Shown piece after piece: positions 1-54,194 of a stretch of 54,194 nt of DNA. Source of the DNA: Flavobacteriales bacterium (GTDB lineage Bacteria; Bacteroidota; Bacteroidia; CAIKAF01). The notes beneath the pieces are model-generated. The model searched no databases, had not been told where the DNA came from, and saw only the letters and a list, made by a program, of their open reading frames with translations. How positions within the stretch are numbered: the stretch's first letter is position 1; every line of letters starts with the position of its first letter. The stretch covers positions 1-54,194 of the forward strand of contig JAKRSD010000002.1 in NCBI GenBank assembly GCA_022402535.1. Direction: 5' to 3'. The translations under genes and the position numbers were made by a program.

Positions 1-19
1 AAGCAGACCTAATCTGTTT

Positions 20-799
20 TTAAAAATTTATCCGGTAATTTAGGGGTCTAAGACACAACAACAAATTCAACTTTGATTTTAGAACTGCCAAAGGTGTTTG
101 TAATTCGTGAGAAGCATTTTCAATAAATGTTTTTTGTTGGCTGTAAACAGAAATGTTTTTATCAATCAATTTTTGCAACGACTGATTGAGTTCCGCAAAT
201 TCTTCAATATCTGTCTTGTCAAATGAAACGGTTTGCTGTGTAGTCAAATCAAACGATTTTAATTTTTCAAGTGTGTTGCGGAAAGGTCGCCAAATTTGTT
301 TGGCTATCTGTCTGTTTAGAAGTATAAAACCGATAACCAACAATGCAAAAAATAAAAGTGTTACAACCGCAATCGCCAACATTGTTTCGTCTGTTTCTTC
401 TACATTGGTTTCAATTTGTAAATGATATAGTTTTCCGTTAATGTTGATGTAAGATGAAAGCACCCTAAAACGGTCAATCTCGTTATGTTCAACATATCTG
501 TTTTGTTTTGTAATAGTATAGGTGCTGTCAGGCTTTGGAACGGATAAATCGCTTGGTGTTAGTATGGTGCTGGGTTGTAACTTGTCCCAATTTTTAAGCA
601 AACTATTCAATTCGCTTTCTTCTATTTGAGCATTATTAAAACTGTATTCAATTCGTTCCTTAACAATATGGTTGTGTTCGTCCAATTCATCAAGCCAAAT
701 AAAATCTACTACCAAATAATAAACAGGTATGCTACACGCTAAAATAATTAAGGCATAAATCGTAAATGCTTTGAATGGTTTGTGTAACAGCTTGCTCAT
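20..799 (-). pseudogene. Sensor histidine kinase, broken after the H-box
   Basis: The product is the N-terminal part of a two-component sensor kinase. It has a membrane segment near residues 15-35, a periplasmic loop, a second membrane segment near 145-165, a HAMP-like linker, and a HisKA H-box (IENASHELQTPLAVLK) with the phospho-accepting His. About ten residues after the H-box the sequence loses family resemblance (CLRPLNYRINF) and stops. The rest of the dimerisation domain and the whole ATP-binding domain are missing, so it cannot phosphorylate as it stands. The start was chosen at 799 because its ATG overlaps the regulator's stop as ATGA. An in-frame ATG also exists at 808. Only 19 bases remain beyond the stop, so the cause (insertion, deletion, frameshift or assembly join) cannot be seen. 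Confidence 0.75.
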
Positions 800-1470
800 A
801 TTTCCCATTTGTAACCTGTTCCGTAAATTGTTTTTATGTAGTTGTTGTAACCCGCTTCTGTCAATTTCTTTTTCAGGTTTTTAACGTGAGCATAAACGAA
901 ATCGTGATTGTCAAACATATCGGCAATGTCGCCCGACAAATGCTCTGCCAATGCACTTTTTGAAATAACACGATTTTTGTTTCCGATGAAAAAAAGCAAT
1001 AAATCAATTTCCTTTTTTGTCAATGAAATTTCAATGTCATTCACTTTTACGGTCTTGCCTAACAAGTCAATCGTTATTTCGTTTTGTTGAACAATGTTTG
1101 AACTGTTGAATTGTTTCCTGCGAATAAGAGAATGTATTCTTGCCGAAAGTTCCGAATGATGAAAAGGCTTTGCCAAATAATCGTCCGCACCAATTTGTAA
1201 ACCTTTTACTTTGTCCTCAATAGAATTTTTTGCGGAAATAATAATTACTCCGTCTTGCTTGTTTTCTCGTTTTAACTGTTCTAACAAAGCAAGTCCGTTT
1301 CCGTCAGGAAGCATTAAATCCAATAAAATACAGTCGTATTGATAAACAGCAATTTTATCAGTTGCTTGATTGTAGTTTTCAGCAACTTCACACACATAGT
1401 TTTGTCCCGACAAGTATTTTACAATGTCCTGTGCAAGTTCTTTTTCATCTTCTACAATCAAGATTTTCAT
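796..1470 (-). CDS. OmpR/PhoB-family response regulator
   Basis: This 224-aa DNA-binding response regulator pairs with the downstream kinase. The receiver domain (about 1-115) shows the acidic pocket VEDE, phospho-acceptor Asp51 in LLDLMLP, and Lys101 in AKPF. The C-terminal part (about 125-224) is a winged helix of the Trans_reg_C type, ending in the usual IYGTGYKWEI wing. Its stop overlaps the kinase start (ATGA), which implies translational coupling. A TAAATTTG element at 1475-1482 lies only four bases before the ATG, so a leaderless transcript is possible, although no -33 element is evident. Base composition is AT-richer than in the core genes to the right. With its kinase truncated, the regulator may be an orphan or respond to another kinase. 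Confidence 0.92.
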   Translation of the reverse strand: MKILIVEDEKELAQDIVKYLSGQNYVCEVAENYNQATDKIAVYQYDCILLDLMLPDGNGLALLEQLKRENKQDGVIIISAKNSIEDKVKGLQIGADDYLAKPFHHSELSARIHSLIRRKQFNSSNIVQQNEITIDLLGKTVKVNDIEISLTKKEIDLLLFFIGNKNRVISKSALAEHLSGDIADMFDNHDFVYAHVKNLKKKLTEAGYNNYIKTIYGTGYKWEI

Positions 1471-1506
1471 TCGCCAAATTTACAATTTGAATTTTGAAGA
1501 AATTTA

Positions 1507-1735
1507 GAATGTCCGTAAAAGTTGCGTTGGGATTGGCTCTTTTGCAAACTTTGGGTGGTGGGTGGGCTTGGTGCGGTTTGCAAATGTGCCAATGTGCGTT
1601 GGCTTAAAACTTCATTTTTTTTGTGCGTTGGGAAAAATAAAAATACAAAAGTGTCGGTTGTCGTGTCGGAAATGTCGGTCGGTGTGTTGTCGGGTTTTGG
1701 TCGGTCGGTTGATGTCTGCACGGTGGTCGGTTAGG
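1507..1735. other. Strand-asymmetric G/T-rich non-coding stretch
   Basis: The plus strand here is strikingly rich in G and T and poor in C, with repeated TGTCGG/GTCGGT words at about 1652-1700. Open frames exist on both strands, but their translations are low-complexity and match no family I recognise, so I call it non-coding. It lies directly upstream of the response regulator and next to the first palindromic site. Its role is unknown. Confidence 0.5.
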
Positions 1736-1738
1736 GTT

Positions 1739-1922
1739 GCCGATAACGTTTGGCAAATAGACCCAGGCGGGCTTTTGAAACATCCTGTGACTATAAACCG
1801 AAATGTTTATTTAAAGATAAATGATTATTAGCGAGGTGCAAAATAAAACACGCGAAGCGGCAACTATTTCGCACCGAGCGATGTGCCGGTCCGCCAGCTT
1901 GGGTTTATTTGCTGTTATAGGT
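1739..1922. repeat. attC-like imperfect palindrome, site 1
   Basis: The outer ends read GCCGATAAC (1739-1747) and GTTATAGG (1914-1921), inverted relative to each other. The inner arms GCAAATAGACCCAGGC (1753-1768) and GCTTGGGTTTATTTGC (1897-1912) pair at 14 of 16 positions. A further 7-bp arm pair lies at 1892-1898/1925-1931. The site directly follows the stop of the 135-aa gene. Architecture (a long imperfect palindrome after a gene, with TAAC/GTTA-type ends) resembles integron attC sites, but the core GTTATAGG departs from canonical GTTRRRY. Confidence 0.5.
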
Positions 1923-1939
1923 TGGCTGGCGCACACAGT

Positions 1940-2347
1940 TTACGTCTCGCTGTCGAAATACAAGATAAATGTCCTGTACTTATTTATGTCTACGCCAGAA
2001 TGTTTTTTGTCTTGAAGGAATTTGAAACTGTTTAAGGCTTCTTTTTCAATGTCAATTGCCTGAATGAGGGAATTGAATTTCTCTAGACACTCTTTAGCGG
2101 TTCGGTCGCAATATGTTTTCCACGTCTCGTCAGCTTTTTTGTCTGCGGTGTCGTAGGATAACCAATATAATTCACAAGTCCCGTCCGGTAAAGCATATTG
2201 CACTTGTCCCCCTGAAATTGCTAAAGAGTTTTGTCGAGCCGTTTCAATAATGTCCGCAAAGTCCTGTTGTCTGCAACCAAATTCGTTACCGTTTAAAACG
2301 TCCTTGTCGAGGATTATTTTTGGAATATTTATTTTAAAGCCGTTCAA
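1940..2347 (-). CDS. Orphan ~135-aa cassette protein
   Basis: I do not recognise a domain. The protein-like segment begins near FKINIPKIILDKD and continues through FGCRQQDFADIIE, GGQVQYALPDGTCELYW and a Lys/Glu-rich helical C-terminus ending FILYFDSET. No ATG lies upstream in frame. A TTG at 2345-2347 is the most plausible start because codons further upstream translate the repeat itself (site 2 arm), whose sequence is shared with a non-coding site. The open frame formally extends to another TTG at 2473. The gene sits between inverted copies of a 22-bp sequence (1914-1935 and 2368-2389, 19 of 22 identical), like a cassette payload. The absence of signal peptide and membrane segments suggests a cytoplasmic protein. 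Confidence 0.6.
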   Translation of the reverse strand: MNGFKINIPKIILDKDVLNGNEFGCRQQDFADIIETARQNSLAISGGQVQYALPDGTCELYWLSYDTADKKADETWKTYCDRTAKECLEKFNSLIQAIDIEKEALNSFKFLQDKKHSGVDINKYRTFILYFDSET

Positions 2348-2380
2348 CTGTTTTTTATTTCGAGGTCTGTCCGCCAGCTT

Positions 2381-2517
2381 ACCTATAACGTTTTGGCGCT
2401 TGGCGCAGTGGCGGATTTCGGAGCACAAAACTGTCAATACACCACAAAAGTTGATGCGAAGTAGAATGTTCAATTAACCACGTCACCCGCCATTGAGCCA
2501 AACGCCTGTTATAAGCC
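2381..2517. repeat. attC-like imperfect palindrome, site 2
   Basis: The ends ACCTATAAC (2381-2389) and GTTATAAGCC (2508-2517) are inverted. The inner arms at 2395-2414 (GGCGCTTGGCGCAGTGGCGG) and 2487-2506 pair at 17 of 20 positions, with a loop of about 70 nt between them. The palindrome fills the whole gap between the Fic gene and the 135-aa gene. It shares end motif and layout with site 1, although the inner arms are unrelated in sequence, as is usual for attC sites. Confidence 0.55.
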
Positions 2518-2523
2518 GTTTTT

Positions 2524-3132
2524 TTATTTGTCATTCGTGTCAATTAGTTCAAAAATTAGTTCTGTTAAAGTCTGCAAGTCACTTTCAATAGTGCCTTTCA
2601 TATATCGTTCATAAACACTTTTGTTGTCTGGCGGGTTGAGATTAAGTGTCAAGCCTTTTTCTACTGCCAACAATCTTAAAAACTCTCTTTGTGTTCGTCC
2701 GTTTCCTTCTCTGAATGGGTGTAAATAGTTGACGTTATCTAGAATTTCAGCTAATTTCTCAGCTAGCAGTTGTTTGTTGTCTTTCGGAATTTTCTTGAAG
2801 TCGGCAATTAATTGGTTAATGTATCTAAAAGCGTTGTCAAAGTGCGAAGTAGGGAAGAACTGCTTACCGTCTTTGCTAATTTCAACTGTCCGCTTTTTGC
2901 CTGCCCAAACGTATATGTCTTGAAATAAATGTCTGTGAATTTCAAAAAGGCTGTCAATACTCTTGATTTTTATGGGGTTTTCGTAAAGTTCTTGAAGTCG
3001 TTTTGTTACTGCACCACTCTCAACGAAGAGCAATACATCGGGGTCCGTTATGTCCTGTAAATTTCTTAAAAGTCCTGTCTTCGGGTCCGTGTATGTGAAG
3101 TCAGGGTCTATGTATTTGTAGGAATTAGACAT
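2524..3132 (-). CDS. Fic/DOC-family protein (FicT-like AMPylating toxin)
   Basis: This 202-aa protein contains the Fic active-site signature HPFREGNGRTQREF with catalytic His138, Glu142 and Arg146. The flap region precedes it (about 85-95, VEISKDGKQFFP). Fic enzymes transfer AMP (or a related nucleotide moiety) from ATP to hydroxyl groups of target proteins. Bacterial stand-alone FicT toxins commonly modify topoisomerase subunits. The start is at 3132 (MSNSYKYID), which overlaps the antitoxin stop by 8 nt. The in-frame start at 3159 lies deep inside the antitoxin gene. The upstream gene supplies the inhibitory helix, making this a type II toxin-antitoxin pair. The target is inferred only from the family. 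Confidence 0.92.
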   Translation of the reverse strand: MSNSYKYIDPDFTYTDPKTGLLRNLQDITDPDVLLFVESGAVTKRLQELYENPIKIKSIDSLFEIHRHLFQDIYVWAGKKRTVEISKDGKQFFPTSHFDNAFRYINQLIADFKKIPKDNKQLLAEKLAEILDNVNYLHPFREGNGRTQREFLRLLAVEKGLTLNLNPPDNKSVYERYMKGTIESDLQTLTELIFELIDTNDK

Positions 3133-3346
3133 AGGCTTTTTGTTTGGCAAACGCCACAAGTTCTGTTAGAGATATTTTTCCTGTCACATAGTCCCTTATG
3201 ATTTCAATACCTTTTGGTGTCGGTTTAAAACCTTCAAACATATTGCTCCCCAAGGCATTTGCTGTGCTTTCTAAGGTTTTTAAGTCCGAAAACTTAACTC
3301 CCATTATTGTTAGATTGCTTCTGTCTATTTCTATCGTATTGAACAT
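3125..3346 (-). CDS. VbhA/FicA-type antitoxin
   Basis: This 73-aa protein carries the class I Fic inhibitory motif (S/T)xxxE(G/N) as S34-NMF-E38-G39. It is followed by the compact helical segment TPKGIEIIRDYVTGKISLTE, typical of Antitoxin_VbhA domains. In known pairs the Glu blocks ATP gamma-phosphate placement in the Fic active site. It lies immediately upstream of and overlaps the Fic gene by 8 nt, so the two are translationally coupled. A TAAATTTG -7 box is at 3369-3376. The assignment rests on motif plus context. Confidence 0.85.
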   Translation of the reverse strand: MFNTIEIDRSNLTIMGVKFSDLKTLESTANALGSNMFEGFKPTPKGIEIIRDYVTGKISLTELVAFAKQKAYV

Positions 3347-3368
3347 CTTTTTCAGTCTTAAATGTTTT

Positions 3369-3376
3369 CAAATTTA
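3369..3376 (-). promoter_or_regulatory. Candidate -7 box of the Fic toxin-antitoxin operon
   Basis: The minus strand reads TAAATTTG, a full match to the Bacteroidetes -7 consensus TAnnTTTG, 22 nt upstream of the antitoxin ATG. No TTTG sits at the ideal distance, since the nearest is about 14 nt upstream. The cassette would therefore carry its own promoter. Confidence 0.45.
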
Positions 3377-3420
3377 CAAAAAAGTTAGGTCAAATCGCTT
3401 GTTTTCTGTCGCTTTAAAAT

Positions 3421-3430
3421 GGCTTATAAC
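3421..3430. repeat. Half-site GGCTTATAAC at the array boundary
   Basis: On the minus strand it reads GTTATAAGCC followed by ATTTT. This is identical over the first 10 bases to the right end of site 2 (2508-2517, then GTTTT) and inverted to it. No matching partner arm follows to the right, so this looks like the simple boundary of the cassette array, comparable in position to an integron attI site. The following 200 bases to 3640 contain no gene I can support. They include a 9-bp inverted repeat (3532-3540 with 3589-3597). Confidence 0.4.
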
Positions 3431-3644
3431 TTGTTTATATGCGCTATAAAGTTTCGCTTATCTCTCCATTTTTGGGTGGATTGGCGCAACAGGGATTCCT
3501 TTTATTTAGTTTTCTGTGGGTATCAAATTTAACCGACCGGACTCATATTTGCAACATATTGTAACCATACATTTGCTGCTGTAAAATCCCGGTCGGTGAA
3601 AACACCTACCGGGGGCAACGACTTCCCATCCGTTATTCCCCATA

Positions 3645-3674
3645 AAAAAGCCCCCTGCAAGCAGGAGGCTTTTC
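3645..3674 (-). terminator. Rho-independent terminator of the glycine-rich T9SS gene
   Basis: A GC-rich stem (3650-3658 with 3661-3669, one mismatch) is extended by AAAA/TTTT pairs and followed on the minus strand by a U-run. It lies about 25 nt after the stop of the gene ending at 3700. Confidence 0.85.
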
Positions 3675-3699
3675 GTTATGTAAAGCAATAAACTTTGGG

Positions 3700-5814
3700 T
3701 TATTGTTTAATCAGTTTTTGTGAGTAAATCCCTTCGGTACCTTTAATTTCTAAATAGTAAATGCCGTTGGCCAGGTGATCTACCGGAATGGTCAATAATC
3801 CCTGTTCTGAAGGTAAACGGCGTTTTTCGATCACTCTTCCGTACGAGTCGGTAAGGGTCAGTAACGGCTGCTCCGCAAAGTTTTTGTTGAACTGAATGGT
3901 AATCTGCTGGGTCATGGGATTGGGATATACCAAAATGTTTTCGGCAAATAATTCTTCAATTCCCGCACAGGCTTCCGCCGAAGTAACCGTGAATGCCTGA
4001 TACACCGGCGCCGACCATCCGCAGCAGGCATCTTTCACCCGCAAACGAACCGCATAATTGCCTTGTGTGGTAAGCGGCGTAGAAACACCCGGATTCTGCT
4101 GGTTTGAGCTGTATACAATATTGGCCACGGTGCCCGAATATACAATCCAGTCGTATTCCGTTCCCGTAGTGGCTGTACCCAGGTTTACTCCATATCCTTC
4201 GCACAAAGCCGCCGGAATGGTATTGATTACTGCTGCCGGTCTGTCCTCCGTAATTTGAATGAAATCAGAGGCATTGGTGGTTTGGTCAGTCAAAGCATAC
4301 GAACCGGTTTGGGTAAACATAATGATGGCATTGTTGCTCGCATTCGTGAATGAAGAAGTGGTAGGTCCGGTATTGTTCAGATACTGCGCTCCGGAGGGAA
4401 GTCCCCAGGTTCCGGTGAATTTGGTAATGTTGATTTCGGAACGGGTACAGGCTGCATTGAAGAAATCCACGCCAAACTCGGTTCCGCTGGCTACGGTAGA
4501 ACCGTTGATATTGATGGCAGCCGGAGAAACGGCCACAACTCCTTCGGATAATCCGTTGGCTCCGTCGCGTCCGCGTCCGCCGTTACCGCCGTTACCGCCA
4601 TTACCGCCTAAACCGCCTGTGTAGTTAACTCCACAACGATTTCCGGTTTGTCCTAAGCTGCCTTGCGCGCCGGCTGAGCCTGCCTGTCCGTCGGAACCGT
4701 TTCCGCCCAGTCCGGCATTACCTGAAATTAATTCGCTGTTGTTCACGTCGCCTGAGCTGTTTCCGGCAATGTAGATGGCAAAAGAACCGCCGCCGCCAAA
4801 GCCGCCGTTTCCGCCTAATCCACCTGCACCGCCTGCGCCACCTGCACCACCGTTTCCGGCCGTTCCAGAACTTCCGCAGCTACAGGTACAACAGGTTCCG
4901 CGTGCAGCACCGCCGCCGCCGCCACCGCCGCCGCCGCCGTTTCCGGCTGAGCCATTATCTGCGGTGAACAAAGGAGTGAAATAATCGCCGGATGCGGCCG
5001 GTGCGGCTGGTCTGTCGCCGGGTGTAAATCCGGCTCCGACAGAACCGTCGGTTCCGTTTCCGCCATTTCCGCCGTTAGCGGGTACTTTATCGCAATTGAA
5101 AATGTTGCAACCTCCACTGGTTCCGGCGGCTCCGGCTGTACCCCCGGCAATACCGGTAGTTCCTGTTCCACCGGCAGTTCCGGCGTTTCCGTTGCTGCAA
5201 TCGTTTCCATGGTTTCCGCCGTTTCCGCCGCTTCCGCCGGCATTACCGCCGCCGGTGCCGGTTACAGGGGCTGCATTGGCTCCGTCGCTACCGTTTCCTG
5301 TCGTAATTTTCACGCGGGAAATGAGCATATTTTGTGCGTTTCTGGCCCAAATGCCATACACCGAACGGCCTACTCCGGAGGGAGTCTGCCCGCTTGCATT
5401 GGCCGTTAAAATGGTTAAGTCTAAGATTTTCCAGTTGCTTACCGAATCGGCTTTAAAGCCGATTACATGCTCAATATCCGAGCTGATGCTTTCAAATCCT
5501 GACATGGAGATTTGGGTAACTGCATTGGTTTTTTTAATCCATTTGCCCGCCGAAAGCACATAGGCACCTTCAATAATCATATTATCCTGCAGGTGCAGCA
5601 CGGTGTCTACCTGGTAATTTCCTGCCAGACAACGAATAATGTTGCGTTGCGGGGTGGAGTTAATTACCGCATACTCTAAGGATACGGGGGCATTTTGGGT
5701 TCCTTCCGTTCCGGTTCCCGTAGGGGATACATACCAGATACTGCAAGGATTTTGGGCTATTCCGTTCAAAGTAAACAGAATGGCCATTAAAAAAAAGGAT
5801 ACACTTCTCTTCAT
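3700..5814 (-). CDS. Glycine-rich T9SS-exported surface protein (short paralogue)
   Basis: This 704-aa protein has a signal peptide (MKRSVSFFLMAILF, cleaved near AQ). A beta-helix-like head domain spans about 22-175 (MIIEGAY, YGIWARN, ISRVKITT). A very glycine-rich tract of GGNGG/GGxG repeats spans about 180-420 and includes a Cys cluster (TCCTCSC). A PKD/Ig-like module contains CCGWS near 597. The protein ends in a type A T9SS sorting domain (VYPNP near 628, C-terminal KLIKQ). It is therefore predicted to be exported across both membranes and anchored or released at the surface. Start 5814 was preferred to 5841 because the -7 box (5839-5846) overlaps the latter. Domain order and many motifs match the 49120-53976 protein, so the two are paralogues. 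Function (adhesin, matrix or sheath component) is inferred only. Confidence 0.85.
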   Translation of the reverse strand: MKRSVSFFLMAILFTLNGIAQNPCSIWYVSPTGTGTEGTQNAPVSLEYAVINSTPQRNIIRCLAGNYQVDTVLHLQDNMIIEGAYVLSAGKWIKKTNAVTQISMSGFESISSDIEHVIGFKADSVSNWKILDLTILTANASGQTPSGVGRSVYGIWARNAQNMLISRVKITTGNGSDGANAAPVTGTGGGNAGGSGGNGGNHGNDCSNGNAGTAGGTGTTGIAGGTAGAAGTSGGCNIFNCDKVPANGGNGGNGTDGSVGAGFTPGDRPAAPAASGDYFTPLFTADNGSAGNGGGGGGGGGGAARGTCCTCSCGSSGTAGNGGAGGAGGAGGLGGNGGFGGGGSFAIYIAGNSSGDVNNSELISGNAGLGGNGSDGQAGSAGAQGSLGQTGNRCGVNYTGGLGGNGGNGGNGGRGRDGANGLSEGVVAVSPAAININGSTVASGTEFGVDFFNAACTRSEINITKFTGTWGLPSGAQYLNNTGPTTSSFTNASNNAIIMFTQTGSYALTDQTTNASDFIQITEDRPAAVINTIPAALCEGYGVNLGTATTGTEYDWIVYSGTVANIVYSSNQQNPGVSTPLTTQGNYAVRLRVKDACCGWSAPVYQAFTVTSAEACAGIEELFAENILVYPNPMTQQITIQFNKNFAEQPLLTLTDSYGRVIEKRRLPSEQGLLTIPVDHLANGIYYLEIKGTEGIYSQKLIKQ
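4560..5275 (-). repeat. Coding repeat: GGN/GGX glycine-rich tract
   Basis: Degenerate 6-9 bp units encode Gly-Gly-Asn, Gly-Gly-Ala and Gly-Ser/Thr-Gly, including a run of about ten consecutive Gly at roughly 4913-4942. The antisense strand reads as Pro-rich open frames (PPLPPLPP), which are shadows. The tract is prone to slippage and recombination. Confidence 0.85.
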
Positions 5815-5838
5815 GGTGTTAAATTGATTGATTTCAGA

Positions 5839-5846
5839 CAAATCTA
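5839..5846 (-). promoter_or_regulatory. Candidate -7 box for the glycine-rich T9SS gene
   Basis: The minus strand reads TAGATTTG, with TTG 23 nt further upstream (5870-5872), slightly longer than the usual spacing. It lies 25 nt before the chosen ATG at 5814. Confidence 0.5.
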
Positions 5847-6024
5847 TTGATTTTTGTCCGAAATATCAGCAACCGGAGGGTGTTAAAACCGAGGATTTAA
5901 TCGGGTTTTAATCCCATGCTAAAATCAAAGCCATTCATTTTGTTTACTTTTTTACAAAGTTTTATGTTGATTTTTTAAACTAAATCAGGGGATTCTTGTT
6001 TAGGCTTAGTCTTATATTTAAACC

Positions 6025-8412
6025 ATGAATTTAAAACACCTGATTTGCCTCGTATTTTTGATGATTCCTGTGGTCTCGTTTGCACAGAACGGCATCATTA
6101 AAGGAAAGGTTATTAACTCTGAAACCAATGAACCGGTGCCGTTTGCCAATGTGGTGGTTTCCGGTACATCAAACGGAACGTCTACCGACCTGAACGGAAA
6201 CTTTGAATTGAAAAATGTGGTGCCGGGATTTACCAATATCTCCATCTCTTCCCTCGGGTTTAAAACCCAAACCTATCGGGATATTCAGGTAACCAATGCC
6301 AAACCGGCCACGGTGCAGGTGCTGCTTGAGCCTTCGGCCAGTCAGATAAACGAAGTGGTGATTGAAGCGTCGCCGTTCAACAAAACCGAAGAAAGTCCCA
6401 TTTCACTGCGCACGGTGGGTATTGCCGAAATTGAACGGAATCCGGGCGGTAACCGGGATATTTCCAACGTGTTGAAATCCTTTCCGGGCGTGGCCAGTAC
6501 GCCTGCATTCCGCAATGATATCATTATCCGGGGCGGAGCTCCCAACGAAAACCGTTTTTTTCTGGATGGAATTGAAGTACCCGTGATTAACCACTTTCAA
6601 ACCCAGGGCGCATCGGGCGGACCGGTGGGTATCATCAACGTGAACCTGATTCGCGAAGTGAATTTTTATTCGGGAGCGTTTCCATCCACCCGCGGAAATG
6701 CCTTGAGTTCAGTGTTGGAGTTTAATCAGGTGGACGGCAGTAATGACAAATGGAAATACAGAGTGGCTCTGGGCTCCAGCGATGCGGGTTTCACGGCGCA
6801 GGGGCCCGTGGGTAAAAAGACCACATTCATCGGTTCGGTAAGGGCCTCTTATCTGCAATGGCTTTTCCAGGCATTGCGTCTTCCTTTTTTGCCCACGTAT
6901 TATGATTATCAGTTCAAGTGGAAAATTAAGTTTGATGCAAAAAACGAACTTTCCATCATCAGCCTCGGGGCGCTCGACCGTTTTAAACTCAATTTGAAGG
7001 ATAACGAAACTGAGCTGCAACGTTATCAGTTGAATATACTCCCTGTAAATAACCAGTGGAATTACACGATTGGTTTGGCTTACCGTCATTTTGGCGACAA
7101 GGGAAATCATTTATTGGTGGCAAGCCGGAATATGTTGGATAACCGCGCATTTAAATACGCCAATAATGATGAAAGCAATGAGGCCGGAAAACTATTGGAT
7201 TATCGTTCGCGTGAGATTGAAAATAAACTCCGTTATGAATACAATTACCGCATAGGAACCTGGAAAATTTCGGCAGGTTCGGGGTTTGAATATGCCCGTT
7301 ATACCAATTATACCTTTAGTAAGTTTAACACTTTTGCCGGGGTTGACAGCATTGAATTTAACAGCAATCTGGATTTGTATTCTGGCGCCGTGTTTGCCCA
7401 GGTATCCAAAACGTTATTCAAAGAACGGTTGACCTTATCTTTGGGAGCACGCACCGATTTCAACAGTTTTAATGCATCCATGGGCAATCCGCTGAATCAG
7501 ATTTCGCCGCGCTTCAGTGCGAGTGTAAAAGTGGTGGAATGGATGAATATCAATGCCAACATCGGAAGGTATTATCAGCGTCCGCAATACACGTTGATGG
7601 GCTTCCGGGATGAAACGGGTGCATTGGCCAACAAAGCCAATAACCTGAAATACATACGTGCCGATCATGTGGTGGCGGGACTGGAGTTTTTACCTACGGT
7701 GAATACCCGCATTACGGCAGAAGGATTTTATAAAGTATATGCCAATTATCCGTTTGATTTGCGCGATAGTATTTCGCTGGCCAATGTGGGCGCCAATTTT
7801 GGGGTGGTGGGAAATGTACCTGCCGATAGCCGTGGCAAAGGAAGGGCTTATGGGGCCGAATTATTGGTTCAGCAGAAATTGTATAAAGGCTTTTACGGGA
7901 TTTTAGCGTACACGTATGTAATCAGTGAGTTTACGGATAAAAACGGCCGTTATGTACCTTCATCGTGGGATAACCGCCACATCCTCACGCTTACGGCGGG
8001 TTACAAAATCAAAGGAAATTGGGAATTTGGTGCCCGTTGGCGATATGTGGCCGGACAGCCTTTCACGCCGATTGATACAGCCGTTTCGGTAATTATTCCG
8101 GTATTTAACATTACCGGTTCAGGAATTCCCGATATCAACCGTCTGAATACCGGCCGTTCCGGGTCTTTCCATCAGCTGGATATTCGTATAGATAAATCGT
8201 TCTTCTTCAAGAAATGGAGTCTGAATCTGTATCTCGATATCCAAAACGTATATAACTTCAAGTTTAAAGGCCAGGATTTTCTGACTATAGAGCGGGATGC
8301 CGCAGGAAATGGTATTCAGGATCCGGAAAATCCGGGAAGTTATGTGCCTAAGTTTTTGCCGAACCGAAACGGAACCATCATTCCAACGCTGGGCTTTATC
8401 ATCGATTTTTAA
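6025..8412 (+). CDS. TonB-dependent outer-membrane receptor with CarboxypepD_reg-like domain
   Basis: This 795-aa outer-membrane beta-barrel importer has a signal peptide (residues 1-20, cut after FAQ). A carboxypeptidase-regulatory-like domain spans about 22-105 (GIIKGKVINSETNEPVPFANVVV). A plug domain spans about 115-230 (IERNPGGNRDISNVLKSFPGV, IIIRGGAPNENRFFLDGIEV). A barrel of alternating beta strands follows and ends in the aromatic IIPTLGFIIDF, which fits BAM insertion. The length is typical for non-SusC receptors, and no SusD partner is adjacent. Such receptors import large or scarce ligands using TonB-ExbBD energy. The ligand here cannot be told. Its last four bases overlap the end of the convergent regulator gene. 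Confidence 0.92.
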   Translation: MNLKHLICLVFLMIPVVSFAQNGIIKGKVINSETNEPVPFANVVVSGTSNGTSTDLNGNFELKNVVPGFTNISISSLGFKTQTYRDIQVTNAKPATVQVLLEPSASQINEVVIEASPFNKTEESPISLRTVGIAEIERNPGGNRDISNVLKSFPGVASTPAFRNDIIIRGGAPNENRFFLDGIEVPVINHFQTQGASGGPVGIINVNLIREVNFYSGAFPSTRGNALSSVLEFNQVDGSNDKWKYRVALGSSDAGFTAQGPVGKKTTFIGSVRASYLQWLFQALRLPFLPTYYDYQFKWKIKFDAKNELSIISLGALDRFKLNLKDNETELQRYQLNILPVNNQWNYTIGLAYRHFGDKGNHLLVASRNMLDNRAFKYANNDESNEAGKLLDYRSREIENKLRYEYNYRIGTWKISAGSGFEYARYTNYTFSKFNTFAGVDSIEFNSNLDLYSGAVFAQVSKTLFKERLTLSLGARTDFNSFNASMGNPLNQISPRFSASVKVVEWMNINANIGRYYQRPQYTLMGFRDETGALANKANNLKYIRADHVVAGLEFLPTVNTRITAEGFYKVYANYPFDLRDSISLANVGANFGVVGNVPADSRGKGRAYGAELLVQQKLYKGFYGILAYTYVISEFTDKNGRYVPSSWDNRHILTLTAGYKIKGNWEFGARWRYVAGQPFTPIDTAVSVIIPVFNITGSGIPDINRLNTGRSGSFHQLDIRIDKSFFFKKWSLNLYLDIQNVYNFKFKGQDFLTIERDAAGNGIQDPENPGSYVPKFLPNRNGTIIPTLGFIIDF

Positions 8413-9164
8413 TTTTTCTTTACCACGTTCAGCAAATTCAAAAGTTCTGCCGAGCGTTCTGAAGAAAGTGAAATCTGATGGGTATTGTTAATGATAAGTG
8501 AACCTCCGTCAGATTTAATCATATCGGTGATATAATCTACATTTACCAGAAAGGATTTGTGGCATCTGAAAAATTTGCTGCCGGGGATGGATACCATGTC
8601 TTCAAAGTTCTTGAGCGTTTTGCAAACGGTTATCGAAGAATTATCGGCAAGGTGAACATGTGTGTATGAGCCGTCGGCCTTGAAATACATGATTTGGTTC
8701 AAATCCACAAATTTGATCAGGTTGTTGGTGGGAAGGGCAATTTTTGTTGGAGTATTCGGATTCAGGTTGTTCTTAAGTTCTTTAAAATCATGTTTGATTT
8801 CCTGCTTCATAAAACGTTTTACCGCATTTTCCAATTCTTCGGGTTCAATCGGTTTGAGCAGATAATCAATAGCCGAAAGTTTAAAAGCCTGAATGGCATA
8901 ATGGTTATACGCCGTGGTGAAGATGATGGAAAACTCCACTTCATCGTCATTGAAAAAGTCGAGCAGTTCGAGACCGCTGTGTCCCGGCATTTCAATATCC
9001 AGAAAAACAAGATTGGGATTATGTTTTCGGATTGATTTTACTCCGTTCGGCAAATCTTTACATTCATCCAGCACCGTTATTTCGGGGCAATAGGTTTTCA
9101 GCATATTGTTCAATAATGCCCTTGCATGGGGTTCGTCGTCAATAATTATCGCTGTATAACTCAT
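8409..9164 (-). CDS. LytTR-family response regulator
   Basis: This 251-aa protein has a receiver domain (about 1-120) with IIIDDEPHAR and phospho-acceptor Asp56 (LVFLDIEMPG), with a conserved Lys in LLKPIEPEE. It is followed by a LytTR DNA-binding domain (about 145-251) showing the family words FFRCHKSFLVN and ISLSSERS. The start overlaps the stop of the upstream sensor kinase (ATGA, 9161-9164), so the pair is a coupled LytS/LytR-type system. The target promoter is unknown. The neighbouring convergent TonB receptor is a candidate only by proximity. Confidence 0.95.
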   Translation of the reverse strand: MSYTAIIIDDEPHARALLNNMLKTYCPEITVLDECKDLPNGVKSIRKHNPNLVFLDIEMPGHSGLELLDFFNDDEVEFSIIFTTAYNHYAIQAFKLSAIDYLLKPIEPEELENAVKRFMKQEIKHDFKELKNNLNPNTPTKIALPTNNLIKFVDLNQIMYFKADGSYTHVHLADNSSITVCKTLKNFEDMVSIPGSKFFRCHKSFLVNVDYITDMIKSDGGSLIINNTHQISLSSERSAELLNLLNVVKKN

Positions 9165-12070
9165 AAATGATTTGGTATTTGAATGATAACACGGGTTCCG
9201 GTGGGATTCCCGGCGGCAGAGTATAAGTCTTCTATAACAACACCTACTTTGTTTTCCTGACCCCCCCGGTTTAGTATTTCTAAGCGGGTGGCGTTGGCTT
9301 TGCTGGCAAATGAATTGTGTTTGTCTTTCCGGATTTTATTCAGTTCTTCCGACTTTTTTCTTCCGATTCCGTTGTCTTCTATAATCACCTGCAACACATT
9401 GTTGCTTAACGTAAATTGAATGTGGAGTGTTTTTTCTCCTTCTTTGTGCAGCAGGCCGTGTTTGAGCGCATTTTCAACATAAGGCTGAATGAGCATGGGC
9501 GGAAATTTGATGTTCTCCTGCTCAATGTTTTCCGAAAGATTTATGGAATAGGTGAAATCATTTCCAAACCGCATTTTTTCTAAATCCAGATATAACGTTA
9601 ATGCCGTTATTTCTTCCGAAAGAAAAATCAGTTCCCGTTCCGACATTTCTAAAATCATCCGGGTGAGCTTTGAAAATTTTGCCAGATAATTACCTGCATT
9701 TCGTTTATCATCAGAAAAAATAAAGGATTGAACCGTATTCAGTGCATTGTAAAAAAAGTGCGGATTCATCTGTGATTTGATAGATGTCAGCATGGATTTA
9801 CTCAGTTCTTTTTCAAGCTGCATTTTTTCTCTGGCCGCTTTGTTTTTTCTATTTAATTCCTTCGTTTTCAAGAAAAAAATCAGATAACCCAGAATTAAAA
9901 AAAGGAATAATATCAGACCGAAAAACCAATAGGTTTTCCAAAAAGGAGGTGTAATCCGGAAAAACACATAATCCATTGCAAAGGGTTTCCCCGTGTCACT
10001 GATTCCCAGCGATATTTTATATTTTCCGGGTGGGAGTTCCGGAAATCGTAAGGTTCTGGATTTATTGCTTAATTGCTGCCAGGGTCCCTCGTTTATGTTG
10101 TAATAAACGTAATGCAGCGAGTTGTTTCCAAAATCCAGCAAGGAATAGTTGATTTCAATATTATTGTGGGCATAATCAAAGGTTAAGTTTTTCACAGAAT
10201 CCTGTATTACACCATTCACGTATAAGCTGTTGATCCAAAATAGGGGAGTAACCTTGTTTTCTGATTTGTTGTCGGGTTGAATGCCTGAAATGATTTTATT
10301 GTCTTTAATCAGATACAGTTTGTTTTCAAACATGGTGATATCCGAAATATTACCCGAGGGAATTTTGTAGACGCTTTTGTTAAGTGCTTCTTTTTCTGTG
10401 TTTAATTCAATAATTGAATTGGAGGTAACGAGAAACAAATGTGTTTCATCGCTGAAGATTTTTTGAACATCATTTTCCTTCAGATTGAGTTTTTCGTTCA
10501 GGTTTTCCCATACTTTAAAGTTTTTACTGCGAATCAGCACTTTTTGATTGGTGAGTGCATAGAGATATCCATTTTTATAACTGAGGTTTGTCGCATATAC
10601 GGGCTGATTATTAATTCGGATTTCCTCATTCTTTCCGTCGGGAGTGCACTTTACAATGCCGGAATTGGTGGCAAAATAAATTTCGCCGTTGGGATTATAT
10701 GCTGTTGATTTTCCCCGGGTGCTTTTTATCAAACGGGAAATCGTTACTGTGGAATTGATTATTTTATTTTTCTCAAATGCATTATCCCATGAGTTTATGG
10801 AAGAGGATGTCGTGTATGGATTTAATAATAAACCGCAATAACCGGATGCGGCTATGGCATAATATTTTTCATCAATTCGGCTGATAGATTTTACCGCTCC
10901 CATCATTTCATATGTTGGGTTATGATTGCGTTCGTTCAGTACGGTAACTTTGTTCCCGCAGATGATTAAACTCTTGTATTGTTCATCATAATACAGTTTA
11001 CTGATTGCATGTCCTGAGGGGTCTTGAAAAATGGTTTTTTTATCCGTCATGAATTCAGATATCCATAACACTTCTCCATTTTGTGTTCCTAAATAAAAAC
11101 CATCTGCACACGTTACAATACTCGAAAACCGATATTCGGGCAGGCTATGTTTTTTGGTTGTCCAATCTGTAATTAACAGCAAACCCTCGCTTTGTGTACT
11201 TACCCAAATATTACCCTGCCTGTCTTTTATCACTTTCGACACATTTTTCCCTTTGAAATAGGGCAAACCGTCATTTTTCATAATTCCGTTGGGTGTTATA
11301 CCCACCACGCCTTCGGGAGAGCATAGCCAATACCCTTCATCGGTAAAAGATACCATCTGAATAAAGGAAGGTGATCGGGCCTCAAACAACGGCATTATGA
11401 GCCCATCTTTGAAGGTATATAGTTGATGGGATTTATTGGTCTTGGGGGCCAATACATTTTTTTTATTGTTTACAGTGTAAATTTTAAAATCATTAAACGC
11501 ATTACCTGCCGGTAATGCGTATGTAAATACGTTATGTTTTTTATTGATAACTCTTAGATTATTATCGGCAATCAGGTAGTAGAATTGTTCGTCGCTACCT
11601 GCATTTTGAATATTAGTCAGGTTTACCGGGATTTGCTTTTTAAGGGATAGGGTTTTTAAGTCGAAAACGTCTATTCCCTTTTTCTGTACCACAAAAAGTT
11701 CATCGTCCAATATTCCGTATGTAACAAAATACAAGGGTGAATTATGAGATAGAGGCTTCAGTTTTTCATTTTCTACAAAAAAGATAAATCCGTCAAAATT
11801 TTCATACCAAATCCGTCCGTATTTATCTTCAGAAAGGGCAGAACCGGCCGTGGTGGTCTGACTTGGCGAATAATAGGTTTTAAATTCAAACCCGTCGTAG
11901 CGGCTGATTCCCTCATCGCTTGCTATCCAGATATATCCTCTGCTGTCTTGGATGATATCATACACCGAATTGGAAGGTAGTCCCGAAGATTGATTGATGG
12001 AAATATAAAACGGATCCTGTGCAAAAGCCCGGGTGGTAAAAAGGAGCAAGAAGAACAGAAGACGTTTCAA
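9161..12070 (-). CDS. Beta-propeller sensor histidine kinase (LytS-type catalytic core)
   Basis: This 969-aa membrane kinase has a signal peptide (ending FAQ). Periplasmic two-component-regulator propeller repeats fill about 20-600 (SSGLPSNSVYDIIQD, SRGYIWIASDEGISRYDG). A Y_Y_Y domain spans about 610-700 (NEGPWQQL, PPGKYKISL). One membrane helix lies near 712-735. A short coiled coil precedes a His_kinase domain with QMNPHFFYNALN, and an HATPase domain follows (IQPYVENALKHG, IIEDNGIGR). The initiation codon is TTG (12068-12070). No ATG occurs in frame near it, and the signal peptide begins right there. It is coupled to the LytTR gene by a 4-bp overlap. The propeller suggests sensing of a periplasmic ligand, often a carbohydrate in related hybrid systems. 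Confidence 0.94.
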   Translation of the reverse strand: MKRLLFFLLLFTTRAFAQDPFYISINQSSGLPSNSVYDIIQDSRGYIWIASDEGISRYDGFEFKTYYSPSQTTTAGSALSEDKYGRIWYENFDGFIFFVENEKLKPLSHNSPLYFVTYGILDDELFVVQKKGIDVFDLKTLSLKKQIPVNLTNIQNAGSDEQFYYLIADNNLRVINKKHNVFTYALPAGNAFNDFKIYTVNNKKNVLAPKTNKSHQLYTFKDGLIMPLFEARSPSFIQMVSFTDEGYWLCSPEGVVGITPNGIMKNDGLPYFKGKNVSKVIKDRQGNIWVSTQSEGLLLITDWTTKKHSLPEYRFSSIVTCADGFYLGTQNGEVLWISEFMTDKKTIFQDPSGHAISKLYYDEQYKSLIICGNKVTVLNERNHNPTYEMMGAVKSISRIDEKYYAIAASGYCGLLLNPYTTSSSINSWDNAFEKNKIINSTVTISRLIKSTRGKSTAYNPNGEIYFATNSGIVKCTPDGKNEEIRINNQPVYATNLSYKNGYLYALTNQKVLIRSKNFKVWENLNEKLNLKENDVQKIFSDETHLFLVTSNSIIELNTEKEALNKSVYKIPSGNISDITMFENKLYLIKDNKIISGIQPDNKSENKVTPLFWINSLYVNGVIQDSVKNLTFDYAHNNIEINYSLLDFGNNSLHYVYYNINEGPWQQLSNKSRTLRFPELPPGKYKISLGISDTGKPFAMDYVFFRITPPFWKTYWFFGLILFLFLILGYLIFFLKTKELNRKNKAAREKMQLEKELSKSMLTSIKSQMNPHFFYNALNTVQSFIFSDDKRNAGNYLAKFSKLTRMILEMSERELIFLSEEITALTLYLDLEKMRFGNDFTYSINLSENIEQENIKFPPMLIQPYVENALKHGLLHKEGEKTLHIQFTLSNNVLQVIIEDNGIGRKKSEELNKIRKDKHNSFASKANATRLEILNRGGQENKVGVVIEDLYSAAGNPTGTRVIIQIPNHL

Positions 12071-12091
12071 CGTAATGATCGGCTTAATTCA

Positions 12092-12099
12092 CAAATGTA
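12092..12099 (-). promoter_or_regulatory. Candidate -7 box for the sensor-kinase operon
   Basis: The minus strand reads TACATTTG, a full consensus match, 21 nt before the TTG start at 12070. No convincing -33 element is visible. Confidence 0.45.
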
Positions 12100-12186
12100 G
12101 TGGATTGTTCTTCCGGATATGCCTTCATTCAACCAAAGGGGCTTTTGACTAAATGAAACCCTGTTTTTGGTACATGAAATCAAGGC

Positions 12187-12221
12187 AAAAAAAAACAGGC
12201 TACGATATGTAACCTGTTTTT
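12187..12221 (-). terminator. Terminator after pnp
   Basis: A stem of ACAGG plus TAC pairing with GTA plus CCTGT around a short loop is followed on the minus strand by a run of nine U. It begins 18 nt beyond the pnp stop. Confidence 0.85.
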
Positions 12222-12238
12222 GAGTGTTATTTCAGCGA

Positions 12239-14398
12239 TTATCCTGCGGTATCTGCTTTGGGTTTTTCTTCTCTCTCGGGTTTGGGAAGAAGCACCTTGC
12301 GCGACAGCTTGAATTTACCTGTTTTTTCGTCAATACCGATCAGTTTGATTTCAACCATATCGCCGGGTTTCAGATATTCATCTACGTTCTCTACACGTTT
12401 CCAGTCTATTTCAGACACGTGAAGAAGACCCTGACGACCTGGGAGGAATTCAACAAATGAACCGAAGGCCACATTAGAAACTACTTTACCCGTGTACACT
12501 TCGCCAACCTCAGGGGTAGCTGTAATGCCTTTGATGCGCATCACGGCAGCTTTCATGCTATCCTCATTGTTCGAAGCAATTTCAACAATTCCTTTGTTGT
12601 CCACTTCTTCAATGCTGATGGTAGTTCCCGTAGTTTTTTGGATTTCCTGAATCACTTTACCGCCCGGACCAATAACCGCACCAATAAATTCCTGAGGAAT
12701 TACCAGTTTCACGATTCTGGGTACAAAAGGTTTGTAATCTGCGCGTGGCGCAGGAATGGCCTCATTCATTTTTGATAAAATGTGCAGACGGCCTTTGCGT
12801 GCCTGCTCAAGAGCTTCAGTCAGAATTTCTTTGGATAACCCGTCAATTTTAATGTCCATCTGACATGCAGTAATTCCTTTAGAAGTACCGCACACTTTAA
12901 AGTCCATATCGCCCAGGTGATCTTCATCACCCAGAATGTCGGATAAAATTGCGTATTTGCCGGTATCATCGGTTATGAGCCCCATGGCGATACCTGAAAT
13001 ATGCTCAGGAATCGGAATACCGGAATCCATCAGCGACAGGGAACCTGCACAAACCGTGGCCATTGAAGATGAACCGTTTGATTCTAAAATATCCGAAACA
13101 ATACGGATGGTATAGGCATTGTCTTTTAATCCTTTTACGGCATTTTTCAATGCTCTCCAGGCCAGGTTTCCGTGTCCGACTTCGCGGCGCGATAAACCGG
13201 TCATTCTTTTTACTTCGCCCGTACAGAACGGAGGGAAGTTATAATGAAGCATGAAACGCTCAGTATCCTGAAGCAAAGGCTGATCGATAAGCTGCTCATC
13301 CATTTTGGTTCCCAAGGTTACGGTAGTAAGCGATTGGGTTTCGCCACGGGTAAACAGGGCTGAACCGTGTGCCGAAGGCAGATAATCGGTTTCAATCCAT
13401 ATCGGACGGATTTCGTCGGTAGCTCTTCCATCAAGACGTTTACGGTCATCCAACACCAAACGGCGTGAAGCTTCCCATTCTAAATCCGAAAAATATTTGC
13501 TGATGAAAGATCCTTTTTCTTCCAGTTCTTCTTCAGTAAACTGGGCAACAAATTCATCTTTGATTGCTCCTATGGATTCTCTGCGGATTTTTTTGTCTTT
13601 AATGGTCTGTGAAATCAGATTGTAGATTTTAGGATAAACCTCTGATTTCATTTTAGCCAACAGTTCTTCATCCTGAGGTTGTGGTGCAATTTCTCTTTTT
13701 ACGGCTGCTTTTTCCACTTTGGAGGCCAGTTCAATCTGTGCGTTGCACTGAATTCTGATGGCATCGTGGGCTAAAGCAATGGCTTCTACCATTTCAGCCT
13801 CGCTGATTTCCTTCATTTCCCCTTCCACCATCATGATGTTTTTGTCTGTGGCAGCCACAATCATGTCAATGGTTGACTCTTTTAACTGAGCCGTGGTGGG
13901 GTTTATAATCATTTGCCCGTTCACTTTTCCGATTCGTACTTCTGATACGGGACCGCTGAATGGGATATCAGAAACCATAAGGGCTGCGGATGCCGCCAAA
14001 CAGGCTAAGGCATCGGGCTGTGTATTGGCATCGGCCGAAACCAGGGTAACGATAATCTGTACTTCGCAGAAGTAATCTTCAGGAAATAATGGTCTGAGGG
14101 CACGGTCAATCAAACGCGAAATAAGAATTTCATTGTCCGACGGACGGGCCTCACGGCGAAGAAAACTCCCGGGAATTCTACCGGCTGCCGCAAATTTTTC
14201 GCGGTATTCTACGCTGAGTGGAAAAAAGTTTTGTCCTTCTTTGGCTTCGTGAGTGGCTACCACGGTAGCCAAAATCATGGTATTGCCTTGTTTTAATAAA
14301 ACAGACCCGTCTGCCTGACGGGCCATTTTACCCGTTTCCAGGGTAATGTTCACATCCGGCGTGGTGCTGAATGTGTGTGAAATAGCTTCTAAGTTCAT
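12239..14398 (-). CDS. pnp: Polyribonucleotide nucleotidyltransferase (PNPase)
   Basis: This 719-aa trimeric 3'-5' phosphorolytic exoribonuclease belongs to the RNA degradation machinery. Two RNase PH-like domains are visible. The first shows [10 protein letters not shown] and [22 protein letters not shown]. The second shows [27 protein letters not shown] and the catalytic [17 protein letters not shown]. They are followed by a KH domain ([16 protein letters not shown]) and an S1 domain ([20 protein letters not shown]), with a short charged tail. Length is normal. It lies 56 nt downstream of rpsO, the classic arrangement, and is separated from it by a hairpin. Confidence 0.98.
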
Positions 14399-14409
14399 GT
14401 ATTTACTGT

Positions 14410-14440
14410 AAAAAAAGAAAAGGCAATTTAAATTGCCTTT
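14410..14440 (-). terminator. Intercistronic hairpin/terminator between rpsO and pnp
   Basis: A perfect 22-bp palindrome (14419-14440, centre TTTAAA) is followed on the minus strand by a U-rich run (complement of 14410-14416). It can terminate or attenuate rpsO transcripts before pnp. In other bacteria this gap also carries RNase III processing sites that set PNPase level. Confidence 0.75.
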
Positions 14441-14454
14441 CCCTTGGTTTAAAA

Positions 14455-14724
14455 TTACTTACGCAGATTCAATTCTTTCAGAATTGCTCTGTAGCGCTCA
14501 ATATCAGTATTTTTGAGGTAGTTGAGAAGTTTTTTTCTTTTACCTACCAGATTTACCAACGAACGTTCGGTGTTAAAATCGTGTTTGTGCTCTTTCAAAT
14601 GGTTTGAAAGGTGCTCGATACGGAATGTGAATAAGGCAATCTGGCCTTCGGCTGAACCAGTATTGGTCTCAGAGCCGCCGTGTTTTTTGAAAATTTCTTT
14701 TTTTGTTTCTGCAGTCAGGTACAT
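14455..14724 (-). CDS. rpsO: 30S ribosomal protein S15
   Basis: This 89-aa primary 16S rRNA-binding protein of the small-subunit platform shows the full S15 pattern: [39 protein letters not shown] and [14 protein letters not shown], ending in the [13 protein letters not shown] helix. It is preceded by a full consensus promoter (14761-14791) and followed by a palindromic hairpin before pnp. Confidence 0.99.
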
Positions 14725-14760
14725 GTGAGTTCTCCTTTTTGCTATTATTAATTAAGGGCG

Positions 14761-14791
14761 CAAATATAGCCGGAATAATTCAATCTGCAAA
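14761..14791 (-). promoter_or_regulatory. rpsO promoter (TTTG-N19-TATATTTG)
   Basis: The minus strand carries -33 TTTG (14788-14791) and -7 TATATTTG (14761-14768) with 19 nt between, an ideal Bacteroidetes sigma-ABfr promoter. It predicts a leader of about 30 nt before the rpsO ATG. Confidence 0.85.
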
Positions 14792-14933
14792 TACATTTTT
14801 GAAGTGAAGATTTTAAGGTAAAAATAGGTTTAATATATTGAAAATCATGTATATAAAATGGAGTTGTGTGTAAGGATTGATTTAAGGCGGATAAAATCTG
14901 TCTGATTCGTGAACAAATATTTCCATTTCAAGG

Positions 14934-14963
14934 TTTGGGAGTAGTAAATTTTATTTACTTTTC
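14934..14963 (+). promoter_or_regulatory. Candidate citrate synthase promoter
   Basis: TTTG (14934-14937) is followed after 18 nt by TACTTTTC (14956-14963), one mismatch from TAnnTTTG. It lies 36 nt before the gltA ATG. The rest of the 275-nt divergent gap is AT-rich and shows nothing else. Confidence 0.5.
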
Positions 14964-14999
14964 GCCACTGAAATTTGGATCAGGAAAAATATAAAAACC

Positions 15000-16286
15000 A
15001 TGTCTGAAAAAGCAGAAATCATCCTTGAAGGGAAAAAGTACGAGTTGCCTGTAATTACAGGAACAGAAAACGAAAAAGCAATTGATATCAACAACCTTCG
15101 TCAGGAGACGGGGTATGTTACGTTAGATTCCGGATTTAAAAACACGGGAGCGACTACAAGTAAAATAACATTTCTGGATGGCGAAGAAGGAATTCTGCGC
15201 TATCGCGGATATCCCATTGAACAACTGGCAGAGCGTTCCAACTTTTTAGAGGTGGCATATCTGCTCATTAATGGAGAATTGCCCACTAAAAATGAATTGG
15301 ATGCATTTTCTGAAAAAATTAAAATGCATACGCTCATTCATGAAGACATGAAACGTTTTTATGAAGCGTATCCGACTTATGCTCACCCGATGGGCGTGGT
15401 GGCCTCCATTACCTGTTCATTATCTACTTTTTATCCGGGTTCATTAAATCCGAACCGCTCACGCGATAAGGTGGATTTAACCATCACCCGTTTGTTGGCT
15501 AAATTCCCTACCATTGCAGCCTGGGCATACAAAAACAGCGTGGGGCATCCTGTTCAATATCCCAAAAACTCACTGGGCTATGTGGACAATTTCCTTTCCA
15601 TGATGTTTTCACTGCCTTCTCAGGATTACGAAGTAGATCCGGTAGTTACCAGTGCATTGGACAAATTATTGATTCTTCATGCCGATCACGAGCAAAACTG
15701 TTCTACCAGCACGGTTCGTATCGTTGGTTCTTCACAGGCAAACCTGTATGGTTCTATCGCCGCCGGTTGTATTGCTCTTTGGGGTCCGCTTCACGGGGGT
15801 GCCAATCAGGCCGTGATTGAAATGCTCGACCTCATCAAACAGGATGGTGGCGATGTTTCAAAATGGGTGGCGAAAGCAAAAGATAAAAACGATCCGTTCC
15901 GTTTGATGGGCTTCGGACATCGTGTATACAAAAACTTTGACCCACGGGCCAAAATCATCAAAAAAGCATGTGATGATGTGTTGAATAAACTCGGGATTCA
16001 TGACCCTGTTCTTGATATTGCCAAACAATTGGAAGAGGCTGCACTTACCGATGAGTACTTCGTAGAGCGCAAATTGTACCCGAATGTGGATTTCTACTCG
16101 GGTATTATTTATCGCGCCATCGGAATCCCCGTAGACATGTTCACGGTAATGTTTGCCTTAGGCCGCTTACCGGGATGGATTGCCCAGTGGAGAGAGATGG
16201 TGGACAACAAAGAACCTATCGGTCGTCCGCGTCAGATTTACACAGGCGCTACTACTCGCGATTATGTGAATATTGCCGAGAGATAA
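15000..16286 (+). CDS. gltA: Citrate synthase
   Basis: This 428-aa enzyme condenses acetyl-CoA and oxaloacetate at the entry of the TCA cycle. Catalytic residues are visible: His in GPLHGGANQAV, His in GFGHRVYKNFDPRA, and Asp in YPNVDFYSG. The N-terminal beta domain (LDSGFKNTGATTSKITFLDG, EGILRYRGYPIEQLAE) marks the long type II, E. coli-like form that is often NADH-regulated. Length is standard. It is monocistronic, with a strong terminator just downstream. Confidence 0.98.
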   Translation: MSEKAEIILEGKKYELPVITGTENEKAIDINNLRQETGYVTLDSGFKNTGATTSKITFLDGEEGILRYRGYPIEQLAERSNFLEVAYLLINGELPTKNELDAFSEKIKMHTLIHEDMKRFYEAYPTYAHPMGVVASITCSLSTFYPGSLNPNRSRDKVDLTITRLLAKFPTIAAWAYKNSVGHPVQYPKNSLGYVDNFLSMMFSLPSQDYEVDPVVTSALDKLLILHADHEQNCSTSTVRIVGSSQANLYGSIAAGCIALWGPLHGGANQAVIEMLDLIKQDGGDVSKWVAKAKDKNDPFRLMGFGHRVYKNFDPRAKIIKKACDDVLNKLGIHDPVLDIAKQLEEAALTDEYFVERKLYPNVDFYSGIIYRAIGIPVDMFTVMFALGRLPGWIAQWREMVDNKEPIGRPRQIYTGATTRDYVNIAER

Positions 16287-16304
16287 TCAAAATCGAAATA
16301 CACA

Positions 16305-16336
16305 TAAAAACACCTTCTCCGGAGGGTGTTTTTTTT
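16305..16336. terminator. Bidirectional terminator between gltA and GH31
   Basis: A stem AACACC/GGTGTT with an internal CTCCGGAG palindrome is flanked by A5 on the left and T8 on the right, so it can act for both convergent genes. Its T-run touches the GH31 stop codon. Confidence 0.85.
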
Positions 16337-18482
16337 ACCAGACTCTTTCTAAAATTTTTTGGATTTCCTGCGCTATGTTGCGATTCTCGGGAGTTGTGTA
16401 AAAGGATTCTGAAAAATAGACAATCGGTTTACCCGGTGTATATTTCCATGTCGTTTTACCTACTTTCCATTCCTTGCTGTATGGGTTTATCCACCTTCCC
16501 GGGGGTAAATGCATCACAAATCGTTTTTTGTGTTTTTTCAGGTTGGGAACTATCCAGATTCCATCTCCCAGCATAAACGATTCGTTTACATGTTTCAAAA
16601 ACTTACCGTCAACACCAAAAGCAAAATTCAGAGGTCTTATCGGTGGATTTCCCTGTTGGGCATATTCTTTATAAAGGTTTTCAAAATAAGGTTTTAACGT
16701 TGCATGTATTCTGCCCATCTGGGCAAAGTGAAATATCGATTTGGCATCACTATACACCTGATGGTTTTTAATGGCTTTTAATCCTTCATGCGTTCTGAAT
16801 ACAGGCGTAAATGCATTGAGTTCTGTCCATTTGTACAATAGATTGGGATTACGGATGGAACGGATTATGGGAAATGTATTCGAGGTATATCCGCCGATAT
16901 CACTGTGGTTAAGGGGCATACCACTGATTGAAGAAGAAAGCAGGGCCGGAAGTGTACTTTTAATCCCGTCATGGCGTCCAAAATTTACGGTTTGGTCGCC
17001 CATCCAGAACAGGGGGGCGTACTTTGCCGATTCGGTGTACCCTGAGCGGCAAAAGAATACGACTTCCTTTTCGTGTCCGGCTTCCTGAATGGCTTCGCGG
17101 TTCAGCTTAGCCCATTCTTCCGGAAACCGGTTATGAAATGCGTAGGCCGAACTTTTATCATACAACACGGCGTCTAATGGGAGCCATTCACCAAAATCAG
17201 CCATCCATCCGCGGAGTCCGCTGCCCAGCATGTTTTCGCGGATAATTTCTTTCATTCTGTTTCGGGCTTCGGGATGAGTTAAATCAACCGTATAAAAGGG
17301 AAAACCCGGCATGTTTTGTTTGTAGTCTTTACCCTGTTTGTTTTTTACAAAATATCCTTTATCTCTAAACTCTTCATAAAGTGGGCCTTCATCAGCGAAA
17401 TAGGGATTGATGTACCCCCAAACGGCGATATTTTCTCTTTGCAGCGAATCGCACATCTGTTTTAAACTTGGATACATAAGTGGGTCGGGTTGCCACTTCC
17501 ACCAGAGCTGCTCACCAAATGGAGTAACGCGTTTTCCACACCAATCCTGAATCCAGAGGGCCGAAACGGGATTTCCGGATTTGATGATTTCGTGCAATCG
17601 GCGTAGTACGATTTCGCGTCCGCCCTGCAGTCCTAAAACGGTTCCTTGTGCAGATTCGGGAAGGTGTATTTTTTGTCCGTATTGCATGTTGTAATACCTG
17701 ACCGCCGATTGAAATGAGTGGAATTTGCCTATCAGGAGTTTCATTTCATTAGACCGTGTAGTGATTTGTATCCGGCCTTTTTTTCTGAGGTCAATCTCAG
17801 CGGGTTCTTTATTTTCAATCAGAATAAATAATCCGTCGGAACCAAAGAGTACCGGAACCGGCAGGTAGGTCGTAAAGGCATTTCCGCCTGAACCTGCAGC
17901 GAGGTTGGCAAAAAAAGTAAGTGGCTGGTCACCGCGTCCGATTCCTTGTTCTTCCACAAAAAAGGGGATTTTGTGTCCGTTAAGCCGATAATGAGAAAAC
18001 TGTTCTCCTCCGCCATAAAATGAGGGTGCTCCCGGGTAATGAAACTGAATGGAAATTTGGTTTAAAGAGAGAGAATCAAAAGCGATTTTTACTTGAATCA
18101 GCGAGTCATGTAAAGGCTGTATTGTGCTTGAAAACTTCGCCGGTTCATGAATCCCTTTCAGGCTTCCCCAATAATGGTTTTCCTCAGAATCAATTACGTT
18201 CAGGCTGTCTTTAATTTTGTGATAGCCTGCCAGGCGATATCTTTTAGAGTGCCAGGCAGCGTATTTCGTTTTGTATTTTTCGTAGTTCAATCCGGCATAT
18301 AAGTCGCTATTGAAATCGGAACGGAGAGTATACGATTGACCGTTAAAAGATAATGTCAGTTTACTGTTGATGATGGAGTACGCGTTTTGTGCAAAACTGT
18401 TCCGCCACATCAGGTTCAACAGCAAAATAATAAAGGTGTATCTTATTAGTATATTTGTGTTTTTAAGCGGAAAATATAACAT
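16335..18482 (-). CDS. Exported GH31 alpha-glycosidase, YihQ-like subgroup
   Basis: This 715-aa family 31 glycoside hydrolase has an N-terminal hydrophobic signal (residues about 12-31, NSFAQ). The catalytic nucleophile Asp is in GWMADFGEWLP and the acid/base Asp in WMGDQTVNF. Overall it follows the sulfoquinovosidase (YihQ) pattern (FYGGGEQFSHY, WIQDWCGKR, MPLNHSDIGGYT, FTPVFRTHEG). In the YihQ QQRW sulfonate motif the two Gln and the Trp are kept (LQGG, IQDW, QLWW), but the Arg position reads Gln (FGEQLWW). Sulfoquinovose is therefore doubtful, and another alpha-glycoside is more likely. The residue comparison is from memory of the E. coli enzyme. It is divergent from the AMP nucleosidase gene, 11 nt away. 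Confidence 0.9.
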   Translation of the reverse strand: MLYFPLKNTNILIRYTFIILLLNLMWRNSFAQNAYSIINSKLTLSFNGQSYTLRSDFNSDLYAGLNYEKYKTKYAAWHSKRYRLAGYHKIKDSLNVIDSEENHYWGSLKGIHEPAKFSSTIQPLHDSLIQVKIAFDSLSLNQISIQFHYPGAPSFYGGGEQFSHYRLNGHKIPFFVEEQGIGRGDQPLTFFANLAAGSGGNAFTTYLPVPVLFGSDGLFILIENKEPAEIDLRKKGRIQITTRSNEMKLLIGKFHSFQSAVRYYNMQYGQKIHLPESAQGTVLGLQGGREIVLRRLHEIIKSGNPVSALWIQDWCGKRVTPFGEQLWWKWQPDPLMYPSLKQMCDSLQRENIAVWGYINPYFADEGPLYEEFRDKGYFVKNKQGKDYKQNMPGFPFYTVDLTHPEARNRMKEIIRENMLGSGLRGWMADFGEWLPLDAVLYDKSSAYAFHNRFPEEWAKLNREAIQEAGHEKEVVFFCRSGYTESAKYAPLFWMGDQTVNFGRHDGIKSTLPALLSSSISGMPLNHSDIGGYTSNTFPIIRSIRNPNLLYKWTELNAFTPVFRTHEGLKAIKNHQVYSDAKSIFHFAQMGRIHATLKPYFENLYKEYAQQGNPPIRPLNFAFGVDGKFLKHVNESFMLGDGIWIVPNLKKHKKRFVMHLPPGRWINPYSKEWKVGKTTWKYTPGKPIVYFSESFYTTPENRNIAQEIQKILERVW
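18450..18457 (+). promoter_or_regulatory. Candidate -7 box for AMP nucleosidase
   Basis: It reads TATATTTG, a full consensus match, 36 nt before the ATG and inside the 5' end of the divergent GH31 gene. No -33 element is evident. Confidence 0.45.
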
Positions 18483-18493
18483 GGTTCGAATAT

Positions 18494-19270
18494 ATGAAAA
18501 CGAAAGAAGAAATTGTAAATAATTGGCTACCTCGATATACGGGAATGCCTTTAGATAAATTTGGGAAATATATCCTGCTCACTAATTTTCAAAATTATGT
18601 GGAAATGTTTGCGGCCAAGTTTAATGTGCCGGTAGTGGGAAGAGGGGAGAAGGCAATGCCTTGTGCTACGGCCCATGATATAACCATTATTAATTTCGGA
18701 ATGGGCAGTGCCATGGCGGCTACGGTTATGGATTTAATTTCGGCTATTGAACCCAAAGCAGTTTTGTTTTTAGGAAAATGCGGAGGATTAAAAGAAAATA
18801 CATTGTTGGGGGATTTAATTTTACCCATTGCGGCTATCCGCGGTGAAGGAACCGGCTCAGATTATATGCCTCCCGAAGTGCCGGCTTTGCCTTCGTTCAG
18901 ATTACAGATGGCAGTTTCGGCCACGATTAAAAAATACGATCAGGATTATTGGACCGGTACCGTTTATACGACTAACCGAAGAGTTTGGGAACATGACGAA
19001 CCCTTTAAGGAGTATCTGGTGCGTATCCGGGCTATGGGTATTGATATGGAAACGGCGACCATTTTTACGGTGGGATTTTCGAACGGAATACCCAGAGGAG
19101 CTTTGTTGTTGGTTTCTGATAATCCGATGCATCCCGAGGGTGTAAAAACCGAAGAAAGCGATAAAGTGGTTACTTCCAACTTTGTGGAAATACACTTGAA
19201 TATAGGTATTGATGCCCTGGCAGAATTGAGAGACTCAGGCGAATCGGTTAAACACCTGCGTTTTGCTTAA
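18494..19270 (+). CDS. amn: AMP nucleosidase, short form
   Basis: This 258-aa enzyme of the nucleoside phosphorylase fold hydrolyses AMP to adenine and ribose 5-phosphate in purine salvage. Visible signatures are INFGMGSAMAATVMDLIS, FLGKCGGLKENTLLGDLILP, RGEGTGSDYMPPEVPALPS, and MGIDMETATIFTVGF followed by LLLVSDNPMHPEG. It corresponds to the short Bacteroidetes-type enzyme without the extra N-terminal domain of E. coli Amn. Location is cytoplasmic. It is not obviously co-transcribed, because the next gene is convergent and abuts it at 19271. Confidence 0.93.
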   Translation: MKTKEEIVNNWLPRYTGMPLDKFGKYILLTNFQNYVEMFAAKFNVPVVGRGEKAMPCATAHDITIINFGMGSAMAATVMDLISAIEPKAVLFLGKCGGLKENTLLGDLILPIAAIRGEGTGSDYMPPEVPALPSFRLQMAVSATIKKYDQDYWTGTVYTTNRRVWEHDEPFKEYLVRIRAMGIDMETATIFTVGFSNGIPRGALLLVSDNPMHPEGVKTEESDKVVTSNFVEIHLNIGIDALAELRDSGESVKHLRFA

Positions 19271-19942
19271 TCAGGGGAGTTTTTTTTCCTGATGATTTAA
19301 GATGATGTCAAATTTTTCGGGGTCTAAGAACGCATCCAATCCTAAAAAATCCGGGTGGTCTGTAGTCAATCGTTCGGGAAACATATCTTTCTTGAACACA
19401 TCAATAAACGAATAGTGAATCAGTTCGGTACAATAGAATTCGGTGGTATCGTTAATGTCGAACTTATGATCAAAATGTTTATTGCGACTCAGGTATGATT
19501 TGGACGCTTCTGCAATTTGATTTCGAGTGAGAGAGTCCGCTTTATAGCGAACAACAATTAGCGTATTTAACACACTTTCACGAACAAACTTGTCAATACT
19601 TTCGGTTTGCACGCCGTCGTATGAAGATAATTCACTGGAAACGGTATGAATTACTTTCAGTTTTCCTTCTTCGTCTTTAAGTACGATACCGCAGTGCGAA
19701 AGGCTGTAGCCCGTATTAAAAATATCATTGATAACGCCGCTTACAAATCCTTCTCCTTTGCGCATGATAATATCTCCGTTTTGCAAGAGCGACTTATCTT
19801 CAGCGGAAAGTTTGTAGCGTGCTTTTTTCTCAGGGGTTCCCTGCGCTTCCACTCTGAAGTGATTCAGTGTGAAGTATCCGGTAATTGAAAAAGCCAAGAC
19901 TACGAACGTAATCTTGGCTTTTAATTGAGTAAGGTTGTTCAC
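19271..19942 (-). CDS. YiiX-like permuted papain-fold hydrolase
   Basis: This 223-aa protein has an N-terminal membrane or signal segment (about 11-27). Its domain matches YiiX/YebB-type permuted NlpC/P60-like enzymes: LQNGDIIMRKGEG, His83 in SLSHCGIV, and Cys171 in FYCTELIHYSF, which are the permuted catalytic pair. Such proteins are putative amidases or acyltransferases acting on peptides or lipids. The substrate is unknown. The start codon is GTG (19940-19942), with no ATG in frame between the upstream stop and the catalytic domain. It lies 19 nt after the DUF4878 lipoprotein gene and is probably co-transcribed with it. Confidence 0.82.
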   Translation of the reverse strand: MNNLTQLKAKITFVVLAFSITGYFTLNHFRVEAQGTPEKKARYKLSAEDKSLLQNGDIIMRKGEGFVSGVINDIFNTGYSLSHCGIVLKDEEGKLKVIHTVSSELSSYDGVQTESIDKFVRESVLNTLIVVRYKADSLTRNQIAEASKSYLSRNKHFDHKFDINDTTEFYCTELIHYSFIDVFKKDMFPERLTTDHPDFLGLDAFLDPEKFDIILNHQEKKLP

Positions 19943-19961
19943 CTTATAATTTGAATTAAAA

Positions 19962-20405
19962 TTATTCAGCAGCTGGAGCTTCTTCGGTAGCAGGTACTTC
20001 TTCAGTAGCAGGAGCTTCTTCAGATGTTCCTTCTTCTGTACCCATGTCTTCAGGTAAGCCCATTTCTTTTTTCTCGTTTACTAACCACTTGTCACCTTCT
20101 TTGATCAGTTTCAAGCTGTTTTTACCGTCTTTAGAACAGCAATATGTACAAGTAGCCGTGTTACCTTCTTCAGTACATTTGATGTCTTTTACTTCAGTAA
20201 CTTCAGGAGCCATTTGGCTTTTTACCAAAGCATCAAGCATGTCTTTGGTATCTTTTGTACCAAGTTCTTTTGCTTTTTCGTAGTTTTTCTCTTTAAGAGC
20301 GTTCAGATAAGCTGAAGCTACTTTGTCAGGACCATTACCGCCACCACAAGAAGCTAATACTGCAACTGCGAATACGCCGGCTAAAAATTTAGTTAAACCT
20401 TTCAT
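19962..20405 (-). CDS. DUF4878-type lipoprotein with acidic Glu/Ala/Pro tail
   Basis: This 147-aa protein has a lipoprotein signal and lipobox (VAVLASC, Cys about residue 20). A small NTF2-like DUF4878 domain follows (DKVASAYLNALKEKNYEKA, then GDKWLVNEKKEMG). It has a paired Cys segment (CTYCC) and a low-complexity C-terminal tail built from repeats of ATEE(V/A)P. The start was set at 20405, because the longer open frame to 20495 runs through the promoter. It has its own strong promoter at 20437-20466. The function is unknown, and localisation to a membrane's periplasmic or outer face is inferred. Confidence 0.85.
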   Translation of the reverse strand: MKGLTKFLAGVFAVAVLASCGGGNGPDKVASAYLNALKEKNYEKAKELGTKDTKDMLDALVKSQMAPEVTEVKDIKCTEEGNTATCTYCCSKDGKNSLKLIKEGDKWLVNEKKEMGLPEDMGTEEGTSEEAPATEEVPATEEAPAAE

Positions 20406-20436
20406 CTGTATAAAATTTTGTTTGTTTAATGTGGTG

Positions 20437-20466
20437 CAAATGTAAATATAAAATTTTCCCTTGCAA
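20437..20466 (-). promoter_or_regulatory. Promoter of the DUF4878 lipoprotein (TTG-N19-TACATTTG)
   Basis: On the minus strand, TTG (20464-20466) and TACATTTG (20437-20444) are separated by 19 nt, ideal spacing. It lies 32 nt before the chosen ATG. Confidence 0.8.
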
Positions 20467-20491
20467 TACCTTTTTGAAAAAAATAAAAGGT

Positions 20492-21127
20492 TCATTTTTT
20501 CTTTCTGGGAATCAGATACATCTTGCTTTCTTCCCCTTTGAACAACTTTCGGATATTGCTGCGGTGAGAATATACAATAAGCATAGGTAGTAGGATTGAA
20601 GCAATAGGAAGGGCGTATCCTTCGGGTTCAAAAAACAGGAATAAGAAAATAGGAAAACTTAATGCTGAAGTCATGGAAGCAAGGCTTATATAATTCCATG
20701 TAAGCCAGATAATTAAAAAAATAGAGGCCGCCATCAATGAAGTAAGAGGGGCTGCTGCCAGCATAATACCTAATGCCGTAGCTACTCCTTTGCCACCTTT
20801 GAAACCGGCAAACACCGGATATAAATGTCCGGCTACGGCAGCTAGTCCGCAAACCATAGGTAAATCAAAACGGCCTCCGGGGTATTGAAACCCGGCCTCG
20901 AACCAAAAGGGAATAGAGTAGGCAAGATACCCTTTTAAAATATCGGCCAGTAAAACCAATGTACCCGCTTGTTTTCCTAATACCCGGAATGTATTGGTAG
21001 CTCCCGCATTTTTACTTCCATAATTCCTAACGTCTTTACCGAAAAGATAAATGCCAATCCATACAGCAGATGGAATAGAGCCCAGCAGGTATCCTTCGGT
21101 GATAAAAATAAGGGCTTCTATAAGCAT
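20492..21127 (-). CDS. plsY: Glycerol-3-phosphate acyltransferase PlsY
   Basis: This 211-aa inner-membrane enzyme transfers acyl groups from acyl-phosphate to glycerol 3-phosphate, the first step of phospholipid synthesis. The three conserved PlsY motifs are visible: LGSIPSAVW, NYGSKNAGATNTFRVLGK and GHLYPVFAGFKGGKGVATALG. About five membrane helices are present. It starts 10 nt after the stop of the 1470-aa gene, so it belongs to the operon. Confidence 0.97.
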   Translation of the reverse strand: MLIEALIFITEGYLLGSIPSAVWIGIYLFGKDVRNYGSKNAGATNTFRVLGKQAGTLVLLADILKGYLAYSIPFWFEAGFQYPGGRFDLPMVCGLAAVAGHLYPVFAGFKGGKGVATALGIMLAAAPLTSLMAASIFLIIWLTWNYISLASMTSALSFPIFLFLFFEPEGYALPIASILLPMLIVYSHRSNIRKLFKGEESKMYLIPRKKK

Positions 21128-21137
21128 AATGTAGCGA

Positions 21138-24100
21138 TTAGAATTGTTCTAAAAATTGTTCTACCCTTCGTTTTGTTCCAATACTGAACTGATAAGTGGG
21201 GACACCTTCTTTACCTTCCACGGTTCTTCTTTTTCCGTCTAATTCCACCACCTTGTTATTGATTTCAGTGTTGTATGATGAATAAAACTGCATGATATTA
21301 TTTCTGTAGTTGAAATAGTACCAATTATTGGAGTCAAATTCAATATACATGGTGATGGCGTCCGCACTTTTTTTACGATTAATTTCCATTCTGAGCAGAG
21401 CAGTGCGGTTGTACAGTTTTTCGTTCCACGAAAGGATTCCCACGGTGCCGTCATGAAAAAGAGAACGTTTGTTTTTGTCCCAAGTCAGGCGCACATTGGT
21501 AAACATAAATGTTTTAGCCAGCTCAGTGGGCAACTTGTCAAGAGTAGCTCCTTTTGAAATAAAGCGTGCACGATCTTTTTTATCGGTGATGAGTTCGGCC
21601 AAATCATTCAAAACCGTCGGTTCGCTTAACCCGGCCGTACCGGTTTGATTGTCCTTAATTTTGGCGTAAATTAAATCCCAAATAGAATTGTCCAGATAGA
21701 AGTTAATTCCAAAAACGACATCCAATTCTGTAGTTGTATCGGCAGGCAGATAATTAATCCGCCCGGAAGAAACCGTAGAAACCTGACCAAGTTTTCCTCC
21801 GATTTCCAGCTTGCCTTCGCCATAGGCAGAACAATTTCCGGGATTGAAAACCATCATATTACCCTCAGCATCGGGGTCGGCCAATTTTTCTTTTGAAGCC
21901 ACTTTGTATTCACCGGTTTTGGCGTCATACGCTAAAAAACCAGACGCACTTACCACTTCAATATCGGCGTAGTTTTTCTTGCCGGAAATGAGAACCGGAT
22001 AAATTCCGCTGGAATCAGATGCAAATGCAAATCCGTTGAACATGATGTTTTTCTTTTCATCACGTGCCTCAGCGGGTACGGGTATCATAATGTCGCCTTC
22101 GCCGATAAAGCCTTCGGTTTCCATCCATCGCTTGCTTAATAGCGGACAATCATGATCCAGGGTGATATAGCCTTTCACAAAAGGCTCCGGATTTTTCGAA
22201 AATAGATTGAAATCACCTTTGTAGGTTACATTGGGCATAAATTTCAGGCTGTCTTCTGCCACAATTTGCCCGGCGGCTTTTAATTCCCCTTTTTCGGCTT
22301 TAATAGTGTTGATTCGTATCTGTTGAATCCGTCCGGTTTTATCTACATACTCGTATTGCGCCACACCGCCTATGGAGTTTTTTCCGCCCAGTTTAACCCT
22401 CGCATTTTTTAGCACATGGAAAGGTTTTTCCTTAGGCATATCAATCGTGGTGTTGTATAGTGAATCCATATCCGCATCCGGCCGAATGGTTACTTTGCCG
22501 TCTTTGAGTTTGACACGGCTGTCGGCCACATCTATATATTCTACTTTTTCGGCATAGATTACTTTATCCGAAGATTTAAACAGGGCATAAGGCGTATTGA
22601 ACTCCAGGGAATCCTGCCCGGCTTTAGTGGAAACCATCCGGAATCCTCCCTCTTTTTTATTGGATTTAAGTTCAATATCATTTTTGTCCATATCCCAGTC
22701 AATTTTCTCGCTGAAAGCCCTGTATTTATTGATAGGCAAATCCACAAAAGGATTGGGTTCATTGGCTTCAAATTTTCCTTTCCGGATTTTGAAATCAATA
22801 TCGGCTTTCATGTTTTTGGTGGCAAATGCCACACCTTCTTCACCTGTTTGGGTATTAATATCCTTAAGAATAAAGTCGGTGCTTTCTGAAAGAATATTAT
22901 CGGTTTTCAGGTCGTAATTTTTTGCAGTCAGTTCGGCTTTGCCCAAATTAATTATTCCGGAGCCTTTTACGCCGTTGTCTGTTACCGTCATGGTGCCGTT
23001 CAGGGTGGCCTGTGCGCCGTACATTTTAAATCCCGGACCCAGATTTTTAACATCGTAGCGTCCCGTGGCGGGTTCCCAATGAACATATACAGAATCTGAC
23101 GTTACATCGGGTGTGCCGTTTTTGCCTGCTGTTTTATCAATATTAAATTTTTTAGCCAGTGCGTTCATGCTGTCCGGATAGAACCTAAAATCATCGGATT
23201 CGGTTTTGGCCGATAAATACTCCAGTTTTCCGCTGCCTCTAAGCCCCTGGTGCGACATGGTAATCCGGTTGAAGTATTTGGCAGGTCCTCCATAAATGGG
23301 ATATCCTCCAGGAGGTGTTACAGAGTTTACCCCCAAACTGTAATCGGGCATGACCCGCAGTTTATCTTTAAAGTCGGGGAAAATTCCGGCGGTGGTAAAG
23401 GTTCCGTCGAGCAGCAGGTTTTCGGTTGGGAATACATCCATACTGTCAATTTCAAACGGATCTATCTGAAAATGGAAATTGTCTCTTTTGTACACACCAC
23501 CGGCTATGGATTTGCTGTCATAATAGGCGTAGGATTGTTTTTTGCTGGTAAACACCGGAAACCTTCCCAATGATTTTATACCTGACTTGTTAAAGGGTGC
23601 ATCAATTTCCAGTTCTCCGGCCACATCGTGAATGGAAGTTAATACCCTTACATTGGAGAGTTCTCCGTATTCGTCGGGGGTAAAACGTTTTACCACCAGC
23701 CTGATGGAATCGACCGAGGGCATATCGATTTTGAATTTTTCGTAAAAGAAATCATACGTTTTGCCGAAAAAGGTGAATTTACCCGCATTTACGGTTCCGT
23801 CAAATGAAAAATCCATGTCTTTGCGCATGATGAGTTCCTGTTCCTTGGGATATATAAGCACCTGTTGGGAGTCGCTCATCAGAATGCGCCCCACTCCTCT
23901 CATTTTCATGTTATAATCCAATAGGCTGAGCGTGGCATTTTTTTCTTTGATTACGGAGTTGAATTCAATGATGTCGTAATCCGTTAATCTGGATCTGGCA
24001 TTCACGATATGGTGGAATCGATCTTTGACTAAATATTCATCGCGGTTGATGTTATAAGAAATGAGTCCGTAAATAGACATCATCATCAGAAATTGTTTTA

Positions 24101-25550
24101 CCTGAGAGGGGTCGTCGCGAAGAAACATGGCCGTTTCTTTCCCGGTGAAAGTATTTCTCGGAGCATTTTTATTATAATATTGTTTCAATAAATATAACGG
24201 ACTCACATCGCCCACGCCATCAAGTCTTTCGTACAAATTATCGCGGAAATAATTGGAAGAGAAAAAATTGGCTCTGCCTTCCGAAGAACCTTTAATGGAA
24301 GAAAATTCAATTTTATCTTCATTGGTTTTCCAGTATACGGCCTCGGCATCCATATCCAGGTTATGATATGAGTTCAGATACAAACTTTTCTGCAATCCCT
24401 GACCCAGACGCAATAAGGAAAGTTCCCGTTTATCGGTAAGGTATTTAAAACTGAGTCCCGGCTGATATATGGAATCTACCGTATCGTTTTTGTGTATATA
24501 CAAAGTTACTTCTGCATCTTCGGAAGAAATCAGGTTTTCTCTGAAGGAATAATTCAGTGAGGAAAGTTTGATGAAGGGCTTTTCTTCGCGCGAAAAAACA
24601 ATGAGTGCCGGATACTCGGGTGTACCCGAACCGATGAATTTGTTCCCGTTAAACTGAAATCCGCCCAGATAACTGACATCTTCGGCCAGCTTATCCAGAT
24701 TAACTCTCTTGTCGTATCCCTGAAAGCGCGGGTAAGTGGCATTTTCAACCGTTACGTTGTTTAGTACTTTTTCTTCTAATTGTCCTTTGATGGGGTTGGT
24801 AAAATACCGGGTATGAATAAATTCAACGGAATCTGCTTTGTATTCGGCCAGTTTTAAGGTAATGGAGTAATCTGAAAGGGTGGCTGAAACCCACTCGCGG
24901 GGCAGACCTCCACGGTCCCAATATACATTTCCGCCTTTACCTACCCAGCGGTTTTCGGTCATCAGCCAGGTTCCGGTAGTATTATGAATCAGGGCACTGT
25001 CATTTCTTGAGTAAACAACCAAGGTTACGCCTGAAAACTGCACAACGGGATCTTTCCCATCTTCTACTTCAATCCGGTAACCGCCGTTTACTTTCCATTT
25101 GTTGGAATTGGATTCATAAATCACATTTTCGTTGAACAGGCTATACGAAAAGGCCAGAAAATCGGATGTGGTGCCCTGCGGTTTTTTCTTCAATACCTGT
25201 ATGGCACCCTTTTGCCAAAGCTTGAATTCCGCATCGGGGCGGCTGTTTTGCGAAGAAGCTAAAACTAAATCAAAATAGCTGGAATAAAATGGATAAACCC
25301 GGTAGCGTTTTTTAGCCAGTTCTGTATAGAACTCCTGCATCATGGCCACACGCTCCTCATTGATGTAATTGTTCTTGAGTTCTGCATCCAGTTTGGCGGC
25401 ATAGATTTTACCGTTTTCTTTATCGTTGTATAAGAACAGCTCTTTCAGTTCGGAAAACAGCTTGGTTTTTTCGCGGCTGAATGTTTGAGCCGAGGCATTG
25501 ATGCCAAGAAGCACAAACAACAGAAAAGATATAACACGGAGTCTATGCAT
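21138..25550 (-). CDS. Giant exported beta-rich protein of unknown function (1470 aa)
   Basis: I recognise no named domain. A signal peptide (MHRLRVISFLLFVLLGINA, cut after SAQ) is followed by a helical region to about residue 170, then more than 1000 residues of repeating short beta segments. Many follow a pattern of a small beta module ending in a phrase about a fill or store value (FSGVTLVVYS, GTWLMTENRWVGKGG, GSGKLEYL, GSGIINLGKAELTAKNYD, GEGDIMIPVP). This is reminiscent of stacked jelly-roll or OstA/LptA-like layers. No T9SS domain and no C-terminal beta-barrel signature are clear. It is encoded between prmA (1 nt gap) and plsY (10 nt gap), so it is expressed with envelope-lipid and housekeeping genes. 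An envelope assembly role is inference. Confidence 0.85.
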   Translation of the reverse strand: MHRLRVISFLLFVLLGINASAQTFSREKTKLFSELKELFLYNDKENGKIYAAKLDAELKNNYINEERVAMMQEFYTELAKKRYRVYPFYSSYFDLVLASSQNSRPDAEFKLWQKGAIQVLKKKPQGTTSDFLAFSYSLFNENVIYESNSNKWKVNGGYRIEVEDGKDPVVQFSGVTLVVYSRNDSALIHNTTGTWLMTENRWVGKGGNVYWDRGGLPREWVSATLSDYSITLKLAEYKADSVEFIHTRYFTNPIKGQLEEKVLNNVTVENATYPRFQGYDKRVNLDKLAEDVSYLGGFQFNGNKFIGSGTPEYPALIVFSREEKPFIKLSSLNYSFRENLISSEDAEVTLYIHKNDTVDSIYQPGLSFKYLTDKRELSLLRLGQGLQKSLYLNSYHNLDMDAEAVYWKTNEDKIEFSSIKGSSEGRANFFSSNYFRDNLYERLDGVGDVSPLYLLKQYYNKNAPRNTFTGKETAMFLRDDPSQVKQFLMMMSIYGLISYNINRDEYLVKDRFHHIVNARSRLTDYDIIEFNSVIKEKNATLSLLDYNMKMRGVGRILMSDSQQVLIYPKEQELIMRKDMDFSFDGTVNAGKFTFFGKTYDFFYEKFKIDMPSVDSIRLVVKRFTPDEYGELSNVRVLTSIHDVAGELEIDAPFNKSGIKSLGRFPVFTSKKQSYAYYDSKSIAGGVYKRDNFHFQIDPFEIDSMDVFPTENLLLDGTFTTAGIFPDFKDKLRVMPDYSLGVNSVTPPGGYPIYGGPAKYFNRITMSHQGLRGSGKLEYLSAKTESDDFRFYPDSMNALAKKFNIDKTAGKNGTPDVTSDSVYVHWEPATGRYDVKNLGPGFKMYGAQATLNGTMTVTDNGVKGSGIINLGKAELTAKNYDLKTDNILSESTDFILKDINTQTGEEGVAFATKNMKADIDFKIRKGKFEANEPNPFVDLPINKYRAFSEKIDWDMDKNDIELKSNKKEGGFRMVSTKAGQDSLEFNTPYALFKSSDKVIYAEKVEYIDVADSRVKLKDGKVTIRPDADMDSLYNTTIDMPKEKPFHVLKNARVKLGGKNSIGGVAQYEYVDKTGRIQQIRINTIKAEKGELKAAGQIVAEDSLKFMPNVTYKGDFNLFSKNPEPFVKGYITLDHDCPLLSKRWMETEGFIGEGDIMIPVPAEARDEKKNIMFNGFAFASDSSGIYPVLISGKKNYADIEVVSASGFLAYDAKTGEYKVASKEKLADPDAEGNMMVFNPGNCSAYGEGKLEIGGKLGQVSTVSSGRINYLPADTTTELDVVFGINFYLDNSIWDLIYAKIKDNQTGTAGLSEPTVLNDLAELITDKKDRARFISKGATLDKLPTELAKTFMFTNVRLTWDKNKRSLFHDGTVGILSWNEKLYNRTALLRMEINRKKSADAITMYIEFDSNNWYYFNYRNNIMQFYSSYNTEINNKVVELDGKRRTVEGKEGVPTYQFSIGTKRRVEQFLEQF

Positions 25551-25551
25551 A

Positions 25552-26388
25552 TTATTCTTTTATAAATTTAACAGAGGCCCAATGCTCTTTTTCTAACACC
25601 GTCACTGCGCCGGTAAACCCGATTGCGGCAAATAAATTTGTCAGAAAATCCACATCCGAAATATAAAATCCGCTGATGATAAGTACCGTTCCTTTTTTTG
25701 ACGATTTTTCAATTTCATCTTTGAGTGAAACCAACGTATTCCGGGTGATATTGGCAATGATTACATCATAAACACCAAAAGGACCTTGCTGCACGCGGGC
25801 ATCAATCAATTTATATTCGCTTACCCCGTTGGCCGCAAAATTTTCGTGACAATTTTCCAGGGCAAAATCTTCTACTTCGGTGGCGGTAATTTCGGTAGCC
25901 CCCAGCTGATGGGCCAAAATAGCCAGAATGCCTGTTCCGGTGCCTAAATCGAACACGGATTTATTGTTGAAATCTGTATTGAGAATATGCTTAATTACCA
26001 GTTCGGTGGTGGCATGATGCCCGGTTCCGAAAGACATTTTGGGCGTGATTTTAATGGGATGCCTGATGCCTTCAATTTCCGGATGAAAATGGGCATATAT
26101 GTACACCGTATCGTCAACAAGCACCGGTTTGTAATTTTCTTCCCAGTTTTGATTCCAGTTTTGAGGTTCCACGGTTTTGATTTCCCAGGCAGAGCAAAGG
26201 TTTTCGAGTATTTCTACCGGTAACTCCGTTTCTTTAAAATCTTCAGTGGGAATAAAGGCTTCTAAGCCCGATTCGGTTTCGGCAAAACTGTCGAACCCTA
26301 TTTCTGATAATTCTGTAATGAGTACATCGTTGGCAATTTCAAAGTCTGTATCAGCCTTCAGGGTAATATATAATCCGGTATAATTCAT
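25552..26388 (-). CDS. prmA: Ribosomal protein L11 methyltransferase
   Basis: This 278-aa SAM-dependent enzyme trimethylates ribosomal protein L11. Its N-terminal substrate domain (about 1-95) is followed by a Rossmann methyltransferase domain with the PrmA words PKMSFGTGHHATT, DLGTGTGILAILAHQLGA and IIANITRNTL. Its start overlaps the tpiA stop as ATGA (26385-26388), and its stop lies 1 nt before the next gene. Confidence 0.95.
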   Translation of the reverse strand: MNYTGLYITLKADTDFEIANDVLITELSEIGFDSFAETESGLEAFIPTEDFKETELPVEILENLCSAWEIKTVEPQNWNQNWEENYKPVLVDDTVYIYAHFHPEIEGIRHPIKITPKMSFGTGHHATTELVIKHILNTDFNNKSVFDLGTGTGILAILAHQLGATEITATEVEDFALENCHENFAANGVSEYKLIDARVQQGPFGVYDVIIANITRNTLVSLKDEIEKSSKKGTVLIISGFYISDVDFLTNLFAAIGFTGAVTVLEKEHWASVKFIKE

Positions 26389-27146
26389 ACAAGAGACGCA
26401 TTTACAATGGCGGCAAAAGAAGAGGCCTGTAACGAAGCGCCGCCCACCAGAGCACCGTCTATATCGGGCATGGAAAGTAAATCTGCCGCATTCTCCGGTT
26501 TAACGCTTCCACCGTATAAAATGCGGGTGTTTTGCGCAGTTTCGGCAGAAATGTTTTCCGAAATCCACTGACGGCAAAACGCATGAACTTCCTGTGCCTG
26601 TTCTTTGTCAGCATTTTTTCCTGTGCCGATGGCCCAAACCGGTTCATACGCCAGCGTTATGGCATTCCATTCTTCGCCGCTAAACCCTTTAAGTGTATGC
26701 AGCTGATTCAGAATGTACGTTTTATAGCCGCCGGCTTCGCGAATTTCCAAGGGTTCTCCGAAACAGAATATCACCTGCAAGCCGGCATTCAGCGCCTGTT
26801 TTATTTTTTGATGGAGTTGTTCTTCCGTTTCGTTAAAGTAATTTCTACGTTCTGAATGTCCCACCAAAACAAACGATGCCCCTGCGGAATGAATCATGGA
26901 AGCTGATATCTCGCCGGTGTAAGCACCTTCTTTTTCCGATGAGCAATTTTGCGCGCCGGTAAAAAAGGGCGTGTTTTTTAAAATTCCTGATACAGCAAAA
27001 AGATGGGTAAACGGTGGAATTATGAGGATATCTACCTGTTCGGCTTTAGATTTCAATAGATTGTGTACATCCTTGGCAAGTTGTATTCCTTCTGCCAGGG
27101 TAGTGTACATTTTATGATTGCCGGCTATGAGCTTTTTTCTGTTCAT
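26385..27146 (-). CDS. tpiA: Triosephosphate isomerase
   Basis: This 253-aa TIM-barrel enzyme interconverts dihydroxyacetone phosphate and glyceraldehyde 3-phosphate. The catalytic His is in VGHSERR, the catalytic Glu is in AYEPVWAIGTGK, and the phosphate loop is ILYGGSVKPENA plus DGALVGGASL. The N-terminal active-site strand reads AGNHKMY where most TIMs have GNWKMN. The Asn and Lys are kept, but Trp and the last Asn are replaced. It lies 32 nt after the DoxX gene in the same operon. Confidence 0.96.
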   Translation of the reverse strand: MNRKKLIAGNHKMYTTLAEGIQLAKDVHNLLKSKAEQVDILIIPPFTHLFAVSGILKNTPFFTGAQNCSSEKEGAYTGEISASMIHSAGASFVLVGHSERRNYFNETEEQLHQKIKQALNAGLQVIFCFGEPLEIREAGGYKTYILNQLHTLKGFSGEEWNAITLAYEPVWAIGTGKNADKEQAQEVHAFCRQWISENISAETAQNTRILYGGSVKPENAADLLSMPDIDGALVGGASLQASSFAAIVNASLV

Positions 27147-27178
27147 GCTGAGGTTAAATCGGTATCAAAGACCACTTT

Positions 27179-28696
27179 TTATTTCATTTTTTCAGATTTC
27201 ACTTTTTCAAACGTGGGGAAATCGTTGTGGTGCCACATACCCACCACGACAGTGTCTTTCATCATCACCAAACCCGGATTGGAGCGGATGATGGTTTTAA
27301 GCGAAGTGGCATCGTTGGTATAATAGGGAAAAGCATTTTGATGCTCGTGTCTGAAATTTTCCAGTTTATCACCCGATGCAGTGGCTCCGATAAACAGGAT
27401 GTTTTCTTTTTCGCAGGCAGCCGCAAATGCATTTACGGCCGGTTGTACTTTAGTATTGGTTTTGTTGAGGTCGTAAGCCACCAGCATAAATTTATATCCT
27501 TCCTTGAATATGAACTCTTCGGCATAGGATTCTCCGGTTTCCGGGTTATCGAGCGAAAAATCATGAATGGGTGCTTCCACGTAGGGTTTAACGATTTCTT
27601 TGCGCTGGTTCACAAATTCATTTTGAGCCAGAAACTCTTCCGTCATCCACGAAAAGTCATTTACGGGTTTGCCGTCGGTGTTTTTAACCGCCAGATATTC
27701 TTTCACTTCACCCGAAGCCGTGTTTTTATAAATCATATAAATGTTGGCAAATTCCGGTTCACCGATCATTTTTTGCGGAACACTGTTTCCAATGGCCCAC
27801 GGGCGGTAATCTTTCACGGGAAGATGATTGAAACAATATACGGTAAACCACAGAGTAATCGCCGTTCCTGTGATGGTGAATACCAGATTCCGCAGTTTTT
27901 CATTTTTGAGCAGATAGTGAAATGCAACACGGATACCCAAGAAAACGGCAATAATGATTCCGGGTAATGCCCACTTGAAAATGAGTACAGAGGCTGCAAA
28001 TCCTAAAACAATTGAAGCTGCCGTAACCACTTTTTCTGTCATATTAAATTCGCGTCCGTCAATTCGTTTGGCAAAAAACACCACCGGCAGAATAAATATG
28101 CCGAGTATCACATCTTTCCAGAAGGATTGCCAGGGGGTTAATTTCAGGGCATCGCCAAAACAGCCGCAATCGGTTACTTTATTGAACCAGGCGCTGTAAA
28201 ATGTAAGGAATCCAAAAAAGAGAATCATGAGGAAAAGTAAAATGCTGGTGAGGCTCACATAGTAACCGGCCAAGAGCAGCATACCCAATACAATTTCAAT
28301 GGTGGATGTAAAAACCGACAATTCCAGCGCATGGTCGTGCATGAAATCACAAAAATTATTGAACCAATGGTCTTTCTCTTTGGAACTCTGGTTTATCTGT
28401 TGTTCCTGCGTATACATAAATTCGTTTTCCACTCCTTCGGCCGTAAGGTCAATCAAATTTCCGGTATAATCCGTAGGTTTAATTTTTGATGTTCCTGCCA
28501 GCACGGCTTGCACTTCTTCTTCGGTAAGGTCGCGCATTACATAAGTGGTGTCCGAAATCTGTTCGGTTAGTTTAAATACCGTGAAATACTCTTCCATTTT
28601 GTACGAAAATCCAAGCGGGTCATTTGCTTTAATCATACCCGAAATAATAAACAGTACGCCTACCAATACTCTGCAGAAAGAAATCAAGAATTTCAT
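27179..28696 (-). CDS. BT_3928-type DoxX membrane protein with C-terminal thioredoxin-like domain
   Basis: This 505-aa protein starts with a DoxX helix (FCRVLVGVLFIISGMIKANDPLGFSYK). It has a periplasmic insert (about 35-120) and several further membrane helices (about 125-285) with a DCGCFGDALKLTPWQSF motif typical of the MauE/DoxX group. A soluble C-terminal domain (about 330-505) resembles a thioredoxin fold without an evident CxxC. In Bacteroidetes such genes usually sit just before tpiA, as here. The proposed role in periplasmic thiol redox or respiration is inferred from the MauE/DoxX family. Confidence 0.88.
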   Translation of the reverse strand: MKFLISFCRVLVGVLFIISGMIKANDPLGFSYKMEEYFTVFKLTEQISDTTYVMRDLTEEEVQAVLAGTSKIKPTDYTGNLIDLTAEGVENEFMYTQEQQINQSSKEKDHWFNNFCDFMHDHALELSVFTSTIEIVLGMLLLAGYYVSLTSILLFLMILFFGFLTFYSAWFNKVTDCGCFGDALKLTPWQSFWKDVILGIFILPVVFFAKRIDGREFNMTEKVVTAASIVLGFAASVLIFKWALPGIIIAVFLGIRVAFHYLLKNEKLRNLVFTITGTAITLWFTVYCFNHLPVKDYRPWAIGNSVPQKMIGEPEFANIYMIYKNTASGEVKEYLAVKNTDGKPVNDFSWMTEEFLAQNEFVNQRKEIVKPYVEAPIHDFSLDNPETGESYAEEFIFKEGYKFMLVAYDLNKTNTKVQPAVNAFAAACEKENILFIGATASGDKLENFRHEHQNAFPYYTNDATSLKTIIRSNPGLVMMKDTVVVGMWHHNDFPTFEKVKSEKMK

Positions 28697-28718
28697 AATT
28701 ACAATTTTACTTAACGCA

Positions 28719-28726
28719 CAAAAATA
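28719..28726 (-). promoter_or_regulatory. Candidate -7 box for the DoxX-tpiA-prmA operon
   Basis: The minus strand reads TATTTTTG, a full match to TAnnTTTG, 22 nt before the ATG at 28696. No -33 TTG occurs at normal spacing. Confidence 0.4.
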
Positions 28727-28815
28727 ACATATCCTCCCAGCTATTCCTTACTTTTTGCGGTCCTTTGGCTTAAGAATATGTTAAAACCTTGAGGTGTAAT
28801 GCTCTTTTTGATTTT

Positions 28816-28823
28816 TACCTTTG
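28816..28823 (+). promoter_or_regulatory. Candidate -7 box for ybaB
   Basis: It reads TACCTTTG, a full consensus match, 19 nt before the ybaB ATG. The nearest TTG is 24 nt upstream (28789-28791), a little far. Confidence 0.5.
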
Positions 28824-28842
28824 TCTAAAATTGTAAGAAATC

Positions 28843-29148
28843 ATGATGGGAAATATGATGGAAAAGCTGATGGCCATGCAGCAGCAGATGGAAGAAAGCA
28901 AAAAAAGATTGGAAAACATTCAGGTGGAAGCTGAATCGCCTGAAGGAGCGGTGAAAGTGGTTTTTACCGGAAACAAATCCCTGAAAAGTGTGCACATTTC
29001 TCCCGAATGGCTCCAAAATGCGGACGCTGAACAATTGGAAGACTATCTGGTAATTGCCGTAAACAAAGGTTTAAAGCAAGCCGAATCCGTTTGGGAATCC
29101 GAAATGAAAGGCATGGCGGGAAGTATGATTCCCGGTTTGGGATTATAA
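28843..29148 (+). CDS. ybaB: YbaB/EbfC nucleoid-associated protein
   Basis: This 101-aa dimeric DNA-binding protein has the YbaB core: an N-terminal helix (MEKLMAMQQQMEESKKRL), the strand pair VEAESPEGAVKVVFTGN, and SVHISPEW, followed by a helix and VNKGLKQAE. Family members bind DNA non-specifically and are often near recR or dnaX, which are not seen here. The gene overlaps the convergent DUF4412 gene by 6 nt at its 3' end. Confidence 0.93.
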   Translation: MMGNMMEKLMAMQQQMEESKKRLENIQVEAESPEGAVKVVFTGNKSLKSVHISPEWLQNADAEQLEDYLVIAVNKGLKQAESVWESEMKGMAGSMIPGLGL

Positions 29149-29784
29149 TTCTAAAGGAGCTGTTTTGTACCCTTTAGGAACCACAAACAGGTTTTTATTC
29201 GGCTTTTGGGTATTTATGGTTTCGGCCACAAATGCCATATTCATTCCGTTTTGCTGCACTTCAATTTTCAGAGGTGCTCCGGGAGCTTTATTTTGAAGAT
29301 ATCCGGAAAAGCCTCCTTTTTGAGCACTCGGAAATACAAAGTCTTCGGTATTCCAGCTGTAACTGATGGATTCTTCTCCATCGGTCAGGGTTACGATTTT
29401 ATACTTTTGACAACGGTAGCCACAGATGGTCAGCACTTCATCTTCTTTGGTTGCTGTAGTGGTAGATGTTTTTTCTTCCGGTTTGTCGGCAGGCATTTCA
29501 TAGGCTGTTTTTTCGCTGTCTTTTACCATATAGCTTTTGCCGCTTTTGCCCTGTGTAAAAATGCGGCCCAGCAACATTTCCATCATGCCGCCTTTAATAT
29601 GCACTGAGATATCTTTTTTCAGAATGGCAATTTCCATGGCATTAGGCATAAACGCTTCCATTCCTTCTGCGCCTTCACCGCTTACGCTAATTTTATAATT
29701 AATGGTACCCTGAAATGTTTTTTGCCCCATCATCGCCACGGAGGCAATCAGAAAAAATCCAATCGTAAAAATAGACTTGTACAT
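29143..29784 (-). CDS. Exported DUF4412-like protein
   Basis: This 213-aa protein has a signal peptide (MYKSIFTIGFFLIASVAMMG). It begins with the FQGTINYKIS strand typical of DUF4412/GLPGLI-like periplasmic proteins. It has a Met-rich middle, a Lys/Thr linker (EEKTSTTTATKEDE), and a Cys pair (TICGYRCQKYKIV). It probably forms a beta-rich lipocalin- or LolA-like fold in the periplasm. Function is unknown. It is monocistronic, in the spacing between two plus-strand genes. Confidence 0.8.
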   Translation of the reverse strand: MYKSIFTIGFFLIASVAMMGQKTFQGTINYKISVSGEGAEGMEAFMPNAMEIAILKKDISVHIKGGMMEMLLGRIFTQGKSGKSYMVKDSEKTAYEMPADKPEEKTSTTTATKEDEVLTICGYRCQKYKIVTLTDGEESISYSWNTEDFVFPSAQKGGFSGYLQNKAPGAPLKIEVQQNGMNMAFVAETINTQKPNKNLFVVPKGYKTAPLEL

Positions 29785-29932
29785 AGCTTTTGAATTCTGT
29801 TGTTTATGTAATTGATTACAAACCTATACATTTATTCGAATTGTAACCGCCGTATTTCCAGTTTACGAAATAGGATGATATTATTGGCCGGTATTATGTT
29901 TGGGTTTTAGGGAATTTGCGTAGGTTTGGGAA

Positions 29933-30457
29933 ATGCAAGCAGAATTATCCAAAGCGTACCAAAAACTTGATGCATTAAAATCAGATGCATTTTCCCACTT
30001 TTCCGGCTATACAGATGAGCAGTTGAATACCCCTTCTGTTCCCGGTAAATGGGGGGCATTGCAACACATAGCCCATATTCTCTCTTCGGAACGGATGAGC
30101 CTGAAGTACATGAAAAAGAAAATTCAAGGTTTGAAAGACGCCGGGAAATCGGGGTTAAGCGACCGTTTTAGAGGTTGGCTGTTAGTGATGGCGTTAAAAT
30201 CTAACATAAAGTTTAAGGCTCCGAATGTATTGGAAGAACCGGAGAAACATTACAATCTGCAGGAATTATTTGATTTGTGGACCCGTGAACGCGCTGAATT
30301 TGAGGCATTTCTTAATACTTTGAATGATGAAGCCGCACATGCCCGCATTTTTAAACATCCCGTTGCCGGGAAAATGAATCCTATTCAGGCTTTAACTTTT
30401 ATGGGTGTGCATTTGCAAAGACACCTGAATCAGGCAAAAGAAATACTGAAAAAATAA
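29933..30457 (+). CDS. DinB-like four-helix metal-binding protein
   Basis: This 174-aa protein of the DinB/YfiT superfamily has metal-ligand His45 and His48 in WGALQHIAHIL, and His160 and His164 in MGVHLQRHLNQ. Members are putative thiol-transferases or hydrolases with a single divalent metal. The substrate here is unknown. It is monocistronic and abuts the convergent lipoprotein gene (30457/30458). Confidence 0.85.
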   Translation: MQAELSKAYQKLDALKSDAFSHFSGYTDEQLNTPSVPGKWGALQHIAHILSSERMSLKYMKKKIQGLKDAGKSGLSDRFRGWLLVMALKSNIKFKAPNVLEEPEKHYNLQELFDLWTRERAEFEAFLNTLNDEAAHARIFKHPVAGKMNPIQALTFMGVHLQRHLNQAKEILKK

Positions 30458-31099
30458 TCAGGGACGCTCACCGGGAAGATACCAGTAAGTGAGTTCCATG
30501 GAAAATTCGCCACCGGTCATTTTCATAATCAGGGGGATTTCCGGGTTTTTCCATACCCAAAACTCTTTGGTGCCATTTTGGTTGATGCAGTGCATCACTT
30601 TTTCCACTACGTGGCCGTCTCCTTTTTCAAATTTAAATTCTTCATTTTTCTTCATCGTGAAGTCTTCTTCATACCCTTCCCAAATCAGGGTGGTTCTTCC
30701 CGTTTCCAATAAATCACGGTAAGCTTCTAAGCTCAATACCATGATGGTTTTATCGGAATAGGTGGTTTTCCCTTCCGTGAATTTAAAGGTTACGGCTCTT
30801 TGTGTTTTTCTTGCCGATTCAATTACTTCAGCAAACCCTTTGGTGTAGTCCATATTAGTCATCACAAAGTCAAATGTGAAATTGGGTGTCAACTCTCTGA
30901 ATGTAATATCTAGCGTGTAATTAACCAGCTCCGTGGGCGAAACTTTATAGGATAACGAAGTGCCGTTCTCAATTTTTAAAGAGATGACTTTATCGTCATT
31001 TTTTGTGTGATTATTTCCTTCAATTTCTTTGCCACCACATCCGGCAGCCAAAAGAAACATCAGTAAAACAGGAACGTAAGTGAACTTTTTTTGTGGCAT
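30458..31099 (-). CDS. Predicted lipoprotein, DUF3108-like style
   Basis: This 213-aa protein has a lipobox LLAAGC following MPQKKFTYVPVLLMF. The start at 31099 is preferred to the longer frame (31243), which overlaps the preceding transporter gene. The mature part is beta-rich with recurring TFKFTEGK and MKMTGGEFSMELTYW phrases, as in periplasmic proteins of the DUF3108/LolA-like type. I do not recognise a specific family with confidence. It lies 71 nt after the BASS transporter gene. Confidence 0.75.
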   Translation of the reverse strand: MPQKKFTYVPVLLMFLLAAGCGGKEIEGNNHTKNDDKVISLKIENGTSLSYKVSPTELVNYTLDITFRELTPNFTFDFVMTNMDYTKGFAEVIESARKTQRAVTFKFTEGKTTYSDKTIMVLSLEAYRDLLETGRTTLIWEGYEEDFTMKKNEEFKFEKGDGHVVEKVMHCINQNGTKEFWVWKNPEIPLIMKMTGGEFSMELTYWYLPGERP

Positions 31100-31170
31100 A
31101 AGAATCGAGGTTAGAGCAAATTTAGAGCAAGTTAGAAAACTAAACCGATTAACCCAAATATGACAATAAT

Positions 31171-32082
31171 TTAACGGTTGAACGGCTGGGATATTTTTCT
31201 TTTTATGATAAAAGCCCAACCCAATCCGGAGATAATATGCCAAATGCCATAAACTGCAGCCGTCAAAGCGGCTTCACCATTTTTGTCGAAAAATTGGATA
31301 ATGAGCACTAAGGCCAATGCCGCATTCTGAATTCCGGTTTCAATGGAAATGGTTTTACTGTCTTCCCGCGAAAGTTTCATAACCCGTGAAAAAAACCAGC
31401 CGATTAAAAAGGCACCTGCATTAAGTAAAACCACATTAAGTAAAACCAGATGGGCTTTTTCAATAAACGTGGTGTAATTGTCGAAAATAGATTTTACAAT
31501 GATGAATAATAAAATCAATCCCGAAGTTATGCTGACCGGCTTATCGATTTTAGCTGACCAAACAGGTTTTAATTTCGAAAAAAGCATGCCTCCCAAAACC
31601 GGTATAACGGTTAGAATCAAAATGGATTCGGCCACTTCAATCGGATTTAATGAAAAACTCCGTTTGATATGTTGCATAGGTTCATAATAGGAACTCCAAA
31701 ACCCGAAGTTGAGCGGAGTAAATAAAATGGCTGAAAGAGTAGAAATAACAGTTAATACTACGGAAAGTGCCGTGTTTCCGCCGGCTGTTTTGGTAATGTA
31801 ATTCGAAATATTTCCTCCCGGAACGGCAGCCATCAAAAACATGCCACAGGCTATACCGGGAGAAGGCTTTAGTATAAAAACGAGTAATAAGGTAAGCAAT
31901 GGAAGCATTAACCACTGCGAAAGTAAACCCACAAGTAATGACTTGGGTTGTTTGAATACGGTAATGAATGTTTCTTTCCGCAAACTTAAGGCCACACCAA
32001 ACATGATGAACCCAAGCGTGATGTAAAGTCCGAGCTGACTGCCCTGATTAAAATGAATGGGTATCTCGTGAGACGGGTTCAT
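31171..32082 (-). CDS. Bile acid:sodium symporter (BASS) family transporter
   Basis: This 303-aa inner-membrane protein has about nine to ten hydrophobic helices. Family words include MFGVALSL near the start, GCxxFLMAAVPGGNISNYIT-like sequence in the first core helix break, GNTALSVVLTVIST, and SIETGIQNAALAL in the second crossover helix. These mark the SBF/BASS fold, which takes up organic anions with sodium. The substrate is unknown. The start at 32082 (MNPSHEIP) leaves a 4-nt gap to the dioxygenase gene, whereas the longer frame overlaps it. The tight link suggests transport of the dioxygenase substrate or of 2-oxo acids, which is inference. Confidence 0.88.
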   Translation of the reverse strand: MNPSHEIPIHFNQGSQLGLYITLGFIMFGVALSLRKETFITVFKQPKSLLVGLLSQWLMLPLLTLLLVFILKPSPGIACGMFLMAAVPGGNISNYITKTAGGNTALSVVLTVISTLSAILFTPLNFGFWSSYYEPMQHIKRSFSLNPIEVAESILILTVIPVLGGMLFSKLKPVWSAKIDKPVSITSGLILLFIIVKSIFDNYTTFIEKAHLVLLNVVLLNAGAFLIGWFFSRVMKLSREDSKTISIETGIQNAALALVLIIQFFDKNGEAALTAAVYGIWHIISGLGWAFIIKRKISQPFNR

Positions 32083-32086
32083 CTCA

Positions 32087-33094
32087 TTATTTATCTGAAG
32101 CCCAACACACATTCACTTCTCGTTCTCCATAATATGGAAGCCTTCCGTGGGCCGTGCGGTAATTGTCAATCATAATCATATCGCCTTTTTGCCACGGATT
32201 TATGTAGATATTTTTCCAGATTACATCAATCAGGTGTTTTACATAATCATCCGGAATGGGGTCACCATTACCGAATGTAACATGCATGGCCCGTTCTTCA
32301 GGCTTTTGAGTAAATGATTCCCAAAGATCGTTGATGCGCAGAAACAGATTCAGACCCAGTCCGCGCAGGTTTTTCTGCCTATCGAGGATATGGGCATATT
32401 CCATGCGTGCCGCAGCGGAATGAAAAACCTGAGTATGGTTAAACCAGATTTTACTTCCTGATTGAGGATGTGTAGCCACGGCAGGTCTGGTATTGATGAG
32501 TCTGAGCGAATCGTTTTCAAGCCAATGGGCTTCCAGTTCGTGCACTTTGCAAATTTCTTCCACTTTGTTTTTGTCCGTAGTGAGAAACATATCCGGCCAG
32601 GGTTTCAGCTGTTTAACGCTTTTTCCTTTTTGTCCGGGGCCCGAATAATTTCGGATGGTGGTTACCCCCTTATCTTCAAATTCTTTCCGGATTGCGGGAT
32701 TCAGATCTTCATACACTTTGCCAAAATCACAAATGGGGGTTTCGCCTCCTGTTTCGGGTGCAATGCGGCACCAAAAAAATAATTTACGCGGGGCATGGGG
32801 CAAAAAACTCATTTCGCAGTGCTGCATAATCGGGTAGTGGGGAGGCAGTTCACTGGCAGAAAAAACAAATTCGGTGAGTTTGTTCCGGGGCGATGTACCC
32901 AGATAATCGTTTTTCAATTCGGGGTCGAGCAGTTTGGAGGCGTCTTCAAAAGTTTGGGCGTTATCAATACCAAACCCTCTGAAAAGCACGGCTCCATATT
33001 CCGATAATTTACGATCTATTTCGGCTTTGTTCTTTTGAATGTAATCGGTAATATTTTCGCCTTGATGGATTACGATATATGGTTCTGACGGCAT
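32087..33094 (-). CDS. TauD/TfdA-type Fe(II)/2-oxoglutarate dioxygenase
   Basis: This 335-aa double-stranded beta-helix oxygenase has metal ligands His92 and Glu94 in QHCEMSF and His316 in NYRTAHGRLPY. The carboxylate is Glu rather than the commoner Asp, as in the SyrP-like branch that keeps an HxE motif. A PETGGETPICDF loop and GxGQKGKSV region are also typical of the SyrP-like/TauD branch that hydroxylates amino-acid-like substrates. It is cytoplasmic and lies in an operon with a BASS transporter. The true substrate cannot be told from sequence. Confidence 0.87.
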   Translation of the reverse strand: MPSEPYIVIHQGENITDYIQKNKAEIDRKLSEYGAVLFRGFGIDNAQTFEDASKLLDPELKNDYLGTSPRNKLTEFVFSASELPPHYPIMQHCEMSFLPHAPRKLFFWCRIAPETGGETPICDFGKVYEDLNPAIRKEFEDKGVTTIRNYSGPGQKGKSVKQLKPWPDMFLTTDKNKVEEICKVHELEAHWLENDSLRLINTRPAVATHPQSGSKIWFNHTQVFHSAAARMEYAHILDRQKNLRGLGLNLFLRINDLWESFTQKPEERAMHVTFGNGDPIPDDYVKHLIDVIWKNIYINPWQKGDMIMIDNYRTAHGRLPYYGEREVNVCWASDK

Positions 33095-33118
33095 GGAAAA
33101 GTGTTTTCGTGAAGGTAT

Positions 33119-33697
33119 TTACTTTACGCAACTTTTCAAATTTTCATTTAAAAAAGTAGCATTGGTCTGTTTATTCCATTTAGACAAGAACTTACGTCCC
33201 CTCGATTTAAATGCGGGTGTTTCTGACGAAAACCGATTTTCAATGTAAAGGCAGATTTCTCTGGATAACAAAGGCTCATTTTGACATATTTTATCTAACA
33301 CGGTGAGCGCATTGCAGCGTACCGCGGCTGGCATTTGAGAATCGTAGAAAAAACGAAACCCTAATTCGGTCATTGCATCCCTATATTGTACAGGAATCTC
33401 CACTTTTTCAAAAATCCGCAGTACATTTCTGTAAACCGACGGGTGTGCAGGTTTTGATATCAGTTCGATTAATAAAGGAATATACGGGTTTGCCCAGTGC
33501 GGATGATTAAGACAAATTTTAGAAAATGGCCATACGGACATTTTAACCAATTGCTTATCAGAATCGTTCAGTAATTCTGCCAAAGCATTAAAACGATGTT
33601 GATTGTCGGCAACGTATTCGATTACTATGTTCACCGAATTGAGTGGGTGATTCTCCAGAATCAGATTTCGAATTTTATGTTTTTCCGATAACACCAT
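33119..33697 (-). CDS. HEAT-like helical repeat protein of unknown function
   Basis: This 192-aa protein has no signal peptide or membrane segment. It consists of amphipathic helix pairs (HRFNALAELLNDSDKQLVKMSVWPF, PLLIELISKPAHPSVYRNVLRIF, AAVRCNALTVLDKI) resembling HEAT/ARM repeats, and ends with a basic tail. It follows ruvX by 8 nt and precedes the dioxygenase gene by 24 nt, so it is probably co-transcribed. No specific role is known. Confidence 0.75.
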   Translation of the reverse strand: MVLSEKHKIRNLILENHPLNSVNIVIEYVADNQHRFNALAELLNDSDKQLVKMSVWPFSKICLNHPHWANPYIPLLIELISKPAHPSVYRNVLRIFEKVEIPVQYRDAMTELGFRFFYDSQMPAAVRCNALTVLDKICQNEPLLSREICLYIENRFSSETPAFKSRGRKFLSKWNKQTNATFLNENLKSCVK

Positions 33698-33705
33698 ATG
33701 TTTTA

Positions 33706-34116
33706 TTATCGGTGTCCCATGTAGGATTGTAAAATCAGCACGGCACTGATGGTATCTACTAATCCTTTTTCACGGCGCATTTTCTTTTTGGCCCCTCCTT
33801 CAAAAAGCGCCTGATGCGCCATTTTAGAACTGAAACGTTCATCTTCGCGCTCCACGGGCATCTGGGGGAATTTTTCCCTGAATTTTTTTAGAAATTTTTG
33901 AATTTCGATTTCTACTTTCGAAACGGCCCCTTCGTCGGGAATAGGTTCTCCGATGACTACCGTATCCACTTTCTCTTTTTGAAAATATGCCGTGAGGTAA
34001 TCCAAAAGTTCAGCCGTGGGAATAGTAGCCAACGGGCCCGCAATAATCTGTAAGGTATCCGTAACGGCGAGTCCCGTTCGTTTGGTTCCGTAATCTATGG
34101 CCAATATTCGTCCCAT
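33706..34116 (-). CDS. ruvX: Putative Holliday-junction resolvase / pre-16S rRNA nuclease YqgF
   Basis: This 136-aa RNase H-like protein has catalytic acidic residues in LAIDYGTKRTGLAVTD, VVIGEP, and DERFSSKMA plus DTISAVLILQSY. The length is normal. In E. coli, YqgF processes the 5' end of pre-16S rRNA. It is 5 nt downstream of the protease gene. Confidence 0.95.
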   Translation of the reverse strand: MGRILAIDYGTKRTGLAVTDTLQIIAGPLATIPTAELLDYLTAYFQKEKVDTVVIGEPIPDEGAVSKVEIEIQKFLKKFREKFPQMPVEREDERFSSKMAHQALFEGGAKKKMRREKGLVDTISAVLILQSYMGHR

Positions 34117-34121
34117 TCGGA

Positions 34122-35216
34122 TTACATATTTTCTTCAGGATTCACGGGAAGGCAGCCATATTCCTGAATCAGAATATCGTCCATCCGGTCTGCAGTATCC
34201 ATTAATCGGATGAAATGATCTGCAGCCGTTTTTACGTGAAAATCATCTTCAAAAATTAACAGACTCAGGTAAATATCCCGTTGGTCTATACTGAAAACCA
34301 AATTTTCCATTTCGGCATTCTTCTTCAGCATGAATTCGTACAGCGGCCCCAGATTGGTTTTGGGCAATTGACCCAATTTGGCATCGGCGACCACAAATTT
34401 TGTGGCGCTTACATACGATAATTTAATGTTAGCGCTTCCTTTTTCCAATTCCCAGGTGTCGGGGCCCGTTCGGCACAACGATACATCAAAATGCAGGGCG
34501 GTAAGCATTTCTTCAATCAAAGCCCCTGTTTTCGACGCCAGATATTCTACGCCCTCGTATATTTCTTTGTTAATCTTGTTTCCGCATTCCGGACAATAAT
34601 CGTTTTCTAACGAATCGATGGTGACCAGATTAGAACATGAATTACAACGTACAGATGGTTTACATCCTTTTTCGGTATATTCTTTCAGGGCGGTTTCCAG
34701 ATAACTCACCGGCAGGGCAAAACCCAACGAATTGCCATCGCGGATGATGAATGTGTTTACCCCGATGATATTTCCGTCGGTATCAATCAGCGGACCGCCA
34801 CTGTTTCCAGGGTTAATGGGCGCATCAATCTGAAAATAATCTACTCCGTTGTAATTGCTTTTGGTCTTGGAAATGATTCCGCGTGTTGACGTATATTTTA
34901 ATCCGAATGGATGACCTATGGTAATGATTTCATCGCCTTCGCGTACATTTTCCGATTTGCCCAGCAAAGCCTGGGATAAGGCAAAATCCTGTGGCAGTTT
35001 GATAAACGCCAAATCATACAGGGTGTCGTTATACACCACGGGAGCCAATAGTTTTTTTACTTTTTTTCCGGCGATGATGACTTCCTTAGCGCCCGCCACC
35101 ACGTGATGGTTGGTCACAATCACATCATAACCCGAAATATAAAACCCTGTTCCTCGGCTTAGCGGAGTGGCTATCTGCAGAACAACTTCACTTAATCTGT
35201 CAATGATATCGCGCAT
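34122..35216 (-). CDS. Cytosolic trypsin-like protease with zinc ribbon and YbjN-like domain
   Basis: This 364-aa three-part protein begins with an HtrA-like chymotrypsin fold (about 1-180) with triad His38 (VTNHHVV), Asp68 (YDLAFIK) and Ser139 (NPGNSGGP). A zinc ribbon follows (Cys191, Cys194, Cys208, Cys211: CNSC...CPEC). The C-terminal domain (about 220-355) resembles YbjN/CesT secretion-chaperone folds. There is no signal peptide, no membrane anchor and no PDZ domain, so it should act in the cytoplasm, unlike DegP/DegS. The neighbouring gene upstream (1 nt gap) seems to carry a related YbjN-like domain. The combination is unusual, and its substrate is unknown. Confidence 0.9.
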   Translation of the reverse strand: MRDIIDRLSEVVLQIATPLSRGTGFYISGYDVIVTNHHVVAGAKEVIIAGKKVKKLLAPVVYNDTLYDLAFIKLPQDFALSQALLGKSENVREGDEIITIGHPFGLKYTSTRGIISKTKSNYNGVDYFQIDAPINPGNSGGPLIDTDGNIIGVNTFIIRDGNSLGFALPVSYLETALKEYTEKGCKPSVRCNSCSNLVTIDSLENDYCPECGNKINKEIYEGVEYLASKTGALIEEMLTALHFDVSLCRTGPDTWELEKGSANIKLSYVSATKFVVADAKLGQLPKTNLGPLYEFMLKKNAEMENLVFSIDQRDIYLSLLIFEDDFHVKTAADHFIRLMDTADRMDDILIQEYGCLPVNPEENM

Positions 35217-35217
35217 A

Positions 35218-36540
35218 CTATTTGGTGAAGTTTAAGAATTGGATTTCAGCTAAAAAGGAATAATAAAAATCGTATATCGTGTTGAATTTCAGATTAGCCG
35301 TTCTGAATTCAAAGTTTTTGAAAACGGTTTTTTCTTCTTCAATAATCTGATGTATCCGTTTTGTGATTTTATCTTTTTTCAATTCTCCGTTTACCATATA
35401 AGGAATCTCAATACCCAAATCTTTGAAAAAGGGTTCGTTGTGTATCTGTAAAAACAGCTTAAAGAGTTTGTAATGGGCAGGGTACATGCCATAATGAAAC
35501 AGGCAGTATGTAGCGGCATACTCATAAATGGTGATTTCCATGGCCTGGTGTTTATGCTGTACATACCAGTCAGTATTTTTGAGGCAGTCGCCCAGGTAAT
35601 TAGCCACCGTTTGTGACGATGTGGCAGTAGTAATACCAAACGTAGATTTTACTTCGTAAAATGAGTTGATGAAATATTCTTTAGGTTTTTCGAGCAGGGC
35701 TTTCAGGTTGCGCACCATGTCGTCGTTTTTCTCCACATCGGTGCGGGTGTCCTGTTTGTTCCAGTAAATATGCTGAATTCGCGTTAATTCATTCATGAAG
35801 TGTCCCTGAGGAGAGAGTAGATAATCCGTTTTATAAAACAGATTCAGCAACGTGTAGGATATAATGCCGGCAAAGTATTGTTTATCCTGCGTGTTGAAGA
35901 ATGTCAACGCTTCTTCGCTCCATTTTTTCCAGGCTGCATATTTTTTTTCGGCAATCTCGGGGTTGGTTTTTTCATGAAGTGCATGCAACGATTTTATTTC
36001 ATCAAATTCTTCCTGCATGGCATCGTCCTGTTTGTCTGCTCTCAGCGCAATTTCTCTCAGCGCAAAGTACATTTTGTTGGGCGAAGCTTCAGTAACCGGC
36101 GATGAAAAGAAAATGCCGATACGGTTGCCTTCAATGGCAAATTTGCTGTAATTCAAGGTGAAGTTCGCGGCCAGTAACTGCCGCATTACGGCAATGGGCG
36201 GTTTTTCAAATTCGGCCAGAAAACATTGGGCCGTAACCGTTTTTCCGTTGTAGATTCCTCTAACTTCCACCGAACCCTGATGTACCGTAAAATGCAGGTC
36301 AGAACCCCTGTAATCCCAGGTTACGTTTTTCTCTGTCGTATCTGCCAGATAATCCAAAAAAGCCATGAACGAACTTTTGTAATCCCCGCTTTTAAAAAAA
36401 GCATTGGCATCATCCCAGCGTTTTAGCTGAAATGCATTTTTGTTGGCATCGGTGTAATGACCAAATCGTAAGAAAGAATCGCTTTTCTCGGCAGATTCTG
36501 CCGTTTCTTTTTTACTGAATAAATTTTTAAATAAACTCAT
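35218..36540 (-). CDS. 440-aa cytosolic protein with possible YbjN-like N-terminal domain
   Basis: I do not recognise a named family. No signal peptide or membrane helices are present. Residues about 50-190 (FTVHQGSVEVRGIYNGK, AIEGNRIGIFFSS, ALREIALRADKQDD) look like a YbjN/CesT-type alpha-beta domain. They share the end phrase ADxxDD with the C-terminal part of the neighbouring protease (TADRMDD). The remaining 250 residues are helical and aromatic-rich. It is encoded between the DtxR regulator (5 nt gap) and the protease (1 nt gap), so it is likely a partner or substrate-recognition factor of the protease. That role is inferred from context only. Confidence 0.8.
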   Translation of the reverse strand: MSLFKNLFSKKETAESAEKSDSFLRFGHYTDANKNAFQLKRWDDANAFFKSGDYKSSFMAFLDYLADTTEKNVTWDYRGSDLHFTVHQGSVEVRGIYNGKTVTAQCFLAEFEKPPIAVMRQLLAANFTLNYSKFAIEGNRIGIFFSSPVTEASPNKMYFALREIALRADKQDDAMQEEFDEIKSLHALHEKTNPEIAEKKYAAWKKWSEEALTFFNTQDKQYFAGIISYTLLNLFYKTDYLLSPQGHFMNELTRIQHIYWNKQDTRTDVEKNDDMVRNLKALLEKPKEYFINSFYEVKSTFGITTATSSQTVANYLGDCLKNTDWYVQHKHQAMEITIYEYAATYCLFHYGMYPAHYKLFKLFLQIHNEPFFKDLGIEIPYMVNGELKKDKITKRIHQIIEEEKTVFKNFEFRTANLKFNTIYDFYYSFLAEIQFLNFTK

Positions 36541-36545
36541 ATTGT

Positions 36546-37223
36546 TTACTCCCTGATTTTGGAAACCAGTAAATTTTTTGCCACCCGTTCAGAAATCATC
36601 AGCTCATTTTTGCCCACCAGCGCCATCATGGAATGGTCATATCCATAAATTTTTTTCACTTTCACGCGTGCACCCAGTGTCAGTTTTACCCCGTCGAGAT
36701 ATTGCAGAAAATCGGAGGAATGGTCTTTCACACCCACAATCACGCACTCTTCATTAATTTCCATATCGGCAATGGTGAAATCGCGGTGATGATGCAGATT
36801 TCCTTCTTTATCGGGAATGGGATCTCCGTGCGGATCATGCGACGGAAATCCTAAAAATTCTTCGAGCCGGTCGGTAAGTTTGGAAGAATCAATATGTTCA
36901 AGTTGTTCGGCCAAATCATGGATTTCATCCCATTTGAATTGTAGTTTATCCACCAAAAACACTTCCCAAAGGCGGTGTTTGCGCACCACGTTTGTGGCAA
37001 TGCGGTGTCCTTTGGGGGTAAGACTAACGCCTTTATATTTTTCGTATTTAATCAGTTTTTTTTCCGACAGTTTCTGTAACATATCCGTTACGGATGATGC
37101 TTTGGTATTGAGCTCAAAAGCCAGGTCATTGGTAGAAACTCTTCTGCGGTCTTTCCCCGTGATTTTAAAAACAGCTTTCAGATAATTTTCTTCTGAAGTG
37201 GTGTATTGTTCAGTTTTTGCCAA
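36546..37223 (-). CDS. DtxR/MntR-family metal-dependent repressor
   Basis: This 225-aa regulator has an N-terminal winged helix (TTSEENYLKAVFKITGK, VSTNDLAFELNTKASSVTDMLQKL). A dimerisation domain carries metal-ligand candidates (HRLWEVFLVDKL, DLAEQLEHIDSSKLTDRLEEFLG, HDPHGDPIP). A C-terminal SH3/FeoA-like domain (about 150-225) completes it. It is likely a Mn(II)/Fe(II)-sensing repressor. The start codon is TTG (37221-37223), since an in-frame stop lies three codons upstream. The usual metal-transporter target genes are not in this window. It heads the minus-strand operon with the protease, ruvX and others. Confidence 0.92.
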   Translation of the reverse strand: MAKTEQYTTSEENYLKAVFKITGKDRRRVSTNDLAFELNTKASSVTDMLQKLSEKKLIKYEKYKGVSLTPKGHRIATNVVRKHRLWEVFLVDKLQFKWDEIHDLAEQLEHIDSSKLTDRLEEFLGFPSHDPHGDPIPDKEGNLHHHRDFTIADMEINEECVIVGVKDHSSDFLQYLDGVKLTLGARVKVKKIYGYDHSMMALVGKNELMISERVAKNLLVSKIRE

Positions 37224-37384
37224 AATCGTTTAATATGAAGAGATACAAAATAATTTTGTCGGAAAATTAAGCGGATTCGTCCATTATAATGAACTTAACC
37301 GCTAAACCGGCCGTAAAAATAACCCAAACCGGTCGCCGGTAACAAAATGAATAGTATTTTTATCAACATTAAAACAAGAAAGTC

Positions 37385-37963
37385 ATGCAGGAGTGGTGGT
37401 CATCATTAGCGCTTTTCGATAAGGTAATTTGGGCAATAGCAGTTCCCGTGAGTATTGTATTTGTTGTACAGTCCATTCTCACGTTTGCAGGGATGGATTC
37501 CGATGGAGGCATGGATGCCGATTTTGACGGAGATATGTCGGCAGATAGCGATGGTGGAGCTCCTTTTCAGTTGTTTACATTTCGGAATTTTATCAATTTT
37601 TTTCTCGGTTTTTCATGGACAGCCATAGCGCTGCGTTCCAAAATTGCGAATGAAACCCTACTCATTTTGGTAGCTGCTGTGGCTGGTGTGCTTTTAGTGG
37701 CTGCGGTTATGTACCTGTTTTATGCCATGAACAAAATGCAACAGTCGGGCACGATGAAAATTGAAGATGCAGTAAACAAAATGGCTGAAGTTTATCTCAC
37801 TATTCCCGGGCACAAAAACGGTATGGGTAAAATACATGTAAAAGTCCAGGGCGTACTTCGCGAACTGGACGCCCTTACCGAAGGAGAAACCATACCCTCG
37901 GGTGCGGTGGTAAAAGTAACCGGCGTGATTGAAGGTCGTGTACTGTTAGTGGAAAATGCGTAA
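37385..37963 (+). CDS. NfeD-like membrane protein with OB fold
   Basis: This 192-aa protein has an amphipathic N-terminus and a first membrane helix (about 13-33). An Asp/Gly-rich linker follows (SDGGMDADFDGDMSADSDGG, possible cation binding). Two more helices (about 58-110) precede a C-terminal OB-fold domain (about 135-192, GKIHVKVQGVLRELDALTEG, SGAVVKVTGV). NfeD1b/YuaF-type proteins accompany flotillins in bacteria and help organise membrane microdomains. It lies 40 nt before the flotillin gene. The 161-nt divergent gap to the DtxR gene shows no full consensus promoter. Confidence 0.85.
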   Translation: MQEWWSSLALFDKVIWAIAVPVSIVFVVQSILTFAGMDSDGGMDADFDGDMSADSDGGAPFQLFTFRNFINFFLGFSWTAIALRSKIANETLLILVAAVAGVLLVAAVMYLFYAMNKMQQSGTMKIEDAVNKMAEVYLTIPGHKNGMGKIHVKVQGVLRELDALTEGETIPSGAVVKVTGVIEGRVLLVENA

Positions 37964-38003
37964 TTATAAACCTCAACAATAATCTAAAAATCAAAAAAAA
38001 GAC

Positions 38004-39551
38004 ATGGAGCTACTTATTCTATTTGCAGTCGGTGCACTCGTATTGTTTATCACGTTTGCTGCCATTTTATCGCGCTACAAACGTTGTCCTTCGGACAAAA
38101 TTCTGGTTATCTACGGTAAAACCGGAAAAAATAAAGAAGGTGGAATTTCTTCGGCCAAATGTATTCACGGGGGGGCTGCCTTTATCTGGCCGGTGTTTCA
38201 GAGTTATGCGTTTTTGGATTTAAAGCCTATTTCTATTGAAACATTGCTGACCAATGCGCTTTCTAAACAAAATATCCGTGTGGATGTACCCAGTCGATTT
38301 ACGGTAGCCATCAGTTCTGAATCAGATGTGATGAGCAATGCCGCCGAGCGTCTGTTGGGGTTAACGCCTGGGCAAATTCAGGAATTGGCCAAGGATATCC
38401 TGTTTGGTCAGTTGCGTCTGGTGATTGCCACCATGGATATTGAAGAAATCAATGCCGACCGGGATAAATTCCTGACCAACGTTGCCAAAAACGTAGATAC
38501 CGAATTGCGCAAAATCGGTTTGAAACTGATTAACGTAAACGTAACCGACTTACGGGATGAGTCGGGATATATTGAAGCATTGGGTAAGGAGGCAGCAGCC
38601 AAAGCGATCAACGAAGCCAAGAAAAGCGTAGCTGAGCAGGAGCGTTATGGTGAAATCGGTAAAGCCGAAGCCGACCGGGATAAAGATATCCGTATTGCGG
38701 AAGCTGAAAGAGATCGGGATTCGCAGATAGCCAGTGCGGTAAAAGACCGCGAAATTTTGATTGCCGCCGCCAAACGCGATGAGGCTATCGGAAAAACCAA
38801 TGCAGACCGGGATACGCGTATTAAAGTGTCGGAGAATAATGCCACGGCGGTAAACGGAGAGAACCAGGCCAAAATAGCCATTGCCCAATCGGATGCCGAG
38901 CGCCGTGAGCGCGAAGCGGAAGCCATGCGCAGAGCCGTAGCAGCTGAAAAAGTACAGCAAGCCATGGCATTGGAAGCGGCGTACAGCGCAGAGAGATCTG
39001 CCGAGATGGCCCGTGCCGAACGCGAAAGAGCTTCGCAGAAAGCCAATATTGTGGTACCAGCTGAAATTGAAAAAGAAAAAGCCATCATTGATGCCGAAGC
39101 GGAAGCCGAAAGATTGCGCCGTATGGCCAAAGGGGAGGCTGATGCGATTTTTGCCAAAATGGAAGCCGAAGCCAAGGGTATTTTTGAAATTCTGACTAAA
39201 CAGGCCGAAGGATACGACCGCATTGTGAAAGCCGCCGGCGGCGATCCACGCAATGCCGTTACTTTCCTCATAGCCGATAAACTTCCCGAACTGGTGAAAA
39301 CCCAGGTGGAAGCGGTTAAAAACATTAAGATTGATAAAATCACCGTGTGGGACGGCAACGGTTCCGGAGCTAACGGAAACACCAATACGGCCAATTTTAT
39401 TTCGGGCATGATGAAATCCGTTCCGCCCTTAAACGATTTGTTTAACATGGCGGGCATGGAACTGCCTTCGTATCTCAAAGGCCAAAAAAGCGGAGCTGAA
39501 ACACCTGCCACGGAAGATAGCGGCACTGCTGCTCCTGAAGGAAAAGAATAA
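38004..39551 (+). CDS. Flotillin-family protein (YqiK/FloT type)
   Basis: This 515-aa membrane-scaffold protein has an N-terminal hydrophobic segment (about 3-22). An SPFH/Band-7 domain spans about 25-200 (KISIETLL-like strands, GLTPGQIQELAKDILFGQLR, INADRDKFL). A long coiled coil of about 190-400 has abundant EA/ER repeats (AEADRDKDIRIAEAERDRD). A C-terminal flotillin oligomerisation segment is LVKTQVEAVKNIKIDKITVWDG. Flotillins form detergent-resistant microdomains with NfeD partners. It forms a two-gene operon with the upstream NfeD gene, followed by a strong terminator. Confidence 0.95.
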   Translation: MELLILFAVGALVLFITFAAILSRYKRCPSDKILVIYGKTGKNKEGGISSAKCIHGGAAFIWPVFQSYAFLDLKPISIETLLTNALSKQNIRVDVPSRFTVAISSESDVMSNAAERLLGLTPGQIQELAKDILFGQLRLVIATMDIEEINADRDKFLTNVAKNVDTELRKIGLKLINVNVTDLRDESGYIEALGKEAAAKAINEAKKSVAEQERYGEIGKAEADRDKDIRIAEAERDRDSQIASAVKDREILIAAAKRDEAIGKTNADRDTRIKVSENNATAVNGENQAKIAIAQSDAERREREAEAMRRAVAAEKVQQAMALEAAYSAERSAEMARAERERASQKANIVVPAEIEKEKAIIDAEAEAERLRRMAKGEADAIFAKMEAEAKGIFEILTKQAEGYDRIVKAAGGDPRNAVTFLIADKLPELVKTQVEAVKNIKIDKITVWDGNGSGANGNTNTANFISGMMKSVPPLNDLFNMAGMELPSYLKGQKSGAETPATEDSGTAAPEGKE

Positions 39552-39565
39552 CGAAATGAAACGTA

Positions 39566-39601
39566 TAAAAAAGCCCGGAAGATTTCTTTCGGGCTTTTTT
39601 T
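39566..39601 (+). terminator. Terminator after the NfeD-flotillin operon
   Basis: A stem AAGCCCGGAA/TTTCGGGCTT closes with a T-run of seven, 15 nt after the flotillin stop. The A-run on the other side would let it work in both directions. Confidence 0.9.
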
Positions 39602-39641
39602 GCTTTACCAGCAATGAACGACAAAAAAGGAAATTCGAGGA

Positions 39642-39672
39642 TTTGATAATTACTATTCCTTTTTTACTTTTG
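39642..39672 (+). promoter_or_regulatory. Promoter of the AT-rich two-gene island (TTTG-N19-TACTTTTG)
   Basis: -33 TTTG (39642-39645) and -7 TACTTTTG (39665-39672) are 19 nt apart, a full-consensus Bacteroidetes promoter. It implies a 5' leader of about 75-80 nt before the first gene, which is preceded by an AAAGAGGG ribosome-binding sequence at 39743-39750. Confidence 0.8.
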
Positions 39673-39756
39673 GTTTATTACCAATTCTTGCTCGACAAGG
39701 CAGTCACTGTTTTTTTATGATTCGAAGTTTTTATAAACTGATAAAGAGGGCTATAT

Positions 39757-40623
39757 GTGCAAAATAATATGATTTTTTATAGAGATATTGAGCGTATAAA
39801 TAAATTGGATTATATTATGATTGAGACAATATTTGATTTAAGAAAAATTGACAAAGAAATTTCTGAAGACTTTGATAAAGCAATAAGTCATTTACACTTT
39901 TTACTTTTCGAGAGCGATTATAAACATACGGCTGAAATTTGCTTCATGTATATGAATAGCACGGATTCTTTAAAGAATTCAATTTTAATTTGTGCAGAAA
40001 ATGATGATATTTATAGTGCTTGTGTTTTATATCGTTCAATTAATGAGCATTATTTAAGATTTAAATATTTTTTTTTAAACTACTCAATACAGAAGAAAGA
40101 TAGTTATGCTTTACTTTTTAGAACTTCTTTAGATTTTGTTGAAAAGCGTTCATTCTTAAATGCTGTAAAAAGTGCAAGAGATATTAAGAAACAAGTTGCA
40201 AAAACTTCAGACGAAATATGGGAAGAATTATTTCAATCAAATAAAAGTTTTGAAAACATCACGAAAAATGAAGTTGTTGAATTCTCAAAAAGTCTTTCAA
40301 TAAAAAATATATTAGGTTATTTAGAATCAACATTTAAGAATGATGATTTTGAGGAAGATACTTTTTTACAAGAAATGATAGTCGAATACTCTCTACTATC
40401 ATCCTTTGTTCATGGAGGTCTTCACGCTCACAAAGAATTAATAAAGGTGGAAATGTCTGATAATCGACAAAAAATATATCTTGATATTTGTGGTCCTGCT
40501 TTACAGATTGCAACATCAATAAAAATTACTAGTTATTTAATATTGCACCATGCTAAAGCAGACTTTTTGGAGATGTATTTTAATTCACATAAATTATTTG
40601 AAAAAATAAAAAAAACAATTTAA
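39757..40623 (+). CDS. Helical protein resembling DUF5677 proteins
   Basis: This 288-aa, AT-rich gene encodes a soluble, almost entirely helical protein. The segment YSACVLYRSINEHYLRFKYFF followed later by EYSLLSSFVHGGLHAH resembles DUF5677-type proteins, a poorly characterised group. I hold this at family-resemblance level only. GTG at 39757 fits the AAAGAGGG ribosome-binding site (6 nt), but ATG at 39769 is an alternative start. Codon use is strongly A/T-biased compared with neighbours on both sides, suggesting acquisition by transfer. It ends 1 nt before the GIY-YIG-like gene, so the two are co-translated. Confidence 0.75.
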   Translation: MQNNMIFYRDIERINKLDYIMIETIFDLRKIDKEISEDFDKAISHLHFLLFESDYKHTAEICFMYMNSTDSLKNSILICAENDDIYSACVLYRSINEHYLRFKYFFLNYSIQKKDSYALLFRTSLDFVEKRSFLNAVKSARDIKKQVAKTSDEIWEELFQSNKSFENITKNEVVEFSKSLSIKNILGYLESTFKNDDFEEDTFLQEMIVEYSLLSSFVHGGLHAHKELIKVEMSDNRQKIYLDICGPALQIATSIKITSYLILHHAKADFLEMYFNSHKLFEKIKKTI

Positions 40624-40624
40624 A

Positions 40625-41182
40625 ATGATTATGTTGGATATTAAAGAAAACATTGATAGGAAAGCCAAAGAATTAAATCGGTTAGCTAAAGAACTTCATA
40701 AAATTTCAATTCAATGGGAAAATCCATTACATATAAAATGTACTGAACTTGAGGAGAAGAAAGAAGAACTTGCTTCCGTTTTAAGCAATTCTGGAAAACA
40801 AAAATATTTACCTGCAGTTTACTTTTTTGAAATTTTGAGTGCAGAAAGTGGTAATGAAGTAGTCAATATGTTGGTAAAATTTAAAAACAAAAAAGAACAT
40901 AAAAGAAAATGCCCTCTCATTGATTCAAGAAGGGGAGATTCAAAATTTCTATATTGTGGGAGTGTTAAAAAAGGTCTCCATAAACGCTTCATCCAACATT
41001 TGGGATTTGGAAGTGATTCCACTTATGCGCTTAATCTGAAATTTTGGGCAAAAACAAACAATCTTGAATTTTTATTTCATTATGCTTGGTTAAATACTGA
41101 TCAAAATGTTTGTACAGAATTGGTTGAATCGGCATTAGCTGAAAAATTAAAGCCGCTTGTAGGGAAATTAACCAGAATATAG
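40625..41182 (+). CDS. Small GIY-YIG-like nuclease-fold protein
   Basis: This 185-aa protein has a helical N-terminus (about 1-58) followed by a GIY-YIG-like core. The first strand is AVYFFEI (65-70), the second strand FLYCGS (108-113), then Arg121 and His125 in HKRFIQHLG. Glu168 lies in the downstream helix (LVESALAEKL), and KPLVGK (176-181) stands at the place of the family's Asn-containing end. The spacing between the two strands is long (about 40 residues), so this is a divergent member. It is encoded 1 nt after the helical gene and shares its AT-rich composition. A role in DNA cleavage, repair or defence is inferred from fold and context. Confidence 0.7.
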   Translation: MIMLDIKENIDRKAKELNRLAKELHKISIQWENPLHIKCTELEEKKEELASVLSNSGKQKYLPAVYFFEILSAESGNEVVNMLVKFKNKKEHKRKCPLIDSRRGDSKFLYCGSVKKGLHKRFIQHLGFGSDSTYALNLKFWAKTNNLEFLFHYAWLNTDQNVCTELVESALAEKLKPLVGKLTRI

Positions 41183-41217
41183 AAAAGAATGCTTCGATAT
41201 TAGTTTGAATTAAATTA

Positions 41218-41877
41218 TTACTTCTTGTAATAAATTACTCGGTTATGTTTCAGCGGTTTCAGCACAGTCGTTTTTTCTGGAGGAAAATGCACTAATGCCT
41301 TTTCAAATAGGGCTGTGCCTTCAGCATCGGAAGTGATAAAATTCATCAAAAGGGTGCCCCCGGGATGTAAATGGCGTATGACATTTTCCATAAAATCTTT
41401 ACCGGAAAAAACATCCGGCACCCGGTTATCGATAAACAGATCAATCACAATCCAATCGTAGGATTCGCTTGTGTTTCGAATAAAATCTACCGCATCTGCA
41501 ATATGCAGATTCAGCGAAGGCGAAGCATGAATGTCAAAATGGGTTTCAGCCAGTTCAAACAAAGCGGGGTCTATATCCACCCCAGTAATATGGCATGAAA
41601 GCTGAAGTTCTTTGTGCAAAATGGTATATACCGATCCGCCGCCAAAGCCCAGTATTAATACCTTTTGCGGAGGATTGACCAATATATCGGTTTGGGCAAT
41701 GGCTTTTTGAAAAACACGGTGCAGGGTGTCGTACGAATAATTGGCATTAGGCGAATGAATCATTTTTCGTCCGTTGATGAGCCATACTTCCAGCGTGCCG
41801 CTGTACGCACTTTCTTTTTTGTCTATAAGTATGCCCAGAATATAACTCCAAATGAATTGCAGCCTGCTTATTCTCAT
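41218..41877 (-). CDS. Spermidine-synthase-like methyltransferase-fold protein
   Basis: This 219-aa protein has the Rossmann motif VLILGFGGGSVYTILHKE, an acidic ligand loop GVDIDPALFELAE, and DAVDFI plus WIVIDLFIDNRVPDVFSG, typical of polyamine aminopropyltransferase-like proteins. The N-terminal beta domain is short (SGTLEVWLINGRKM), so it belongs to the compact spermidine-synthase-like group rather than being a proven SpeE. The start is placed at 41877 (MRISRLQF). The open frame extends to an ATG at 41934. Confidence 0.82.
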   Translation of the reverse strand: MRISRLQFIWSYILGILIDKKESAYSGTLEVWLINGRKMIHSPNANYSYDTLHRVFQKAIAQTDILVNPPQKVLILGFGGGSVYTILHKELQLSCHITGVDIDPALFELAETHFDIHASPSLNLHIADAVDFIRNTSESYDWIVIDLFIDNRVPDVFSGKDFMENVIRHLHPGGTLLMNFITSDAEGTALFEKALVHFPPEKTTVLKPLKHNRVIYYKK

Positions 41878-41966
41878 GCATGCAAACCTACTTATTTGCA
41901 ACGGATAACCGAAAATTACATGGAAAAGCGTCATCTGTATTTGTAGTAAATGGATAGCTTTGTCGA

Positions 41967-42842
41967 ATGAAAAAAAATGTGTTTGTCATCTTCTTTGTAT
42001 TTTGCGGTACCTTGCTCGGTAAAGCCTCTGACTTACCCGTGTATTCCATTTTTAATCAGTCCGGAAAGCCGGTTACCTTTAAAAAAATGGTGGCGGAATT
42101 ACAAAAAAACGATGTGATTCTGTTTGGCGAGTATCATGACGATCCCATCATGCATTGGTTGCAGGTGAGGCTTACCCGCGAACTCCATGCCCGCGAAACC
42201 CGCAAGTTGATTTTGGGAGCCGAAATGTTTGAAGCCGATATGCAGGACGATTTGGACCGCTACCTGAAAGGCGAAACCGACGAAAAAACGTTCAAAAGAG
42301 AAATTCGTTCGCTGTGGCCCAATTATGCTACCGATTACAAACCTTTGGTAGAATTTGCCAAAGAAAAATCCCTTCCGTTTATCGCTACCAATATTCCCCG
42401 TTTTTTGGCCAGCGGAGTGTATAAATATGGCTTTGAATCGTTAGACACCCTGCCCGAATCGCTGAAAAGTCTGTTGCCTCCACTGCCCATGCCGTATGAC
42501 GCATCCCTGCCCGGATACAAAGCCATGCTGGACATGATGGGCGGCCACGGTGGGCCCAACCTTCCTAAAGCCCAGGCTTCAAAAGATGCCACGATGGCCC
42601 ATCACATTGTGCGGGCTATTAAAATGTATCAGGAAGCCTCGTTGTTTATTCATTACAACGGCACTTATCACTGCGATAATTTTGAAGGAATCCAATGGTA
42701 TCTGAAACAATATGAGCCCTCACTCAAAGTGGGTTCCATAAGTGCCGTAAGGCAGGCTGACGTAAAAAAACTGGAAAAGGAAAACATAGGCAAAGCCCAT
42801 TTTACAATCTGTGTTATTGAAGATATAACCCGCACGCATTAA
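41967..42842 (+). CDS. ChaN-family haem-binding/EreA-like protein
   Basis: This 291-aa exported protein has a signal peptide (about 1-20, GTLLGKASD). Its ChaN fold shows NDVILFGEYHDDPIMHWLQ, LILGAEMFEADMQ, FIATNIPRFLASGVYKYG, and FIHYNGTYHCDNFEGIQWYL. ChaN-like proteins bind haem or act as Tiki/EreA-like hydrolases. A TAGCTTTG element (41955-41962) lies 4 nt before the ATG, so the transcript may be nearly leaderless. Its stop overlaps the next gene's start by one base (TAATG). Confidence 0.9.
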   Translation: MKKNVFVIFFVFCGTLLGKASDLPVYSIFNQSGKPVTFKKMVAELQKNDVILFGEYHDDPIMHWLQVRLTRELHARETRKLILGAEMFEADMQDDLDRYLKGETDEKTFKREIRSLWPNYATDYKPLVEFAKEKSLPFIATNIPRFLASGVYKYGFESLDTLPESLKSLLPPLPMPYDASLPGYKAMLDMMGGHGGPNLPKAQASKDATMAHHIVRAIKMYQEASLFIHYNGTYHCDNFEGIQWYLKQYEPSLKVGSISAVRQADVKKLEKENIGKAHFTICVIEDITRTH

Positions 42843-43441
42843 TGGAGTTTGACAAATATTTTGAAGCCGGAATAGAATATTCCACGTATTACGCCGGACT
42901 AGAAAAATCCGTGAACGAAAAACGGACTTCGGGTCCGGTGCAGTCGGAAGAATTAATCAATTATACCACGCTCAACCTGCACAGGAGCAAACGGATTTAC
43001 AAACAGACCGAGCTTCTGCCGGAATTGCTATCAGCATTAGACAACCTCCCTTTTGAAATTCGTGCATTGTGTCTTACCGAATATTGGTGTGGAGACTCGG
43101 CACAGATTCTTCCCGTTTTTCATAAAATGGAAGAAGCCACCGATAAATTGAGCATCCGGTTTATTTTCCGTGATGAACATCTTGCGTTAATGGATGCCTA
43201 CCTTACCCGGGGAGGAAGAAGTATTCCCAAGTTTGTTTTTTACCATCCGCAGACGTTGAAAGAACTGGCAGTTTGGGGACCACGCCCGCTTAATGCACAG
43301 ACCATGATGGATGAAATGAAACAGGCCGGAAAAGAAAAACCCATTATTACCGAGGCGATTCATCGTTGGTATGCCGCAGATAAAACATTGTCCATTCAGC
43401 AGGAAATGATGTTACTTTTACATCAAATTCAATCGTTATGA
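42842..43441 (+). CDS. Thioredoxin-family protein with CxxS active site
   Basis: This 199-aa protein has a thioredoxin fold. The active-site strand reads LTEYWCGDSAQILPVF, with only the first Cys present and the second replaced by Ser (CGDS). The cis-Pro loop is seen as GRSIPKFVFY. There is no signal peptide, so it acts in the cytoplasm. With a monothiol site it could not be a normal disulfide reductase. Trapping, isomerisation or bacillithiol-type chemistry are possibilities. It overlaps its neighbours on both sides (TAATG and ATGA), forming a three-gene operon. Confidence 0.88.
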   Translation: MEFDKYFEAGIEYSTYYAGLEKSVNEKRTSGPVQSEELINYTTLNLHRSKRIYKQTELLPELLSALDNLPFEIRALCLTEYWCGDSAQILPVFHKMEEATDKLSIRFIFRDEHLALMDAYLTRGGRSIPKFVFYHPQTLKELAVWGPRPLNAQTMMDEMKQAGKEKPIITEAIHRWYAADKTLSIQQEMMLLLHQIQSL

Positions 43442-45555
43442 TGAAATACAATATGGTTGTCACTGTTAGTGTGGCAATTCTTTTCCCTTCTATGTATATG
43501 CAGGCGCAGATAAAATACCCCGAAACCAAACGGGAAAACACAAGTGATGAATATTTTGGTGTGGTGGTTTCAGACCCATACCGCTGGCTGGAAAATGAAA
43601 ATTCCGCAGAGACTGTTAATTGGGTAACCCAACAAAATAAAGTAACCCGCGCCTATCTGGATGAAGTGTCCTTTCGTACTAAAATCCGCGAAAGGCTGAC
43701 CCGTCTGTGGGACTATGAAAAAATTTCGGTTCCCTTCAAAAAAGGAGACTATTACCTGCAATACAAAAACACAGGCAAACAGAACCAGAGTGTATTATAT
43801 ATCCGTAAAGGATATGAAGGGGCGCAAACCGTTCTGTTGAATCCCAATACGTTTTCTGCCGACGGCACTTCGTCGCTTTCGGTGTTTTCCGTTTCAAATG
43901 ATCATAAATATGCGGCGTATGGTGTGTCTAAAGCCGGTTCCGACTGGAATGAATTTTATGTGATTGATTTACCCTCGGGCACCAAACGGAAAGATAAACT
44001 GGAACAGATTAAGTTTTCGGGTGCGGCGTGGTATAAAGACGGATTCTTTTATTCCCGATTCGAAAAACCGGAAGAAGGCAAGGCCCTTTCGCAAAAAAAC
44101 AGTGGCGGAAAATTATTTTATCATAAAATAGGCGAGGAGCAGAAGAACGATAAACTCGTGTATGTAGATCCCCAACATCCTACGCGCATGTTTGGCGCAA
44201 ACGTCACTGAAGATGAACGATATCTTTTTCTTTCTGTATCGGAAAGTACAAGCGGCAACGAATTGTATTTTAAATCGTTGGGTGGTGAAGTATCCCAAGG
44301 AGATTTTACCTCCATTTATCAGGGTTTTGAATTTGATTTTTCATTGATTGACCATATTGATGGAAAGTTTTTCATCCATACCAATCATGGCGCTCCAAAA
44401 TATCGGATAATCAGCGTGGATCCACAAAACCCGGGCGAAGAACACTGGCAGACATTGATTCCCGAAACCGATAATGTGCTGCAGCAGGTGCATGTAATGG
44501 GGAATAAGTTGGTGCTGCAATACTTGAGTCAGGTGAAATCTAAACTGATTACGTATGATTGGCAAACTCAGAAAACCTCGGAATTTAAATTGCCCGGAGT
44601 GGGAATGGTAAGTGGATTTTCATCCAAAAAAGGAGATTCTGAAGCATTCTTTTCATTCACCGGATTTACAGACCCGGGTTCGCTTTACCGCTACGATGAT
44701 AAAACGGACAGTTTTGCTCTGATAAATGCATCGGCCTGTGATTTTAAAACAGACGAATACGAAACTGTGCAGGAGTTTTATACTTCATCAGACGGAACAA
44801 AGATTCCTTTGTTTATTACCCGCAAAAAAGGACTGGACGTTTCACCCGAAACGCCATGTTATTTATATGGCTATGGAGGATTCAACATTTCCGTAACGCC
44901 TTCTTTTTCGCCCAATGTGGCGCTGTTTCTGGAACAGGGCGGAATATATGCCGTGGCCAATATCCGGGGCGGGGGAGAATTCGGAACGGAATGGCACAAA
45001 GCCGGAACTATTCTGCAAAAACAAAATGTGTTTGATGATTTTATTGCAGCCGCCCAATATCTGATTGATAAAGGGTTAACCAGTCCAGAAAAATTAGCCA
45101 TTTCCGGGCGTTCCAACGGAGGATTGTTGGTGGGTGCCTGTATGACCCAGCGTCCCGATTTGTTCAAAGTGGCTTTGCCGGGCGTGGGAGTATTGGATAT
45201 GCTGCGCTATCATAAATTTACCATCGGTTATGCCTGGGCTACGGATTACGGTACTTCGGAGAACGCCGAAGAATTTGATTATTTATTGAAATATTCTCCT
45301 GTACACAATGTGAAGCCCGGAGTCTATCCGGCCACGTTGGTTTACACGGCCGATCATGATGACCGTGTGGTGCCGGCCCATTCGTACAAGTTTATTTCGG
45401 AGCTCCAACACAAGCAGGAAGGCGATAATCCGGTGTTAATCCGTATTGATGTAAATGCCGGGCATGGGGCGGGCAAACCGCTGAGTAAAACCATTGATGA
45501 GTGGACCGATATCTGGACGTTTGTATTCCGCAACCTCGGTATGGAAATGAAATAG
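43438..45555 (+). CDS. Prolyl oligopeptidase (peptidase family S9A)
   Basis: This 705-aa exported serine peptidase has a signal peptide (about 1-23, YMQAQ). Its N-terminal beta-propeller begins YPETKRENTSDEYFG and DPYRWLENENSAE. The C-terminal alpha/beta-hydrolase domain has catalytic Ser in GRSNGGLLVG, Asp in DHDDRVVPAHS, and His in VNAGHGAGK. It cleaves short peptides after proline in the periplasm. The start overlaps the thioredoxin gene stop as ATGA. A second in-frame ATG follows immediately. Confidence 0.97.
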   Translation: MMKYNMVVTVSVAILFPSMYMQAQIKYPETKRENTSDEYFGVVVSDPYRWLENENSAETVNWVTQQNKVTRAYLDEVSFRTKIRERLTRLWDYEKISVPFKKGDYYLQYKNTGKQNQSVLYIRKGYEGAQTVLLNPNTFSADGTSSLSVFSVSNDHKYAAYGVSKAGSDWNEFYVIDLPSGTKRKDKLEQIKFSGAAWYKDGFFYSRFEKPEEGKALSQKNSGGKLFYHKIGEEQKNDKLVYVDPQHPTRMFGANVTEDERYLFLSVSESTSGNELYFKSLGGEVSQGDFTSIYQGFEFDFSLIDHIDGKFFIHTNHGAPKYRIISVDPQNPGEEHWQTLIPETDNVLQQVHVMGNKLVLQYLSQVKSKLITYDWQTQKTSEFKLPGVGMVSGFSSKKGDSEAFFSFTGFTDPGSLYRYDDKTDSFALINASACDFKTDEYETVQEFYTSSDGTKIPLFITRKKGLDVSPETPCYLYGYGGFNISVTPSFSPNVALFLEQGGIYAVANIRGGGEFGTEWHKAGTILQKQNVFDDFIAAAQYLIDKGLTSPEKLAISGRSNGGLLVGACMTQRPDLFKVALPGVGVLDMLRYHKFTIGYAWATDYGTSENAEEFDYLLKYSPVHNVKPGVYPATLVYTADHDDRVVPAHSYKFISELQHKQEGDNPVLIRIDVNAGHGAGKPLSKTIDEWTDIWTFVFRNLGMEMK

Positions 45556-45568
45556 CTCCGTGTTTATT

Positions 45569-45725
45569 CACCACAAAGGCACAAAGTATTTTCACAAAGT
45601 ACACAAAGGAATCTTAGTCTTCTTCGTGTTTAAGCGATTTTTACCACCAAGGCACAAAGTTTTTCATACTACTTGATACCTGCTACTCATGTCTCAATAC
45701 CCAATACTTACTACTTAATACTATT
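45569..45725. repeat. Degenerate intergenic repeats (CACAAAGG and TACTTGATACC types)
   Basis: Two blocks fill the gap after the S9A gene. The first has repeated (G)GCACAAAG/CACAAAGTACACAAAGG words at 45569-45609 and 45643-45660. The second (45665-45725) has 7-8 bp units such as CTACTTGATAC, TGCTACTC and CAATACTTACTACTTAATAC. No gene is seen. Similar heptamer repeats recur at 46938-46972 and 54110-54146. Confidence 0.7.
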
Positions 45726-45758
45726 TCTTCGTAACATTGTCAGGCTAAATGGTTGGGT

Positions 45759-46826
45759 ATGAAAAGCAGGATGTTACAGATTTCTTTTGCGCTGGTATTG
45801 TCCCTGCTGATTTATGCATTTGTGGTGCCGACCAAAGGACCTACACCTTATATTATCCCGCTGCCTTCGCATGTGCCTTATCCCGAAATACCGGCCGATA
45901 ATCCGCTCACCGTAGAAGGGGTTTTATTGGGTAGGCATTTATTTTACGATCCCATTCTTTCAATAGATGGAACCATTTCCTGCTCCTCGTGCCATAAACA
46001 GGAATTTGCTTTTTCGGATACCGCCCGTTTCAGTGTGGGCGTGGGGGGGAACCGCTCTAAACGTAATTCCATGTCCTTGGTGAATCTGGCCTGGGGCCGT
46101 CGTTTTTTTTGGGATGGAAGGGTAGGTTCTCTGGAAGAATTGGTCCATCATCCGGTGACCGACGCCTTTGAAATGGGAGAAGATACCAACCGTGTGGCCG
46201 AAAAACTGCGCAATTCGGCTAAATACCGCGACCTGTTTGCGCGGGCATTTCCCAAACAAAAAATCACGTTCAGGCTGGCGGCCTATTCCATTGCCCAGTT
46301 TATGCGCACCATCGTATCGTTCAATAGCCCCATGGATGTATTTGTGAACGGTATGTACACCCGTTTGGACGATACGCCGTACGATGAAACATTCAAACAA
46401 TTTGCCCGCGAACACCTGGAAGAAACGCATGGATTGGTCTCCGAAATCTGTTCACAGTGCCACGGTGGATATTTATATGGCGGCGTGTTTATGCGCAACA
46501 ACGGATTGGGCGGAAAAACTCCCGAAGAAGGATTTAAAAGCACTTCGGGACTGTTGACGGATTTGGGCAAATTTAAAGCGCCGGTTATCCGTAATTTATC
46601 GTATACCTATCCGTACATGCACGACGGCAGCTTGCGCACCCTGGAAGAGGTGATGGACCATTATCAGTTTTTGTCCGAAGAAGCCGAAAACCTGGCTCCT
46701 GAACTGAAAAATGCCCGCGAACGGCTGCGCAATATCACTCCCGAGCAAAAGCAACATTTGTTACAGATGTTGGAATACATGAACGACCCCGGATTACTGA
46801 CCAATCCGGCGTATTCGAAACCATGA
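45759..46826 (+). CDS. Di-haem cytochrome c peroxidase (MauG/CcpA family)
   Basis: This 355-aa exported enzyme has a short N-terminal hydrophobic segment (about 5-23) and two c-type haem motifs, CSSCH (after GTISC) and CSQCH. The bacterial peroxidase phrases NSMSLVNLAWGRRFFWDGR, KAPVIRNLSYTYPYMHDG and LEEVMDHY are also present. It reduces hydrogen peroxide (or performs MauG-type oxidation) in the periplasm. The ATG at 45759 was chosen. A TTG at 45753 extends the frame by two codons. Confidence 0.95.
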   Translation: MKSRMLQISFALVLSLLIYAFVVPTKGPTPYIIPLPSHVPYPEIPADNPLTVEGVLLGRHLFYDPILSIDGTISCSSCHKQEFAFSDTARFSVGVGGNRSKRNSMSLVNLAWGRRFFWDGRVGSLEELVHHPVTDAFEMGEDTNRVAEKLRNSAKYRDLFARAFPKQKITFRLAAYSIAQFMRTIVSFNSPMDVFVNGMYTRLDDTPYDETFKQFAREHLEETHGLVSEICSQCHGGYLYGGVFMRNNGLGGKTPEEGFKSTSGLLTDLGKFKAPVIRNLSYTYPYMHDGSLRTLEEVMDHYQFLSEEAENLAPELKNARERLRNITPEQKQHLLQMLEYMNDPGLLTNPAYSKP

Positions 46827-46828
46827 CG

Positions 46829-47064
46829 ATTTATTACGCTTCGGTTACTCGCTGCACTCGTGCGTTGCATGCCCACGAAAGGGTTCGGGGCTACGCTCTG
46901 GATGATTTGATAATTTGGTATGATGATTTATGTTTTGTCTTAATACTCAATACTCACTACTAAATACTGCTAATGTGCTGATGAATCGATGTGCTGATGC
47001 GTTGATGATCCGGACTACACCTCTAAAACGATTGCCTCCTGCCCGATAGCCATCGGGATAAAAC
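46829..47064. repeat. Gene-free gap with short repeats and a CCCGAT palindrome
   Basis: This gap holds heptamer-type repeats (46938-46972: TAATACTCAATACTCAC...), repeated GTGCTGATG(A/C) words (46975-47008), and a perfect hairpin CCCGATAGCCATCGGG (47042-47057). That hairpin is a palindrome of the type often seen between Bacteroidetes genes. A short direct repeat ATTGCCTCC occurs at 47031-47039 and 47068-47076. No coding signal was seen. Confidence 0.6.
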
Positions 47065-47859
47065 CTATTGCCTCCAACGAGCCTTGATTTGAGGATTAGC
47101 CCACTCTGCCAAAGCCCAGACAGCCAGTAGGGTGGTATGTTCTCTGCTTGCGTCACTCATACCATAGTTATACCAGCTTCCATCGGCATGTTGTTCCCGA
47201 AGAATGGCTTGTATTTCTGCGTCCAGTTTTTTTTTTTTTTCTAAATGTAAAGCCACAGCTACTGCCTCGTATTTCAAATCTTTGTTTGGTTCTTTTTTGG
47301 CCAGATAAAGCAGTTTTTTCCAATACCGTTTTTTCAGGGTAAGTACCTGTTGCGCAATGGCTTTATTTTCTAATGTGCAACGATTTTCTTCAAGCCATTT
47401 GAGGCAAAGAAAGGCGTGGGTAAGTTCGTAACCGCCATTTATGAAAGTCTGGTTCAGTTTTTCAAAAAAAATCGGGTCGGGTTTGTATAATCGGCAGTTG
47501 AATGAAATAAACATCACATAATTCAATAAATCGTCCTTGTATATCTCTGGCAGGTTTTCGGGTGGTGCGGAATGGTTCAGTATGGGGTTAAATCCGGCCA
47601 ACCAATATTCGTGTGCCATATAAATATCCGGGTTTACATTGTGTACATGATGTACAATGCCTAAATGATAATTTTTTTCTAACATATCTACCAAAGGCAG
47701 CAGCATGATAATGCTTTGCTGGTCGGTGGATGAATTAAAAAATGTAACCCCTTTACGTATCGCTCTTTGAATTGTGGTATCCACCGAGGCATGAGAATTA
47801 ATGCCCGAAAACAATAAATACAGTAGAATAATATTTGCCTTAATCAACCATTTTATCAT
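47065..47859 (-). CDS. Exported alpha-toroid (prenyltransferase/cyclase-like repeat) protein
   Basis: This 264-aa protein has a signal peptide (about 1-25, NSHAS). The C-terminal half carries a QW-type repeat (EQHADGSWYNYG followed by HTTLLAVWALAEW), typical of squalene-cyclase/prenyltransferase-like alpha-toroids. Catalytic acid motifs of cyclases are not visible, so it is probably not a cyclase. The coding strand contains a run of 14 A (47227-47240) encoding four Lys (LEKKKKLD), which invites slippage and reversible frameshifting. Function is unknown, and it stands alone. Confidence 0.75.
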   Translation of the reverse strand: MIKWLIKANIILLYLLFSGINSHASVDTTIQRAIRKGVTFFNSSTDQQSIIMLLPLVDMLEKNYHLGIVHHVHNVNPDIYMAHEYWLAGFNPILNHSAPPENLPEIYKDDLLNYVMFISFNCRLYKPDPIFFEKLNQTFINGGYELTHAFLCLKWLEENRCTLENKAIAQQVLTLKKRYWKKLLYLAKKEPNKDLKYEAVAVALHLEKKKKLDAEIQAILREQHADGSWYNYGMSDASREHTTLLAVWALAEWANPQIKARWRQ

Positions 47860-48215
47860 ACTCCAATGATAAACATTAAAACTGATTTAGAAAGCTTGAT
47901 TATTTTGTTAAGAAATCCCTGCAATTCAAAAAATAATCCATAATCTCTTCCTTTTTTTGAGTTATTGCCATGGAGTATTGATTACCCCTTTTTTTGCTTT
48001 TGTTTAAAGATTTAGGGTTGAATGTGTCAAAATAGTAAACACGATTTGCTAAATTTTTTAAAATGAAAACTAAAAGTGTTTTAAAGTTTATCTGCCTTTT
48101 TGGAAAATTGTTACGACAAGTGTTAGTAAGTATCTGAATTGATATTTTTCTGTTTTACAACTCAAATAAATTGCTGTAATATTGCATTTCAATCAGCCAC
48201 TGAGGGAGTTTATTT
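47860..48215. other. AT-rich intergenic region (356 nt)
   Basis: It lies between divergent genes and is AT-rich with several T-runs. A GAGGGAG ribosome-binding sequence stands before the LRR gene at about 48202-48208. No full TAnnTTTG promoter, hairpin or small gene was seen. Confidence 0.5.
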
Positions 48216-49103
48216 ATGAAAAAAGTTTTATTAGTTGCTTTTTCAGCATTGTTTTGCGTGAAATCAACATCAGGTTTGTTTGCCCAAATGGGGGAAAGCC
48301 AAACTAAAACAAAGGAAAATGTTCCTGTTCCACCCGATTTATCAAGTAAACTTATTGACGAAAAAGCAGTAAGTCTTACTCATCTCACACTTTCATATAA
48401 AAACTTAAATTCGGTTCCCGAGCAGGTTTATTTAATGAAAAATCTGATATTTTTGGATATATCTCACAATAATATTCAGAGTATCAGCCCAAGAATATCC
48501 GAACTTCAAAATCTTGAAGCCTTGTATATTAATAATAATCAGTTGACTGCATTGCCACCCGAAATCGGAAAACTGACCAAATTAAAGATTATCACAATAG
48601 AGAATAACGGAAAATCATTTCGTTTACCCGTCGAATTGGCTAATCTAAAAAATCTAAACCAGCTACATGTTTCTCACTTAGCTGATGTTCCTTCGTTTAT
48701 ATGGAATTTTCCCGAAATGAAAATTTTAAGAATATGGTATTCCGATTTGAAAGAGGTGCCGGCCCAGATAGGACAAATGCGAAAGTTGGAGTATTTCTGT
48801 ATCCGCAATAACTCGGTTACTGAACTTCCTGATGAAATTTTCCAATTACCCCTTTTAGAGTCATTGTCGCTCGGTGATAATAAAATCACCCAGTTATCTC
48901 CTTTGGTTAATCGACTTCGCAATCTTACAGGTTTGGGTATTTACGGAAACCCTGTTGAAAACCTTAATCTTAAAAAAAGCAGTGTGAAAAAACTTACCCA
49001 TTTGAGTATTTGGAACACTCGATTGAACGAGTCTGAGCTCGGTTCATTTAAAAAAATTAACCCAGCTCTTAATGTTTACATCACTGGTGAAGGCATTCAC
49101 TAA
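48216..49103 (+). CDS. Exported leucine-rich-repeat protein
   Basis: This 295-aa protein has a signal peptide (about 1-24, SGLFAQ). It is followed by about nine LRRs of 21-24 residues with the bacterial consensus LxxLxLxxNxLxxLPxxIxxL (LEALYINNNQLTALPPEIGK, LPLLESLSLGDNKITQL). There is no membrane anchor or sorting domain. It is likely a periplasmic or surface binding scaffold. It lies only 16 nt upstream of the giant glycine-rich T9SS gene, so the two may be co-transcribed and act together at the cell surface (inference). Confidence 0.9.
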   Translation: MKKVLLVAFSALFCVKSTSGLFAQMGESQTKTKENVPVPPDLSSKLIDEKAVSLTHLTLSYKNLNSVPEQVYLMKNLIFLDISHNNIQSISPRISELQNLEALYINNNQLTALPPEIGKLTKLKIITIENNGKSFRLPVELANLKNLNQLHVSHLADVPSFIWNFPEMKILRIWYSDLKEVPAQIGQMRKLEYFCIRNNSVTELPDEIFQLPLLESLSLGDNKITQLSPLVNRLRNLTGLGIYGNPVENLNLKKSSVKKLTHLSIWNTRLNESELGSFKKINPALNVYITGEGIH

Positions 49104-49119
49104 TTTGAATCTGATTTTT

Positions 49120-52100
49120 ATGAAAAGAATTTTATACTCAATTTCTTTATTATTGCTTCTTACAACAGGAGCATTCGGTCAGAATATAATTCTGGAAGTG
49201 GATGGAGACGATTTGTTTTACGATGAACCGGGTTGCGGTGATTGTATCTCTACGGCAGATCCCCGCTGGAGAAACCGGTTACAGGTAAATGCCGTAAACT
49301 TTGACTGGAATGTGGACAGAGACAATATTTCCTGTGGATGGCAGGGTATAACTAATTTTACCTGGTATAATCCAACCACTGTCGCTTACACTTCTTCAGT
49401 GGCCATGCAGCTTAACGGTTTTGAGTCCGATGGGGGTGTTTGTTTTGGAGACGATAATCAGTGTGGAAACTACCAGACCGTAAACGGACCTTTCACAGCC
49501 ACCCAAGATGCTCCTTGTCAATGGAATTTTTATACAGGCTCTAGAACCTGCGATATTGGTACCTATGGCATATTTTGGAGTATTTATTGGCGTTATGCCT
49601 TTAGTCCGGTTTTCAGTGCTGCTGCCCCATTGAATCAAGTTCGTTGTCAGGGGGCCGCTCCGGCAAACCTCACCATTACGTCCAGCACCGATGCTAACGG
49701 AAGGGTAATGGCCCGTTGGTATAAATGGCAGATTTCAAATACGCCTGATGGCCCCTGGTCCGATGTACCGGGGTCACAAAACGGCTCAGTAAATACAAAT
49801 ACGACCATTTCATTTACACCCGGTCAGATTTCAGGAACCCGCTATTACAGAGTTTTGGCCACTTCCAATTGTTCAGCAGATTATGCGTCAAACTCGGTTA
49901 CTTCGTCTGTTTACACGGTAACTTATGCATTTGTAAGTTCGGGTGCTTACACCAATCAGCCTTCTTGGCCTTTCGGGGCAGGTGATGCGGCCCCGGCAAT
50001 ACAAAGCGCGATTTGTGGTTCACAGGTTTCATCGGGTCAGACGGTTACATTGAACACGATACAGCCGCCAACACCCGGTCATGTTACTAATGCAACCTAT
50101 TCCTGGTCGGTTGGAGCAGGTTCCCCCACCTCCGGTACAGGGAATTCTTTTACTTGGACTTCGCCCAATACTACAGGACCACAAACCGTCAGTTTAACTT
50201 ATAATTTTGGGGTTTGTGCCAACCCGGCCACGGTAATCTGCGCAACCACGGTGAGTGACCCAACCTGTGAATTTATTTATGTGGCTCCCTTGGCTAATGG
50301 TGGATCCAATACTGTTTCCTGCGGCGGACCCGGTAACCCCTGTCTTACACTTACGGGTACAAACGGAGCCCTCACAAAAGTTTCCGCCTCCAGAAAACAC
50401 ATAAAAATGCTTAACGGAGCTTATGCCGAAGGGACTATCGTAGATTTACAGACAGATTTAGTGATTGAAGGAGGATATTCCAGGATTGGAACTGAATGGG
50501 TAAAAGGGTCTAATTCAACAACAAATTTAACTTGCAGTGGCACAGGCAATGGAACCGATGCCGCTACTCAGCAACATGTCATGGGATTTAGAAGCAACTC
50601 TGATAATGGCTGGAAACTAATAGATTTAAACATTACAACTGTGGCCGCTACAGGACAAACTAGCAGTGGTAGGGGTAGGTCTAACTACGGAATCTGGATT
50701 AATGGTTCAAGTGGATATGAAATTATCAGGTGTAATATAACGGCAGGTGCAGGATCTGTTGGAGCTAATGGAGATAACGGCGCCACTGGTCATAATGGAA
50801 GACCGGGTGTACAGCCTAACCCCGCAGGATGCAATGACGGAGGCCGTGCAGGCGGATGTGGGGGCGGACAAACGGGAGGATGTGGTGATGGCGCGAATAC
50901 AGCAAACAGTAATGCTTGGGGTAATAATGGAGGGCTAGGGGGCAATGGTGCCGGTTCACCCAGTAATGGAGGAACCGCATCCGCAGGAGGAGCTGGCTCT
51001 ACTGGTGGTGGTTCGGGTGGAACAGGAGGAACAGGAGGGTCTGCATCCACTAATGCGGGTGGTAACTGCGGAACCAACGGTGGAAACGGATCTGTACCCG
51101 GGAATGGTGGGGGTTACACTACAACCATCGCCAATACTACGGGTATAAATGGTGGAACTGCAAGTCCCTCGCATGTTTTGACAACTTATTTCACTCCTAG
51201 CGGTCAGGGAGCTCAGGGAGGGCACGGCAGAGCCGGTGGTGGTGGCGGTGGAAGTGGTTCCACCCGCGGACAGAATGGATCATTTATTTCTTGTTTAAGC
51301 AATGGCGGTAATGGCGGTAGCGGCGGCGGTCAGGGCGGCGGCGGTGGCCAGGGCGGTTTTGGTGGCTGGGGCGGCGGAGGTTCATTTGGTATTTATGTGC
51401 AAGGAACCTATGTTGTTCCGGTAAACACGACCATTGTTTCAGCTACAGCTGCAAGCGGAGGAGACGGAGGTATTGGTGGAAATGGAGGATCAGGTGGGAA
51501 TGGAGGAGCTGCACGCACTGACTGTTCAAGTGAAAGAGGTTCTCCCAAAGCTGGCGGCAATGGCGGTAGTGGAGCACGTGGGGGTACAGGACAAACCGGG
51601 GCTAGTGGTATAACGGCCCAGGTTATTTCAGGAACCTCAAGCCTTACTCCATCACAAGCAATTCCAACTTCTCCGGCCGTTAGCATTCAATACAACAATA
51701 ACATGAAAATATGCCGCAACTCAGTGCTTACGGTAGACCGTACTTCGGGTTCCGGCAATTGGGTGCTGCCTACAAATTTTGACTATGTGCGTTATAATGC
51801 ACAGGCAACTCCTTCGCAATACTCCAATACTTCTGATCCGATTGATATTTTTCCTACTAATAATACGGCAGGTTACTATGATCTGCAGGCAGGTACTTTG
51901 GTATTTCCGCGATACCTGAAACTGGAGGCCGATGCCAGACCGGCTCCTACCGTCAGTGTAACGGCCACTAACGGTTCGGCTTTGGTTTCCAACCAGATTT
52001 GTGCGGGCGGTTCAGTTCGCGCCAATTACACTGCGGCTGCATTCGGCACCACGGTAGATTACCGTTGGGAAGTTTTCAGCGGTACCACGGCTCCCAATAA

Positions 52101-53976
52101 ATCGGCATTCCCCAATGGAACGGCAGTTTTCAGTTCCAATGTGGCTGCGCCTACATTTGGTCCGTTCAATACGCCGGGAACTTATATCGTACGTATGCAG
52201 ATTCGTGAACTCTGCTGCGGATGGAGTATTCCTGCCTTTGCCACCATTACGGTAAATGCCGATCCTACGGCTCCTACGGATATTACTTTCCTGAGCCCGT
52301 CGCCCGGAAACGAAATCTGTGTGCCGGGTACCATTTCGGCCTCTGCCACAAGCGGAGCCGCCCAGGGTATTCCTACTTATCAGTACGATTGGGGTTATGA
52401 AAATGCATCCCAGTCTTATGGTGCCGATTTGGCCACGCCTCCTTCTTTTGCCTCTACCGTAGGGGATAATAAAGTTAGGGTTCGTGTCCGCGAAATTGCG
52501 CTTTGGGGTTGTGATGCTTCACCTTACTACGAGGAAGTTGTGATAGGCAATCCATTGCCCGAAAACCGCATTCCTACGGCTACGCCTTCTACCATCTGTA
52601 GAGGGGCCAGAGCCATTATTACTATTCCCAATTCGCAGGATGGCTTTATCTATACACTCCGAAGAAATTCAGATAATGCCGTAATTGCCACAGGGGTGGG
52701 CGACGGAAATGATGTGGAACTGAATACGGGCAATTTAACTGCAACCACTACCTATAATATTTTAGCGGTAGATAATGTTACAGGTTGTGTAAGGCAGTTT
52801 GCCGATCTGGTTACGGTTACGGTGGCACCTGCAACCAATGTGTTGTCTAATAATAACGATACTGCTACCTGCTGGATCGATGGCGGTTCGGGTTGGGTAG
52901 AATTCAACATCGGCAACCGTCAGATTATTTCCATCAATCCGAACGGACAAAACTTAGGCTGGGTATCAGCACGCAGTTTTGTGGAATCTCCTGTGTCCAT
53001 TCAGGCCTGCGGCACCTACCAGCCCTGGTTCCAATCGGCAGCTTTGGGCCGTCACTGGACCATAGTGCCCGAAAATCAGCCGGCGGGTAATGTACAGGTG
53101 CGTTTATATTACAACAATTCAGAATATCTGGCTTTGCAGACATCGGCCAACAGTAATGCCAACCCGGACGATGATGTGTCTTCCCATGCCGACTTAGATT
53201 TGAGTAAATATTCCAATCCGGGTAATCCATCCGTAGTGGATGGAGACGACATCAATAACTGTGGAACAGGCGGGTTTACCACGCTGCATCAACAAACGGC
53301 CAATGGTTTAGCCAGTGCCGTGGTGGGTACACTTCCGGGTACGGCCCGATATGTCACATATAGTATTCCCTCCTTCTCTGAATTCTGGCTGGGGGCCACC
53401 AACGATGTGAATCCATTGCCAATCGTACTGCAAAGTTTCACGGCAGAGTGTGATAACGGTATGGTGAAACTGAACTGGATTACCGCTTCGGAAATCAATA
53501 ACGAAATCTTCCTGATTGACCGTTCGCCCAACTTGGTAGAATGGGAAGAAGTAACCACGGTGGCAGGAGCCGGAAACAGCAATGCACCGCTCAGCTATAC
53601 GGCTGTAGATGATCGTCCGCTGAATGGATTAAGCTACTACCGCCTCACCCAGCGCGATTATGACGGCACCACCGAAAGTTTTGATCCGATCAGCATCATC
53701 TGTTATGCCGACGGAGAAGGAAACAGCATGTTGGTGTTCCCGAATCCGGCGGAAGATAAATTTACGGTTTCGGTGAATATGGCAGTTGCTATAAATAACG
53801 CGGAACTGGAAATATCGGACGTAAACGGTAAACGGATTATGATTCGCAACGTAAACCTGGAAAAAGGAACGACCGAGTTCACCTTTGACCGGGCTACCAT
53901 GAATCCGGGAACGTATTTTATCCAAATGCGCTCGGATAAAGTAGTGCTGAATCCGATTAAGTTAATCGTGAAGTAG
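49120..53976 (+). CDS. Giant glycine-rich T9SS-exported surface protein (long paralogue)
   Basis: This 1618-aa protein has a signal peptide (about 1-21, GAFGQ). A Cys-rich N-terminal domain (about 22-175) is followed by Ig/PKD-like modules to about 380. A beta-helix-like head (about 384-540, LVIEGGYSRIG, NYGIWINGSSGYEIIR) precedes a glycine-rich GGxGG tract (about 545-830). A PKD-like module has CCGWS near 1031, and further PKD/Ig modules follow. A final FN3-like LPIVLQSFTAE module precedes a type A T9SS sorting domain (LVFPNPAEDKF near 1538, ending KLIVK). The start is placed at 49120, since the open frame to 49072 runs into the LRR gene. The middle section parallels the 3700-5814 protein motif by motif. 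A cell-surface structural or adhesive role is inferred. Confidence 0.88.
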   Translation: MKRILYSISLLLLLTTGAFGQNIILEVDGDDLFYDEPGCGDCISTADPRWRNRLQVNAVNFDWNVDRDNISCGWQGITNFTWYNPTTVAYTSSVAMQLNGFESDGGVCFGDDNQCGNYQTVNGPFTATQDAPCQWNFYTGSRTCDIGTYGIFWSIYWRYAFSPVFSAAAPLNQVRCQGAAPANLTITSSTDANGRVMARWYKWQISNTPDGPWSDVPGSQNGSVNTNTTISFTPGQISGTRYYRVLATSNCSADYASNSVTSSVYTVTYAFVSSGAYTNQPSWPFGAGDAAPAIQSAICGSQVSSGQTVTLNTIQPPTPGHVTNATYSWSVGAGSPTSGTGNSFTWTSPNTTGPQTVSLTYNFGVCANPATVICATTVSDPTCEFIYVAPLANGGSNTVSCGGPGNPCLTLTGTNGALTKVSASRKHIKMLNGAYAEGTIVDLQTDLVIEGGYSRIGTEWVKGSNSTTNLTCSGTGNGTDAATQQHVMGFRSNSDNGWKLIDLNITTVAATGQTSSGRGRSNYGIWINGSSGYEIIRCNITAGAGSVGANGDNGATGHNGRPGVQPNPAGCNDGGRAGGCGGGQTGGCGDGANTANSNAWGNNGGLGGNGAGSPSNGGTASAGGAGSTGGGSGGTGGTGGSASTNAGGNCGTNGGNGSVPGNGGGYTTTIANTTGINGGTASPSHVLTTYFTPSGQGAQGGHGRAGGGGGGSGSTRGQNGSFISCLSNGGNGGSGGGQGGGGGQGGFGGWGGGGSFGIYVQGTYVVPVNTTIVSATAASGGDGGIGGNGGSGGNGGAARTDCSSERGSPKAGGNGGSGARGGTGQTGASGITAQVISGTSSLTPSQAIPTSPAVSIQYNNNMKICRNSVLTVDRTSGSGNWVLPTNFDYVRYNAQATPSQYSNTSDPIDIFPTNNTAGYYDLQAGTLVFPRYLKLEADARPAPTVSVTATNGSALVSNQICAGGSVRANYTAAAFGTTVDYRWEVFSGTTAPNKSAFPNGTAVFSSNVAAPTFGPFNTPGTYIVRMQIRELCCGWSIPAFATITVNADPTAPTDITFLSPSPGNEICVPGTISASATSGAAQGIPTYQYDWGYENASQSYGADLATPPSFASTVGDNKVRVRVREIALWGCDASPYYEEVVIGNPLPENRIPTATPSTICRGARAIITIPNSQDGFIYTLRRNSDNAVIATGVGDGNDVELNTGNLTATTTYNILAVDNVTGCVRQFADLVTVTVAPATNVLSNNNDTATCWIDGGSGWVEFNIGNRQIISINPNGQNLGWVSARSFVESPVSIQACGTYQPWFQSAALGRHWTIVPENQPAGNVQVRLYYNNSEYLALQTSANSNANPDDDVSSHADLDLSKYSNPGNPSVVDGDDINNCGTGGFTTLHQQTANGLASAVVGTLPGTARYVTYSIPSFSEFWLGATNDVNPLPIVLQSFTAECDNGMVKLNWITASEINNEIFLIDRSPNLVEWEEVTTVAGAGNSNAPLSYTAVDDRPLNGLSYYRLTQRDYDGTTESFDPISIICYADGEGNSMLVFPNPAEDKFTVSVNMAVAINNAELEISDVNGKRIMIRNVNLEKGTTEFTFDRATMNPGTYFIQMRSDKVVLNPIKLIVK
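50748..51615 (+). repeat. Coding repeat: glycine-rich GGN/GGS tract of the long paralogue
   Basis: Units of GGN, GGA, GGS and GGGG with interspersed Asn, Ser, Thr and Cys span about 290 residues. One island (TYFTPSGQG) interrupts it, and another (GGGGSFGIYVQG) matches GGGGSFAIYIAG in the short paralogue. The antisense Pro-rich frames are shadows. Confidence 0.85.
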
Positions 53977-53984
53977 GTTTTGTT

Positions 53985-54075
53985 GTTTGAGTGTTCATTT
54001 GTTTGAGTGTTCATTTGTTTGAATGTTCAATTGTGCTGTTGTTTGGATGTTCTGTTATTTGAGTGTTTAACATTT
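53985..54075. repeat. 16-bp tandem repeat GTTTGAGTGTTCATTT
   Basis: Two exact 16-bp units (53985-54000, 54001-54016) and a third with two changes (54017-54032) are followed by degenerate remnants to about 54075. A different heptamer block (ACTTGAAAC, TGATACTTGC) follows at 54110-54146. No gene is seen here. Confidence 0.8.
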
Positions 54076-54138
54076 GATATTCATGTCTAAATGCTCAAGA
54101 CTATTTCCTGACACTTGAAACTTGCTATCTGATACTTG

Positions 54139-54194
54139 CTACTTGTCAATGCCTGAAATACGTTGACCGTTTTTTTCGATAAAATCGAGAAAGA
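54139..54194 (-). CDS. C-terminal end of a gene entering from the right (partial)
   Basis: The minus strand reads an open frame ending FLDFIEKNGQRISGIDK then TAG at 54139-54141. The residue mix looks like a real soluble C-terminus. The remainder lies outside the window, so no product can be named, and the call could be a chance open frame. Confidence 0.4.
   Translation of the reverse strand, partial: FLDFIEKNGQRISGIDK

Follow-up and report, generated by a model that had tools for sequence, protein, structure and literature searches.

Unrelated small genes on one strand of a contig from a Flavobacteriales bacterium are each followed by a long imperfect palindrome. This raises the question of whether they are cassettes of a gene-capture system or genes that happen to lie beside mobile repeats. 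The window is the whole stretch of DNA that was analysed (54,194 nucleotides), which is also the whole of contig C2 of its genome. In our reading, with a probability of about 0.9, two cassettes in it form a small array belonging to a gene-capture system that resembles the integron and is widespread among Bacteroidia.

The array and its palindromic sites

The features of the array are listed in Table 1. The Fic protein of the first cassette matches the candidate defence family PDC-S04, and sedentary integrons commonly carry toxin-antitoxin cassettes. The comparison of the orphan gene with Pfam and PADLOC returned no family match. The sequence following site 1 is probably a third cassette, as its start resembles the starts of other cassettes. 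No integrase is present on the contig; the integrase of the same genome is located on contig C32. The gene directly upstream of the attI-like site (3700-5841) encodes a repeat-rich surface protein that carries a Por secretion tail, and it contains 9-nt repeats.

Table 1. Features of the array, in the order in which they are read on the minus strand; a slash marks a junction.
Feature	Positions	Strand	Details
Two-cassette array: attI-like site, VbhA/Fic cassette, orphan-gene cassette	1744-3514	-	
attI-like site, integrase not adjoining	3427-3514	-	junction ..ATATAAACAA/GTTA at 3430
Cassette 1, from start GTTATAAGCC to end of own attC-like site	2389-3430	-	copies in G004, G499, G053
VbhA-like antitoxin gene, 73 aa	3125-3346	-	ORF; Pfam PF18495 VbhA, E 1.5e-7
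Fic-domain (AMP-transferase) toxin gene, 202 aa	2524-3132	-	Pfam PF02661 Fic, E 2.2e-16
Left end of site 2 (GGCTTATAAC)	2508-2517	-	mirrors own cassette start 3421-3430
attC-like site 2, TATAAC-arm-loop-arm-AAAACGTTA	2386-2514	-	
Cassette 2, from start GTTATAGGTAAGC to end of site 1	1748-2389	-	
Orphan gene, 135 aa, probable TTG start	1940-2347	-	
attC-like site 1, second site family, longer loop	about 1744-1919	-	detector match and recurrence
Probable third cassette, start GTTATCGGCAACCC, response regulator and sensor-kinase genes	1-1747	-	cut by contig end

A palindrome detector, defined as [TC]AAC and GTT separated by 45-240 bases with complementary arms, was applied to positions 1-6000 of the window. 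Exactly two matches were obtained on the minus strand, corresponding to sites 1 and 2, and site 2, being a palindrome, was detected on the plus strand too; the same detector gave zero matches in shuffled sequence. The palindromes with TATAAC...GTTAT ends that had been described in the original prediction are present, and the arms noted there lie inside the two sites, the loops of which differ. The proposed core GTTATARG was not upheld, since it had 5 matches against 2.8 expected, which is insignificant alone, and it proved to be an artefact of looking at two cassettes only. The core is rather GTT[AG] with about five further bases that are specific to the cassette, and only 8 of 91 cores fit GTTRRRY, in agreement with the earlier remark that the canonical core is missing.

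Site 2 recurs in some 80 of the 247 genomes of the class that were searched, at about 70-99% identity and with borders at the cores. The matches extend to other genera and families of the class (up to 98%), and further ones were found in its own genome at 90%, 80% and weaker. Site 1 recurs in at least seven of the 247 genomes, with relatives in G432 (84%), G439, G406, G055, G517, G492 and G458. For the site 2 family, RNAalifold predicted 21 pairs, 11 of them with double changes. A covariance model built from site 2 and its relatives (12 sites, 26 pairs) revealed arrays of four or five sites on a single strand at three loci (L029, L030 and L035), mostly spaced by 0.7-2.6 kb. With a broader model, sites were identified in 180 of the 247 genomes (E <= 1e-6), many of them between unrelated same-strand genes, as had been anticipated. 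The cassettes contain one or two ORFs on the strand of the site, nearly all stopping just before it, and further payloads included cation efflux, PIN-like domain and DUF2130 genes as well as many orphans.

Palindromes that are foldable and located just behind stop codons could also belong to ordinary operons, as transcription terminators or RNA elements. We consider this highly improbable. No Rfam match was found at the sites, and such a reading leaves the conserved GTT/AAC ends and the attI junctions unaccounted for. The single-strand folding that had been suggested as a check points in the same direction: with DNA parameters, the bottom, untranscribed strand was lower in energy at 73 of 91 array sites and at 60 of 65 reconstructed circle junctions. 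The bottom strand was likewise more stable for the two attC sites of R388 under the same folding. The predicted folds mostly carried an unpaired spacer of 1-3 bases on the left and 5-7 on the right. The folded bottom strand may be the substrate of recombination.

Cassettes as units of exchange

Positions 3430-2388 of the window, the Fic cassette, are 94% identical over 1044 bases to G004:C6:172-1214, the first base of the match lying exactly at GTTATAAGCC and the last at AAAACGT, with unrelated flanks on both sides. The cassette was also found in G499 (88%) and G053 (85%) with the same start point, the G053 copy having another attC-like site in front of it (..CGCCAAGCCGCAAAAC/GTTATAAGCC). It is thus an exact exchanged unit in four genomes, including its own, which bears out the expectation that gene and palindrome move together. 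The homology breaks at GT(T), a position consistent with putative recombination by the integrase at G^TT.

When an integron cassette is circular, its start is joined to the end of its own site. Because a circle places the two side by side and both must pair, the ~14 bases that open a cassette are expected to mirror those preceding its own palindrome. This was observed in 65 cassettes, in which the bases after GTT were compared with the reverse complement of those preceding their own AAC. The match was 0.85-0.91 at positions 4-9, fell to 0.03 at position 11, which represents a fixed mismatch, and returned to 0.72-0.85 at positions 12-14. Shuffled partners gave a flat profile, with 0.27-0.51 at positions 4-9 and 0.31-0.39 at positions 12-14. 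In a first set of 58 cassettes the mean match was 5.69 of 8, as compared to a maximum of 3.28 among 10,000 shuffles and a mean of 2.66 when the end of the previous site was used instead. Both cassettes of the window follow this pattern: the start of cassette 1 and the left end of site 2 form an inverted repeat (I12; 15 nt, 93%), and so do positions 1914-1935 and 2368-2389 in cassette 2 (22 nt, 86%).

These observations bear on the second possibility raised in the original prediction, namely that the palindromes are MITE- or REP-like mobile repeats that insert beside genes while the genes themselves are not exchanged. The site alone does occur in many genomes with differing neighbouring sequence, its identity reaching 98-99%, as such repeats would. 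Against this, gene and site travel together as units with exact borders, the variable bases at the cassette start match the cassette's own end, and the sites lie on one side of the integrase, as described below; we regard the mobile-repeat reading as very unlikely.

Chimeric arms were seen at some sites (those of L010, L007 and L016; L219 and L220), and one Fic gene was found with three arm types and a conserved loop. Excision at G^TT alone fails to account for these chimeric arms or for the three arm types, which count against the proposed mechanism; they suggest that recombination may also take place inside the palindromes.

The integrase and the attI-like sites

A search with the IntI model TIGR02249 revealed that many relatives carry a tyrosine recombinase of ~370 aa. 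It matches both ends of the model, leaves about positions 180-238 unmatched and scores under the cut-off. When 84,980 species genomes were searched with the alignment of the integrase, the named hosts included Flavobacterium enshiense, Algibacter onchidii, Rufibacter, Algoriphagus, Winogradskyella and Zunongwangia. A recombinase near the arrays had been predicted, and the distribution of sites around the integrase loci agrees with it: the 230 kb lying downstream contain 81 same-strand sites, as compared to 4 in the 410 kb lying upstream. Counted by locus, 19 of the 27 with at least 2.5 kb of downstream sequence had a same-strand site there, and 4 of 50 had one upstream; in L029 the integrase lies just upstream of the array. 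Many integrase contigs break off no more than a few hundred bases from the stop codon of the gene, which is expected where repeats break the assembly. The terminator, RNA and mobile-repeat readings were rejected, being contradicted by the exact units, the one-sided sites and the own-end covariation.

The half-site GTTATAAGCC (3421-3430), which had been noted as a lone half-site placed as attI would be, turned out to be the junction of an 88-base attI-like repeat at 3427-3514. The 3' 64 bases of this repeat are 88% identical to G000:C32:18359-18422, directly behind the integrase stop in the same genome. In many genera attI is located ~100 nt past the integrase stop and ends in TATAAACAA/GTTA or near variants, with the motif TATA[AT]AC[AT]AGTT behind the integrases of several of them; attI adjoins the integrase gene, as in integrons. 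The genome under study contains seven attI copies on six contigs (C2, C15, C18, C20, C23 and C32), only one of them with an integrase. Four of the seven have a matching own end 0.9-3.5 kb downstream; for the copy in the window this is site 2, 914 nt behind. No integrase remnants were found upstream of the satellite copies in this genome, and we infer that the copies lacking an integrase would be used in trans.

Two attI copies on C18 have ~170 nt of sequence in common. An inverted repeat, GCACATTTG..CAAAAGAGC, was observed at a distance of 38-172 nt behind a number of cassette starts or attI sites (window 1534-1601; L071 12760; L083 8727; L209, minus strand, 6492; L028 5836), and it is perhaps a leader element of cassettes. 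A match to the Rfam DUF805 RNA (RF03081) occupies a similar place at L030 1104-1172.

Across the 247 genomes, sites were present in 180 and the integrase in 127. Both occurred in 120, the integrase only in 7, sites only in 60 and neither in 60 (Fisher p 4e-16, kinship ignored). As 60 of the 120 genomes without the integrase hold sites, integrase loss, assembly gaps or transfer have to be invoked. The same 60 genomes, in which the integrase family went undetected, could be read to mean that the integrase is a bystander and that another recombinase, such as XerC/XerD, handles the sites. This seems very improbable to us in view of the co-occurrence of integrase and sites and of the position and orientation of attI directly behind the integrase in many genera. 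Canonical IntI above the curated cut-off was detected in 84 of 296 genomes sampled from the phylum, nearly all outside the class in question (loci L188-L199), with one genome of the class, G093, listed. The Bacteroidia system is therefore not run by canonical IntI.

Copies were also found on plasmids of Chryseobacterium and Rufibacter tibetensis, the array of the latter being plasmid-borne, and the whole cassette region of the window had no match among plasmids. A group II intron reverse transcriptase is located inside the cassette region of the Chryseobacterium SNU WT5 plasmid (L185 21738-23054); attC sites are known targets of group IIC introns.

Relation to integrons and Xer recombinases

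Exact exchange, the recombinase and attI together support the cassette-exchange system of a distinct type that had been proposed for this locus, and the best reading is an integron variant with a XerA-like integrase. By the mechanism we propose, the tyrosine recombinase, here that on G000:C32, would excise gene cassettes as circles through recombination of folded single-stranded attC-like sites, presumably cutting at or next to G^TT, and the circles would insert at attI or at another site. The likeness to chromosomal (sedentary) integrons such as the Vibrio superintegron, and to the class 1 integron of R388, comprises a tyrosine recombinase with attI beside its gene, tandem same-strand cassettes with mostly one ORF, imperfect palindromes with AAC...GTT ends, pairing of the cassette start with its own end, better predicted folding of the bottom strand, and toxin-antitoxin cassettes. 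Unlike integrons, the Bacteroidia integrase lacks the IntI additional domain and carries an extra N-terminal region, it is codirectional with the array and has attI behind its stop, and further attI copies without an integrase occur in one genome. The R box is GTT[AG] with about five cassette-specific bases, the fixed mismatch and some three more pairs, as opposed to GTTRRRY. The array in the window, with no integrase on its contig, resembles CALIN (attC clusters without an integrase); it differs in being headed by an attI-like site, in having the integrase on another contig, and in sites that depart from the published attC core consensus.

The interval from KGxKDR to HxxRH measured 57-63 residues in 66 family members against 100 in 12 IntI proteins; the additional domain, around patch III, is thus absent in all 66. 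The interval was 56-67 in 23 of 25 XerA-like proteins and 100 in the other two, and 65-66 in XerC/D; L174 and L181 from the XerA-like set were placed inside the IntI clade. Most family members have the extra N-terminal region, ~80-100 aa with a WS..CW motif, while XerA-like relatives align to the integrase core only. The top NCBIfam match was XerA (NF040815; two proteins with 233-235 bits and three with 208-219, at a cut-off of 220). The AlphaFold model (pLDDT 87) had XerA 5hxy and IntI4 2a3v as its best PDB fold matches. XerA/archaeal Xer is the closest curated family and the best solved match, by sequence and by fold. Characterised Xer proteins act at dif-like sites, where they resolve dimers, and are not known to be associated with cassette arrays.

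One alternative is that the system is an ordinary integron by descent, with a divergent IntI that has shed its additional domain and sites that are ordinary attC. The shared architecture, the TIGR02249 match in both halves of the protein and the IntI4 fold match would agree with this, as would a tree with IntI and the family in one clade, which was not rejected (p-AU 0.11). The missing domain in 66 of 66 proteins, the XerA match, the scarcity of GTTRRRY cores and an integrase that points into the array all speak against it. The best tree also places the family beside the XerA-like proteins, apart from the fully supported IntI clade, with weak support of 50-76%. We consider common descent rather unlikely, and it is a matter of ancestry more than of mechanism. 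An integrase origin independent of IntI is possible. We tentatively put forward, at somewhat less than even odds, that a XerA-like recombinase independently gained attC-type single-strand recombination without the additional domain, with a longer cassette-specific R box and a fixed mismatch, and that it acts in trans on several attI platforms of a single genome.

The additional domain was the criterion by which integrases were chosen in an early survey (PMC2426708), and IntI activity has been reported to require it (Messier and Roy, 2001, as cited in PMC2426708 and PMC9668308). For Bacteroidetes, IntegronFinder 2.0 described only In0 at first and then a complete integron in Salinibacter, besides Chlorobi and Ignavibacteriae (PMC9024848). 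The present system would have escaped earlier surveys, since integron integrases are recognised by a domain that its recombinase lacks. No prior description of it was found in the searchable literature; preprints or closed journals may hold one.

If the integrase works without the additional domain, recombination of folded sites has another solution, and the origin of integrons is made testable. It would also become possible to search an extensive network of gene sharing in a very common bacterial class, and with it a map of mobile toxin-antitoxin, efflux and orphan genes would be gained.
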